A stretch of DNA of 50,337 nt from Candidatus Acidiferrales bacterium (GTDB taxonomy: Bacteria; Acidobacteriota; Terriglobia; Acidiferrales; UBA7541): NCBI GenBank assembly GCA_030037315.1, contig JASHRM010000158.1:1-50337 (forward strand), in the 5' to 3' direction. Made by a program: the position numbers and the translations under genes. Position 1 is the stretch's first letter. Each line of letters starts with the position of its first letter. The notes below the pieces were generated by a model that was not told where the DNA came from, did no database searches, and saw only the letters and a list, made by a program, of their open reading frames with translations. This document shows positions 1-50,337 of the stretch, piece after piece.

Positions 1-199
1 CAACAGTTATTCGCGTCGCGCCTAACTCAGATTCCGCCGAAGGAAAGTACGTGGTTAGGACGGGTACCTCGTCCGTTGCGGGCTGGTCGTAGTTAACTGC
101 TATGAAATACTTGCCGGGCTTTACATAAAGCGAATACGTCCCATCCTTCTCGGTTAGCTCTTTGACATAGTCAACTGGAATCCTGAAAGACTCTACCAT
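1..199 (-). CDS. Carboxypeptidase-regulatory-like domain protein, partial (cut by left edge)
   Basis: A minus-strand reading frame opens with ATG at 199-197, directly after an in-frame TAG, and runs off the left edge (66 codons visible). The visible protein contains DGTYSLYVKPGKYFIAVNY followed by a TYFPSAESELGAT stretch. This resembles the carboxypeptidase-regulatory-like beta-sandwich common in exported acidobacterial proteins (pattern 'G.Y.....PGKY.v.v...Y.P.t.....AT'). No signal peptide is present, and the frame begins immediately after a stop, so the true gene could start upstream and be frameshifted. The 219 bases up to the next gene hold nothing else I can support. The family call is by eye and the start is uncertain. 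Confidence 0.4.
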   Translation of the reverse strand, partial: MVESFRIPVDYVKELTEKDGTYSLYVKPGKYFIAVNYDQPATDEVPVLTTYFPSAESELGATRITV

Positions 200-418
200 C
201 TACATACGCTGAAACACTCCGTAAAGACCTTGGAGGGATTCGATTTGGCTTTGCCGAATTTATTCTTGCTGCAGCCCCATCACAGCCTTCGCCGGCGTCG
301 GGGGTTTTACCTTCTCGCATTCAATGTTGCCCGAAGGATTTTGCCGTTCAAGTCCAGTTTCTTTGTATCGGCTCCGCGTCAGCCGCACTTGGTTTGGTCA
401 TCTACTTCTTTTCGTGTG

Positions 419-1075
419 TTATTTCCTGCCCTGGGCGGTGATCCAGCCCTTCGCCGGAAGTGCATCGATCTGAACGTCTGCGAATCCGGCCGAGGTCATA
501 AGATCGCGATGCTCGTCAGGGGTGAGCATCTTCATCCCGGTGATCGGCTCGCTCTTTTCGCACAGGCGAGACGCAAATGCGTCGGCGCCCTTGTACACTT
601 CTGCGATCAGGATGAGAGTGCCGCCCGGTTTCAACACGCGCCGGATTTCGCGCAAGCCAACGGCGATATCCGGCCACCAGAAGTGCGTCTCGACTCCAGT
701 CACCAGATCATACGTGTTCTCAGCAAAGGGAAGCTTCCCGACATCGGCCAGATGTATCTCGACGCGGCCGTCCAGGATTGACTGCGCATTATAACGCCGT
801 GACGCGGCGACACTCTCGGCGGAGTAGTCAATCCCGTGGACCTTGCCTTGCACCGCGATAGCCGCCAATTTGCTGATGGTGCGTCCGCCACCGCAGCCCA
901 CATCCAGCACGGTAAATCGTGATTCGACGACAGCATGCGTCAGGCCCCAGTCGGTCAGCTTCGAGTGACTCTTGTTCATTCGCCACAAAGTGAAGCGCCC
1001 GAGGAGTCCCGTCGGCTTCTTGCACTGCGTTTCTTTCGGCGCCGTCGGCGTCTTGGCGCTCTTGATCGCGGGCAT
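419..1075 (-). CDS. Class I SAM-dependent methyltransferase
   Basis: A 218-residue protein of the Rossmann-fold, SAM-dependent methyltransferase class (Methyltransf_11/25 type, UbiE-like layout). Motif I is VLDVGCGGGRT, the acidic end of strand 2 is HGIDYS, motif II/III is the HLADVGKLPF segment, and the post-motif is REIRRVLKPGGTLILIAE. The N-terminal 40 residues are basic and linker-like. I chose the ATG at 1075, which has GAGG five bases upstream, rather than the in-frame start at 1135. The substrate cannot be read from the sequence. It stands alone, with about 155 bases to its upstream neighbour. Confidence 0.8.
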   Translation of the reverse strand: MPAIKSAKTPTAPKETQCKKPTGLLGRFTLWRMNKSHSKLTDWGLTHAVVESRFTVLDVGCGGGRTISKLAAIAVQGKVHGIDYSAESVAASRRYNAQSILDGRVEIHLADVGKLPFAENTYDLVTGVETHFWWPDIAVGLREIRRVLKPGGTLILIAEVYKGADAFASRLCEKSEPITGMKMLTPDEHRDLMTSAGFADVQIDALPAKGWITAQGRK

Positions 1076-1230
1076 AGGAACCTCGCGCAGAGTATACGTA
1101 CCCCGCTTGTCCAGCAGAAGCCGGAGTCGAAGCATGACAGGGGGCTGTAAGCGGCACCGGATAGGGATGAACGACCATACGCGGCAACAGCGTCTGTTTT
1201 ACTAAAGCGCAGATAGCGTCTGCCAAACCG

Positions 1231-1800
1231 TCAAGCTGAGTCCAGAAGCGAGGCTTGCGCGGCGGGATACGTGATGCACGCGCCGTTCACGTGCGCGAAC
1301 GGAGTGAGCTTGTGCTCTTTCGGCTCGGTCGCGCTGACGATTTCGAGGACGCGAATGCCGCGAATCGAGAGCGCGTCGGCAACGAGCGAGCGATGGCAGC
1401 GCCACGGGACGGCTTCGGCGCACATTAGCGCGGTGGGATGCTCGCGGGCGAGCTCGATCACGCGATCGAGCGCCGCGACGAATTCCTCGGTCTGCATGTA
1501 GTCCGCGTAGCCGCGAAAACTTTCGTTGCGCCACCCGAGATTCACGGAATCGGGGCGCGGGTGGCGCAAGCCGCCAAGCTCTTTGAGATGGACGTAACGA
1601 ATACGCACCGCACGCAGCGAGGCGGCAAGCGCGTCCGAATTGAATTGAGGATTACGGCGCGATTTCGGGATGGTGCGAATGTCGATGAGCTGCTTGACGC
1701 CATTCGAGCGTAGAAGCTCGGTGAACTCGTCGATGGGCCGCGTGGAGTGGCCGATCGTGAGGATCGTCAGAGGTGGCGTCGATTTGCGTGGGGATGTCAT
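1231..1800 (-). CDS. DUF488 family protein
   Basis: A 189-residue DUF488 protein. It begins with the family's LTILTIGHSTRP strand, continues with LIDIRTIPKSRRNPQF, and carries the C-terminal LMCAEAVPWRCHRSLVADAL motif with the conserved Cys/Cys-His pair that is the hallmark of the family. Length is normal. The biochemical role of DUF488 is not firmly established, so no function is assigned. I chose the ATG at 1800 because the family begins a few residues before the TIGHS strand; an in-frame start at 1860 would add 20 unconserved residues. Confidence 0.85.
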   Translation of the reverse strand: MTSPRKSTPPLTILTIGHSTRPIDEFTELLRSNGVKQLIDIRTIPKSRRNPQFNSDALAASLRAVRIRYVHLKELGGLRHPRPDSVNLGWRNESFRGYADYMQTEEFVAALDRVIELAREHPTALMCAEAVPWRCHRSLVADALSIRGIRVLEIVSATEPKEHKLTPFAHVNGACITYPAAQASLLDSA

Positions 1801-1850
1801 CCAACATTCATCATAGCGCACCGGAAATCTGGCAGAGTGCGGCCCAAAAA

Positions 1851-1873
1851 GGGCGCGCAAGCTGTGCCCCTAC
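1851..1873. repeat. Short hairpin repeat, degenerate copy
   Basis: The sequence GGGCGCGCAAGCTGTGCCCC followed by TAC lies just upstream of the DUF488 gene. It shares the frame GGGCGC..CAAG.TG.GCCCCTAC with a perfect hairpin at 49188-49207. Both copies are intergenic, which suggests a dispersed palindromic element of the genome. With only two copies visible, the family assignment is tentative. Confidence 0.4.
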
Positions 1874-2017
1874 GATGCTGTCATCGCAACTCAGCCTGGC
1901 GGATTCGGGCCGTGGCTGCGATGAATTGTGCTTTTGCGGTAATCGCCGCGCGTTGATAATGGGAGGGCGCAGCTGCCGCGTGCGATCCCTGCGCCAACGA
2001 CTCCGCATCCAAAGCTC

Positions 2018-2629
2018 ATGACGAAAGTTCACACGCTCTTTTGGGACAACGGAGGCGTGATCCTGACGAACGGATGGGATCGCGACTCGCGGCAAAAGGC
2101 TGTGGAGAAATTCCATCTGGATTGGGTGGATTTCGAAGACCGCCACGAATTGATGCTGAATGCGTTCGAGTGCGGAACGGCGAACCTCGACGAATACCTG
2201 CAACGCACCATTTTTTACCGACCGCGCGATTTCAAGCCGGAAGATTTCAAGAAATTCATGTTCGATCAATCGCAGCTCTTGGGCGACGGCCTGGAATTTC
2301 TGGCGGCGCTGGCAAAGCCGCGGCGTTACATGATGGCGGCGCTGAATAATGAGTCGCTCGAAATCAACGATTACAGGATTAAGAAATTTAACCTGCGCGA
2401 CTATTTCGAGGCGTTTTTCAGTTCATGTTATCTGGGAGTCCGCAAGCCGGATCGCGGAATATACAGTCTGGCGCTAAAAATTACGCAGCGCGAGCCCGCG
2501 GAGTGCGTCCTGATCGACGATCGCGGGCTCAATTTGGAATGCGCACACGAAATGGGTATGAATACGATTCAGTTCAAGAGTGTGGCGCAACTGCGAAGCG
2601 AATTGGCGGCGATGGGAGTGACGGAGTAG
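2018..2629 (+). CDS. HAD-superfamily hydrolase (YihX-like)
   Basis: A 203-residue HAD phosphatase of subfamily IA. The first motif is LFWDNGGVI: the nucleophile Asp is present, while the second Asp of the usual DxD is Gly, as in YihX-type sugar-phosphate phosphatases (D-x-G). Later motifs are MMAALNNES (motif II, with the usual Ser/Thr replaced by Asn, then an alpha-helical cap region), GVRKPDRGIY (motif III Lys) and CVLIDDRGLN (motif IV acidic pair). It is cytoplasmic with no signal peptide. It lies upstream of pentose-phosphate genes in the same direction, which fits a sugar-phosphate substrate, but this is inference. Confidence 0.8.
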   Translation: MTKVHTLFWDNGGVILTNGWDRDSRQKAVEKFHLDWVDFEDRHELMLNAFECGTANLDEYLQRTIFYRPRDFKPEDFKKFMFDQSQLLGDGLEFLAALAKPRRYMMAALNNESLEINDYRIKKFNLRDYFEAFFSSCYLGVRKPDRGIYSLALKITQREPAECVLIDDRGLNLECAHEMGMNTIQFKSVAQLRSELAAMGVTE

Positions 2630-2708
2630 AAACGAAGAGAAAGCAGATTCCCGCCACGGGGGCAGGCCTCGACTGCCTGGCCGGGCGTCCCAAGAAGGGG
2701 ACGCGAAA

Positions 2709-2760
2709 GCAGGTCCGGCCACTTCGCTCCCTTCCTTCGTCAGGGCAAGCGGAATGACAA
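2709..2760. repeat. Dispersed intergenic repeat, degenerate copy
   Basis: The gap between the HAD gene and gnd contains CACTTCGCTCCC...GCGGAATGACA. This is a loose version of the CTTCGCT...GGATGACA element seen better preserved at 9710-9789. No gene or terminator is evident in the gap. Confidence 0.3.
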
Positions 2761-2791
2761 TGCTGGTTTAGCCGAATAGGAGGTAGTCGCA

Positions 2792-3703
2792 ATGGAACTG
2801 GGAATGATTGGGTTGGGGAAAATGGGCGGGTTCATGGTCGAGCGGCTGGTGAAGGGCGGCCATCGCGTGGTGGGCATGGATCGCGACGCGTCGGCCGTAG
2901 CGAAAGTTGTGAGCAAAGGCGCTGCGGGGGCGGACTCGATTGAAAAATTGATCGGCCAGCTTAAGCCGCCGCGCGCGATTTGGCTGATGGTACCGGCGGG
3001 TGCGCCGGTGGATCAGACGATCGATCAACTGACTCCGCACCTTGCACCGGGCGACACGATCATCGATGGCGGAAATTCTTATTACCGCGATTCGCTGCGG
3101 CGCGCGAAGGCGCTCGCAGAAAAAAAGCTGACGTTCGTCGATTGCGGCACGAGCGGCGGCGTTTGGGGACTGACCGAAGGCTACAGCATGATGGTTGGCG
3201 GCGATGCGGACGTGGTGAAACGGCTTTTGCCGATTTTTGAAACCCTGGCGCCGGGACCAAATAAAGGATGGGGACGCGTGGGCCCGGCGGGTGCGGGTCA
3301 TTTTGTGAAGATGGTCCACAACGGGATCGAATACGGGATCATGCAGGCGTACGCGGAGGGGCTGGATCTTTTCCGGCACAAAACGGAATTCGGGCTCGAC
3401 CTGCTGCAAATCACGAAGATTTGGCAGTACGGCAGCGTGATTCGTTCGTGGCTGCTCGATCTGACGGTCGATGCGCTGTCGAAAAATCCGATGCTCGAAG
3501 GAATCGGCGCGTATGTGACCGATTCGGGCGAAGGCCGGTGGACAGCGGTCGAAGGAATCGAACTCGGCGTGCCGATGCCAACGCTGAACGGCGCGCTCGA
3601 TGTGCGGTTCCGTTCGCAGGACCCGCAGCCGTTTGCAAACAAATTGCTGGCGATGATGAGGCACGAGTTCGGCGGGCACGCGGTGCATACCGCCGGTGAC
3701 TAA
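2792..3703 (+). CDS. gnd: 6-phosphogluconate dehydrogenase, decarboxylating (short NAD-type)
   Basis: Oxidises and decarboxylates 6-phosphogluconate to ribulose 5-phosphate in the pentose-phosphate pathway. The N terminus has the Rossmann motif GMIGLGKMGGFMV. This is followed by DGGNSYYRDS (substrate loop), VDCGTSGGVWG and HFVKMVHNGIEYG, which contains the catalytic Lys and the Asn of the 6PGDH signature. At 303 residues it is the short class (about 300 instead of 470), typically NAD-linked and found in many bacteria. The start ATG has AGGAGG about 10 bases upstream (AATAGGAGGTAGTCGCA). It is followed by the broken yfcE-like gene and pgl, so two consecutive steps of the pathway sit together. 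No zwf is in the window. Confidence 0.92.
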   Translation: MELGMIGLGKMGGFMVERLVKGGHRVVGMDRDASAVAKVVSKGAAGADSIEKLIGQLKPPRAIWLMVPAGAPVDQTIDQLTPHLAPGDTIIDGGNSYYRDSLRRAKALAEKKLTFVDCGTSGGVWGLTEGYSMMVGGDADVVKRLLPIFETLAPGPNKGWGRVGPAGAGHFVKMVHNGIEYGIMQAYAEGLDLFRHKTEFGLDLLQITKIWQYGSVIRSWLLDLTVDALSKNPMLEGIGAYVTDSGEGRWTAVEGIELGVPMPTLNGALDVRFRSQDPQPFANKLLAMMRHEFGGHAVHTAGD

Positions 3704-3740
3704 GAGCTGTCTCGTAAATGCATCGGGACTGAAAGGTTTT

Positions 3741-3802
3741 CCTCAGGGGCTAAAGCCATTGTGTTTTGAGCACCGTAATGTCGGCGCTGAAGCTCCGACC
3801 CC
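3741..3802. repeat. Possible dispersed intergenic repeat
   Basis: The 147-base gap after gnd carries CCTCAGGGGCTAAAGCC and, 23 bases on, TCGGCGCTGAAGCTCCGACC. The wording (GGGGCTAAAGCC / GCGCTGAAGC) recalls short repeats found between genes in acidobacterial genomes. This is recognition from memory only; the arms do not form a good hairpin. Confidence 0.25.
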
Positions 3803-3850
3803 CTTAGAAACATTGGTGCAATCGATAGCGGCGATTCGGTGCGAGAGTCG

Positions 3851-4315
3851 ATGATCGGCTTAATCTCAGATACGCACGGATTGCTGCGCGACGAAGCGCT
3901 GCGCGCGATCTAGGGATCGGAATTGATTATTCACGCGGGCGATGTGGGCGGTCCGGAAGTTCTGGAAGCGCTGCAAAAAATCGCACCAGTAATTGCCGTG
4001 CGCGGAAACGTGGATACGGACGGATGCGGCAAGACACTTCCCTTCAGAGCTGTGGCCGAGACTGGCGGCACGAATATTTATGTGGTCCACAGAATCGAAG
4101 ACCTCGACATCAATCCGGCGAGCGCGGAAATGAGAATTGTGGTGAGCGGGCATTCGCACAAGCCGGGCCGGTCGGAAAAAGGCGGCGTGCTTTACGTCAA
4201 TCCGGGAAGTGCTGGCCCTCGACGTTTCAATTTACCAATCAGCGTGGCGCAGCTTGATTTGACCGTTACACCGTGGGCCGTGAAATTCATCCAACTGATG
4301 GATGGACGTTCGTGA
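3851..4315 (+). pseudogene. YfcE/MJ0936-like metallophosphoesterase with an in-frame TAG
   Basis: Read from ATG 3851, the frame gives a complete small calcineurin-like phosphoesterase except for one stop codon, TAG at 3911-3913 (codon 21). Metal-site motifs lie on both sides of the stop: SDTHG before it, and IIHAGDVGG, AVRGNVD and SGHSHKPGRS after it. Downstream of the stop the frame is intact to TGA 4313-4315, which overlaps the ATG of pgl. The family length is about 155 residues, matching 3851-4315. Initiation at TTG 3923 could yield 130 residues but would lack the DTH metal ligands, so it is unlikely to be active. The homologous position is usually Gln or Arg, so a single C-to-T change could explain the TAG. 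A sequencing error or recent inactivation are both possible. Confidence 0.75.
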
Positions 4316-5046
4316 TGAAACTGAATATCCGAGTTTTTCCGAATCTCGACACGTTGAGCCACAGCGCGCTGGATGCGCTTTTGCGAATCATGGACGAAGC
4401 GATCCGGGAGCGGGGGCGCTTTGCCGTTTCGCTTTCCGGAGGGCACACGCCAGCGAAACTTTATTCGCTATGGGCGCAGACCGAGAAGCAAAAAGCGCGG
4501 ACAGATTGGGACTGCGTACACCTTTTCTGGGGTGACGAACGCTACGTTCCGCACACCGATCCATTGAGCAACTACCGAATGACGAACGAGGCCCTTATTT
4601 CTCACGTGCCGATTCCGGCGGGAAACGTTCATCCGATGCCGGGGCCGGAACATTTTTCGACTGCTGAAGCGGCGGCCGAGGCGTATGAATCGGAGTTGCG
4701 GAAATTTTTCACCGGGGCAGCTCCGGCATTCGATCTGCAACTGCTCGGGCTTGGAACGGAAGGACATACAGCGTCCCTCTTTCCGGGCTCACCAGCGCTG
4801 GATGAACGCGTGCGTTGGGTCGTCGCCGTGACGGCGCCAGCAAATCCTCCGCAACGGCTTACGGTCACCCTGCCGGTCCTCAACTGCGCGAGGAACACGT
4901 TTTTCCTGGTTGCAGGGCCGGATAAGCGTGAGATCATCGCGGCACTCAGAAACGAGCCAACGCCTCAGGCCAGCGAATATCCAGCGGCGCGCGTTCAGCC
5001 TGCCGGAGGACCCTTGTGGCTCCTGGATCAGGCGGCCGCAGGTTAA
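4315..5046 (+). CDS. pgl: 6-phosphogluconolactonase
   Basis: Hydrolyses 6-phosphogluconolactone, the step before Gnd in the oxidative pentose-phosphate pathway. The 243-residue protein has the DevB/NagB-fold signatures AVSLSGGHTPAKLY (phosphate loop), FWGDERYVPHTDPLSNYRM, GLGTEGHTASLFPG and RLTVTLPVLN. Length is normal. The chosen ATG overlaps the stop of the upstream yfcE-like frame (TGATG), suggesting translational coupling; an in-frame upstream start at 4273 would add 14 residues inside the neighbour. If the TAG in the neighbour stops ribosomes early, coupling could be weakened. Confidence 0.93.
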   Translation: MKLNIRVFPNLDTLSHSALDALLRIMDEAIRERGRFAVSLSGGHTPAKLYSLWAQTEKQKARTDWDCVHLFWGDERYVPHTDPLSNYRMTNEALISHVPIPAGNVHPMPGPEHFSTAEAAAEAYESELRKFFTGAAPAFDLQLLGLGTEGHTASLFPGSPALDERVRWVVAVTAPANPPQRLTVTLPVLNCARNTFFLVAGPDKREIIAALRNEPTPQASEYPAARVQPAGGPLWLLDQAAAG

Positions 5047-5264
5047 GCCGTTTTTGCCCGAAACTTACCGCCGTTAGAGTGCGTCCAATCGGTTAGAACC
5101 TTCGGTGAAGTGCCTCAACCGCGCGAGAAGCAGCCGATAGATTGGTGGAGCGCAGCTAAGACGACGCGTTATCATAGACTTCAGCCTTATTGAGTCTGGA
5201 TTATTAGCTGCTTCTTTGCCTCGTGAGGACTTCAGCTCGACACAAGACCGAGGAACCGCAATTG

Positions 5265-6380
5265 ATGAATAGGATTTTCAATCGTCTCGCAATAGCTCTG
5301 GCCATATCCGCGGCGATTTTGACCGTAGGCTGCACCCCGAAGACCGCTCAAACCGCCTCGATTTTCGCCGTGCCGGTTACCGTTGCGAAGGCCGTTGAGA
5401 AAACCGTTCCGATCGAACTAACGGCGATCGGCTCGGCCGACGCGTATTCCACCGTTTCGATCAAGGCTCAGGTCAACGCGGTGCTCGACGAGGTGCACAT
5501 AAAAGAAGGGCAGTTCGTCCAAAAAGGCGAATTGCTTTTTACGCTGGATGCGCGGCCGTTCGAGGCGGCGCTCGCGCAGGCACAGGCGACCCTGGCGCGC
5601 GACAAGGCGCAGGCCGAACTCAATAACGTGCAGGCGCAGCGCTACGAGGCGCTGTACAAGGCGGGCGTTGGATCAAAAGAACAGTTCGACACGATGAGCG
5701 CGAACGCGGACGCGCAAGAAGCCGCCGTACGCGCTGACCAGGCTGCCGTGGTGGCAGCGCAGCTCCAGCTTGATTACTGCAAGATTTATTCGCCCATTGA
5801 CGGGCGTACCGGCGCGCTGCAGGTTTATCCCGGAAACCTCGTGAAGCAGAACGACGTGCCGGTGCTGATCGTGATCAATCAGGTGACGCCAATCTTCATC
5901 GACTTTTCGATTCCTGAGCAGTACCTCGGCAGCGTGCAGAAATTCATGGCGCGCGGGAGACTGAGCGTCGAGGCGACTCCCTATGGGGATACGAAGCCTG
6001 AGACGGGCTATTTAACCTTCGTCGACAACTCGGTTGATAACACCACCGGCACGATCAAACTGAAGGCGACTTTCGAGAATGCGGATCACCGACTATGGCC
6101 GGGGCAATTCTCAACCGTGCTGCTGCGGCTGGCAGAAGATGAAAATGCCACTGTCATACCCAGTGAAGCCGTGCAAACGGGTCAAAAGGGCGATTTCGTT
6201 TATGTGGTGAACTCCACCAAAAACGCTGAACAGCGCGTGATAAAAGTTGGGCGCATCGTGGGGCAGCAAACAGTGATCCTGAGCGGCGTTCAGCCCGGCG
6301 AAACCGTGGTCACTGACGGCCAACTGCGTTTGATCCCCGGCATCAAAGTGCAGATTATCAACGAGAATTCCGGAAGCTGA
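5265..6380 (+). CDS. RND efflux periplasmic adaptor (membrane-fusion protein), lipoprotein
   Basis: Adaptor subunit that links an inner-membrane RND pump to an outer-membrane channel. The N terminus is a hydrophobic signal ending in LTVGC, consistent with a lipobox, so the protein is probably anchored by a lipidated Cys. The body shows the HlyD/AcrA order: a lipoyl half (VSIKAQVNAVLDEVHIKEGQFV), a helical hairpin rich in Ala/Gln (LAQAQATLARDKAQAEL), the second lipoyl half (IYSPIDGRTGALQVYPGNLV) and beta-barrel and membrane-proximal segments. Start ATG 5265 has AGGA upstream; an in-frame GTG at 5223 would add 14 residues before the signal. It is nine bases upstream of its pump. No TolC-type gene is nearby. 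Confidence 0.9.
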   Translation: MNRIFNRLAIALAISAAILTVGCTPKTAQTASIFAVPVTVAKAVEKTVPIELTAIGSADAYSTVSIKAQVNAVLDEVHIKEGQFVQKGELLFTLDARPFEAALAQAQATLARDKAQAELNNVQAQRYEALYKAGVGSKEQFDTMSANADAQEAAVRADQAAVVAAQLQLDYCKIYSPIDGRTGALQVYPGNLVKQNDVPVLIVINQVTPIFIDFSIPEQYLGSVQKFMARGRLSVEATPYGDTKPETGYLTFVDNSVDNTTGTIKLKATFENADHRLWPGQFSTVLLRLAEDENATVIPSEAVQTGQKGDFVYVVNSTKNAEQRVIKVGRIVGQQTVILSGVQPGETVVTDGQLRLIPGIKVQIINENSGS

Positions 6381-6389
6381 TTTTTCTCC

Positions 6390-9300
6390 ATGAATATCGC
6401 TGAACCATTCATTCGCCGCCCGATTATGACGACGCTCGTCATGGCGGCGATCCTGATTTTCGGAGTTATCGCCTATCAGTCGCTGGCGGTCAGCGATCTT
6501 CCGAACGTCGACTTCCCCACCATTCAGGTTTCGGCGAGCTTGCCAGGGGCGAATCCGGACACGATGGCGGCCGCAGTGGCCACGGTGCTCGAAAAGCAAT
6601 TTTCCACGATCGCCGGCATCAACTCGATGACGTCGACGAGCACGCTCGGCGCCACGAGCATCACTTTGCAATTCGATTTGAGCCGCAACATAGACGGCGC
6701 CGCGCAAGATGTTCAGGCTGCGATTGCGCGTGTGCAAGGTCAGTTGCCGCCGAACATGCCGAGCCCGCCGACATTCCAGAAAGTGAATCCAGCAGACCAG
6801 CCGGTTTATTTTCTGGCGTTGAGTTCCAACACCCTGCCGATTTCCACGGTGGATCAATACGCGGAAACGTTGCTCGGGCAACGCATTTCGATGGTGAAAG
6901 GCGTGGCGCAGGTGCAGGTGTTCGGGTCGCAGAAATACGCTGTGAGGATTCAACTCGATCCGCAGGCGCTGGCGGCGCGGCAAATCGGAATCGACGAGGC
7001 AACAGCCGCGGTGCAAAACGCCAACGTCAATTTGCCGACCGGCACGCTTTACGGAGAGAAGCAGGCCTTTGCGGTGCAGGCAAACGGCCAGTTGACGCGC
7101 GCCGCGCTATACCGGCCGCTGATTGTGGCTTATCGAAACGGCTCTCCGGTAAGGCTCGATGAGCTGGGGAGCGTTACCGACAGCGTCCAGAACAATAAAA
7201 TTTCGAACTTTTACAACGATGAGCATGCCGTAATCCTGGCGATCCAGCGGCAACCCGGCACGAACACGGTGGAAGTCGTCGACGGAGTGAAGAAAATCCT
7301 GCCGCAGTTTCAGGCCATTTTGCCGCCGTCGGTAAACATGGTGGAGATTTACGACCGTTCCGCCCTCATTCGCGAATCGGTAAACGACGTGAAGTTCACG
7401 CTGATGCTGGCTGTCTGCCTAGTCGTGATGGTGATTTTCCTTTTCCTGCGGAATCTTTCCGCCACGGTGATCCCCAGCATCGCGCTGCCCATGTCAATCG
7501 TCGGCACGTTTGCGGTGATGTATCTGCTGAATTACACGCTCGACAACTTATCGCTGATGGCACTGACGCTCTCGGTGGGGTTCGTTGTCGATGACGCGAT
7601 CGTGATGCTGGAAAACATCGTGCGGCACATCGAAATGGGCGAAGGAGTCATGGAGGCCGCGCTCAAGGGATCGAAAGAAATCGGATTCACCATCGTTTCG
7701 ATGACGCTGTCGCTGGCGGCCGTTTTCATTCCGGTGCTTTTCATGGGCGGAATTATCGGACGGCTGCTGCACGAATTTTCCGTGGTGATCATGATGGCGG
7801 TTCTGGTCTCCGGATTCGTGTCGCTGACGCTGACGCCGATGCTTTGCAGCCGGTTCGTGCGATCGCACCACGGCGAGAAACACAGCTCGGTCTACATGTC
7901 GCTCGAGCGGTTCTTTGACAATCTGCTGAGAAAATACGATACCAGCCTGCAATGGTCGCTACGCCATCGCGTGCTGGTGATGCTGATCGCGACGGCGATT
8001 CTGGGGATTACCGCGTACCAATTCGTCACGATCCCGAAGGGCTTCCTGCCGGAGATTGATGCGTCGAGTTTGCAGGGTTATACGCTGGCGGCGCAGGGGA
8101 TTTCGTTCGATGCGATGAAGGAGCACCAGCTGGAACTGAACAAAATCCTGGTGGCCGACCCGAACCGCAAAGGATTTTTTTCGAGCTTGGGCACCGTCGG
8201 CGGCAGCGCCAATTCGGGGTTCATTTTCATGCACCTGAAACCCCCTTCGGAACGGCCAAAGGTGCCCAGCAAGGAAATGACGCTGCTGATCCATAAGTAC
8301 GGCGGCGTGCCGGTGGTGGGAAGCATCCTGCGAGCAATTGCGCCTCTCACTTGGCATCATCCCGATATCAACGAAGTCATCCAAGAGCTGCGAGGAAAAT
8401 TGCAGGGCATCCCCGGGCTTGCCGTCTACTTGCGAAATCCGCCGCCGATTCAGATTGGCGGACAGGTGACCAACAGCCCCTATCAGGTAACGCTGCAAAG
8501 TCCCGATACCGAAGAGCTCTATCGCGTCGCAACCGATTTCGAGCAGAAGATGGAAAAGCTGCCAGCGCTTCAGGATGTGACCAGCGACTTGCAGATCAAA
8601 AATCCGCAGGTGAACGTCAATATCGATCGCGATAAAGCCTCGGCGCTCGGCGTTTCGGCAGAACAAGTAGAAGACGCGCTCTATACGGCGTACGGCGAAA
8701 GGCAGGTTTCGACGATCTACGCGCCCAATGACGAATATTGGGTGATTATGGAGCTCGAGGATCAGTATCAACGAAATCCTAACGCGCTCTCTCTGCTTTA
8801 CGTTCGTTCGACCAACGGCACGCTGGTGCCGTTGAATGCCGTTGCCAGCTTGACGACGAGCCTCGGCCCGCTAAGCGTGAACCATCTGGGGCAGCTTCCC
8901 GCAGTCACGGTTTCGTTCAACCTGAAACCCGGCTACGTGATCGGCGAGGCCGTAAATGAGGTAAACGACCTGGCGCGAACCTTGCCCGCCACAATCACTA
9001 CGCAATTCCAGGGCAACGCGCAGGCATTTGAAGATTCGCTGAGCGGCCTTGGCATCCTGCTGGTGATTGCAATCCTGGTGATTTATATCGTGCTGGGAAT
9101 CTTGTATGAGAGCTTCATTCATCCGCTGACGATTCTTTCCGGCCTGCCTTCGGCGGCATTCGGCGCGCTGCTTACGCTGGAGATCTTCGGCTACGGGCTC
9201 GACCTATACGGTTTCGTCGGAGTGATCATGCTGATTGGAATCGTGAAGAAAAACGCGATCATGATGGTCGACTTCGCGATCGCCCGCGAGCGCGAAGGGC

Positions 9301-9611
9301 ACACCACGGCGGAAAAAGCTGTCTATGAAGGCTGCCTAGTGCGCTTCCGGCCGATCATGATGACCACTATGGCTGCGCTGATGGGCACGCTGCCTATCGC
9401 CGTGGGCACGGGAGCCGGCGCGGATTCGCGGAGGCCGCTGGGATTGGCGGTCTGCGGCGGACTGCTTTTCTCGCAGCTTGTAACGCTTTACCTCACGCCG
9501 GTGTTTTACACCTACATGGATACGTTCCAAGGATGGCTTGAGCGGCGCTTCGGCAAGATCGCCGGAATGGCAAGGCCGGGACTCGCAGACGGACACGCGT
9601 CGGCGGATTGA
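6390..9611 (+). CDS. RND efflux pump permease (HAE1/MdtBC-like)
   Basis: Inner-membrane proton-driven exporter of about 1073 residues, normal for the HAE1 family. The start MNIAEPFIRRPIMTTLVM is typical of MdtB/MdtC/MuxBC-type pumps. The TM4 proton-relay pair is present as D401-D402 in GFVVDDAIVMLEN. TM5 and TM6 follow (AAVFIPVLFMGG), then a second repeat ending in GIVKKNAIMMVDFA and a final TM (LFSQLVTLYLTPVFYTYMD). Two large periplasmic domains lie between TM1-2 and TM7-8. Co-transcribed with the adaptor. The substrate is not predictable; the class covers drugs, bile salts and plant phenolics. Confidence 0.93.
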   Translation: MNIAEPFIRRPIMTTLVMAAILIFGVIAYQSLAVSDLPNVDFPTIQVSASLPGANPDTMAAAVATVLEKQFSTIAGINSMTSTSTLGATSITLQFDLSRNIDGAAQDVQAAIARVQGQLPPNMPSPPTFQKVNPADQPVYFLALSSNTLPISTVDQYAETLLGQRISMVKGVAQVQVFGSQKYAVRIQLDPQALAARQIGIDEATAAVQNANVNLPTGTLYGEKQAFAVQANGQLTRAALYRPLIVAYRNGSPVRLDELGSVTDSVQNNKISNFYNDEHAVILAIQRQPGTNTVEVVDGVKKILPQFQAILPPSVNMVEIYDRSALIRESVNDVKFTLMLAVCLVVMVIFLFLRNLSATVIPSIALPMSIVGTFAVMYLLNYTLDNLSLMALTLSVGFVVDDAIVMLENIVRHIEMGEGVMEAALKGSKEIGFTIVSMTLSLAAVFIPVLFMGGIIGRLLHEFSVVIMMAVLVSGFVSLTLTPMLCSRFVRSHHGEKHSSVYMSLERFFDNLLRKYDTSLQWSLRHRVLVMLIATAILGITAYQFVTIPKGFLPEIDASSLQGYTLAAQGISFDAMKEHQLELNKILVADPNRKGFFSSLGTVGGSANSGFIFMHLKPPSERPKVPSKEMTLLIHKYGGVPVVGSILRAIAPLTWHHPDINEVIQELRGKLQGIPGLAVYLRNPPPIQIGGQVTNSPYQVTLQSPDTEELYRVATDFEQKMEKLPALQDVTSDLQIKNPQVNVNIDRDKASALGVSAEQVEDALYTAYGERQVSTIYAPNDEYWVIMELEDQYQRNPNALSLLYVRSTNGTLVPLNAVASLTTSLGPLSVNHLGQLPAVTVSFNLKPGYVIGEAVNEVNDLARTLPATITTQFQGNAQAFEDSLSGLGILLVIAILVIYIVLGILYESFIHPLTILSGLPSAAFGALLTLEIFGYGLDLYGFVGVIMLIGIVKKNAIMMVDFAIAREREGHTTAEKAVYEGCLVRFRPIMMTTMAALMGTLPIAVGTGAGADSRRPLGLAVCGGLLFSQLVTLYLTPVFYTYMDTFQGWLERRFGKIAGMARPGLADGHASAD

Positions 9612-9974
9612 TTTACACGCGCCTAAAAGGTTTCTCGCTGCCAGTTAAGGGCAAGCGGCCGCCGCCGAGTCAGAGAACAGCGCGCCAGGGCCTACGATAC
9701 GCTGCAAAAGCAGATCCCTCGACTCCGTCCCGCACCCGCAAAAAGCGCGGGGCACATCATCCCGCGCGGGACTTCGCTGGGGATGACATAGGCGAGGCGG
9801 CGATCCAGGAAGAAGATCAAAAAAAGTTTTACTGATGTGTTGCCTGGCCTTCGCCTCGAGGCTTTCGCTTGTTCGCGTGGACAGCGAAGACCTGTCTCCC
9901 CGTACCATTGACGCGTTCCTTCGCTGCTCCTACGATCACTGCGTTATCAGGTGATCCGCAGGAGTTCAGCGTAC
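9612..9974. other. Intergenic stretch between RND operon and PilZ genes
   Basis: About 360 bases without a credible gene. It contains the repeat element listed at 9710-9789 and an A-rich patch (GATCAAAAAAAGTTTTAC, around 9816-9833) that is not preceded by a clear GC-rich hairpin. Short frames here have no recognisable motif or ribosome-binding site. Confidence 0.5.
9710..9789. repeat. Dispersed palindromic intergenic repeat
   Basis: Contains GCAGATCCCTCGACTCC followed by TCATCCCGCGCGGGACTTCG and CTGGGGATGACA. TCATCCC (9757-9763) pairs with GGGATGA (9780-9786), and CCCGCGCGGG (9761-9770) is itself a perfect 10-base palindrome. This resembles the 'AGATCCCTCG...GGGATGACA' repeats scattered between genes in many soil bacteria. 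A weaker relative lies at 2709-2760. Confidence 0.5.
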
Positions 9975-10313
9975 ATGCGGTTTGGCGAGGACCTGCCGAA
10001 GGACATAAGAAACAGAATCAAGCGCCGCGGCCCCCGAGTGAATTCACGCGTCCCAGTGGCCATTGAATGGAACGGCAGCGGCGGCCCACTTCATTTCGAA
10101 GCTGCATTCACCCGCGTTGTAAATAATTACGGATGCCTGCTGGTCAGTCCGAAAGAGATCAAAGAACGGCAACAGATTCGCCTGACGAATCTCTTCACGC
10201 GCCAGCGCGCAAGCGGCGTGGTGGTGTGGAAAGGCACTCAACGCCCGGACGGCTGGGACTTGGGAATCGAGCTGGTTTCCGCCGACCTGGATTTCTGGGG
10301 ATTGGACCTGTGA
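9975..10313 (+). CDS. PilZ-domain protein
   Basis: A 112-residue protein with a PilZ-like beta-barrel. The N-terminal part is basic and holds RNRIKRRGPRVNSRVPVAIEW, matching the RxxxR ... (D/N)xSxxG layout of PilZ domains, but the second motif is only loosely kept (VVNNYGCLLVSP). PilZ domains bind cyclic di-GMP; whether this one does is uncertain. Start ATG 9975 was chosen over GTG 9951 because CAGGAG sits about 10 bases upstream. Its stop overlaps the GTG of the next PilZ gene (GTGA), so the two are likely co-translated. Confidence 0.65.
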   Translation: MRFGEDLPKDIRNRIKRRGPRVNSRVPVAIEWNGSGGPLHFEAAFTRVVNNYGCLLVSPKEIKERQQIRLTNLFTRQRASGVVVWKGTQRPDGWDLGIELVSADLDFWGLDL

Positions 10314-10783
10314 AAATCGACCCTCTCAACAAAATTTCGCGCTCCAAGACCGCGATTCCACTGAAATCGAGCAGCACGACGGCAAATTACGCTGCGACCT
10401 TCACGCCGCCCAAGAAAACGACCCGCCCGACGCCGAGCGGGTCAACCATCACGAATGAGCAGCGGCGAAGAACGCAGCGCGTGTTGTTGCGCGTGCGCGC
10501 CAGCGTCCATGTGGCGCTGCAAGGAAAGATGACGGTGCACGAAGTCGCGACGCTGAGCGTGAATCCGCACGGCGCGATCGTGGTGATGAAAAATCCGTTG
10601 CCGGCCGAAACGCGGGTAGTGCTCGAACATGCGAGCACCAAGCAGCAAGTGGCGTGCAAGGTGGCGCGTCCGCCGAAGCACATGCCGGAGGGATTTCACG
10701 TTCCGCTCGAATTCGATACACCCGCTCCGGGTTTCTGGCTAATTGACTTTCCGCCCACGGATTGGCGGCCTGAAAACGTCTAG
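10310..10783 (+). CDS. PilZ-domain protein with N-terminal Ser/Thr/Pro-rich segment
   Basis: A 157-residue protein starting at GTG 10310, which overlaps the upstream stop. The first 45 residues are low-complexity (Ser, Thr, Pro, Lys). From about residue 50 a PilZ-like module follows: NEQRRRTQRVLLRVRASVHV supplies the RxxxR-type arm, and VATLSVNPHGAIVVMKNPL fills the place of the (D/N)xSxxG strand, with VNPHG in place of the consensus, so c-di-GMP binding may be lost. The last strand ends VPLEFDTPAPGFW. An upstream in-frame start exists inside the neighbour (10133) but its peptide is not PilZ-like. Confidence 0.6.
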   Translation: MKIDPLNKISRSKTAIPLKSSSTTANYAATFTPPKKTTRPTPSGSTITNEQRRRTQRVLLRVRASVHVALQGKMTVHEVATLSVNPHGAIVVMKNPLPAETRVVLEHASTKQQVACKVARPPKHMPEGFHVPLEFDTPAPGFWLIDFPPTDWRPENV

Positions 10784-10900
10784 GCGTATTCAATCCGCGT
10801 CCTAGCAACATTAGAAATCTTGACGCTCCCTTTCGCGAGTGCCATTGTGAAGAGACCTGCCCGATCGTTCGCAGCACCCGGATCGCCGCAGGAGGAGACC

Positions 10901-11293
10901 ATGGCCAACAGCGAACGCCGGGATTCGCCGCGCACACCCTGCACCGTACCGCTGCGTTTCCGGATCCTAGCCAAGAGCTTGAGCCTCGCCACAGGCGATG
11001 AGCCGCTGGGCGCCAAGGGTTCGATTCATTCCGCGAATATGGTCGGCGAGGCGCTGAACCTTTCCGAATTCGGCATTTATTTCCGGTCGCGAGAGAATCT
11101 GAAAGTGGGCGAAGAACTTGAGATGTATTTGACCCTACCGCGGGATTTTGCGGGCCGTGGCGGCGAGCAGGTTCGCTGCAGCGCGCGAGTGGTGCGCGCG
11201 GAAGAACGCGCCAACGCGCAGGGAGTGCGTGGATTCGGCGCGAGAATCGAAAGATTCGAGCCGGTGCCGGTCCATCGCAACTGGGATAACTAG
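10901..11293 (+). CDS. PilZ-domain protein
   Basis: A 130-residue PilZ protein beginning ANSERRDSPRTPCTVPLRFR and carrying the second motif as NLSEFGIYFRS, close to the c-di-GMP-binding (D/N)xSxxG consensus (N-L-S-x-x-G). Of the three neighbouring PilZ proteins this one has the best-preserved binding motif. The start ATG 10901 has a strong AGGAGGAG site five to seven bases upstream. It is about 115 bases from the previous PilZ gene, so it may have its own promoter. It was probably retained as part of a local PilZ expansion. Confidence 0.75.
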   Translation: MANSERRDSPRTPCTVPLRFRILAKSLSLATGDEPLGAKGSIHSANMVGEALNLSEFGIYFRSRENLKVGEELEMYLTLPRDFAGRGGEQVRCSARVVRAEERANAQGVRGFGARIERFEPVPVHRNWDN

Positions 11294-11314
11294 AAGCCGC
11301 GCACGTCGTTAAGC

Positions 11315-11367
11315 CTCAGCCCTCTGCCTGAGCCAGGTTTGTGGATCAGCCTGCCGATGTTTTTTTT
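11315..11367 (+). terminator. Possible rho-independent terminator after the PilZ genes
   Basis: CTCAG (11315-11319) pairs with CTGAG (11328-11332), and a run of eight T lies at 11360-11367. The stem is short and 27 bases from the T run, so this is a weak candidate. It lies between convergent genes, where a terminator is expected. Confidence 0.25.
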
Positions 11368-13671
11368 CTACTGATTGTGCGGTGAAACGGTGAAGGTGAC
11401 TTTCGCCGTGGCTTTGTTGTCGAATCCGTCGGTGACTTCCACAGCCAGCGTGTGCTCGCCCACGGGCAAGCCCGGAAGCTCCATGAAGTAGCTTTCCTTG
11501 GGCGCATCGGAGAGCTGATCGGTCGGGAAGATGGTCTGCCAGTCGCCCGCATCCAGGCTGTATCGCGCGGACGCAATCGGGCCGGAGGAGCTGACGGCGT
11601 CGAATGAAGCCTTCGTATTCAAAATGCCCGAACCCGCGCGCAAATTCAGAATTTGCGGAGGCGTGTTGGCCACTTGCCAACGATCGCTCACTTTCTCGGT
11701 CGAAAGGGCCTGGCCGGCAGGATTCGAGGGAGAATCCGAGGCGACGATCTTCAGGTAGTAAGCGCCGTCAGGCATCGAAGTCGTGTCCCAAGAATAGTAG
11801 TGCTGCGTGATTTTGTCCTTGAGCAGGCGCCAATTCTTTTCGTTTTCGCTGCGAAAATAGATCGCGAAAACCAGATCGTCGTCATTGTCGTCGTGCGAGC
11901 TCCATAGAACGCTTTCGTAACCCTTTTCTTCAAAACCCTGCGGAGGCACTTCGATTCGCGCATTCGCTCCAGTATCGGACGGAGGCGCGGAGCCGGGGTT
12001 TGCGCCGGGACCGCGCGGATTGCGCAACTGAACGGGAACCGCCACTCCGCCGCCAGGCTGCGCGGAAAATCCGGAGGCGCGGATGCCGGGATCTTGAATC
12101 GCGATGTCGTCAATCACCGGCGCGACGTTTTTGGGCAAATAAGCGAGGCTCACCCAGGAAATGCTCGGCGTATCGTTTTCGCTGGTATCCAGAAATACGG
12201 CTTTCCATTGCACGAAGCGCGCCGGAGGGCAGCTGACCGGTTCGCCTGATGGGTCTTTGTACGGGCCTGACCACGCGCTCCAAGTATCTTCAGGACTCGA
12301 GGTATTGCCGGAACGCACGTAGAACGCAACTTTGGCGGCTGTGGCAGCGTTTTCACCCCACCAAGTTAGGCGCCCCCAGCGCGAAAAAATTTTCGCGTCG
12401 AACGTGTCGGATTCAAAGGTGCCATTTGGCTCGTTGTCGGGGCCAAGGGTGAAAACTTTTCCAGGATTCGCAGTAGCCACATAGATTTTGCCACTTGGCC
12501 CGGCGGCGAAGCTCGTCACCTGTGCCGATGCCGTGTTCGCAACGGTGGAGAAAACACCGTTCCCTTCGAGCTGGATCAGCGTGCCCATGTCACCGGTGCC
12601 AAGCAGGAGTTTGCCAGCGGGAGAAAATCCCAAAGCGAAAACGAGTTCATCGTGCGAAGACCACACTGTTTCCGGCGAGCCGTCCGGCGAAATTTTCACC
12701 ACCTCGGCGCCGCCGCCCGCGGTTGGCAGGACGGGAAAAACGTAAGGGATCGTGGACTGCGTAGCGCCTTGCTGCGTTTGCTGTGCCCCGGCACCCTGAG
12801 ACGGAACAATCGTGATGGTTGATTGCGACGGCAGACTCGGTAGCGGCCGCGGCGCAGCAGCGCGCGACTTTTCTCCAATCGAAGCAGCGTAGAGATTGCC
12901 GCTGGCGTCCTGCGCGAGCGATGTAACTTCAGATTTATTGGTTTCGTAAATTACGAACGGCGCGCCAGCCACCGGCGTAGATTCCCCCGCCTTGCGCACA
13001 ACGTCGACACGCAAAATCAAGCCGTCAGGCTCAGTGCCAATCAACAAGTTCCCTTTTGCATCGAATGCCAGGGTTCGCGCGTGGCGCTCTTTGCTCTGAT
13101 AGAAGAGCTTGCCTTTGCCGTCGGGCGTGACGACGAAAATTTCGCCCGTGTCGCCCGTCGCGACGAAAAGATCGCCGTGCGGATCGATCGCAAGCGCCCA
13201 GATGTATTTTGTCTTCGGCTCGAAGAAAACGCTTTTCGTGCCGTCGGGCGTCACTTTGTAGACTTTGCCATCGGGCGAAGTGCCCACGTAAAGATTGTCG
13301 GCCGAATCGAACGCGATCGTTTGCGCGGCGAGTTCGTTCGATTCGAAAACCGTGGTGGGCTTCCCGGAATCATCCATGCGCAGAACCTTGGCATCGGAAC
13401 CGCCCGCCGCGTACAAATGTCCTTTCGAGTCAGCGCGCAAAGACCAAACGTAAGCGAGGCTCGGATCGGAAAAATCCGTGAACTTTGGGGCCGGACCGAT
13501 CCGGCCGTCGCTGCGAATCGCAACCCCGTGTGCTGTTCCCTTCTCGAAATCGGAAAAATCCGTTTGTTTCCAGTAGCGTGTGTGTTCCGCAATAGCAGCA
13601 AGCGGCAGGAGCAACGCGAGAGTTACGAGGCACACGATTCTCCCCGGCCGTTTCTTTCGCGGAAATTTCAT
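11368..13671 (-). CDS. Exported beta-propeller (NHL/SMP-30-like) protein
   Basis: A 767-residue protein with a Sec signal peptide (basic KFPRKKRPGR, hydrophobic core, cleavage near AIAEH). Residues from about 60 to 400 are a series of propeller blades with repeating patterns such as 'DSKGHLYAAGGSDAKV', 'DSADNLYVGTSPDGKV', 'DPHGDLFVATGDTGEI' and 'DAKGNLLIGTEPDGLI' (D..GNLYVGT.pdGkv). A Gln/Pro linker is followed by immunoglobulin-like beta-sandwich segments near the C terminus (LEVGEHTLAVEVTDGFDN-type wording). No enzyme motif is visible. It lies 13 bases downstream of the S55-like gene in the same direction, so the two are probably expressed together. Confidence 0.7.
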   Translation of the reverse strand: MKFPRKKRPGRIVCLVTLALLLPLAAIAEHTRYWKQTDFSDFEKGTAHGVAIRSDGRIGPAPKFTDFSDPSLAYVWSLRADSKGHLYAAGGSDAKVLRMDDSGKPTTVFESNELAAQTIAFDSADNLYVGTSPDGKVYKVTPDGTKSVFFEPKTKYIWALAIDPHGDLFVATGDTGEIFVVTPDGKGKLFYQSKERHARTLAFDAKGNLLIGTEPDGLILRVDVVRKAGESTPVAGAPFVIYETNKSEVTSLAQDASGNLYAASIGEKSRAAAPRPLPSLPSQSTITIVPSQGAGAQQTQQGATQSTIPYVFPVLPTAGGGAEVVKISPDGSPETVWSSHDELVFALGFSPAGKLLLGTGDMGTLIQLEGNGVFSTVANTASAQVTSFAAGPSGKIYVATANPGKVFTLGPDNEPNGTFESDTFDAKIFSRWGRLTWWGENAATAAKVAFYVRSGNTSSPEDTWSAWSGPYKDPSGEPVSCPPARFVQWKAVFLDTSENDTPSISWVSLAYLPKNVAPVIDDIAIQDPGIRASGFSAQPGGGVAVPVQLRNPRGPGANPGSAPPSDTGANARIEVPPQGFEEKGYESVLWSSHDDNDDDLVFAIYFRSENEKNWRLLKDKITQHYYSWDTTSMPDGAYYLKIVASDSPSNPAGQALSTEKVSDRWQVANTPPQILNLRAGSGILNTKASFDAVSSSGPIASARYSLDAGDWQTIFPTDQLSDAPKESYFMELPGLPVGEHTLAVEVTDGFDNKATAKVTFTVSPHNQ

Positions 13672-13684
13672 TTGGAAGAGGGCC

Positions 13685-15469
13685 TCACTTCACGGTGATG
13701 GAAAGCATGTGCTGCCCTGTGATCACTTCGTTCATTTCCACCGACCATTCGCCTGCAGTCGATTCCCAAACAAGGCGCGCATTGCCCGGATTCTGCCGCT
13801 CGTTCAGGACGTTGATCGCGGAGGCGGGAATATTGGGCATTTCCTTATCTTCCACGATCACGGTCGGCGTGGGCTGAAGCAAGGTGGCGTAAAGACGATC
13901 GTTGTGCCGCTCGCGATTGATCAGCGTGATCAGCTCTTCGAGGCCCGGAAGCGCTCCCTGAGAGCTAGCCGCAAGCGATTGCACGTTGCGATTTAGAAAA
14001 TCGGCGTCGCTGATCACAAGTTGCAAAGCGCCGCGGGTAACCTGCTCCGGAATCGTGATCGGAATTTCCTTTATAAATGGCGAGCCGCGATAGGGGCGCA
14101 AGAGAACTTTCACGGAAAGCGTTTCCCCGGGATGCACTTCACTTCGCTCGATCCACGCGCTATCGATCGAGGCCCAGCGGCGCTCCTCGAGAGCTTTCAC
14201 ATGCAGATCGACGCGCTGGACATCCGGCAATTCATAAGGATTCGAATAGATGCGGCCAAAATCGCCCTGCACTTCCGTGGCGAGGAAAAATGCCGCAGGC
14301 GTGGTAAGGTCAGCCGGCGCGAATAAATCTTCCAATTGAACCGGTGTGTGGCCCTTAAGATCGATTGAGCCACTCAACTGCAGCGTGGGTCCTTCGCCAT
14401 ACGCCGGGCTGCCGATGATGCCGTTGTACGCAGCTGTGGCAACCAGAGTTGGAGTGAGCTGCGGGCTCTCGACCACTTCGAAGTGATATTTCTTCTGCGC
14501 GGACGGCGTGTCGAGCGTCAGATCGACAGGAATCATCCGCGGCGCGGGACCGAGCTTGCCCATCACGGCGGTTTGGCGGTCTTCGGTAAGCGTGCCGATA
14601 ATGCCGCCTGTGGTCATTACCTTGGTGGAAGCTTGGGACGACGCGAGCGTCATCAATACATGCGCGCGAGAAAGAGGCATCGTCACCGAACCATAGCCGA
14701 AGAGCGGATGGCCGCAGGCGAGGATGCGCCCATCGATCACAGTCGTCACTGTGCAGCCCGAGCTGATCGAAAGATCGCCGCGCACAAGATCGATGCCGAC
14801 CATGTCGCCGGGTTTCAAGTCGGAATCTTCGGGAGTGGCCGGCGCCGTGCCACCGGCCATCGCCGTCATGCCCCAGGAGGCAAAATCCTTGCCGAAGCGC
14901 GCGAGAGTTTCAGGGTAAAGGCCGGACGTGATCAGCGGCGTCTCAATCGGAACGAGGAATTGCCCGCCGGCAGCGACCGATTGAGCCATGTCCGGCGGGA
15001 GATCGACTCGCGGCGGCGCGGCGGTTGTTTGGGCAATTGCAGGCGTCGAAGAGGACGGGCCCTGCTCGACTTCGAGCATGTCCGCAATCGGCGTAACGCC
15101 GCCGATCGCGTCGCGAGTAAAAGTGCCCAGCTTGAGGGCCAGTGCGCCAACCAGCTTGCCGTCGATGTAAACAGGGCTGCCGCTCATTCCGGCGACGACG
15201 CCCGTTTTGTCGACTTCGTCGCCAAGCAATCGCACCAGAATCACGTCCAGCTTCGGACCGACGGCATTGTGCAGAACGCCGATCACTTCCAGATCGACTT
15301 TTTCGACCTGGTCGCCTTCGAAAATTGTGTAAGCCACGCCCTTCATGCCAGGCTTGACGTCACTCAGCGGAAAGATGGCGGGAGTATCCGTGGCGCGGGC
15401 CGGCCAAACAGTGGCGAGTAAGCCGGCTACGAGGGCTAATAGAAACAGCTTACGCAACGCGGTATGCAT
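13685..15469 (-). CDS. SpoIVB peptidase S55-like exported protein
   Basis: A 594-residue protein with an N-terminal Sec signal (LRKLFLLALVAGLLATVWPARA). It has a VVAGMSGSPVYIDGK segment at residues 91-105 that resembles the catalytic-Ser motif of SpoIVB (peptidase family S55), and ILACGHPLFGYGSV at about 249-262 that resembles its catalytic-His motif. In Bacillus SpoIVB the His precedes the Ser; here the order is reversed. The rest of the protein, from about 300 on, is beta-rich with no named domain that I recognise. The start ATG at 15469 places the signal peptide correctly; a longer frame to 15571 has no signal. It is followed at 13 bases by the propeller gene. Presence of this family does not imply sporulation. 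Confidence 0.7.
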   Translation of the reverse strand: MHTALRKLFLLALVAGLLATVWPARATDTPAIFPLSDVKPGMKGVAYTIFEGDQVEKVDLEVIGVLHNAVGPKLDVILVRLLGDEVDKTGVVAGMSGSPVYIDGKLVGALALKLGTFTRDAIGGVTPIADMLEVEQGPSSSTPAIAQTTAAPPRVDLPPDMAQSVAAGGQFLVPIETPLITSGLYPETLARFGKDFASWGMTAMAGGTAPATPEDSDLKPGDMVGIDLVRGDLSISSGCTVTTVIDGRILACGHPLFGYGSVTMPLSRAHVLMTLASSQASTKVMTTGGIIGTLTEDRQTAVMGKLGPAPRMIPVDLTLDTPSAQKKYHFEVVESPQLTPTLVATAAYNGIIGSPAYGEGPTLQLSGSIDLKGHTPVQLEDLFAPADLTTPAAFFLATEVQGDFGRIYSNPYELPDVQRVDLHVKALEERRWASIDSAWIERSEVHPGETLSVKVLLRPYRGSPFIKEIPITIPEQVTRGALQLVISDADFLNRNVQSLAASSQGALPGLEELITLINRERHNDRLYATLLQPTPTVIVEDKEMPNIPASAINVLNERQNPGNARLVWESTAGEWSVEMNEVITGQHMLSITVK

Positions 15470-15596
15470 GAAAGAACCATGATACCTTTCGCCCGAGCGG
15501 TAGGCAAATGGCGGGTCGGATGAGGATGAAGGCAGTTCCAATTGCCCGTTGAGAGTTAGATTTTTGCTCACGCTTCTCGCGGTACGCGACTGTTCG

Positions 15597-15626
15597 TTGA
15601 CTTGTTTTAAGCGCGCAACCTAAGAT
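15597..15626 (+). promoter_or_regulatory. Candidate sigma-70 promoter of the kinase gene
   Basis: TTGACT (15597-15602) and TAAGAT (15621-15626) are separated by 18 bases. Transcription would begin around 15633, only a few bases before the GTG at 15636, so the mRNA could be nearly leaderless, which fits the absence of a clear ribosome-binding site. Motif match only. Confidence 0.45.
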
Positions 15627-15635
15627 GGCGGCACC

Positions 15636-18600
15636 GTGGCGGTCAGCGATGCGCTCATTGGGCAGATCGTTTCTCACTACCGCATCATTGAGAAGTTGGG
15701 CGGCGGCGGGATGGGAGTTGTGTACAAGGCAGAGGACGTAAAGCTCCGCCGACCCGTAGCACTGAAATTCCTGACGTCTGATTTGATCGGCGATCGCGCG
15801 GCCCTGGAGCGGTTCGAACGGGAAGCCCAAGCTGCATCAGCCCTGAATCATCCTGCCATTTGCACGGTTTATGAATGCGGCGAACACGCCAATCAACCAT
15901 TCCTTGCGATGGAGATGGTCGATGGATGTTCGTTACTCGCATTCCGCGAACGCAATCCGTCGATCGAATCCGTCAGAAACTTATTCAATCAGATCGCGAT
16001 GGCACTCGCTGTAGCCCACAGCGCCGGAATCGTTCACCGCGACATCAAGCCCGAAAACGTGATGGTAAGGAACGACGGCTATCTGAAGCTGATGGATTTC
16101 GGCCTCGCTCGATTTACCAGCCGCGCTTCGGAATCCACTGTCTTGACGTTACCCGGAACCGTGATCGGAACGGTTCGCTACATGTCTCCCGAACAAGTGC
16201 GCGGAGAAGACGTGTCCAACGCTTCAGACATTTTCTCGCTAGGGATTTTGATGTACGAGTTCTTGGCGGGGCGCCACCCCTTTGCCGCTTATTCATCAGC
16301 GGAAACCATGAGCGCGATACTGTCGGAGATTCCTCCCGCTCCCTCTCAGTTGAATCGCGAAATCTCACCCGCCATGGACGGCCTGATTCAAAAGATGCTG
16401 AACAAGGATCCGCAATTGCGGCCGACGGCGCCTGAAGTCTGCTCGGCTTTGGAGAGTGCGCTGATCACAAAGCCGGGTCATGTGCCAGGTGCCAGGGCCC
16501 GGCACGCATCCGAACTGGGCCGGGAGAAAGAACACGCTGAACTTTGGAAGGCATACCGTCATGTCGCTGAAGGTCGCGGACTTTTGGCCTGCCTCTCCGG
16601 TGAGCCCGGAATCGGCAAGACCACAATCGCTGAAGGATTTTTCGAAGAGCTCGCCATCACCGGCGAAACCTGTCTCGTGGCGCGAGGGAGATGCTCGGAA
16701 AGGTTTGCGGGTTCCGAAGCCTATCTGCCCCTACTGGAGGCCCTGGACGGCCTGTTGCAGGGGCCATCTCAGGGAACGGCGATTCGAGCCATGAAAACGC
16801 TTGCTCCCGCCTGGTTTGCGCAGGTCGCTGCGGCAGAAGCCGCCAGAGGAGACCAGCAGCCGGCGCAGACGGTGACGCAGGAGCAACTGAAGCGGCAGAT
16901 GGGAGCGCTGCTGCGAGAGCTATCGCGCACTTCGCCCGTAATTATTTTCCTCGATGATCTGCACTGGGCGGATACGGCGACGATCGATCTGCTTGCCTAC
17001 CTTGCGGCGAAGTTCGACGAGTTGCGGTTGCTCTTGATCGTCACCTATCGGCCGTCCGACCTCGGCGTGGTGAAGCATCCATTCTTGCCACTGAAATTAG
17101 ATCTTCAGGCGCGCGGCAAATGCAGAGAAATAGAGGTTGGCTTTCTCACTCTCCCCAAGATCGAATCGTATTTGGCATCGGAGTTTCCTGGATCGAAGCT
17201 CCCAGCGAGCTTCGCGCAACATCTCCACACACGCACGGAAGGCAATCCCCTGTTCCTGGTGAATTTGGTCGAGGATCTTCGAGATCGCCAGATCATTGCG
17301 CAGCAAGACGGGCAATGGACTCTGCGAGCTCCGCTCGACAGCGCAAACGTTGAGCTGCCCTCCTCGATTCGCAGTCTGATTGAGAGAAAACGAGCGAAAC
17401 TCTCCGAAGAAGACCAGCGTCTGCTCACTGCCGCCAGCGTGCAAGGTTACGAATTCGATTCCACCATTGTGGCGGAGGCCTTGGGACTCGATGTTGCGGA
17501 CGTAGAGGAAAAGTTATCCGCGCTCGAACACGTACATCGCTTTGTCCGAAACGCGGGAGAAGAGGAGTTTCCCGACAAAACGATTTCTTCGCACTATCAC
17601 TTCGTTCACATTCTTTATCAAAACGCCTTTTATGAAGCGCTTTCCCTCGCGCGCCGGCGTTCCCTCAGCGCCAAAGTGGCTCAATTCCTCGAGCAACACT
17701 ACGATTCGGACTTGACCCACGTCGCGATCCAGCTTGCGATGCTCTATGAAGCTGCGCGGGAGTTCGCGAAATCTTCCCGTTATTTTTTGCTTGCCGCCAG
17801 AAACGCCGCGCGCCTCTCGGCGCATCACGAGTCCGTCAAACTCGCCCGCCGCAGCTTGGAGCAAGTGAAATCGCTCCCGGAAGGCGAAGAGCGCATGAGA
17901 CGGGAGCTTAGTATTCAGAATGCGCTTGGATCGTCGCTGTTTCTTATCAAAGGCTACGGGGATGCCGAAGTCGAGCAGACCTTCCGACGCGCGGAGAGTC
18001 TTGCCAATCAAACCGGTGAAGTGAACGAACTCTTCGGGATTCTCCGGGGACTGTGTTTCTATTACGGCGTTCGTGGGCAGCTTTCGGTATGGCGGAACTT
18101 TTCCGGTCAAGTGCTGGAACTAGCAGAGCGAAGCGGCGATCCGGGGCTGCAGGTTCTAAGCTATCACCTGATCGGCGATCTTTATCTTTGGCTTGGCGAT
18201 TTTATCCAGTCGCGCGACTTCCTGCAAAAAGGTATCGGTCTTTATCGTGCGGAACGCGACCGTTCTTTGCCTGAGCGATTCGGAGCCTACGACTTGCTCG
18301 TGGGCTGCCGAATGTTTCTGGCGCACGACCTTTGGTATTTGGGCTATCCCGACCAAGCGCGTGACACAGTAGAAGAAGCGATTCGCTGGGCACGCGAGCT
18401 CAAGCACGCCTACAGCTTGGCTGCTGCATCAGCCCACTGCGCGTGGGTTTACATTCTGCGCCGCGAGCCTCAAATGGTGATGGAACGCGCGCAGGAATGT
18501 TTTCAGGTGTCCACCGATCATGGATTTCCATTTCATGTGGCGCACGCCAAGGCTTTTCGCGGCTGGGCGCTCTCCGAACAAGGCGAGGTCGAACGCGGAA

Positions 18601-19055
18601 TTACGGAGCTGCAAGAGGCGATGGAGCTTTACCGCGCAGCTGGAGCCATCGTGGAGCTTCCTTTCATGGCATTGCTGTTGGCGAGCGCGCTTGCGAAGAC
18701 GAAGCGATTCGATCTTGCCCTAAGAACGCTTGAGTCGGCATTGGACGGCTTCGACGGTTCTCCCTTATTTTGCGATGCCGAACTCGCCAGATGGAAAGGG
18801 GATCTGGTCTTGGCGCAAGGAGGCGAGACCGAGCAGGCTGAGTCTTATTTCCGCGGAGCTTTGGACATTGCGCGTCGTCAAAACGCCAAATCTTTGGAAT
18901 TACGCGCTGCGTTCAGTCTCGGCCGTGCTGTTACCAGCGAGAAACGAAAATCGGAGGCCAAACAGCGGCTTACGGAAATTTATTCGCAATTCTCTGAAGG
19001 TTTCAACACACCCGACCTCGTAGAGGCAAGGACTGCGTTGAAATCTCTTGGCTAA
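15636..19055 (+). CDS. Ser/Thr protein kinase fused to AAA ATPase and TPR repeats
   Basis: A 1139-residue cytoplasmic signalling protein. Residues 14-270 form a PknB-type kinase: Gly loop LGGGGMGVVYKA, catalytic Lys in VALKFL, HRDIKPEN with catalytic D136, DFG with D154, and the MSPEQ activation end. Residues 290-600 carry a signal-transduction ATPase: P-loop SGEPGIGKTT with K328 and Walker B FLDDLHW with D440-D441. The remainder is a long run of TPR-like helical repeats. This kinase-ATPase-TPR order is known from PknK-like and adenylate cyclase-like regulators. The start is GTG 15636; the kinase fold begins 15 residues later, so no longer start is needed. No transmembrane segment is seen, so a cytoplasmic signal is expected. 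The ligand is unknown. Confidence 0.9.
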   Translation: MAVSDALIGQIVSHYRIIEKLGGGGMGVVYKAEDVKLRRPVALKFLTSDLIGDRAALERFEREAQAASALNHPAICTVYECGEHANQPFLAMEMVDGCSLLAFRERNPSIESVRNLFNQIAMALAVAHSAGIVHRDIKPENVMVRNDGYLKLMDFGLARFTSRASESTVLTLPGTVIGTVRYMSPEQVRGEDVSNASDIFSLGILMYEFLAGRHPFAAYSSAETMSAILSEIPPAPSQLNREISPAMDGLIQKMLNKDPQLRPTAPEVCSALESALITKPGHVPGARARHASELGREKEHAELWKAYRHVAEGRGLLACLSGEPGIGKTTIAEGFFEELAITGETCLVARGRCSERFAGSEAYLPLLEALDGLLQGPSQGTAIRAMKTLAPAWFAQVAAAEAARGDQQPAQTVTQEQLKRQMGALLRELSRTSPVIIFLDDLHWADTATIDLLAYLAAKFDELRLLLIVTYRPSDLGVVKHPFLPLKLDLQARGKCREIEVGFLTLPKIESYLASEFPGSKLPASFAQHLHTRTEGNPLFLVNLVEDLRDRQIIAQQDGQWTLRAPLDSANVELPSSIRSLIERKRAKLSEEDQRLLTAASVQGYEFDSTIVAEALGLDVADVEEKLSALEHVHRFVRNAGEEEFPDKTISSHYHFVHILYQNAFYEALSLARRRSLSAKVAQFLEQHYDSDLTHVAIQLAMLYEAAREFAKSSRYFLLAARNAARLSAHHESVKLARRSLEQVKSLPEGEERMRRELSIQNALGSSLFLIKGYGDAEVEQTFRRAESLANQTGEVNELFGILRGLCFYYGVRGQLSVWRNFSGQVLELAERSGDPGLQVLSYHLIGDLYLWLGDFIQSRDFLQKGIGLYRAERDRSLPERFGAYDLLVGCRMFLAHDLWYLGYPDQARDTVEEAIRWARELKHAYSLAAASAHCAWVYILRREPQMVMERAQECFQVSTDHGFPFHVAHAKAFRGWALSEQGEVERGITELQEAMELYRAAGAIVELPFMALLLASALAKTKRFDLALRTLESALDGFDGSPLFCDAELARWKGDLVLAQGGETEQAESYFRGALDIARRQNAKSLELRAAFSLGRAVTSEKRKSEAKQRLTEIYSQFSEGFNTPDLVEARTALKSLG

Positions 19056-19080
19056 ACCTCGAAACGAGTGTTTGCGGCAT

Positions 19081-19734
19081 TTACTCATTTTTGCCGAGCT
19101 TCACCTCGAAGAACATCAATGGTTTGCTCGTGGGCAGGTTCGTCACGTCGGGGACGTAGATCGTCGCGGTGCGCGCGAGGGACACGTCGTCGCCAAGATT
19201 GAAAAATAGGAATCCGTGGACCGTGGCCATGGGCGGCACAACGTCAGCGTCCAGCGCGAACGGTTGTAGTTCATCCACCACTTTGTCCGTTTTCTTGTCG
19301 CTTATCGATCCGATGCCGACTGGAAAGCGCCGCGTCTTCGGGGCGGGCGGCCCATTGGGATGGGCGATCGTGCTGGCGACTTCTTTTATATCGAGCCAAT
19401 CGAGTTCCTGCTGGCTACCGTCCTGAAAATGCACCACAAGCTGAATGGTTTCGAGCTGGATGCGCATGGCCTGGCCGGATTCGTTGTGCAAGAAGACCTC
19501 GACTGGAAGAATTCCGACCTGGAGCGGATTGCTCTTGCCGAATTTCGATTTCGCACGCGCGAAATCAGAGTAGGCATCGGCGGAAACGGCCATGCCTTCG
19601 TGCCGATCGACCGGAAGCGACGATTTGGAGTCCGCCGCCGGTGCGGTCGCGGAATCTTGCCCGGGAATTGTGTGCGCAAAGCCCGAGGCGGCGAGCAAGA
19701 TCACAGTTGCAATTAGTAAGAAGGCTTGTCGCAT
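19081..19734 (-). CDS. Exported hypothetical protein
   Basis: A 217-residue protein with a clear Sec signal peptide (RQAFLLIATVILLAASGFAH). The mature part is beta-rich with segments such as VEVFLHNESGQAMRIQLETI and VVHFQDGSQQELDWLDI, suggesting an immunoglobulin-like fold. I do not recognise a family. The start ATG 19734 precedes the signal; 16 extra residues from an upstream in-frame start would disrupt it. It converges on the kinase gene, with 25 bases between stops. Confidence 0.6.
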   Translation of the reverse strand: MRQAFLLIATVILLAASGFAHTIPGQDSATAPAADSKSSLPVDRHEGMAVSADAYSDFARAKSKFGKSNPLQVGILPVEVFLHNESGQAMRIQLETIQLVVHFQDGSQQELDWLDIKEVASTIAHPNGPPAPKTRRFPVGIGSISDKKTDKVVDELQPFALDADVVPPMATVHGFLFFNLGDDVSLARTATIYVPDVTNLPTSKPLMFFEVKLGKNE

Positions 19735-19878
19735 TGGCTGGTTGTCGGATGCCCCAGAAACCGGGGGCGTTGTGCGACACATTTAGCAGAAAATCGCGCT
19801 TCGTGCCATTGCCAATCGATGGCTTGGCCGGTGCCTTTATAGTCGGACCGCGGCGGCCGACCGAAATGTAGATTGTGC

Positions 19879-19884
19879 TTGACA
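19879..19884 (+). promoter_or_regulatory. Candidate -35 box of the flavoprotein cluster
   Basis: A perfect TTGACA lies 63 bases upstream of the Tat-protein start, in the only sizeable gap before the cluster. At 16-18 bases downstream there is no good -10 (ACAATT / CAATTT / AATTTC), so the promoter is either weak, activator-dependent, or this hexamer is coincidental. Confidence 0.25.
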
Positions 19885-19946
19885 CATGGCGTTGCGCGTG
19901 ACAATTTCCCGCCCGTAAAAGTTTGTCCCAGCAGGAAAGGAACCAC

Positions 19947-20552
19947 ATGGCGAGCCGTAGAGAGTTTCTGCAAATAGGCGTTGCAGCTCTCGCTTTGCCC
20001 ATTTCGACGCGCGGCGTTTTGGCGCCGGCGCTAGCCGGATTGGAGACCGAGCCTTCAACGCCGCTTTATAAGGTGATTTACGACGAAAGATTTCCGGCGA
20101 GCCGCGCGTTCGCGGAGGAGTCCACGCGTTTCGGCGCGGAAATCCACGCGATCAAGGGCGATATCACGGATTTCTGGTATCACGACCTTTACTACCGCTG
20201 GAAGGAAAGCCCCGTGGCGATCGCCGGCCTCACGGCGCATGGCCCGATTTTCTGCATGGAAAGGCTCGCGTGGGACAATCGAATGCGCGTGGTATTTCGC
20301 GCCGATCACCGTTATCGCGAAGACGGTTCAATTGAGCACGCGCTTTCAGGCCCCGCGAATATGCTCCGCCAGGCTGCTGAATTGCGGGACGCGGACAGCG
20401 ACTGGACCACCGGCGTAGCGAACCTGGTGACTCACGTTCCCTTGAGCCGGGCGCAAACTTCGCAGACGAACATTGTGGCATCCACAGCGAAACATCCGGA
20501 CGATCCGGAACACCTCATTTCCTGGGTCATCGCTTCCGTCAAGCGAGCGTAA
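19947..20552 (+). CDS. Tat-signal protein of unknown function, first gene of the flavocytochrome cluster
   Basis: A 201-residue protein. The N terminus SRREFLQIG matches the twin-arginine consensus (S/T-R-R-x-F-L-K), followed by a hydrophobic stretch ALALPISTRGVLAPALA with a likely cleavage site near APALAG. Tat substrates are folded before export. The mature part of about 165 residues (KVIYDERFPASRAFAEE, DITDFWYHDLYYRW, HGPIFCMERLAW) has no domain that I recognise and no cofactor motif. The start ATG 19947 has AAGG five to eight bases upstream. It sits 27 bases before the first flavoprotein. Because the flavoproteins lack signals, this protein could act as a Tat escort; this is a hypothesis. 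Confidence 0.65.
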   Translation: MASRREFLQIGVAALALPISTRGVLAPALAGLETEPSTPLYKVIYDERFPASRAFAEESTRFGAEIHAIKGDITDFWYHDLYYRWKESPVAIAGLTAHGPIFCMERLAWDNRMRVVFRADHRYREDGSIEHALSGPANMLRQAAELRDADSDWTTGVANLVTHVPLSRAQTSQTNIVASTAKHPDDPEHLISWVIASVKRA

Positions 20553-20579
20553 GCCGAAAGTTTCGGTCAGGAGCGCGGA

Positions 20580-22220
20580 ATGAAAGTTCCACCTGGCGTA
20601 AGCACGAGCGATTTTTCCGAAGCGCTGCGGCAATTTGAGGAAGTGGTCGGCAAAGAATGGGTTTTCACCAGCGATGAAGACGTCGCGATGTATCGCGACG
20701 CGTATTCTCCTTTCTATGGCGAGGCGGATGAGCTGGTCGCGTCCGCAGCCGTCGCTCCCGATGGAGTGGAGCAGGTCCAGAAAATCGTAAGAATCGCGAA
20801 TCAGTACAAGATTCCGATCTACACGATTTCGACCGGAAAAAATCTGGGCTATGGCGGCTCCGCACCCTGTTATTCGGGCAGCGTTGTGCTTGATCTGAAG
20901 CGCATGAACCGCATTCTCGAAGTGAACGAGAAGAATGCGTACTGCCTTGTCGAACCCGGCGTCAGCTACTTCGACCTCTATCGCTACATTCAGGAAAAAG
21001 GAATCAGGCTGTGGGTGGACGTCCCCGATCCCGGCTGGGGCAGCCCAGTCGGAAATGCGCTGGATCGCGGCGGCGGGTATTTATTGCCGCAGTTTCGGAA
21101 TCATTTCGATTCTCATTGCGGAATGGAAGTGGTGCTGGCGAACGGCGAAATCCTGCGCACGGGCATGGGCGCTCTGCCAGGCGCGAAGACGTGGCAGGAG
21201 TACAAATCGGGCTTCGGTCCGTGGATCGATGGGGTTTTTTCGCAGTCGAATTTCGGCGTGGTGACGAAGATGGGATTCTGGATGTGCCCCGCGCCCGACT
21301 CGTATCAAGTTGGCACGGTTACGGTGCCGAAGTACAACGACCTGACTCAGCTGATCGATATTCTTGGATATCTCGAGAACACCGGGTGTACGAACGGCAT
21401 GCCGTTTTTGGGCAGCCCGATGCTCGCGCGAGGACCGATCGGCGAGCAAGGGCCTCTGGCCGATCCGGAGCTGACGGCGCTGCTCAATGACGAGAACGGA
21501 CCCGTGCCAGAAGAGATGGACGCCTACGCCGAGAAAAAAGGCGTTCACCAGTGGAGCTGCACCGTCAGCTTTTACGGCGGACCGCAGGCGAATGCCGGCA
21601 ACTGGGAATTTGCGAAAGAGAAGTTTTCCGCGATTCCGGGCGCGAAATTCACGGACGGCGGCGCGTACAAGCTGCCGCTAACCCCCGAAGTGCAAGCGAA
21701 ATTCAATCTGCCGCAATTCGGAATTCCCAGCTTGCAGATGTTTTCAATCGGCGCGCGGTCGGCGATCAATCCGACTCCGGGCGAGGGCCACATTTGGTTT
21801 TCGCCAATTATTCCGCGAACCGGCGAGGCAGTTTTCGAGGCCAATCGCGTTTTCCGGCAGGCGGCAAAGGAACTTGGCCTGCCCGTGCCGCCGTTCAGCC
21901 TGCCGACTTGCTATTGGGAGCGCGCGTTCATTTTCCTTTTTGGGTTCCCGATTACGCACGATCCGGAGACGAACAAGAAGAATCGGAAGGCGTTCCAGCA
22001 ACTGGTGAAAATCGCGGCAGAGCACGGCTGGGGTGAATACCGCACCGCGCCCGCGCATCAGGCGGCGGTGATGGACACATACTCCTTCAACAATCACGCG
22101 CTGCTGCGTTTCCACGAAACGTTGAAGGACGCCGTCGACCCGAATGGAATTTTGTCGGCTGGGCGCTACGGAATTTGGCCGAAACATCTGCGCGACTCAC
22201 ACACATGGAGAAGTTCATGA
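20580..22220 (+). CDS. VAO/PCMH-type FAD-dependent dehydrogenase, copy 1
   Basis: A 546-residue flavoprotein of the vanillyl-alcohol oxidase / 4-cresol dehydrogenase class (FAD-binding 4 plus a C-terminal substrate domain), predicted to oxidise para-alkyl- or para-hydroxymethyl-phenols. It has the FAD loop STGKNLGYGG, with Y91 matching VAO Tyr108. D150 in DVPDPGWGS matches VAO Asp170. H404 in GHIWFSPI aligns with the FAD-linking His422 of VAO. E486-Y487-R488 (GWGEYRT) aligns with VAO Tyr503/Arg504. No signal peptide is present. Differences from its sisters: Gly at position 47 where the other three have a His, and an insertion in GGGYLLPQFRNHF. The stop overlaps the start of the first cytochrome gene (ATGA). 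Confidence 0.88.
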   Translation: MKVPPGVSTSDFSEALRQFEEVVGKEWVFTSDEDVAMYRDAYSPFYGEADELVASAAVAPDGVEQVQKIVRIANQYKIPIYTISTGKNLGYGGSAPCYSGSVVLDLKRMNRILEVNEKNAYCLVEPGVSYFDLYRYIQEKGIRLWVDVPDPGWGSPVGNALDRGGGYLLPQFRNHFDSHCGMEVVLANGEILRTGMGALPGAKTWQEYKSGFGPWIDGVFSQSNFGVVTKMGFWMCPAPDSYQVGTVTVPKYNDLTQLIDILGYLENTGCTNGMPFLGSPMLARGPIGEQGPLADPELTALLNDENGPVPEEMDAYAEKKGVHQWSCTVSFYGGPQANAGNWEFAKEKFSAIPGAKFTDGGAYKLPLTPEVQAKFNLPQFGIPSLQMFSIGARSAINPTPGEGHIWFSPIIPRTGEAVFEANRVFRQAAKELGLPVPPFSLPTCYWERAFIFLFGFPITHDPETNKKNRKAFQQLVKIAAEHGWGEYRTAPAHQAAVMDTYSFNNHALLRFHETLKDAVDPNGILSAGRYGIWPKHLRDSHTWRSS

Positions 22221-22606
22221 ACGCGCGCGTCGTGATCATCATAGGGGCAGTGCTACTTTCTTTCGGTGCGCAACGATGTAACGGTCAGGAAGTCTCGCGC
22301 TCCTCGGCGTGGACCCGGACGACAATTTCAGGCCAAGGCCAGCCGAAAGGCTACGTGCAATTCGAGAATTACTGCTCGATGTGCCACGGGCCGGGGCCTG
22401 GACAACCGGGCACGATGGCGCTGCAGGCGAAATACAAAGGCGCGGAGCCGGCTCTGCTTGCGGACCGGACGGACTTGAACGGTGCGGTGATAAAAGCCTA
22501 TGTGCGCAACGGCATCTCGATCATGCCGATTTTTCGCAAGACGGAAATCAGCGACGCAAATCTGGATCTGATTGCGGAATACCTGACGCGCAACAATAAG
22601 AAATAA
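22217..22606 (+). CDS. Small exported c-type cytochrome, partner of copy 1
   Basis: A 129-residue class I cytochrome c. The N-terminal signal is NARVVIIIGAVLLSFGAQRCNG. The haem site is CSMCH with C53, C56 and H57. A C-terminal Met in NGISIMPIF is the probable sixth ligand. This is the architecture of PchC, the cytochrome subunit of 4-cresol dehydrogenase, which takes electrons from the flavoprotein in the periplasm. The start ATG 22217 has GGAG six bases upstream and overlaps the flavoprotein stop; a start at 22205 is an alternative. The last 20 residues (FRKTEISDANLDLIAEYL then RNNKK) are nearly the same as in the second cytochrome, indicating duplication. Confidence 0.9.
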   Translation: MNARVVIIIGAVLLSFGAQRCNGQEVSRSSAWTRTTISGQGQPKGYVQFENYCSMCHGPGPGQPGTMALQAKYKGAEPALLADRTDLNGAVIKAYVRNGISIMPIFRKTEISDANLDLIAEYLTRNNKK

Positions 22607-22631
22607 GAATTTTCCGAAAAGGGAGCCCTGC

Positions 22632-24212
22632 GTGAAAGTTCCTCCCGGCCTGAGCGCCAAGGATTTTTCCGACGTAGTCAAGCAATGGACTGAAATCGTA
22701 GGCAAGGAATGGATCTTCACGTCCGATGAGGATGTGGAGATGTATCGCGACTACTATTCCCCGCTATGGCATGAGGATAATGACCCGGTTCCCTCCGCCG
22801 CGGTTGCACCCGATGGCGTCGAGCAGATTCAGGCGGTCCTGAAGGTCGCAAACGAATACAAGGTTCCGCTCTGGACGATTTCCACGGGAAAAAATCTGGG
22901 ATACGGCGGTTCGGCGCCGCTGTTGAGCGGAAGCGCGGTGCTCGATCTAAAGCGGATGAACCGCGTTCTCGAAGTGAACGACAAGAATCACTACGCGCTA
23001 GTCGAGCCGGGCGTCAGCTACTTCGATCTTTATCGCTACATTCGCCAACACAACCTCAAGGTGTGGCTCGATCCGCCCGATCCGGGATGGGGCAGCCCCG
23101 TCGGCAATTCTCTCGACCGCGGCGGCGGGTACACGCCGATGCGCGACCACTTCGATAATCACTGCGGAATGGAAGTGGTGCTGGCAAATGGCGAAGTGAT
23201 TCGCACCGGCATGGGCGCTCTGCCCGGATCTAAGACATGGCAGCAGTACAAATATGGCTTCGGGCCATACATCGACGGCATGTTTTCGCAGTCGAACTTC
23301 GGCGTCGTGACAAAAATGGGATTTTGGCTCCTGCCGGAGCCTGAGGCTTATCTTTCCGGTACAGTCACGGTGCCGAAGCACGATGACATCTACAAGATGG
23401 TGGAAGTGTTCGCCTACCTGGTGGATTCCAGCATTGTGCAGGCAACGACGCTGATCACGAGTCCGCTGTGGTACGTGCGCAATGATCCTGAGCTGACGGG
23501 GATTCGCGAACACGGCACCACGCAGGATCTCGACGCATACGCGGCGCGAAAAGGTGCGGCGTATTGGAGCGTTTCGCTGCCGTTTTACGGGCCGGCCAAA
23601 GTCGTGGCGGCGCAATGGGAATTCGCGAAGGAAAAATTCTCGGCGGCGATTCCAGGTGCGAAATTTCTGGACGGCGCTTCCTACCGGTTCCCCTTGAGCG
23701 ATGAGCAAGTGGCAAAGATGGCGGATACCGTTCCGTTCGGGATTCCGAGCTTGTCGATATTTTCGATGATCGGGAAGAACATCGGGCACTTGGGATTCTC
23801 CCCGATCATTCCGATGACGGGCGAAGCGGTGCTCGAATCGCAGCGCGTATTTACCCAGGTTTATAGGGACCTCGGGTCGCCCGAAGGCGAGGCGGCCTCG
23901 TTTCCGGTGTTCTCATTTTTCGCGCGTGCGTTCGTGAACATTTACCTTTTCCCCATCGAGCACGACGTGGAAAAGAATCGCAAGACGCGCGAGATTTACC
24001 GGCGGTTGATCAAGGAATCGGCGGCGCGCGGCTGGGGTGAATACCGCACACACACAACGTTTATGAAAGACATCGCCGAGACGTATTCCTTCAACAATCA
24101 TTCCCTGCTGCGATTTCACGAGATGATCAAGGACGCGGTTGATCCGAACGGCATTCTTTCGCCGGGCAAGTCCGGCATCTGGCCAAAACGCATGAGGACG
24201 GCAAAGGCATGA
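22632..24212 (+). CDS. VAO/PCMH-type FAD-dependent dehydrogenase, copy 2
   Basis: A 526-residue flavoprotein. Catalytic-site residues line up with the other copies: Y91 (GYGG), D150 (DPPDPGWGS), H386 (GHLGFSPI; VAO His422 position) and E470-Y471-R472 (GWGEYRT). In addition it has H47 in SPLWHE, close to the place where VAO has His61. The start is GTG 22632, preceded by GGGAG. No export signal. The stop overlaps the ATG of the second cytochrome (ATGA), so flavoprotein and cytochrome should be made together. It belongs to a compact run of same-strand genes with short or negative spacing. Confidence 0.88.
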   Translation: MKVPPGLSAKDFSDVVKQWTEIVGKEWIFTSDEDVEMYRDYYSPLWHEDNDPVPSAAVAPDGVEQIQAVLKVANEYKVPLWTISTGKNLGYGGSAPLLSGSAVLDLKRMNRVLEVNDKNHYALVEPGVSYFDLYRYIRQHNLKVWLDPPDPGWGSPVGNSLDRGGGYTPMRDHFDNHCGMEVVLANGEVIRTGMGALPGSKTWQQYKYGFGPYIDGMFSQSNFGVVTKMGFWLLPEPEAYLSGTVTVPKHDDIYKMVEVFAYLVDSSIVQATTLITSPLWYVRNDPELTGIREHGTTQDLDAYAARKGAAYWSVSLPFYGPAKVVAAQWEFAKEKFSAAIPGAKFLDGASYRFPLSDEQVAKMADTVPFGIPSLSIFSMIGKNIGHLGFSPIIPMTGEAVLESQRVFTQVYRDLGSPEGEAASFPVFSFFARAFVNIYLFPIEHDVEKNRKTREIYRRLIKESAARGWGEYRTHTTFMKDIAETYSFNNHSLLRFHEMIKDAVDPNGILSPGKSGIWPKRMRTAKA

Positions 24213-24562
24213 ACATGAAAAAAGCTGCTGTGCTGCTGATATTGATGTTGACTGCCGCGACATTCGCGTGGGCCGGGCCGCCACAGGAGAAGGACTCACA
24301 ACTCGAGCGCGGGCACAAGGTCTACGACAAGTGGTGCTTTCCGTGCCACGGCACGGGCGTCGGCAAGCCGGGCACGGACGCGCTGAAGGCTCGCGGGCAA
24401 AATCCCGCAGTGCTTGAAGAACGCACCGATCTCACGGCGGCATTGATCAATACAGTGGTTCGGCACGGCGTGGGATTCATGCCCGTTTTCCGCAAAACGG
24501 AAATCAGCGACGCCGAACTCGACGCAATTGACGCTTATTTGATGCGCAACAATAAGAAGTAA
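24209..24562 (+). CDS. Small exported c-type cytochrome, partner of copy 2
   Basis: A 117-residue cytochrome c with a Lys-rich, hydrophobic Sec signal (KKAAVLLILMLTAATFAWAG). The haem motif is CFPCH with C43, C46 and H47, and the probable Met ligand is in GVGFMPVF. It shares with the first cytochrome the spacing of the haem and Met motifs and the C-terminal ...FRKTEISDAELDAIDAYL pattern ending RNNKK. It is presumably the electron acceptor of copy 2, and perhaps of copies 3 and 4, which have no cytochrome gene of their own. It starts inside the stop codon of the flavoprotein. Confidence 0.9.
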   Translation: MNMKKAAVLLILMLTAATFAWAGPPQEKDSQLERGHKVYDKWCFPCHGTGVGKPGTDALKARGQNPAVLEERTDLTAALINTVVRHGVGFMPVFRKTEISDAELDAIDAYLMRNNKK

Positions 24563-24565
24563 ACG

Positions 24566-26143
24566 ATGCGACTTCCCCCAGGCGTTAGCGCCGGCGATTT
24601 CTCTGCCGCGATCAAGGAACTCGAAAGCGCGATCGGCAAAGAATGGGTCTTCACGTCCGACGAGGATGTGAATCTTTATCGCGATTCGTACTCTCCTTTC
24701 TGGCACGAAAATCAGGAGCCGATTCCCTCAGCCGCCTTTGCTCCGGACAGCGTGGAACAAGTGCAGGCGGTCGTTAGGATCGCGAATCGTTACAAAATTC
24801 CGCTGTGGACGATTTCGACAGGGAAAAATCTCGGCTATGGCGGTTCAGCTCCGCTGCTGAACGGCAGTGCGGTGCTCGATTTGAAGCGCATGAATCGAGT
24901 GCTCGAAGTGAACGACAAGAATCACTACGCGCTCGTCGAGCCCGGCGTGAGCTACTTCGATCTCTATCGCCATATTCGCGACAGAGATTTGCCGGTGTGG
25001 ATCGATCCACCCGATCCGGGGTGGGGCAGTCCGATGGGCAACGCGCTCGAACGCGGCGGAGGCTACACGCCGATGCGCGACCACTTCGACGCTCACTGCG
25101 GGATGGAAGTCGTTTTGCCCGATGGCGAGCTGGTTCGCACGGGCATGGGAGCGCTGCCAACCGCGAAAACCTGGCAGCAATATCGCTACGGCTTTGGTCC
25201 GTACATGGATGGAATGTTTTCGCAATCCAATCTTGGCGTCGTGACAAAAATGGGCTTTTGGCTGCAGCCGCAACCGGATGCGTACCTTTCGGGCAGTGTG
25301 ACCGTGCCGAAGCATGATGACTTGACGCCACTTGTCGAAATTTTCGCGAACCTTATGAATTCCGGGGTCGTGCAGGCGACAACAACGGTCGTAAGCCCAC
25401 TCGCGTATTCGCGCGATCCCGAATTGGTGAAGTTGCGCGCGAGCGGCTCGACCAGGGATCTGGAGGACTACGCAGGGCAAAAAGGCATCGGCTACTGGAG
25501 CGTTTCCCTGCCCCTTTATGGCCCGGAGAAAGTGATCGCGGCGCAGTGGGAATATGCGAAACAGAAATTTTCGGCGGCAATTCCCGGCGCGACGTTTCGC
25601 GATGGCGCGTCGTACAAATTCCCGTTGACGGAAGAGCAGCTCACGAAAATTGTGAATCCTGTGCCGTTTGGCGTCCCGAGTTTGCAGACATTTTCGATCG
25701 GCGGCCCGAAAAGCCAGGGACACATGTGGTTTTCGCCGATTATTCCGATGACGGGCGAAGCGGTGATCGAAGCGCAGTCTGTATTCGATAAAGTGGCGCA
25801 GAGTCTGGGCTACGTGACCGGTACGACGGGCTTTCCGATCTGGAACTTTTTCGCGCGCGCGTTCGTGATCATTTATTTCTTCCCGATCGAGCACGATATC
25901 GAAAAGAATCGCCGCAGTCGCGAAATCTTCCGGCGCCTCATCAAAACCGCCGCCGAGCATGGCTGGGGCGAATATCGCACGCATACCGCGTTCATGGGCG
26001 ACATCATGGACGCCTACTCGTTCAACAATCATTCGCTGCTGCGCTTCCACGAAACGGTGAAAGATGCGCTCGATCCGAACGGCATTCTCTCCGCGGGAAA
26101 AAACGGCATCTGGCCAAAGAGCATGAGAAAGGCGGGGGCATGA
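24566..26143 (+). CDS. VAO/PCMH-type FAD-dependent dehydrogenase, copy 3
   Basis: A 525-residue flavoprotein starting three bases after the second cytochrome gene. Active-site residues: Y91, D150 (DPPDPGWGS), H386 (GHMWFSPI), E469-Y470-R471 and a His in SPFWHE near position 47. Closest to copy 2 in the substrate half (PMRDHFDAHCGMEVV, IIPMTGEAV). No signal peptide, no own cytochrome. Its stop overlaps the ATG of copy 4 (ATGA). The sequence is intact with no frameshift or early stop, so it is presumably functional. Confidence 0.87.
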   Translation: MRLPPGVSAGDFSAAIKELESAIGKEWVFTSDEDVNLYRDSYSPFWHENQEPIPSAAFAPDSVEQVQAVVRIANRYKIPLWTISTGKNLGYGGSAPLLNGSAVLDLKRMNRVLEVNDKNHYALVEPGVSYFDLYRHIRDRDLPVWIDPPDPGWGSPMGNALERGGGYTPMRDHFDAHCGMEVVLPDGELVRTGMGALPTAKTWQQYRYGFGPYMDGMFSQSNLGVVTKMGFWLQPQPDAYLSGSVTVPKHDDLTPLVEIFANLMNSGVVQATTTVVSPLAYSRDPELVKLRASGSTRDLEDYAGQKGIGYWSVSLPLYGPEKVIAAQWEYAKQKFSAAIPGATFRDGASYKFPLTEEQLTKIVNPVPFGVPSLQTFSIGGPKSQGHMWFSPIIPMTGEAVIEAQSVFDKVAQSLGYVTGTTGFPIWNFFARAFVIIYFFPIEHDIEKNRRSREIFRRLIKTAAEHGWGEYRTHTAFMGDIMDAYSFNNHSLLRFHETVKDALDPNGILSAGKNGIWPKSMRKAGA

Positions 26144-27720
26144 AACTTCCTCCCGGAGTCAGTGCGAGCGATTTCGCCGCGGCGCTCGAAAAGTTCGCGG
26201 CCGTTGTCGGCAAAGAGTGGGTGTTCAGCTCGCAGGACGACGTCGACCTCTACCGCGACTCCTACTCGCCGCTCTGGCACGAAGAGGACGAACGCGTGCC
26301 GTCCGCTGCCGTAGCTCCGGACGGTGTGGAGCAAATTCAGGCGATCGTCAAAATCGCGAACACCTACAAAATTCCTCTGTGGACGATTTCGACGGGCAAG
26401 AACTTGGCCTACGGCGGATCTTCTCCCGCGCTTTCAGGCAGCGTAATTCTCGACTTGAAACGCATGAATCGCATCCTGGAAGTGAACGACAAGAATCACT
26501 ACGCGCTGGTCGAGCCGGGCGTGAGCTATTTCGATCTCTACCACTACATTCAGGACCACAAGCTGAACGTCTGGATCGATCCCCCCGACCCAGGCTGGGG
26601 CAGTCCGATGGGTAATTCCCTCGAACGCGGCGGCGGCCGCACGCCGATGCGTGACCACTTCGCGTCGGTGTGCGGGATGGAGATCGTGCTTGCCAATGGC
26701 GAAGTGATTCGAACCGGCATGGGCGCGCTACCGGAATCGAAAACTTGGCAGCAATACAAGTACGGATTTGGACCCTACGTTGACGGCATGTTTTCGCAAT
26801 CAAATTTCGGCATCGTGACGAAAATCGGCATCTGGCTGATGCCTTCACCCGAAGCGTATCGCGATGGAGTGGTGTCCGTGCCCAAGCACGACGACCTGAT
26901 TCCGTTTGTCGATACGCTCTCGTTCCTGATTGACTCGAGCGTCGTGCGCGGCACGATGCTGCTCGATAGTCCCTTGCTGAGTTACCGCGCGTCGCAGGGC
27001 GGCAGCGTGCTCGATATGCCCGGCGGCCCGACGGTGGCCGAAACTGAAAAGCTTGGCCAAGAAAAGGGCCTCCCGTACTGGTCCATGGAGCTGCATTTCT
27101 GGGGACCGCCGAATGTAATCGACGCGCAGTGGGAATACGCCAAGGAAAAATTCTCGGCGATTCCGGGAGCGACATTCAAGGACGGGCGCTATTACCACTT
27201 CCCCATGGAAGTGAAGGATACGGACGCGGTGCCCTGGGTCGCGCTGGGGATTCCGAGTCTTTCGGTTTTCGGTTTGATTGCCGGCGGAAACGGCCACATG
27301 GACTTCTCGCCGATCATTCCCATGCAGGCGGAAGCGGTCTTCGAAGTTTTGAGCGCGTTCGGAAAAGCCTACGCCGATCTCGGCATCGAGCCGAAAAACC
27401 AATTTTTCTCCCTGCCCTGGTGCTTTTTTCCGCACTCGTTCGTGCTGCTTTTCGGATTTCCGATCGCGCACGACGTTGAGAAAAACCGCGAGAGCCGCAG
27501 GGCGTTTCAGCGGCTTGTGGAAGTCGCAGCCGAGCACGGCTGGGGCGAATACCGCACGCACGTGGCTTTCATGGACGCGGTGTCAAACGTCTATTCGTTC
27601 AACAATCACGCGCTACGCCGGCTGCACGAGCGAGTCAAAGACGCGATCGACCCGAACGGGATTCTTTCGCCGGGCAAAAGTGGCATTTGGCCGAAGCGGC
27701 TACGGCAGCAGCGAGCTTAA
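26140..27720 (+). CDS. VAO/PCMH-type FAD-dependent dehydrogenase, copy 4 (divergent)
   Basis: A 526-residue flavoprotein. It keeps Y91 (in NLAYGGSSP, where the others have NLGYGG), D150, H386 (GHMDFSPI) and E470-Y471-R472, plus H47. It differs in several pocket positions: GGGRTPMRDHFASVCGMEIV in place of GGGYTPMRDHFxxHCGMEVV, and LPWCFFPHSFVLLFGF near the C terminus. These point to a different substrate. It starts inside the stop of copy 3 and ends 12 bases before the VOC gene. No signal peptide. Confidence 0.87.
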   Translation: MKLPPGVSASDFAAALEKFAAVVGKEWVFSSQDDVDLYRDSYSPLWHEEDERVPSAAVAPDGVEQIQAIVKIANTYKIPLWTISTGKNLAYGGSSPALSGSVILDLKRMNRILEVNDKNHYALVEPGVSYFDLYHYIQDHKLNVWIDPPDPGWGSPMGNSLERGGGRTPMRDHFASVCGMEIVLANGEVIRTGMGALPESKTWQQYKYGFGPYVDGMFSQSNFGIVTKIGIWLMPSPEAYRDGVVSVPKHDDLIPFVDTLSFLIDSSVVRGTMLLDSPLLSYRASQGGSVLDMPGGPTVAETEKLGQEKGLPYWSMELHFWGPPNVIDAQWEYAKEKFSAIPGATFKDGRYYHFPMEVKDTDAVPWVALGIPSLSVFGLIAGGNGHMDFSPIIPMQAEAVFEVLSAFGKAYADLGIEPKNQFFSLPWCFFPHSFVLLFGFPIAHDVEKNRESRRAFQRLVEVAAEHGWGEYRTHVAFMDAVSNVYSFNNHALRRLHERVKDAIDPNGILSPGKSGIWPKRLRQQRA

Positions 27721-27732
27721 GAGGCGCGGACG

Positions 27733-28131
27733 ATGGCAAATTCACGAATCCATGCCTTTCTGATGTTTGAAGGCAAAGCGGAGGAAGCGATGAATTTCTA
27801 CGTATCGCTTTTTCCGGACGCGAAGGTGATTCAATTGAAACGCTGGCCTGCGGGCGGACCGGGCGCTGAAGGCTCCGTGATGCGCGCGAGCTTTTCGATC
27901 GGCGGACAGACGATCATGTGCACCGACAGCTATGTGAAGCACGATTTCACGTTTACGCCGGCTACTTCCCTATTCGTCGAATGCGAATCGGAGGGCGAAC
28001 TCGATCACCTCTATGCGGCGCTGGTGGCCGATGGCAAGGCATTCATGCCGCTGGGCTCTTACGGATTCAGCAAGAAATTCGGCTGGGTGCAGGATCGCTT
28101 TGGCGTTTCGTGGCAGCTGAATCTGGCGTAA
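27733..28131 (+). CDS. VOC-family protein (PhnB-like)
   Basis: A 132-residue glyoxalase/bleomycin-resistance/dioxygenase-fold protein of the PhnB type, beginning SRIHAFLMFEGKAEEAMNFY and ending KKFGWVQDRFGVSWQLNL. Many VOC proteins are metal enzymes, but PhnB-like members often lack a complete metal site and their role is unknown. It lies 12 bases after the last flavoprotein in the same direction and may belong to that operon. Confidence 0.85.
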   Translation: MANSRIHAFLMFEGKAEEAMNFYVSLFPDAKVIQLKRWPAGGPGAEGSVMRASFSIGGQTIMCTDSYVKHDFTFTPATSLFVECESEGELDHLYAALVADGKAFMPLGSYGFSKKFGWVQDRFGVSWQLNLA

Positions 28132-28252
28132 GAGAACGCACTTTGTAGTTCACTTATCGCCGCGGGTGGCAACCTTCGGGATATAATCCGCGCTGGATGC
28201 GCCTAGAAGGCGTTGTTGCTTGTCCGAACCATCGAGCGCCTTCACCTACCGA

Positions 28253-29584
28253 ATGTATTTCCTCTATCGAATCGTCACAGCCTTGAGCATGATCGTCCTG
28301 GCACCGTATTACGCGGTGCGGGGACGCCGGCGCGGCGAAAACTCCGTGGCGCAGCGGTTCGGCAAGCTGCCGCCTGAAATCGCGAAGCGTGCCGCCGCGG
28401 CATGTGAATCGAGCGGCGTTTCTGCGATCTGGATTCATGCCGTTTCCGTTGGCGAGGTGTTGGCCGCGAAGCCCCTCGTTGACGAGATTAAACAGCGTTT
28501 CCCCCAGCGCGCGGTTTTCGTTTCAACGACCACTGAAACCGGCCAGAGGCTCGCGCGAGAGCGCATCGAGCGCGCCGACGGCATTTTCTATTTCCCGCTC
28601 GATTGGACAACAGCCGTTCGCCGCGCGCTCGCAACCATCCAGCCGCAAATCACGATCATCATGGAGACGGAAATCTGGCCAAATTTTCTCCGTGAAGCCA
28701 AGCGCCAGGGCGCGCTCGTAATCTTCGTGAATGCGCGCATTTCCGAAAAATCGTTCGCGCGATTCAAGCGTTGGGAATTTTTCGTTGGTGAGTTTTTCGC
28801 ACGCGCTTTGCGTGACGCCGATCTGCTGCTGGCGCAGTCTCCCGAAGACGCGGCGCGCTTGAGCGAAATGGGCGCGGCCGAAGAAAAAGTCGAAGTGACC
28901 GGCAATCTGAAGTATGACGGCACGGCACCGTCAATCAGCAAGTTCGGCGCTTGGCTTGGGTCGCAGATTCGCCAGCAGGAACGCTGGCCCGTGGTCATCG
29001 CGGGCAGCGTGGTTGAGGGGGAAGAAGAGGCGGTGCTTGCCGCGTACGATATCGTGCAGAGGCGCTGGCGGCGCGCGCTACTCGTGCTTGCGCCGAGAAG
29101 GCCGGACCGGTTCGACGCGGCAGCGGAGATTTCGAGCGCTGCGGGATGGAATGTGGTGCGTCGCTGCGCGATCGAGATTGGCAAGCCGCTCGCCGAAAAC
29201 GCAGACGTGCTGGTGCTCGATTCGATTGGCGAACTCGCGGGCTTGTACTCGCTCGGTGACGCGGCATTCGTGGGCGGTTCGCTGGTGAAAGCAGGAGGAC
29301 ACAACATCCTTGAGCCGGCGTGGTTTTCGAAGCCGCCGGTATTCGGGCAGTCGATGGAAAATTTCCGCGAAATGGCGGCGAAGTTTTTGTCCGCGCACGC
29401 GGGAGTGCAAGTGCATAGCGGGCAGCAGTTGGGAAAAGTGTGGGTGCAGCTGATTGAAGACAACACGCTGCGAGAGCGAATGGGACGCGCAGCGCGAGAG
29501 CTTTCTGAGCGAAATCGCGGAGCCACAGCCCGAGCGATGGCGCGCATCTCGGAGATGATAGGCAGCGCGGAGCGGAAGAATTGA
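28253..29584 (+). CDS. waaA: 3-deoxy-D-manno-octulosonic acid (Kdo) transferase
   Basis: Transfers Kdo to the lipid A precursor at the cytoplasmic face of the inner membrane. The N terminus MYFLYRIVTALSMIVLAPYY is the usual membrane anchor. Family motifs follow: IWIHAVSVGEVLAAKPL with the catalytic Glu, VFVSTTTETGQRLA, METEIWPNFLREA, VTGNLKYD, and FVGGSLVKAGGHNILEPA in the GT-B C-terminal domain. At 443 residues it is of normal size. I chose ATG 28253 because the family starts there; TTG 28220 has a GAAGG nine bases upstream and would add 11 residues. The stop overlaps the lpxK start (TTGA). Confidence 0.93.
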   Translation: MYFLYRIVTALSMIVLAPYYAVRGRRRGENSVAQRFGKLPPEIAKRAAAACESSGVSAIWIHAVSVGEVLAAKPLVDEIKQRFPQRAVFVSTTTETGQRLARERIERADGIFYFPLDWTTAVRRALATIQPQITIIMETEIWPNFLREAKRQGALVIFVNARISEKSFARFKRWEFFVGEFFARALRDADLLLAQSPEDAARLSEMGAAEEKVEVTGNLKYDGTAPSISKFGAWLGSQIRQQERWPVVIAGSVVEGEEEAVLAAYDIVQRRWRRALLVLAPRRPDRFDAAAEISSAAGWNVVRRCAIEIGKPLAENADVLVLDSIGELAGLYSLGDAAFVGGSLVKAGGHNILEPAWFSKPPVFGQSMENFREMAAKFLSAHAGVQVHSGQQLGKVWVQLIEDNTLRERMGRAARELSERNRGATARAMARISEMIGSAERKN

Positions 29585-30591
29585 AGCTGGGCGAGGCAAT
29601 CTTGTGGCCGCTGACGATTCCGTACGGCGCTGCAACGTCACTACGGTCAGCTGCCTATGGTGTCGGAGTGCTCAGGGCAAAGCCGCTGAAAGGCAAAGTC
29701 ATCAGCGTGGGAAACCTTACGACCGGCGGAACGGGCAAGACTCCCATGGTGATGTGGATCGCTGATCGACTTCAGCGCGACGGAAAACGTGCAGCGATTT
29801 TGACGCGCGGCTATCGCGGCAAGGAATCGCCCACTGGTGCTACCAGTGATGAAGTGGACCTTCTGCGATCTCGGCTGGGCGATTCGATCGAATTCGGAAT
29901 CGGCGCGGACCGTTTTGCCAGCAGTCAGGAACTCGCGAAACGCGGCGTGGAATGGTTCGTGCTCGATGATGGTTTTCAGCACCGCCAGCTCGCGCGAGAT
30001 GCGGACATCGTGCTGATCGACGCCACAAATCCATTCGGCGGCGGTCATCTCCTCCCCGCCGGGCGGCTGCGCGAGCCGCGGTCGGCTCTCAAACGTGCGG
30101 ACCTCGTCGTTATCACGCGCAGCGAACATTCGCCTGCTGTAGAGGCGGCGATTCGCCGAGATTCCGCCGCTCCCATTTTTTATGCGCAGACAGAGCTGCT
30201 TTCGATCAAGCGCGCAAGCGAAACATCAGGCGGGGAATCGGCGGCTGCCAGTGCGTTGGGCAAGGTTTTTGCTTTTTGCGGAATCGGCAATCCAAATGCA
30301 TTTCTCAGCGATCTTCAGCGGTGGGGCGTAAACGTCTGCGGGCACCTATTTTTTCGAGACCACCACAAATTCACCGCAAAAGATGCTGATGCGATCGTGA
30401 TAAACGCGAAGGCAGCGGATGCTTCGGTGTTGATTTGCACGGAAAAGGACCTGCGCAATCTGGAGCTGGCGCATTTCGACCTTCCGGTACTCTATTGCGC
30501 GATCTCTTTGCGCATTGACCGCGAAAACGATTTTTGGAGCGCAATCATGACCGCCGCGAGCCGGCGAACTGCATTTCAGGAGCACCGATGA
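29581..30591 (+). CDS. lpxK: Tetraacyldisaccharide 4'-kinase
   Basis: Phosphorylates the 4' position of the lipid A precursor. A 336-residue protein of normal size with an N-terminal membrane-associated segment and the LpxK P-loop SVGNLTTGGTGKTPMV. It also shows ILTRGYRGK, the VLDDGFQHRQLARD catalytic motif and LLPAGRLREP. The start is TTG 29581, overlapping the waaA stop, so both are coupled. The end overlaps the next gene (ATGA). Confidence 0.93.
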   Translation: MKLGEAILWPLTIPYGAATSLRSAAYGVGVLRAKPLKGKVISVGNLTTGGTGKTPMVMWIADRLQRDGKRAAILTRGYRGKESPTGATSDEVDLLRSRLGDSIEFGIGADRFASSQELAKRGVEWFVLDDGFQHRQLARDADIVLIDATNPFGGGHLLPAGRLREPRSALKRADLVVITRSEHSPAVEAAIRRDSAAPIFYAQTELLSIKRASETSGGESAAASALGKVFAFCGIGNPNAFLSDLQRWGVNVCGHLFFRDHHKFTAKDADAIVINAKAADASVLICTEKDLRNLELAHFDLPVLYCAISLRIDRENDFWSAIMTAASRRTAFQEHR

Positions 30592-31163
30592 CGCTGCCGC
30601 GCAACGCATGGCGTCGTTGGCGGGTGAGAATCGGCTATCCCGTCGGCATTGTTTATTGGCTGCTCGCCGTGCCAACAATTCGCGCGATCGCGATCGGATC
30701 GGCGATCGCGGCGCTCGGACTGCTGATTCGTGGAATCGCTTCGGGCTATCTGCAAAAAGACGAGTCGTTGACGACCACCGGAATTTACGCATACACGCGA
30801 AACCCGCTTTATCTTGGCAGTGCGTTTCTGGCCGCGGGATTTCTGGTCGCTGGGCGTTCCTGGATTGCGGCAATTATCGTGGCGGCTTATTTCATCGTTT
30901 TTTACTACGCGGCGATTCGAAACGAGGAAGCGTATCTGCGCGAGGAATTCGGCGCCGCTGCATTCGATGCCTATGTCGCGCGTGCGCCGATATTTTTTCC
31001 GTGGTTTTCGCGTGCGGCTCAAAGCGGCGACGCTGGACCGGGCAGCTCGTTTTCGTGGCCGCAATACCGGCGCAACCGCGAATATCAAGCCCTGCTGGGC
31101 GCGATTGCCGGGATTGGGCTGCTATTTCTGCGGATGTGGCTCCGACTGAGGTTTGGACGCTAG
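30588..31163 (+). CDS. Isoprenylcysteine carboxyl methyltransferase-like membrane protein
   Basis: A 191-residue protein with about four hydrophobic segments. It contains the ICMT/PEMT-family motif GIYAYTRNPLYLGSAFLAAG (SAM-binding RNPxY) and RNEEAYLREEFGAAAFDAYVAR. Such bacterial proteins probably methylate small or lipid-like substrates, but the substrate is unknown. The start ATG 30588 overlaps the lpxK stop and has AGGAG five bases upstream. Likely the last gene of the waaA-lpxK operon. Confidence 0.85.
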   Translation: MTLPRNAWRRWRVRIGYPVGIVYWLLAVPTIRAIAIGSAIAALGLLIRGIASGYLQKDESLTTTGIYAYTRNPLYLGSAFLAAGFLVAGRSWIAAIIVAAYFIVFYYAAIRNEEAYLREEFGAAAFDAYVARAPIFFPWFSRAAQSGDAGPGSSFSWPQYRRNREYQALLGAIAGIGLLFLRMWLRLRFGR

Positions 31164-31177
31164 CAGGCAAGCAGGCG

Positions 31178-31444
31178 CTACTGCAAATGATAAATCGCAT
31201 GCATCAGCCGCTGAAATTGCGGCCGATAAATAAGGTCGAAGGCGCGTTCCTTGCCGGGAAACATTTGCATCGCTGCTTCCCGGGTAGCCGCAATCATGCC
31301 GGACGCTTCTTCGGCTGAGAGATCGCCGTCGGCGATCGTTTCCATCGTCAGCCGGACCAGAATTCGCAGGCGGCGGATTTGCCTGCTCTCCTCGTCGATT
31401 TCTTCCTGCGTGGGCAGCGGTTGCAGATTTTGCGCGGATGCCAT
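31178..31444 (-). CDS. Small conserved-looking hypothetical protein
   Basis: An 88-residue mainly alpha-helical, charged protein (DEESRQIRRLRILVRLTMET, EEASGMIAATREAAMQMF, PGKERAFDLIYRPQF). I recall similar short proteins in acidobacteria but no function. The start is uncertain: ATG 31444 gives a soluble protein, while in-frame starts at 31468 or 31525 would add a hydrophobic leader. It converges on the ICMT-like gene with 14 bases between stops. Confidence 0.55.
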   Translation of the reverse strand: MASAQNLQPLPTQEEIDEESRQIRRLRILVRLTMETIADGDLSAEEASGMIAATREAAMQMFPGKERAFDLIYRPQFQRLMHAIYHLQ

Positions 31445-31516
31445 GATTTCAGCGGCCAGAATCATCATGGACTTCTGAAGTGTCAGGCGCAATAGTACCA
31501 GCGCAAGGAAGGAACC

Positions 31517-31699
31517 GTGCGACAAAAAATGCTGCTCGCGGCGTTCGTTTGCGTGATTTGTGCCGGCTTGTTTTTCGTGAATTTCGGTTACCCGGGCTGC
31601 GAATACGCCTCAATCACAAGGCGCGGCAGCCAGATCGTGCGATTATTCCTGCCTCACGAAATTCCTCGATCAGCATTTGAGCGCCCTCGTAGCACATGA
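31517..31699 (+). CDS. Possible small exported or membrane peptide
   Basis: A 60-codon frame starting at GTG 31517 with AGGAAGGA three bases upstream. The first 30 residues look like a signal or membrane anchor (KMLLAAFVCVICAGLFFVN followed by FGYPGC). The C-terminal half overlaps the decayed comEC fragment on the other strand and is probably not native, so this may be a truncated gene at a rearrangement boundary. Doubtful. Confidence 0.3.
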   Translation: MRQKMLLAAFVCVICAGLFFVNFGYPGCEYASITRRGSQIVRLFLPHEIPRSAFERPRST

Positions 31700-32156
31700 T
31701 CCGGGCGGGCGCGCCTTCACGAGCGCCTCGATCCGTTCGCCTGCACGCAATTCAGACGGTGCGGATGCGATCGCATGCGAATCCGGACTGCCGTAGAGAT
31801 TTAGCCGCAGACCGCCGCGGACGGGTACGGGCGTGCCGTCAACTTCCGCGGATTCCAGCGCGATTTCCTAGCGGCGGCCCCACGGCGACTCCATCGGATC
31901 ATCGCGCAGGCGGCCACGCCAACGAAGCGCGCCGCTGGTATCGAGCTGACCGGCGGCAATTCGTCGCGAGACGTGATTTCCCGGGACTGCGGCGCGTTCA
32001 AGATTGAGCGCAAGCGCGCCACCAAAGCAAAATTGCGGAAATCACAATTGCCGCTGCGGCCGCAACAAGCCACAGAGAGAACGAGCCTGGCCATCGCGCC
32101 GCAACGGCGATGCCAGCCGCGAACGCGGCGACAATCCATGCCACAGGAAGTTTCAT
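31670..32156 (-). pseudogene. comEC: comEC/rec2 5' remnant (DUF4131 domain)
   Basis: Starting at ATG 32156, which overlaps the rlmD stop (ATGA), the frame reads KLPVAWIVAAFAAGIAVAAR and a second hydrophobic helix, then hits TGA after about 50 codons. Shifted by one frame, GALALNLERAAVPGNH, GALRWRGRLRDDPMESPWG, then an internal TAG, and GTPVPVRGGLRLNLYGSP, ELRAGERIEALVKARPP continue. This is the order and wording of the N-terminal DUF4131 domain of ComEC, the DNA-uptake channel of natural competence. Only about 0.45 kb of an expected 2 kb or more remains, with at least one frameshift, one stop and loss of the channel and metallo-beta-lactamase domains. The junction is near 31705. Confidence 0.75.
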
Positions 32157-33457
32157 GCGCGCTTTTGCAGCCGGACGACTGTTTCCATGTGAAAAGTCTG
32201 CGGAAACAAATCGAAGAGATGAAGTTCGGAAATTTCGTAGCCCGCCTGAACCAAGACAGCGAGATCACGCGCCAGCGTCGGCGGCTCGCACGAAACGTAA
32301 ACGATTCGGCCCGGCGCGATGCGCGCAAGGGCTTTCGCAGCGCCCGGAGCGAGTCCGGCACGCGGAGGATCGAGAATCACAAGATCAGGATTCTCGCGGC
32401 CGCGATATTTCGTGAGAAACGTCTCGACGTCCGCAGTGCGGACTTCGATTCCCCGCCCCGCATACGCCACATTTGATTCCAAATCGCGCGCGGCTGCTGG
32501 ATTTGACTCAACGGCCACAACCCTCTCGAAACTTGCGGAAAGTGGCACCGAAAAAAGTCCCACCCCGGCGAAAAGGTCGAGAGCGAGACGTCCACGCGCC
32601 ACGAAGCTGATTACCGTGCGTGCGAGTTCGTCAATGAGAAAACGATTCACCTGAAAAAACGACAGGTGCCCTACGCGATATTTTGCGTCCGCAGCCTCGT
32701 ATTCGATAAAACCGGGGCCGTCGAGTTCCATGCGCTCGCGGCCTGGATCGTGGAAAAGCAAGCTTTCGATTTCAGGGACAAGGCGCCGAAACGTAGCGGC
32801 TGCCTCCTCTTTTCGCCTCGGAAAGCCGGCAAAAGTAGCGGTCAGCAGCAGCTTTGAATCGCTGGCGTCCGCGAAGGCCTCGATCTCGCGCAGCTCGCCC
32901 GGCAATTTTCCAGCGCCAAGAGCTTCGCGAAACGCGAGCAACGTTTTCAGCAACAGCGGGGAAACGATGGGGCAATCGTGGACGGCGCATAAAGTCGTCG
33001 ATTGCGCGCGAAAATAACCGATCCCTGGCGGTTGCGCGCCGCCGGAAGCCAGCAATTCACCCGATTTTTCCGGCGATCGGATCTTCCACTGTGCACGATT
33101 GCGGTATCCCCACGGCTGTGAGCCATGCGCGGAAATCTCGCCGGTCCAATCGACCCGGCCTAGGCGGCGAAGGGTTTCGCGAAGAATTTCCGCCTTATAT
33201 GTCAGCTGCGCGTCGTAGGGAATGTGCTGATAGTCGCAGCCGCCGCAAATACCGAAATGCGGACAGCGGGCAGCCGCGCGTTGCGGCGAGGGATCGAGCA
33301 CACGCTCCATGCGCGCGCGAACAAATTTCTTCTTCGTCTCAATGGGCGCAGCGGATACGCGCTCCGCAGGAAGAACGAAGGGCACGAAGACGGTTGAGCC
33401 ATCGTGATGCGCCAAGCCTTCTCCGCCGTAAATCAATTTCTCGATGGTGATGTCCAT
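32153..33457 (-). CDS. rlmD: 23S rRNA (uracil-C5)-methyltransferase, RlmD/TrmA family
   Basis: A 434-residue RNA m5U methyltransferase. The N terminus is a TRAM domain (DITIEKLIYGGEGLAHHDG). The iron-sulphur cluster Cys set is seen in CPHFGICGGCDYQHI and a later CAVHDCPIV. The SAM-binding FAGVGLFSVPL, the LVILDPPRAG motif and the catalytic-Cys motif VSCEPPTLARDL are all present. RlmD (U1939) is the likely role, but RlmC or TrmA specificity cannot be excluded from sequence alone. The start ATG 33457 places the TRAM domain at the N terminus; a longer frame to 33535 adds 26 residues. Confidence 0.88.
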   Translation of the reverse strand: MDITIEKLIYGGEGLAHHDGSTVFVPFVLPAERVSAAPIETKKKFVRARMERVLDPSPQRAAARCPHFGICGGCDYQHIPYDAQLTYKAEILRETLRRLGRVDWTGEISAHGSQPWGYRNRAQWKIRSPEKSGELLASGGAQPPGIGYFRAQSTTLCAVHDCPIVSPLLLKTLLAFREALGAGKLPGELREIEAFADASDSKLLLTATFAGFPRRKEEAAATFRRLVPEIESLLFHDPGRERMELDGPGFIEYEAADAKYRVGHLSFFQVNRFLIDELARTVISFVARGRLALDLFAGVGLFSVPLSASFERVVAVESNPAAARDLESNVAYAGRGIEVRTADVETFLTKYRGRENPDLVILDPPRAGLAPGAAKALARIAPGRIVYVSCEPPTLARDLAVLVQAGYEISELHLFDLFPQTFHMETVVRLQKRA

Positions 33458-33542
33458 GACGCCCCAGTTGTTAGAAGTGTGCCGATTAGAGCGTAAATAG
33501 AGGCTAGCGGCAACTGCGGATACTACCGACGCCACGATTTCT

Positions 33543-34271
33543 TCAGGTGAGATAGAACAGGCTCAGCCGCGGCACGCCGAATTGTTCGAACAGCCGCTTC
33601 TGTGTGTACTGGCGCTCGAGTTGCGCGAGCTGTTCCGCGGACATCTTGCGGCGATAGGGCGCGAGAGAACCATCCATTTCGCGCCGGATCGCGAGCAAGG
33701 ACTCGTCATCCGCATCGGCGGAAAGCGCCGCCGTGAGTTTTTCTTCGAGGATCGTGAGCCGGCGTTCGAGGTCTTCCAGGTCGAGCGGGCCGGGCGAATC
33801 GATCAGCAGAATCGCGTCGGTGAGGCGCGTGGCGGTTTCGTCCAGACGACCAGCGATAGCGGGATGCACAGCGCGGGATTTTTGCGCGGCGGCTCGCACG
33901 CGCTCAATATTCCGCTCGAAATATTTTTTCAATTCATCGCGCGAAAAAGGTTCCGGCGCGTCCCGGCCAAGCCTTGCTTCGGGCCCGGTGCCCGCGGCGG
34001 CCTCTTGCGCTTCCTCGGCCGCGTCCAGCACGGAGTCCACGCAATACGCGAGGCTTTTCAGTTGGCGGCCGCCTGCGGCGCGGCGGGAACGCGCCCAGCT
34101 TTCAAAAGCGCGATCGATGCCCTTCAGAACTGCCGGCAGCGGAATGCCGGCCTTCTGCCAGGTCTCGACAATCGCCCAATCGAGTGGCGACACGAGCAGA
34201 TGCGCGCCGCGTTTGCGCCAGAAATATTCTTCGATTTCGGTAAAATAATTGAAGTAGTTGAAGGAGTCCAT
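33543..34271 (-). CDS. Hypothetical protein, helical
   Basis: A 242-residue charged, mostly helical protein with no signal peptide. It begins with a repeated aromatic motif (NYFNYFTEIEEYFWRKRG) followed by SPLDWAIVETWQKAGIPLPAVL and a Lys/Glu/Arg-rich middle with coiled-coil character. It ends QLERQYTQKRLFEQFGVPRL. I do not recognise a domain. Located between coaX (15 bases) and rlmD in a same-strand run, so probably an operon member. Confidence 0.65.
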   Translation of the reverse strand: MDSFNYFNYFTEIEEYFWRKRGAHLLVSPLDWAIVETWQKAGIPLPAVLKGIDRAFESWARSRRAAGGRQLKSLAYCVDSVLDAAEEAQEAAAGTGPEARLGRDAPEPFSRDELKKYFERNIERVRAAAQKSRAVHPAIAGRLDETATRLTDAILLIDSPGPLDLEDLERRLTILEEKLTAALSADADDESLLAIRREMDGSLAPYRRKMSAEQLAQLERQYTQKRLFEQFGVPRLSLFYLT

Positions 34272-34286
34272 GCGGGCCGAAACGAA

Positions 34287-35096
34287 CTACTTCTGCGACT
34301 TCTGGCGTGCCGCAGCTTGGCCAGCTGGCGCCGATTGGTTTCGTTCCCAAATGATGCGCAGCCCCCCGAGCGTGAGAAAGTCGTCGACAGTCTCGATGTG
34401 GCGCGATGCGCTCCCGATCAAGCGCGCTTGGCCACCGGTCGCGATCACCCGGGTTTTCGCACCCATCACTTTTTTCATGCGATCGAGAATGCCGTCCACC
34501 AGATCGGTGTAGCCATAAAACAAACCAGACTGCATGGACGCGGCCGTATTCGTGCCAATAATTTTCCCCGGATCCTTAATTTCAACGCGAAAAAGGCGCG
34601 CGGCGCGCGCAAATAACGCGTCGGCGGAAATCCCGATTCCTGGAGCCAGGACACCGCCGAGATATTCACCTCGTTCGGAAACGGCGTCGAAATTAATCGC
34701 CGTGCCGAAATCCACGATAATGCACGGTCCGCCGAACTTTTCGAAGGCTGCCACGCTGTTCACAATGCGATCCGCTCCGACCTCCTGCGGATTGTCGTAT
34801 TGAATCGGCATACCGGTCTTCACGCCCGGCTCGACGAACAGGGCTTTGCGATTGAAATATCGTTCCGCCATTCCGGCGAGAGTCGAATTTAGGGGTGGAA
34901 CCACTGAGCTGATGATTACGCCGCCGATTTCGCGCGGTTCGAGACCCGCAAGCGTGAAGAGGTCGCGCGTCAAAATGCCGTATTCGTCGATGGTCTGATC
35001 GCGTGCTGTGGTGAGGCGCCAATTCGCGACCAGTTCCTTGCCGCGAAAAACACCGAGCACGGTGTTTGTGTTGCCCGCATCAAGCGCCAGAAGCAC
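34287..35096 (-). CDS. coaX: Type III pantothenate kinase
   Basis: Phosphorylates pantothenate, the first step of coenzyme A synthesis. A 269-residue ASKHA-fold enzyme: [15 protein letters not shown] (phosphate 1), [33 protein letters not shown], and [19 protein letters not shown]. Length and motif set are normal. It starts at GTG 35096, overlapping the birA stop. The birA-coaX adjacency is common in bacteria. Confidence 0.93.
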
Positions 35097-36112
35097 TAGG
35101 AAACCTCCGCGACATCGCCCGAAAGAACCGCCTGCGTCCCGCCGCCATCGTCGCGGGTAACGCGCAGCACTCCGCTTGACTCCAGTCCTGCTGTCACGCC
35201 TGTGTAAGTTTCGGTTGCGGTCGTGATTCGCACGTGCTTGCCCTTGAAGTAGCTCGACACCTCGGCGAAACGCCGCAAAATCGGCTGCGCCCCCTCCGTG
35301 ATGAATTGATTGTAGTAGTGGTCAAGGTTACGCAGCAACCGGATCAGGATTTCCAGCCGCGAAAACTGCTTTTCCATTTCGATGCGCAAAGAGGTAGCGG
35401 ATGCGGCAAGCCAATCGGGCATTTTCGATTGATTTACGTTCAACCCAATGCCGATAACGGCGTAGTGAACGCGATCCGGCTCGGCGCGCATCTCCGTTAG
35501 AATTCCGCAAAATTTGCGCCCGGCCAACAGCAAATCGTTCGGCCAGCGAATGTCGAGTGCGGGCATCGCGCCGTCAGCGACTGCTTCGCGCGCCGCCAGC
35601 CCCGCCAGAAGCGTTAGCAAAGGAGCATGCGCGGGAGAAATTGCAGGCTGCAGCAGGATGCTGCAATAAATTCCTGCGGATTTTTCCGATGCCCACGATC
35701 TGCCGGCCCGGCCCCGGCCAGCAGTCTGCTCTTCCGCTATCACAATCGCGCCATGCGGCTCGCCGGACTCGCCCAGTCGCATTGCGACGGCATTGGTCGA
35801 GTCGATCTTGAAAAAGTGGTGGATGCGGCGCGCGAACGGAGTTCCATAAAGCCGGCGGCTCAACAGCTGAGGAGCCAAAATGTCGGGCATGCGCTCGATG
35901 TGGTAGCCAGTGCGGGCGTGCCCTTTCACTTTCACGCCGAGCGCTCGCAATTTTTCGATCCAGCGCCAAACCTGCTGCCGCGAGACGCCGATTTCCTTGG
36001 CGATCTTTGCACCGCTGACGACGATCGTTGAATTTTCGGCGAGCAGACTCAGCAGTGTATCGATTCGGCGATCGGTCGTACCGGGAAGTGCGGCCTGGCG
36101 TTTCGTCGGCAT
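35096..36112 (-). CDS. birA: Biotin-protein ligase / biotin repressor
   Basis: A 338-residue BirA with an N-terminal winged helix ([20 protein letters not shown]) for DNA binding. This is followed by the ligase domain ([49 protein letters not shown]) and a small C-terminal SH3-like domain. It attaches biotin to acetyl-CoA carboxylase and may repress biotin genes. I chose ATG 36112, where the winged-helix sequence begins shortly after; a start at 36157 is less likely. Adjacent to valS with a 60-base gap. Confidence 0.92.
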
Positions 36113-36172
36113 GGGCAGGAGCGTCAGGAAGGATAGCGGAGCCAACGAAGGAAGCAAAGAGGTAGAACGATT

Positions 36173-38992
36173 CTAGCTCCCCTCCAGCCGCTCCAAGCGA
36201 TCCTTCAATTTCTTCAGTTCCAGTTGGCGTTCGACCATCGTGGCGCGCAGCGCGTCCACAACCTTTTCCGGCGCCTTCGTCGTGAAATTCACGTCGGCTA
36301 GGCGTTTCTGTTTCGACTCGATATCTTGCTCGAGCGCGGCTATCGCCTTCTTCAGCCGCTCGATTTCGGCGGCTTTATCAATCGTGTCGCCGTACGCGAT
36401 TCGAAGATCAAAGGCGGCAGTCGAGCGCATTACTGCGCCCGTAGGATCAAGGTGCTCCTTGCTGATGCGCAACGCCGAAAGCGTCGCAAGCCGCAGCACC
36501 GGTTCCATATTTTCCGTCAGCAGGTTGATGAGCATCGGCCCGCGCGTGGAAAAATCGGCATCGACTTTGCGCTTTGAATCGACTTTCAGCTCCGCGCGGA
36601 TGTTGCGCGCCGCAACGACGATTTCTTGCAACCGGGCCATCGCATCGTCGGACGCCACGTCAATCCATTCCTTGCGCGCTTCTGGAAATTTATCGAGCGC
36701 GATGGAACGCGCACCGGCCGGCTGCGGCAGGCGATGCCACAGCTCTTCGGTGAGAAACGGCATGATCGGGTGAAGCAGCCTCAGCGCCGCATCGAGCGCC
36801 GCAAAAATATTTCGCCACGCGGCGAGCGCCACTTCGCGCTCAGACGAAGTGAGTTGCGGCTTCACCCATTCGATGTACCAATCGCAAAGGTCACCCCAGA
36901 AAAACTGGTAGACAGTTTGAGCGGCCTCGTGAAAGCGGAAATGCTCCAGTGCGTCGTGAACTTGTCCGGCAACCGCGGCGAGCCGCGAAAAAATCCAGCG
37001 GTGCGCCAGCGCGCCTTCTCCCTTCACCGGATAGGGTGCCTTAGCGCGGGTTTCCGGTGCGGCCAATTCTTCGAGCGTGAGCCCGGCGGATTCGACTTTT
37101 TCAAGATTCACGAAAAGGAATCGGGCGGCGTTCCAAATTTTATTCGCAAACGCACGCGCGCCAAGAATGCGATCCTCGCTGAGGACAATATCCGTTCCCG
37201 GCGCAGCCATGCTCGCCAGCATGTAGCGCAACGCGTCCGTGCCGTATTGCTGCGTCAGTTGCAATGGATCGACGCCGGTGCCTTTCGTTTTCGACATCTT
37301 CGCGCCTTCGGATGTACGCACCAGCGAATGCAAGTAGAGGCGGCGAAACGGAATCGAAGAAGCGAGCCCGGCCTCAGGGCCCGAGATGGTTCTGCCGGAA
37401 GCGTCGAAGCGGCCTGCGCTGAGATGCAGCCCCATCATGATCATCCGCGCGTCCCAGAAAAACAAAATGTCGTAGCCGCTGATCAGCAGGCTCGTGGGAT
37501 AAAACATACGTAAATCGTCCGTATCGTCCGGCCAGCCAAGGGTCGAAAACGGCCACAGCGCCGAGCTGAACCACGTGTCGAGCACGTCCGTATCCTGTGT
37601 AAGCTTCGCGCCCCCGCATTTCGGGCATTTCGTGGGGACACTCGCCGCACGGGCGTGCCCTTCGACGATTTCGACGCGCGAATCGGAGGCGGGCACCATT
37701 TCCTTGCAGTTATCGCAGTGCCAGATCGGGATGCGATGGCCCCACCAAAGCTGGCGCGAGATGCACCAATCGCGAATATTTTCGAGCCATTGCAGCAAAA
37801 TCGTCCGCTGATTATCGGGCACGACTTCAATCAAGCCGTCGAGAACCACTCTTTTCGCCGGCTCCGCCAGCGGCTTCATTTTCATGAACCATTGCGTCGA
37901 AATCCGCGGCTCGACTTCCGATTTGCAGCGATCGCAAACGCCGACAGAATGCGTGATGTCTTCGACGCGCTCGAGCAAGCCAAGCGATTCCAGGTCGCTA
38001 AGGATGCGCTTGCGCGCTTGGAAGCGATCAAGCCCGGCGTACTGCCCCGCCGCGTCATTCATGTGGCCGTCGACGGTCATCACGTCGATCTCTGGCAAAT
38101 CGTGGCGCTTGCCCACTTCGAAGTCGTTCGGATCGTGCGCCGGAGTGATCTTCACAACTCCAGTGCCGAATTCGCGATCCACATACGTGTCCGCGATGAT
38201 GGGGATTTCGCGATTTATCAGCGGCAGCATCACCGTCTTCCCGATCAGGTGCTGATAGCGCTCATCATCCGGGTGGACGGCAACGGCCGTGTCGCCGAGC
38301 ATCGTCTCCGGACGTGTGGTCGCCACGACGAGAAAATCCTTGGTTCCAGCAATCGGATAACGCAGATGCCACAGCTTGCCGGCGCGCTCCACGTGAACAA
38401 CTTCGAGGTCGCTGATCGCGGTCTGGCAGCGCGGGCACCAGTTCACCATGTACCGCCCGCGATAGATCAAACCTTCGCGATACAACCGCAGAAAAGTTTC
38501 GAGCACGGCGCGGTAAAGTCTCGGCTCGAGCGTGAAACGCTCGCGCGTCCAATCGCAGGACGCGCCAAGGCGAATCATCTGCTCCTTGATCACGCCGCCG
38601 CTTTCGGCTTTCCATTTCCACACGCGGCGCTCGAATTCCTCGCGGCCCAGATCCTGGCGGCGGATTCCCTCTTCCGCCAGCTTCTTTTCGACCACATACT
38701 GCGTGGCGATCCCCGCATGATCCATTCCGGGAAGCCACAACGTGCGGTTGCCCTTCATGCGATGCCACCGGACGAGCATGTCGATCTGCGTGTGTTCGAG
38801 CATGTGGCCGATGTGGATCGACCCAGTCACATTTGGCGGCGGCAGCGCGATCGAAAACCGCGGTCCGTCGCTTGCCGGGCCGCCAGGCGGCCCGGAATTT
38901 TCCGCGCGAAAGAGTTTCTCGTCGAACCAGGCCTTGGCCCAGCGCTCTTCGATTTCCTGGGGCTCGTAGGCCTTGGGAATTTCCCGGGACAT
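36173..38992 (-). CDS. valS: Valyl-tRNA synthetase
   Basis: Charges tRNA(Val). A 939-residue class I synthetase with [15 protein letters not shown] (HIGH at residues 60-63), [10 protein letters not shown], an editing domain and KMSKT (565-569). It has the C-terminal anticodon-binding region and a coiled-coil tail ([19 protein letters not shown]) typical of bacterial ValRS. Length is normal. First gene of the minus-strand block; the aspartyl-protease gene diverges from it across 169 bases, so both promoters should lie at 38993-39161. Confidence 0.96.
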
Positions 38993-39161
38993 GAATTCCT
39001 TATGTGCTTAATTCACTGCTGAGGCGAAACAAACAATATACGAGGCGTGCCTGCGAAGCGTCAAACCGCACGGTGCTATCCTGATTCTAGCTTTTCGGTG
39101 CACGCCCTATACTGGCGACCTTGCTGAAAATAAGCAGGGGGCCAGAACAGAGGGCCAAAAC

Positions 39162-41099
39162 ATGATGCTCGTGCATTTAGGTCCTCTGGGGAAGGCTGCG
39201 GCGAACACACGCAAGCGGTCCTGCCTCTTCCTTCTTCCCTCCTTAGACTTGCGAACGCTGTGGACAGTTCTCGGGATTGTGGGAGTGTGTTTGGCAACAA
39301 CCCAGGCTTACGGCCAAGATTCTGTGGCAACTGTCCTCAGTCTGAATTACACAGCCTCCGAGGGTAACGCATGGTCCGGAAAATCCACACTGGAGTTGCG
39401 GTTCTCATACGTGGGGCAAGGCCTTCGTGGGAGGGTCGGTTCGGTGGAGGACCTGCGGACTGGTGCCTTTATTGACACGCAGGACATTGGCCCCACGCAC
39501 CAGGCTAACGGTTTCGACGGCTCCCATGCGTGGGCCAAGGATCTCTCCGGCGCAATTACTCGAGAAGCGGGCGGTGATGAACTTCAACTGGCTCTGAATG
39601 AGGCTTATCGCAACTCCGAAAAATGGTGGCGAGCAGATCGCGGCGGCGCAAAAATCGAGCGAGATCCATCGAAACAGGCAGATGGCCATACTTTTGACGT
39701 CCTCACCGTAACTCCCGCCGGCGGGAAACCTTTTGAGGCGTGGTTCGATGCGGAAACTCATTTGCTGGCCCGCATCGTCGAAATGCAACAGTTCATATCG
39801 ATTACAACGACGTTTAGCGATTACCGCGCGACAGACAGCGCAATGATCGCTCACAAAGTAGTCATTGACGACGGCAGCGGACCGGACGGCGTTCAGACAC
39901 AAACCCTTCTTAGCGCGAATTTCTTGCCGCCTCGGCCTGAGTCTGCCTATTACCGAATGAGCTCTGTGCCCGACGATACAGTGTTCAAGGGAGGAGCTAC
40001 AGAAACAACTGTCCCCTTTGAGCTGCTGAACAACCACATTTACACGAAGGCTTGGATCAACGGCAAGGGGCCGTTTCGAATCCAAGTCGACACCGGCGGT
40101 CACAATATCCTGATGCCTCGCACAGCCAAGACGCTGGGTTTGGAAGTGACCGGGCAAAGTCCGGCAAACGGCGCCGGCCAAGGAACCGCGATTTCGGGTT
40201 ACGCACGTGTGAACGAAATAAAAGTTGGAGCAGCGATCATTCGAAATCAGGAAGTCTTCGTGCTGCAGTACCACCCCGACGCAGTAGAAGGATTTGCCGG
40301 AGATGGAATGATCGGATTTGAGGCCCTTCGGCGATTTGTAACTCGCATCGATTACGGCAAGAAGACACTGACACTGATTAAGCCAGCCGCGTTTCGGCCG
40401 CCCCGGGATGCTGTCGCCGTGAAATTCTTGTTCTATGAGAATCATGTGCAAGTAGATGGAGCATTTGAAGGGCTGCCGGGAAAATTCGATATCGATACCG
40501 GCTCACGCACAGAAATCAATATCACGAAGCCATTTGTTGAGCGCTACGCGCTCCGGGAGAAAAATCCCAAGGGAGTGCTTGCAGTCGACGGATGGGGCGT
40601 GGGCGGACCAACACAATCCTACGTGACGCGCGCTTCAGATTTGCAATTGGGTGGAGTCACCATTCGAAATCTTGTGGCCAGCCTTACGCTTCGCAAAGGA
40701 GGAAGTTTTTCCGACCCGAACTATGCCGGAAATGTCGGCGACAGGCTTCTCAAACGCTTCGTGGTTACATTCGACTACGGCAATCAGGTGATGTATTTGA
40801 AAAAACTCCCGGAACCTGTTGCTGACAGCGACGTATTCGACCGCTCGGGAATGTGGATCAACGCCACGAATGGTGGCTTTCAGGTGATGAGTCTTACGCC
40901 TCGCGGGCCTGCGGAGAACGCCGGTATTAAAGTGGGAGACGTGATTACGGCGGTCGACGGCGTCCCGGTCGAATCGAACAAGCTGTCCGAATTTCGCGCA
41001 CAAATGCGAGACGATCCACCGGGAAGAGTCGTCAACCTAACAATTAAAGCTGCAAGCGGTAGCCGCGTGATTCCGCTGACGCTCCGTGACCAGATTTAG
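39162..41099 (+). CDS. Exported retropepsin-like aspartyl protease with PDZ domain
   Basis: A 645-residue protein. A hydrophobic N-terminal segment (TVLGIVGVCLATTQAYG) probably serves for export. Residues about 300-530 hold two retropepsin-like halves, each with an active-site-type motif: VDTGGHNILM in the first half and IDTGSRTEINI in the second. The C terminus (QVMSLTPRGPAENAGIKVGDVITAVDGVPV) is a PDZ domain. Two aspartyl motifs in one chain would let it act as a self-paired dimer. The first motif carries DTGG instead of DTGS/T, which could affect activity. The biological substrate is unknown. Confidence 0.85.
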   Translation: MMLVHLGPLGKAAANTRKRSCLFLLPSLDLRTLWTVLGIVGVCLATTQAYGQDSVATVLSLNYTASEGNAWSGKSTLELRFSYVGQGLRGRVGSVEDLRTGAFIDTQDIGPTHQANGFDGSHAWAKDLSGAITREAGGDELQLALNEAYRNSEKWWRADRGGAKIERDPSKQADGHTFDVLTVTPAGGKPFEAWFDAETHLLARIVEMQQFISITTTFSDYRATDSAMIAHKVVIDDGSGPDGVQTQTLLSANFLPPRPESAYYRMSSVPDDTVFKGGATETTVPFELLNNHIYTKAWINGKGPFRIQVDTGGHNILMPRTAKTLGLEVTGQSPANGAGQGTAISGYARVNEIKVGAAIIRNQEVFVLQYHPDAVEGFAGDGMIGFEALRRFVTRIDYGKKTLTLIKPAAFRPPRDAVAVKFLFYENHVQVDGAFEGLPGKFDIDTGSRTEINITKPFVERYALREKNPKGVLAVDGWGVGGPTQSYVTRASDLQLGGVTIRNLVASLTLRKGGSFSDPNYAGNVGDRLLKRFVVTFDYGNQVMYLKKLPEPVADSDVFDRSGMWINATNGGFQVMSLTPRGPAENAGIKVGDVITAVDGVPVESNKLSEFRAQMRDDPPGRVVNLTIKAASGSRVIPLTLRDQI

Positions 41100-41268
41100 T
41101 CCAATGCTGAAAAGAAGGGCTGGACGGGATATGGGGACAAAGTATGGCGCAAGCACGGCTTGACAAAAGGAGCTACGCCACGAATTTCGTGCATAGTCGT
41201 GACATCAGCGCGGAGCGTAGCCTCTCCTGGCTGTCCGAAACCGAAGCGGTTACGGATACGCGGCAGGT

Positions 41269-41706
41269 TCACCCTAGGAATTTCTCGAGCTCGCCGAAAA
41301 TTCTGCCCCAGCCCGATTCGCTCGGCTTCGCCCACTCTGGCAGAACGCCGGTTTGAACAAGCGTAAGTTCGCATCCTGTACCGGCGGCAATAATATCGAT
41401 CGCCACCCGCGTAAATTCCTCCGAATACTTTGGGACGGCGAAGGTGAAGACCAGCCGGCGAGGCCGGTCGATCTCAAGATATTCGCCGACGTGGTCCACA
41501 TCCTCGCCTTCGCGGCGATCCGTAAATTTAAATTTCCCGCCAACACGCGGATCGATTTCGACACGCACCATCTGACCCGTGGGAGTCGCGAACAGCCACT
41601 TGCCCGCCCGCTGAGGATCGAGCCACGCATCGAAGACGCGCTCGGCCGATGCACTGAACCGGTGCGTCACTCGTACTGTCGCTCTTGCTGCGTTCGCTGC
41701 GCTCAT
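41269..41706 (-). CDS. AHSA1/SRPBCC-domain protein
   Basis: A 145-residue START-like protein: VTHRFSASAERVFDAWLDPQ, an FTDRREGEDVDHVGEYLEID strand and an LVFTFAVPKYSEE region, as in the activator-of-Hsp90-homologue family. It starts at ATG 41706, overlapping the stop of the ArsR regulator (ATGA). Pairs of an ArsR-type regulator with an AHSA1-like protein are widespread; the ligand is unknown. Shares the palindromic operator at 42067-42090. Confidence 0.88.
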   Translation of the reverse strand: MSAANAARATVRVTHRFSASAERVFDAWLDPQRAGKWLFATPTGQMVRVEIDPRVGGKFKFTDRREGEDVDHVGEYLEIDRPRRLVFTFAVPKYSEEFTRVAIDIIAAGTGCELTLVQTGVLPEWAKPSESGWGRIFGELEKFLG

Positions 41707-42068
41707 CGCATGGATCCTTTCGTCTTGGAGTCGAAACTTGCGCGGTCTTCGGCTTGCAGCATCGCGTCGAGCGCGTTCAATCGAGCCGACCACAAGGCAC
41801 GCTGCCCTTCCATCCATGCTGTCGCGTCGTTGAGCGGTGCAGGATTAAACGACAAGAAATGCTCGCGCCCCGCCCGGCGGCGCCTCACGAGACGCGCGCG
41901 TTCAAGAACTCGAATATGTTTCGAAACGGCATTCAGAGACATCCGGAACGGCCGTGCGATCTCAGTGACGCGTGCGTCGGCAGTGGACAAACGGTGAAGG
42001 ATGGCTCGGCGTGTGGGATCGGCGAGCGCCGTGAGGATCTGATTCAAGCTCGATGCAGCATGTTTCAT
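41703..42068 (-). CDS. ArsR-family transcriptional regulator
   Basis: A 121-residue winged-helix regulator: LADPTRRAILHRLS, then MSLNAVSKHIRVLERARLV (recognition helix) and the basic wing RRRRAGREHFLSF. No clear metal-binding Cys pair of the ArsR/SmtB kind is seen, so it probably senses a non-metal signal. The start ATG 42068 lies within the palindrome listed at 42067-42090, which suggests autorepression of the regulator/AHSA1 operon. TTG 42074 is an alternative start. Confidence 0.9.
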   Translation of the reverse strand: MKHAASSLNQILTALADPTRRAILHRLSTADARVTEIARPFRMSLNAVSKHIRVLERARLVRRRRAGREHFLSFNPAPLNDATAWMEGQRALWSARLNALDAMLQAEDRASFDSKTKGSMR

Positions 42069-42090
42069 ATTCAACCGTTAGGTTGAATAT
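42067..42090. promoter_or_regulatory. Perfect palindromic operator of the ArsR/AHSA1 operon
   Basis: ATATTCAACC (42067-42076) and GGTTGAATAT (42081-42090) are perfect 10-base inverted arms around a GTTA spacer. The site covers the start codon of the regulator and the likely transcription start. This TTCAACC-N4-GGTTGAA type of site is what I recall for ArsR/AHSA1 gene pairs. Confidence 0.75.
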
Positions 42091-42115
42091 TATCCCAAGA
42101 CAAGGGCCAAATCAA
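42087..42115 (-). promoter_or_regulatory. Candidate promoter of the ArsR/AHSA1 operon
   Basis: On the minus strand, TTGATT (42115-42110) and TAATAT (42092-42087) are separated by 17 bases. The -10 box overlaps the upstream arm of the palindrome, so a bound repressor would block polymerase. The leader would be only about a dozen bases. Confidence 0.5.
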
Positions 42116-42173
42116 GCACATTGCAAGTGAGCGCTGCGAAACCAGGAACCGCCGGCGATTTCGCTGGCGACTA

Positions 42174-44045
42174 CTACCGCTCCTTTTTCGCGAGTTCGTC
42201 TTGGAGGAGATTTTCGACGAGAGGTTTCAGAACGCCTTGAGACAGCAGGTCCTGAAGCTGCGGCTGCAGTTTCTCAAGCACCTTTTGCACCACGGCGTTG
42301 ACCGTTTCAGCGGATGGAGTAGCGGAAGCTTCCGCGCCGTCATGGAAATCAGGAGGCGGCATCAGGAATGGAATATCCGAGAGAGCTTCCCGATTCGGCG
42401 GCGGAATGGTTGGAAAACGGCCATCCTGTCCGGGCTGAGCATCAGCCGCCACTTCGGAAGACGCAAATATTCGGTGCGGCAGCTTGCTCTGGTTTGTGCT
42501 TTCGTGTTCATTTGACTGCGCGACGGGCGACTCGTTCGACGGAATCGCAAAATCAGGCGCCCGTTCGGAGGATTGCTCACGTCGCGTGCCGTACTGCGAG
42601 TCGTCCGCAGCAGGAATTTCATCGACAAGCAGTGGTTCGGGCGTCACGCGAACAGCAGCCGGCTCGACTAGATCGGGCTCGCGCATGGATGGCGCTCTAA
42701 GTTCAGGCGCCATATCGAATTCACCCGTTGAATTGCTCGACTGATCCTGCGCAACGTCTGCGCTCGAACTGAAAGCGGCGACAGGAGCTTGCTCTGGTTC
42801 TTCAACTTTAGCGAGCCAAGGCTTTGGACTTTCGTCCGAGGCAGGCTCGTCGGCGAAAAACGAGTCGCTCGATTCCTCACTCGCTTCCGCGAAAGTGGAG
42901 GCTGGCGCCTCCTCAGCGCTAACGGATCCGGCGTGAATCTCCGCTGCATTTTCGCTGGCCACGGTCGATTCAGGTTGCGCTGTTTCGGCCGGCGATTCCC
43001 CGAGTGCTTTCGTCCAGTCGGTGTGTCCGCCCGAAGATCCTGAGAGCGTGTCCATCCAATGAGGCGCCGCGGGGCTGTGATCTTCTGCTTCGGGCCCGGA
43101 TTCAGGTTCGATGGCCTGCGCCTCTTCAATAGGCTCTTGTTCCTCGGCGGCCGCGGGCAAAGCTGCTGGCAATGCCTCAGCCGTTCCAGCAGGTTCCGGC
43201 TCCGTTACGGCCGATACAAATTTCGAATCTTCGACGATGGGATCGTGCTCTTCCTCGACCGGGTCCGGCATGGATACGCGCCTGGGAGGGTAATCGCGCT
43301 CGGACGGAAACATTGCGCGATCGAGATCTTCCGATCCGGCAAAAGCCGGCTTGTTCGCCACGTCGGCTGGAACTTCAAAATCCATCGCGTTACGGCGCCA
43401 GTCGCTGGCCGTTTCGGCGCCCTCAAATGTCTCTCCTTCGGCGTCGTCTTCTGCCATGGGCGCAACCGGTTCGTTGTCGCCGGCCTTGCTCACGCCCAAC
43501 GCACGTTTGCCAGTGCCGAATCCGTAGGCGATTGCGGCTTCTTCCGGCGTCGCGGGCTCAGGAAAATCCGGGAGCGGCTGGGGCTCCGGCCGCTTGGGAA
43601 TCTCGATGGCGATCGGATGCGGCTCGGCGGGCTCCTTGGCTTCGCGCATCTTGGCGAGTTCCGCAGCGACGCGGGGATTCTTTTCAAGCGCCGCCATCAC
43701 CATCGCGACCAGGGGATCTGGGGGGACGAATGGCTTCTTTAGGACGCCGTCCGCGCCGACCCGGCGCGCCTCTTTTTCATCCAGCGGATCGAAGGCGCCG
43801 ACGAGCAAAATCACCGGAACTTCGGTGAAGCGCTCATCCTTTTTCACAAACTCACAGACCTCGTAACCATTGCGGACCGGCATGAAAATGTCGGCAAGCA
43901 CCAAGTCGGGTTTCAGGTCCGCGATTTTGCGGACCGCGGCTTCTCCGTTTCCGACGGCGATCACTTCGACGCCCTGACCTGCAAACGACGCAACCACCAT
44001 CTTTTGGATATTGGCGTTGTCGTCTGCGATCAAAATCTTAGGCAC
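42174..44045 (-). CDS. Response-regulator receiver protein with long disordered tail
   Basis: A 623-residue protein. Residues 1-120 are a CheY-like receiver: acidic pair D8-D9 (IADDN), phospho-acceptor D52 (VLADIFMP) and Lys at 103-104 (VLKKPF). The remaining 500 residues are highly acidic and rich in Glu, Ala, Pro and Ser, and so are probably disordered. Only the last 50 residues (TVNAVVQKVLEKLQPQLQDL and PLVENLLQDELAKKE) form a regular amphipathic helix. There is no DNA-binding or enzyme domain, so output is probably by protein interaction through the C-terminal helix. Located downstream of a bamD-like gene. Confidence 0.8.
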   Translation of the reverse strand: MPKILIADDNANIQKMVVASFAGQGVEVIAVGNGEAAVRKIADLKPDLVLADIFMPVRNGYEVCEFVKKDERFTEVPVILLVGAFDPLDEKEARRVGADGVLKKPFVPPDPLVAMVMAALEKNPRVAAELAKMREAKEPAEPHPIAIEIPKRPEPQPLPDFPEPATPEEAAIAYGFGTGKRALGVSKAGDNEPVAPMAEDDAEGETFEGAETASDWRRNAMDFEVPADVANKPAFAGSEDLDRAMFPSERDYPPRRVSMPDPVEEEHDPIVEDSKFVSAVTEPEPAGTAEALPAALPAAAEEQEPIEEAQAIEPESGPEAEDHSPAAPHWMDTLSGSSGGHTDWTKALGESPAETAQPESTVASENAAEIHAGSVSAEEAPASTFAEASEESSDSFFADEPASDESPKPWLAKVEEPEQAPVAAFSSSADVAQDQSSNSTGEFDMAPELRAPSMREPDLVEPAAVRVTPEPLLVDEIPAADDSQYGTRREQSSERAPDFAIPSNESPVAQSNEHESTNQSKLPHRIFASSEVAADAQPGQDGRFPTIPPPNREALSDIPFLMPPPDFHDGAEASATPSAETVNAVVQKVLEKLQPQLQDLLSQGVLKPLVENLLQDELAKKER

Positions 44046-44179
44046 TGGAAACCCTCTAGAGGCGCTGCCAGCCGCACGAACGCCGGCTGTTCCCTCCTAT
44101 TGCAGCATTGGCGCTCTAGTGCGTCAACGAGGTCGAGAGATCAGGGTGCTACAGTTGTTAGTAGGGGGTAGTGAACATT

Positions 44180-45787
44180 CTAGAAGGGCACGAGCTTGTG
44201 CAAACCCTTCTTTTTCTTGCTGGTAGATTCGGTTTTGGAATCAGCAGGAGGAGCACTAGGCGGCGCGGCAGCTTGAGAATTCGCAGGTGGAGCTTGTGCG
44301 GTACTAGAACCTGAGCCGCTATTCACTATTTGCGAAGCGGGCACCGGTGGCGGCTGAGAATTTTCCGAGCCTGGCGCGGGCGTTGCTGCTGGATTCGGCG
44401 GCGCAGGTGGCTGCGGCACGCTCGATTCGGAGACTGGCGCGCCCGTTACCGGCGGCTGCCCAGACACCGTGGTTTGCGGCACCGGCGTGGGAACAACAAC
44501 AGTTGCAGTCGGAGGCGGCGGAGCGCTGTTGTCTGGAATCTTCCGCATCGCTGCATCCGAGCCTGCGGTTGCGTTCGAATCGGCGGCAGGCGTTGGCGCA
44601 GCTGCGACGCTCTGCGAGGCGGGGCTATCCGATGAAGAGACAGCTTCGCTACCGGCTGGCGCTGAATCGCTGCTTCCCGAACCTCCAACACGCCCGACCG
44701 CGAAAGATGGTCCCGCGGCGCCCTGTTGCAAAACCTCGGTTGCCGAAATTAGGTCGTCCGGCGGATTCAAGTTAGGCGTGCCAATTTGGGCGGCATCAGT
44801 CACATTCGGGCTCGATTTGATGACGCCCATCGGAAGCCTCATCACGAAATTCTCGCGGTGCTGCCGCTCGAATTCCTGCTGTTTCTTCATGCGTTCGACG
44901 GCGCCAGGATCAGCCGCCGGCACGGGCATGCCCATCGAGACCAACTGCTGTTTCGCATCGGCAGCAAATTTCGAGAGCGGATAGTCGCGCAAAATCCGGT
45001 CGTAGCACTGCGCGGCAAGGTCGGCCCAGTGATTCTTGTCGTCTTCGTTTTTTGAAACTTGCTTGGCGCGAATATAGATGTTGCCAAGCATGGAAAGCGC
45101 AATGTCGCTCTGGCTGTAGAGCGGATACCGGCTGGAAACTTCCACAAGGCGCGCCGCGGATGCGCGGTAGTCCTGTTTCAAGTAGTAAAAGCGCGCAATT
45201 CGAAACTCGCCATCCGCAAGAATTTCCTGTACGTTGCGCAAATACTGCTCGGCCTGCGGAACCAGCGGACTTTGCGGATATTTCAGCAGAAATTCGCGAA
45301 ACTCATCTTCAGCCATTTGCGCCTGGCTGTTATCGCGATCAGGCTTTTCCGTCATTCTGTAATGCGCCATGCCGACCTGCATCTGCGCGTACGCGGCTTC
45401 GTCCAGAAACGGGAAGAAAACGATGAAATTCTTGTATTCTTCGACGGCCTGCGTCAGGTTTGACGTTCCGCCTTCCTTGTAAAAAGAATCCGCAACGCCG
45501 AGCTTCGCTTTGGCCAAATATTCGCTGTCGGGATACGTATTGATAAGCGTTTGAAGATCGAGGCGCGCTTCGGTGAATTTGGAGTGCTTCATGTCCCCCA
45601 TGGCGCGGTCGTACAGGACTTTATCGGGCTCGGCGGATCCTGACGTGTCGTCCTTCTTTTTGGGAGGAGTCTTTACCTTGGTTATCTTGGGCTTTTTTTG
45701 CGCAAACGTGACTTGCGTCGAAACGCCAATCGCAAAAATCAATACGCCGGCGAGAAGGTAGCTGGTTTTCCTGAAAACTCGGCCCAT
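44180..45787 (-). CDS. bamD: BamD-like outer-membrane assembly protein with a long Pro/Ala-rich tail
   Basis: A 535-residue protein. The N-terminal signal peptide ends in AQ (IGVSTQVTFAQ) and has no lipobox Cys. Residues about 55-290 are TPR repeats typical of BamD/YfiO: LYDRAMGDMKHSKFTEARLD, EYKNFIVFFPFLDEAAYAQ, EFREFLLKYPQSPLVPQAEQ and YLRNVQEILADGEFRIARFY. From about 340 the chain is low-complexity Pro/Ala/Ser/Val, ending in a basic KKKKGLHKLVPF. BamD is usually about 250 residues and lipidated; here the extension and lack of lipidation are unusual. It is 11 bases downstream of rpe. Confidence 0.8.
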   Translation of the reverse strand: MGRVFRKTSYLLAGVLIFAIGVSTQVTFAQKKPKITKVKTPPKKKDDTSGSAEPDKVLYDRAMGDMKHSKFTEARLDLQTLINTYPDSEYLAKAKLGVADSFYKEGGTSNLTQAVEEYKNFIVFFPFLDEAAYAQMQVGMAHYRMTEKPDRDNSQAQMAEDEFREFLLKYPQSPLVPQAEQYLRNVQEILADGEFRIARFYYLKQDYRASAARLVEVSSRYPLYSQSDIALSMLGNIYIRAKQVSKNEDDKNHWADLAAQCYDRILRDYPLSKFAADAKQQLVSMGMPVPAADPGAVERMKKQQEFERQHRENFVMRLPMGVIKSSPNVTDAAQIGTPNLNPPDDLISATEVLQQGAAGPSFAVGRVGGSGSSDSAPAGSEAVSSSDSPASQSVAAAPTPAADSNATAGSDAAMRKIPDNSAPPPPTATVVVPTPVPQTTVSGQPPVTGAPVSESSVPQPPAPPNPAATPAPGSENSQPPPVPASQIVNSGSGSSTAQAPPANSQAAAPPSAPPADSKTESTSKKKKGLHKLVPF

Positions 45788-45798
45788 TCACCCCACTC

Positions 45799-46485
45799 CT
45801 ATACTCTTTGGCTTATTGCTTCGGTCGCCAGCTTACGCAACTGGCGCGTTGCTGCTGCGGGATCGGGCGTGTGGAAGATCGAAGTCCCCGCTACGAATGT
45901 GTTCGCCCCCGCTTGCGCTAATTCGCCCGTGTTTTCGGCCTCAACCCCGCCATCCACTTGAATTCGGAAGGCGCCATTATAGCGTGCGCGCATCTCATTC
46001 AACTGCCGAATTTTCTCAATCGCCACGGGAAGAAATTTCTGGCCTCCGAACCCAGGATTTACCGACATGACGAGCACCGTATCGAGTTTGTAGAGGATGT
46101 CCGTAAGTGTCGCAACGGGCGTCGCCGGATTGATCACTGCGCCAGCCTCCGCTCCCAGTTCGCGAATCATCGAGACAGCGCGATCCAAGTGGGCAGTCGC
46201 TTCCTGATGGACTAGCACCCTGTTTGCCCCGGCCCGCACGAAATCCTCGATGTAGCGTTCCGGCTGGATGATCATCAGATGCACATCCAGGGGCAGGCGG
46301 GTTGCTTTGCGCAACGACTCCACAACGGGTATTCCAATCGAGATGTTCGGGACGAACTGGCCGTCCATCACATCCACGTGGATCACGTCCGCGCCGGCCT
46401 GCTCGACGGCGCGTATTTCAGCGCCAAGCTTGGCAAAGTCGGCGGCCAGAATGGACGGCGCGATCTCAATGCGTGCGTACGACAT
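45799..46485 (-). CDS. rpe: Ribulose-phosphate 3-epimerase
   Basis: Interconverts ribulose 5-phosphate and xylulose 5-phosphate. A 228-residue TIM-barrel with APSILAADFAKLG, IHVDVMDGQFVPNISIG, DVHLMI, VMSVNPGFGGQKFLP and QVDGGVEAENTG. All catalytic and metal residues appear intact. The gene lies between the PASTA gene (51-base gap) and bamD. It is over 40 kb from the gnd/pgl genes, so the pathway is not clustered. Confidence 0.95.
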   Translation of the reverse strand: MSYARIEIAPSILAADFAKLGAEIRAVEQAGADVIHVDVMDGQFVPNISIGIPVVESLRKATRLPLDVHLMIIQPERYIEDFVRAGANRVLVHQEATAHLDRAVSMIRELGAEAGAVINPATPVATLTDILYKLDTVLVMSVNPGFGGQKFLPVAIEKIRQLNEMRARYNGAFRIQVDGGVEAENTGELAQAGANTFVAGTSIFHTPDPAAATRQLRKLATEAISQRV

Positions 46486-46536
46486 GGGATTCGCGGATTG
46501 TATCAGTCCGGGCGGTAGGAACCCACCTGAATCGTC

Positions 46537-47262
46537 CTATTGAGAAACCTGCAGCTCGATGGTGGAATCAGCGTCAACCCGCTGACCGCGAACCGGACTC
46601 TGCCCGGCGACCATTCCGGGCGCAAGCTGCGAGCCGGCGAGCGGCGTAACCTTCGCGACCTTCAGTCCCGCCGCGGCAAGTTCGGATTCGGCCTGCGCAG
46701 CCGATTTGCCGGAAAGATCGGGCATGACAAAAGCTCTCGGTGCCGCGCCGAGCGAGACAAGCAAATCGACATGCGGGCTGATCGCGTCCAAGGTGCCGGG
46801 CGCGGGATTTTGTTCGAGGACCACGTCCTCGCTCGCGTCTGGCAAATGCAGGCTCGAAACTTCGCCGAGCTGCATGCCTCCGCGAAGCAACTCGACTTGC
46901 GCCGCGCGCAAGCTTTGGTCCTGCAAAGCGGGAACCGTCAATTTCTGCGCGCCGAGGCTGAGGATCACGTGCGCGAATTGACCCGTCTTGACCTTCGTGT
47001 TGGGGAGCGGGCTCTGGCGGACGACCGCGTCAACCGGAAGATTGCTGTAGACGCGATCTTCTACTTTCAGGCCGAGGCTGCGGCCGTGAAGAATGTTGCG
47101 AGCCTTGCCGGCCGAAACACCGGCTAAGTCCGGCATCGTCACTTCGCGTCCCTGAATCGCGAAGCGCATCGCCGTCAGCGCGCTTAGAAATCCAATCGAC
47201 GACAGAATGAACAGCAGCAGCGCCATACGAAAGATCCACTGCAGCCGTTCCCGAAACGTCAC
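46537..47262 (-). CDS. PASTA-domain membrane protein
   Basis: A 241-residue protein with an N-terminal transmembrane helix (MALLLFILSSIGFLSALTAM) and three extracytoplasmic PASTA repeats. Each begins with a 'tVPdL.G.s...A...L...gl' pattern: VTMPDLAGVSAGKARNILHG, LTVPALQDQSLRAAQVELLR and FVMPDLSGKSAAQAESELAA. PASTA domains bind peptidoglycan fragments in kinases and PBPs; here there is no kinase or transpeptidase domain. Probable first gene of the rpe-bamD block. Confidence 0.88.
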   Translation of the reverse strand: MTFRERLQWIFRMALLLFILSSIGFLSALTAMRFAIQGREVTMPDLAGVSAGKARNILHGRSLGLKVEDRVYSNLPVDAVVRQSPLPNTKVKTGQFAHVILSLGAQKLTVPALQDQSLRAAQVELLRGGMQLGEVSSLHLPDASEDVVLEQNPAPGTLDAISPHVDLLVSLGAAPRAFVMPDLSGKSAAQAESELAAAGLKVAKVTPLAGSQLAPGMVAGQSPVRGQRVDADSTIELQVSQ

Positions 47263-47353
47263 GCGCTTGCTCCTTTGCTGAAGCCCAGCATGTCGAGCCT
47301 AGCATGAGTCACACGCGCCCGCTGCGGCACGCATTGTCCGCCGCCGCGAAACC

Positions 47354-47569
47354 CTAAATCCTTTCTGTGGGCGCTGCCCCATGGCCTTTGCATTTGGAGC
47401 GGCTGCCTTTCAGGCGGGCAAGGCTCTTCGCGTTCGTGATCGCCTCGACCGTCTTGTAGCGCCGGCGTCCCGCCCGCGGTTTTGCCTCTTCCTGAGCTTT
47501 CTTTGCGGCTAATCCCACGCGCGCCTTGCGCGTCGTTTTCGTGGGCGCGGGGCGGAGTTGAAAAATCAC
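47354..47569 (-). CDS. Possible small basic protein
   Basis: A 71-codon frame with strong GC bias at third positions. The protein is very basic (RPAPTKTTRKARVGLAAKKA, KPRAGRRRYKTVEAI, SLARLKGSRSKCKGHG). The standard start is GTG 47569; in frame just upstream a codon run gives ILCGRKGCPG, so the real N terminus may carry a Cys pair that with CKGH would make four possible ligands. No ribosome-binding site. Uncertain. Confidence 0.35.
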   Translation of the reverse strand: MIFQLRPAPTKTTRKARVGLAAKKAQEEAKPRAGRRRYKTVEAITNAKSLARLKGSRSKCKGHGAAPTERI

Positions 47570-47619
47570 GCCCGGACACCCTTTTCGCCCGCACAGAATC
47601 CCGCGCCGTGAAAAGGCCG

Positions 47620-47702
47620 AGGTTTGTCGGGTAGAAATTTTTATGTTGCTGATTCATCGGCGTTTAAGTCCAATTCTGCTCGGCAGGTTTGTCGAGTAGA
47701 TT
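47620..47702. repeat. Short direct repeat
   Basis: AGGTTTGTCGGGTAGA (from 47620) and AGGTTTGTCGAGTAGA (from 47685) are 65-66 bases apart and differ at one position. Function unknown. Confidence 0.45.
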
Positions 47703-47868
47703 CGGTGAATTTTTCAACTCTCAGGACGCCTCCTCCGTTCTCTTTCTTCATTTTCTAATTTCCGTTGTCACCCTCTTCACTCACAGCCTTCGCCGTTGAC
47801 GCTACCATCCCTCGAGAATTTCGCAAGGACCTCAGTGGTGTAAAGATTGAGACGAAGGTCGAAGTCGC

Positions 47869-48789
47869 TCAGTTGGTTGTGTCGGCGGAATCGGAGGCGG
47901 GGAGCGGGATTACCGGGTCGCTGGAGGACGCCATCTGACCGTGCTTATCGGCGGCATGAATTTTGCCGGAGGAATCGAGCAGAAATGAGCGCTGGCCCGT
48001 CTTGCCGTAACTTTCCGGCACCGCCGAAATTTCGAAGGCATTTTGATCTTCCTGCGAGCCCGGAACGATTCGATAGCGAAATTGATAGCCGCTCACGCTG
48101 CCTGACGCGAGTTTTTCGTCAACGAGGGCCGCTTGCTGCGGCGAGATCTGATCCTTCGGCGCGGGACCCAATTCCGCGATCGATTCAGGCAGCATCCCCC
48201 ACGCGCGATGGTAACTCTGGATCGCCTGCTGCAAATCTTGCAGCGCGGAAATTGCGCCGTCTTCCGCGCTCGACCCTGCCGGCTGTGCCCACTGCTGGGA
48301 CAGCTGCGGAATATCCAGAAGCACGAGGCCCAGCGACAGCAGGCGCCAGCCGCCATTTTCCCGGACGAGGCCGAATTCACTCTTCGCGCCATCGACAACG
48401 GTTACAGGGATGAACGCCAAATTTTCATGAACGCGCGCGTCGCCAAAGCGAAACTCCGTGGTGCTCTCGAGACCTCGGCAGCGCAGCACCGCATGATTCT
48501 GCGCATCGGAGGAAATCAGCGGCTTGCCGGCAGCGTCCAGAAACGAAAAGCGCTTCATCAGAGCGGTCCGCTGCTCATCTGGCAGCGCGCGAAACGCCGC
48601 GGCATTTTCAGCGGTGAGATAATTCGCAAATTGCACTTCGTTTGCACCGCATGCAGCTGCAAGAGCCGCCGACAGCGCGGACGAAGGAGTTGCGTCGTCG
48701 CTATCTTGAGCCAGAACCGAGGCTACCGGAAGGAGAGCCAGGGCGAAAATGATCGCGGCGGAAATTTCCAGGCGTACGGCGCGTCTCAT
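47869..48789 (-). CDS. Exported hypothetical protein
   Basis: A 306-residue protein with a Sec signal (RLEISAAIIFALALLPVASVLAQ). The mature part (ENGGWRLLSLGLVLLDIPQL, DLQQAIQSYHRAWGMLPESI) alternates helices and strands; the second segment resembles a general-secretion pseudopilin tail only superficially. No family recognised. The start ATG 48789 overlaps the stop of the receiver gene (TGATG), so the two are translationally coupled; a longer frame to 48867 lies inside that gene. Confidence 0.65.
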   Translation of the reverse strand: MRRAVRLEISAAIIFALALLPVASVLAQDSDDATPSSALSAALAAACGANEVQFANYLTAENAAAFRALPDEQRTALMKRFSFLDAAGKPLISSDAQNHAVLRCRGLESTTEFRFGDARVHENLAFIPVTVVDGAKSEFGLVRENGGWRLLSLGLVLLDIPQLSQQWAQPAGSSAEDGAISALQDLQQAIQSYHRAWGMLPESIAELGPAPKDQISPQQAALVDEKLASGSVSGYQFRYRIVPGSQEDQNAFEISAVPESYGKTGQRSFLLDSSGKIHAADKHGQMASSSDPVIPLPASDSADTTN

Positions 48790-49148
48790 CAAGGATCGGA
48801 TTTCGCGCGGCCGAGAATGGTTGCCATATTTTGGGTGAACTTGGAGCGCGGCATCACTTCGCGGCATCCGGCTGCACGAGCCTTTTCGGCAAGGTCGACC
48901 TGCACGTGAGAGAGAAAGCCAATCAGAGCAGTGGCTTGCGCGCTCATCGTCACGCGCGAAATTGCGTCGAGGGGATTGGCGCGGGCGTTGAGGTCGATCA
49001 CCACGAGCTTTGGCGGCTCCCTCGTGAGTTCGGATTCGAGAGCGTCAACGGTTGTGCAAGCACGAAATTCGAGGCCGAGCTGTTTGGCAGTCTCGCCGAT
49101 TTTAGCCTGGAAAAAGATATCGTCGATCAGCGCCAGAACTTGCGCCAT
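48789..49148 (-). CDS. Single-domain receiver-like protein
   Basis: A 119-residue protein with a CheY-like fold order. It has an acidic pair (ALIDD, positions 9-10), the phospho-acceptor position D52 (VVIDLNAR) and a Ser at the usual Thr/Ser position in GFLSHV. At the place of the conserved Lys-Pro the sequence is MPRSKF, so the canonical Lys is shifted or lost, and phosphorylation may be weak. It is coupled to the exported hypothetical gene downstream. Confidence 0.7.
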   Translation of the reverse strand: MAQVLALIDDIFFQAKIGETAKQLGLEFRACTTVDALESELTREPPKLVVIDLNARANPLDAISRVTMSAQATALIGFLSHVQVDLAEKARAAGCREVMPRSKFTQNMATILGRAKSDP

Positions 49149-49187
49149 GGAATATATTCCTCGTTTCAGTTATTTCGAGCAATAAGA

Positions 49188-49207
49188 GGGCGCACCAAGG
49201 TGCGCCC
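49188..49207. repeat. Perfect hairpin repeat
   Basis: GGGCGCACC (49188-49196), AA, GGTGCGCCC (49199-49207): a perfect 9-base stem with a 2-base loop, followed by CTAC. A degenerate relative lies at 1851-1873. No T run follows, so it is more likely a dispersed repeat than a terminator. Confidence 0.55.
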
Positions 49208-49281
49208 CTACAAATACTCCCGACGCCGCAACCGAAAGTTGCCAAGAAAAACGCGGGCGGGGACGCCCACGCTAGGAAAGC

Positions 49282-50337
49282 CTAGGCGGTGCGGGCGGCG
49301 GAATAGCGGCCGTGCGTGAGGGCTTCCTCAGGCACCCACATGCCGTGGAACGTCATGCGGACGCGATGCGGCAATTTCACGATCGCCACGGGACCAGCCT
49401 CCACATTCGAGGCGTCGAGAATCGCCAGATCGCTGCGATTTTCCGCCATGCGATTCACCAGCGCGAGCAGGTAGCCATCGCCTTCGGGCGAATTCGGCTT
49501 GCGCGGAGCGAAGAGCGGCTCCTGCACGCCGGAATCCGCGCCGGGATTCCACAGTTTCGCAGCGCCCGTTTTGTGATCGAACTGGCCGACAGCGCCAAAA
49601 CCGATGTTCCCTGCCCCGGGCTGATTTGGATCGCGGCAGATGACGTAGCCTTTGCGATACGTACCATTGCCGTAGTAGCGATCGTCGGCGCGCGGCATCT
49701 CGCACATCCAGTCGTAAAGCTGCTCGGTTTTGTAATCTTCCGTGTTGCCCGCCACGTCGAACGTCAAGCGCGTGAGATGCGGAATCGCCAGCGACGGATC
49801 GGGCGGTGTTGCGTCATGATTCGGGAAGAAAAAGAACGAGCTGCCCGCTGATAGGCAAACATCGAGACTGACTTTTGTGCCGTCGGTCGAGCCGTTCATC
49901 ATGTGCCCGGCAAAACTGGTCGGACCCTTGAACCAGCGGACTTCTTCCGGCTTGCCGTAGCGCGGAACTACGGCAACCACTGTTGGGCGATCGCGATGCC
50001 ACGTGTAAAACGGGCCGCCCTTTTTCAGCACGTCCACATCAGTGAGCAGCGGGAAAAACGGGAAGATCACGTATTTGTCTGAGATGGCAAAGTCGTGGAC
50101 CATGCCTGCCCACGGAGCGTTGAACCAAACTTCGTGTTTCAGCTTTCCGTCGGGGCCGATGACAAAGTAAGCGACGTCGGTGGTGCCGTCACCTTTCGCC
50201 TGATACGCGAAGGTAAGCAGCTCGTCGGTGGTTTGGTCGAGATGAGGATGCGCCGACATCCAGACGGATTTCACGCTGCCGTTGTAGTCATAGCGGCCGA
50301 TCGTATCGAGCGTGTAGGGATCGAGCTCGTAGGGCAT
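49282..50337 (-). CDS. Carotenoid/lignostilbene cleavage oxygenase, partial (cut by right edge)
   Basis: The C-terminal 351 residues of a carotenoid cleavage oxygenase-family iron enzyme; the N terminus lies beyond the window. The four iron-binding His of the family appear in their usual order: MSAHPHLD, GMVHDFAIS, FAGHMMNG and TFHGMWVP. The family includes carotenoid cleavage enzymes and bacterial lignostilbene dioxygenases that split the central C=C of stilbenes. The sequence pattern of a soluble short enzyme and the flavocytochrome cluster in the same window make lignostilbene or related phenolics a reasonable guess, but the substrate is not decided by sequence. Confidence 0.85.
   Translation of the reverse strand: MPYELDPYTLDTIGRYDYNGSVKSVWMSAHPHLDQTTDELLTFAYQAKGDGTTDVAYFVIGPDGKLKHEVWFNAPWAGMVHDFAISDKYVIFPFFPLLTDVDVLKKGGPFYTWHRDRPTVVAVVPRYGKPEEVRWFKGPTSFAGHMMNGSTDGTKVSLDVCLSAGSSFFFFPNHDATPPDPSLAIPHLTRLTFDVAGNTEDYKTEQLYDWMCEMPRADDRYYGNGTYRKGYVICRDPNQPGAGNIGFGAVGQFDHKTGAAKLWNPGADSGVQEPLFAPRKPNSPEGDGYLLALVNRMAENRSDLAILDASNVEAGPVAIVKLPHRVRMTFHGMWVPEEALTHGRYSAARTA

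Follow-up and report, generated by a model that had tools for sequence, protein, structure and literature searches.

The window analysed here is a stretch of 50,337 nucleotides from a Candidatus Acidiferrales contig, and between its positions 19947 and 28131 it holds eight genes in the order T, F1, C1, F2, C2, F3, F4 and VOC (Table 1), all of them where the first-pass annotation had placed them. All four flavoproteins match FAD_binding_4 (E 5e-31 to 3e-28), and they are 58-72% identical to one another in pairwise comparison. Both cytochromes match Cytochrome_CBB3 and contain a CxxCH site, and their signal peptides were judged by eye. The junctions had been described as mostly ATGA overlaps or gaps of a few bases; they are indeed close or overlapping (27, -13, 25, -4, 3, -4 and 12 nt between successive genes), but the overlap of -4 occurs at only two of the seven. 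The eight genes are a probable operon. No sigma-70 consensus promoter was found for the cluster, this consensus being uninformative for the phylum. The close named relatives of the source genome are Candidatus Acidiferrales and Terriglobia MAGs, and the genome encodes TatC.

Table 1. Genes of the cluster, with their positions in the window
Gene	Position	Strand	Product	Match or motif
T	19947-20552	+	Protein of 201 aa with a twin-arginine signal, in no named family; putative carrier for the export of F1-F4	SRREFLQ motif
F1	20580-22220	+	VAO/PCMH-family flavoprotein with dehydrogenase signature; nearest solved structure 9H40	
C1	22208-22606 (or from 22217)	+	Monohaem cytochrome c; signal-like sequence at the N-terminus	PF13442 E 4e-12, CSMCH
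F2	22632-24212 (GTG start)	+	Flavoprotein, recent paralog of F3	
C2	24209-24562	+	Monohaem cytochrome c; signal peptide of Sec-like type	PF13442 E 2e-14, CFPCH
F3	24566-26143	+	Flavoprotein, 72% identity with F2	
F4	26140-27720	+	Flavoprotein from an ortholog group of its own; pocket position 392 (EUGO numbering) is Asp	
VOC	27733-28131	+	VOC-fold PhnB/YjdN-like protein; doubtful member of the system	PF06983 E 7e-37

We considered VOC as a core component and rejected it, since among the other loci fetched only L050 has it adjacent to a flavoprotein gene. Upstream of the cluster (window 15636-19055) lies a serine/threonine kinase gene with AAA and TPR regions, and the related locus L021 also has a kinase-TPR gene upstream. 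The same genome encodes a fifth, more distant flavoprotein (L157, G000:C16:12000-15295), which is cut by the contig end and whose relatives (L159) are ordered F-C-T.

Flavoprotein Signature and Predicted Electron Acceptor

On EUGO numbering, F1-F4 all carry Tyr, Asp, Pro, His, Tyr and Arg at positions 91, 151, 152, 390, 471 and 472, in an alignment that also recovered the signature residues reported for EUGO, VAD and PCMH (PMC7617285). The FAD_binding_4 domain and the phenolate-binding Tyr91, Tyr471 and Arg472 make them 4-phenol oxidoreductases, and the FAD-linking His together with the Asp-Pro at the N5 site makes them VAD-like, with an FAD that is probably His-linked. They are not PCMH proper: the position of Tyr384 in 1DII is not Tyr, His occupies the 390 site, and Asp is found at N5. 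The cluster had been annotated as being of the 4-cresol-dehydrogenase type, and this needs correcting in detail, as the four proteins carry the signature of VAD and 9H40 and not the tyrosyl-FAD of PCMH. The flavocytochrome character of the system is seen in the adjacent c-type cytochromes, with their CxxCH sites and export signals.

In a maximum-likelihood tree (quick search, with support by SH-aLRT only), F1-F4 and PDB 9H40 fall in one fully supported clade of 56 rows; F1 and F2 both have 9H40 as their best match in the PDB. Because of the VAD-group signature and of the clade shared with 9H40, the electrons of F1-F4 are predicted to go to cytochrome c rather than to O2. The Marinicaulis flavus vanillyl-alcohol dehydrogenase, which has the same His and Asp-Pro signature, is inactive with O2 (PMC7617285). 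F1 and F4 each belong to their own ortholog group found in other acidobacteria, the group of F1 being that of the acidobacterial "first" copies, and F2 and F3 are a recent pair.

As an observation from other bacteria, the sphingomonad loci L075-L096 contain, at about 14.5-16.2 kb, a second flavoprotein and cytochrome, and the catalytic and FAD-linking residues of this flavoprotein have been lost (with signatures such as YGNAIL and HGNAAV).

Pockets and Predicted Substrates

The pocket positions 166 and 427 are occupied in F1-F4 by Gly and Ser/Gly, which are smaller than the Val and Ile of EUGO or PCMH, and residue 392 varies, being Trp in F1 and F3, Gly in F2 and Asp in F4. Small residues at 166 and 427 have been tied to di-ortho-methoxylated substrates (PMC11148156). 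From these small residues at the pocket entrance, we infer that the substrates are bulky lignin-type phenols that differ per copy, and F1-F4 probably oxidise such large phenols outside the inner membrane. The gene neighbours of the Pseudomonas homologues name no substrate. The idea of an expanded set of cytochrome-linked 4-phenol flavoproteins with different pockets, in one probable operon, is retained from the first reading of this DNA.

Some of the four could also be non-catalytic partner subunits in mixed complexes instead of four enzymes for four substrates. The PCMH of Geobacter, said to have been described by Johannes in 2008, is reportedly an alpha, alpha-prime, beta2 complex in which one of two flavoprotein isoforms is inactive, and flavoproteins outnumber cytochromes in the present cluster as well. 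We nevertheless find this unlikely, as the FAD-linking His, the phenolate-binding Tyr, Tyr and Arg and the N5 pair are kept in all four proteins, and the pockets of F1 and F4 are mostly conserved inside their own ortholog groups.

Expansion at One Genomic Site

The genes immediately downstream of the cluster in other genomes are waaA and lpxK, or waaA. The eight-gene order, whose search across acidobacterial genomes had been suggested, is not conserved: the relatives carry at this site 1, 2, 3, 4 or 6 flavoproteins with 1-3 cytochromes. The arrangement is T-F-C in L025 and T-F-C-F-C in L054, there are three flavoproteins in L026, four with two cytochromes in the window, and six with three cytochromes in L021 (G009:C115). 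Each of these five loci has a single T.

The T Protein and Its Relationship to X

T begins with a twin-arginine signal (MASRREFLQIGVAALALP) and matched no Pfam and no NCBIfam family. It carries the only recognisable Tat signal of the cluster, F1-F4 being called signal-peptide-free from the position of the domain start: no more than about 3 residues precede the domain in them, which is also the case in the cytoplasmic EUGO. After a low-confidence N-terminal segment, the model of T shows an alpha/beta mature domain of 160 residues, with pLDDT mostly above 90, a conserved core and a C-terminal motif. No invariant Cys or His was found among the sequences of the family, and the model had no significant fold match (Foldseek best E about 0.03; VIA-align best Z 5.4), so that the fold points to no function for T.

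In Pseudomonas loci whose flavoprotein is 80-81% identical to 1DII, a gene that we call X lies between the cytochrome and the flavoprotein (C-X-F), which is the place of pchX. Profile-profile comparison of T and X gave a probability of 96.7 (E 3e-10). Without the signal peptides, the homology is weak, with a probability of 55 or 87, E 1e-4 or 4e-6 and a score of 34 or 43 depending on the cut; 30 column shuffles, set against the second cut (E 4e-6, score 43), reached a maximum score of 17.6. The models of T and X have the same order of secondary-structure elements over the core, although that of X is moderate (pLDDT 69), and Foldseek found no significant match for it. T and X are probably one family.

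Distribution of T and X Across Flavoprotein Loci

The first-pass annotation had listed the Tat protein without giving it a role, but T turns out to be the most consistently conserved extra component of these loci, reaching well beyond Acidobacteria. At the thresholds used, T is present in exactly those 13 of 61 acidobacterial relatives that carry F, and within the genus the two occur together in 12 of 20 genomes (Fisher 8e-6). A T/X profile match was found in 92 of 116 dehydrogenase-type loci vs 0 of 5 oxidase-type loci, counts in which many loci are related and so are not independent events, the oxidase-type control consists of five loci only, and the T profiles take in the signal region. The Tat test was passed by 78 of 79 T/X proteins vs 10% of control ORFs, which makes it a permissive test. 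Tree correlation is r 0.88 for T and F; being no higher than that for C and F (0.91), it may reflect shared operon descent.

In Pseudomonas, the PCMH-type X profile matches 16 of 299 genomes, all of them among the 22 that bear F, and X lies beside F. Four of the six remaining F-bearing genomes have T-type genes (G064, G096, G346 and G063, the T of the last belonging to that genome's other F locus), a Tat-signal ORF adjoins F in G132, and G313, whose F is of the oxidase type, lacks both T and a cytochrome there. Most of the T-less dehydrogenase loci were checked genome-wide, and T occurs elsewhere in every checked genome (in G369 through a weak match, E 4e-5) except that of the Helicobacter locus L063. 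The plasmid loci L110, L112 and L113 have adjacent RR-start ORFs that the T/X profiles missed or scored weakly, and L043, L050, L051, L090 and L121 were judged only by a shared genome record name, truncation or an adjacent IS element.

Several single loci deserve mention. L063 (Helicobacter burdigaliensis, Campylobacterota) has an F-C pair belonging to the 9H40-like clade, and next to it a Tat-signal ORF of 125 aa that is too divergent for the T profile. In L121 (Paraburkholderia aromaticivorans pBN3, 3968-6344), a flavoprotein with a shortened N-terminus lies just downstream of a transposase gene of the IS5 family, and the fetched stretch yielded no T. L066, from a MAG labelled Klebsiella pneumoniae, is ordered T-F-C; its F clusters with those of uncultured Gammaproteobacteria, and the label may be wrong for the contig.

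These distributions bear on whether F1-F4 could be cytoplasmic oxidases using O2, with the cytochromes and T as incidental neighbours. True oxidases with the same FAD-linking His do occur in the wider VAO family, but the N5 site has Pro, and not Leu, Val or Ile, in all of F1-F4, and the signature thus argues against the O2-only reduction that would have refuted the first reading. Moreover, the five oxidase-type loci, which include a Rhodococcus locus with an F 92% identical to eugenol oxidase, lack T, and four of the five lack a cytochrome, which makes the oxidase explanation highly improbable. The exception is L120 (Novosphingobium sp. ES2-1 plasmid p1, 4567-6524), in which an nsVAO-like flavoprotein directly follows a cytochrome c gene, with no T. 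This flavoprotein has T at 151 and V at 152 and lacks the FAD-linking His, and the locus blurs the split between oxidase and dehydrogenase types.

Proposed Export of the Flavoproteins

The haem of c-type cytochromes is attached in the periplasm, after export, and F1-F4 have no signal peptide, so the flavoproteins would have to leave the cytoplasm folded. We propose, with a probability of about 0.68, that the cluster encodes periplasmic flavocytochrome 4-phenol dehydrogenases whose flavoproteins are exported folded on the Tat carrier T. Each flavoprotein would fold and bind FAD in the cytoplasm, where T would bind the folded flavoproteins and take them across via the Tat translocase; a single T would serve all four. 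The side chain at the para carbon of the phenol would give up a hydride to the flavoprotein, which would pass the electrons to cytochrome c, with C1 and C2 as acceptors shared by F1-F4. The best reading of T is that of a Tat hitchhiker carrier, by analogy with the gamma subunit of FAD-glucose dehydrogenase, a known case, with solved structure, of a flavoprotein paired with a Tat hitchhiker (PMC6719666).

T is larger than a bare carrier requires, and its confident mature domain could have another periplasmic role. T might even be exported alone, as a periplasmic assembly or maturation factor or a third structural subunit, with the flavoproteins leaving by another route. This is rather unlikely, given that no other export signal is seen on F1-F4, that no invariant Cys or His suggests a cofactor, and that the carrier of FAD-glucose dehydrogenase likewise has a stable folded domain (PMC6719666).

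p-Cresol methylhydroxylase is periplasmic according to a 1985 report, as cited in PMC12724174. The cytochrome BpfB, through its signal peptide, has been held responsible for the export of BpfA, and the same pattern was noted for PchCF and PcmIG (PMC12724174, 2025), in a text that makes no mention of twin-arginine. By the same route, F1-F4 would ride out with the cytochromes on the Sec signal peptides that these do carry, which we hold to be quite improbable. Sec translocates unfolded chains, and since haem c is attached only after export, a folded FAD protein cannot ride on the cytochrome; the conserved Tat protein, present also beside bpf genes, would moreover be left unexplained. Between the signal peptide of a cytochrome and a Tat carrier, the latter is the more plausible vehicle for a folded FAD protein. 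Among the papers that we searched, none links PCMH to Tat export.

We are inclined to see in T and X a family of Tat hitchhiker carriers, not recognised before, for cytochrome-linked 4-phenol dehydrogenases (PCMH, Bpf, VAD-like and 9H40-like), and to think that having one carrier per acidobacterial locus allowed the expansion to several flavoproteins with different substrates. The PCMH flavoprotein is periplasmic yet signal-less, and a conserved Tat-signal partner is a direct and testable answer to this. Relatives of T accompany the dehydrogenase class across many bacteria and may be the export route of its signal-less enzymes; if T is indeed a carrier, enzyme engineers are shown which additional gene to co-express. 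The acidobacterial expansion also points to uncultured soil bacteria as probable oxidisers of phenols from lignin.

Comparison with Known Systems

Like the present cluster, PCMH PchCF (1DII) combines a flavoprotein with a monohaem cytochrome c, and its loci (C-X-F) include X, the homologue of T. However, its FAD is Tyr-linked with Ala-Pro at N5, whereas F1-F4 have His and Asp-Pro, it has one flavoprotein per cytochrome, and its identity to the F1-F4 clade is about 30-36%. The Marinicaulis flavus enzyme (8S7P) shares the flavin-site His, Asp and Pro with F1-F4, but it lies on another branch of the tree and has other pocket residues. PDB 9H40, deposited as p-cresol methylhydroxylase, has the clade and the signature of F1-F4 but a different pocket. 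Judging by its description, the clade of pinoresinol hydroxylases in PMC7617285 may be identical with the 9H40 group.

BpfAB of Sphingobium is also made of a flavoprotein and a cytochrome and acts on a bulky phenol, bisphenol F, but it belongs to a different clade, has Ala-Pro at N5 and contains a single flavoprotein per unit. Both copies of the bpf-like flavoprotein and cytochrome genes in L113 (Sphingobium yanoikuyae plasmid pF1) are followed by a gene for a "hypothetical protein" with a Tat signal (1550-2119 and 7976-8545).

Finally, FAD-glucose dehydrogenase of Burkholderia cepacia consists of a small Tat-signal protein, gamma, a flavoprotein that lacks a signal and a cytochrome c subunit (PMC6719666), a combination also seen in T-F-C. 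Going by their descriptions, the two carriers differ, gamma being all-helical with a GMC-type partner, whereas T is predicted to be alpha/beta and has no Pfam match, and T would at most be a parallel solution to the same export.
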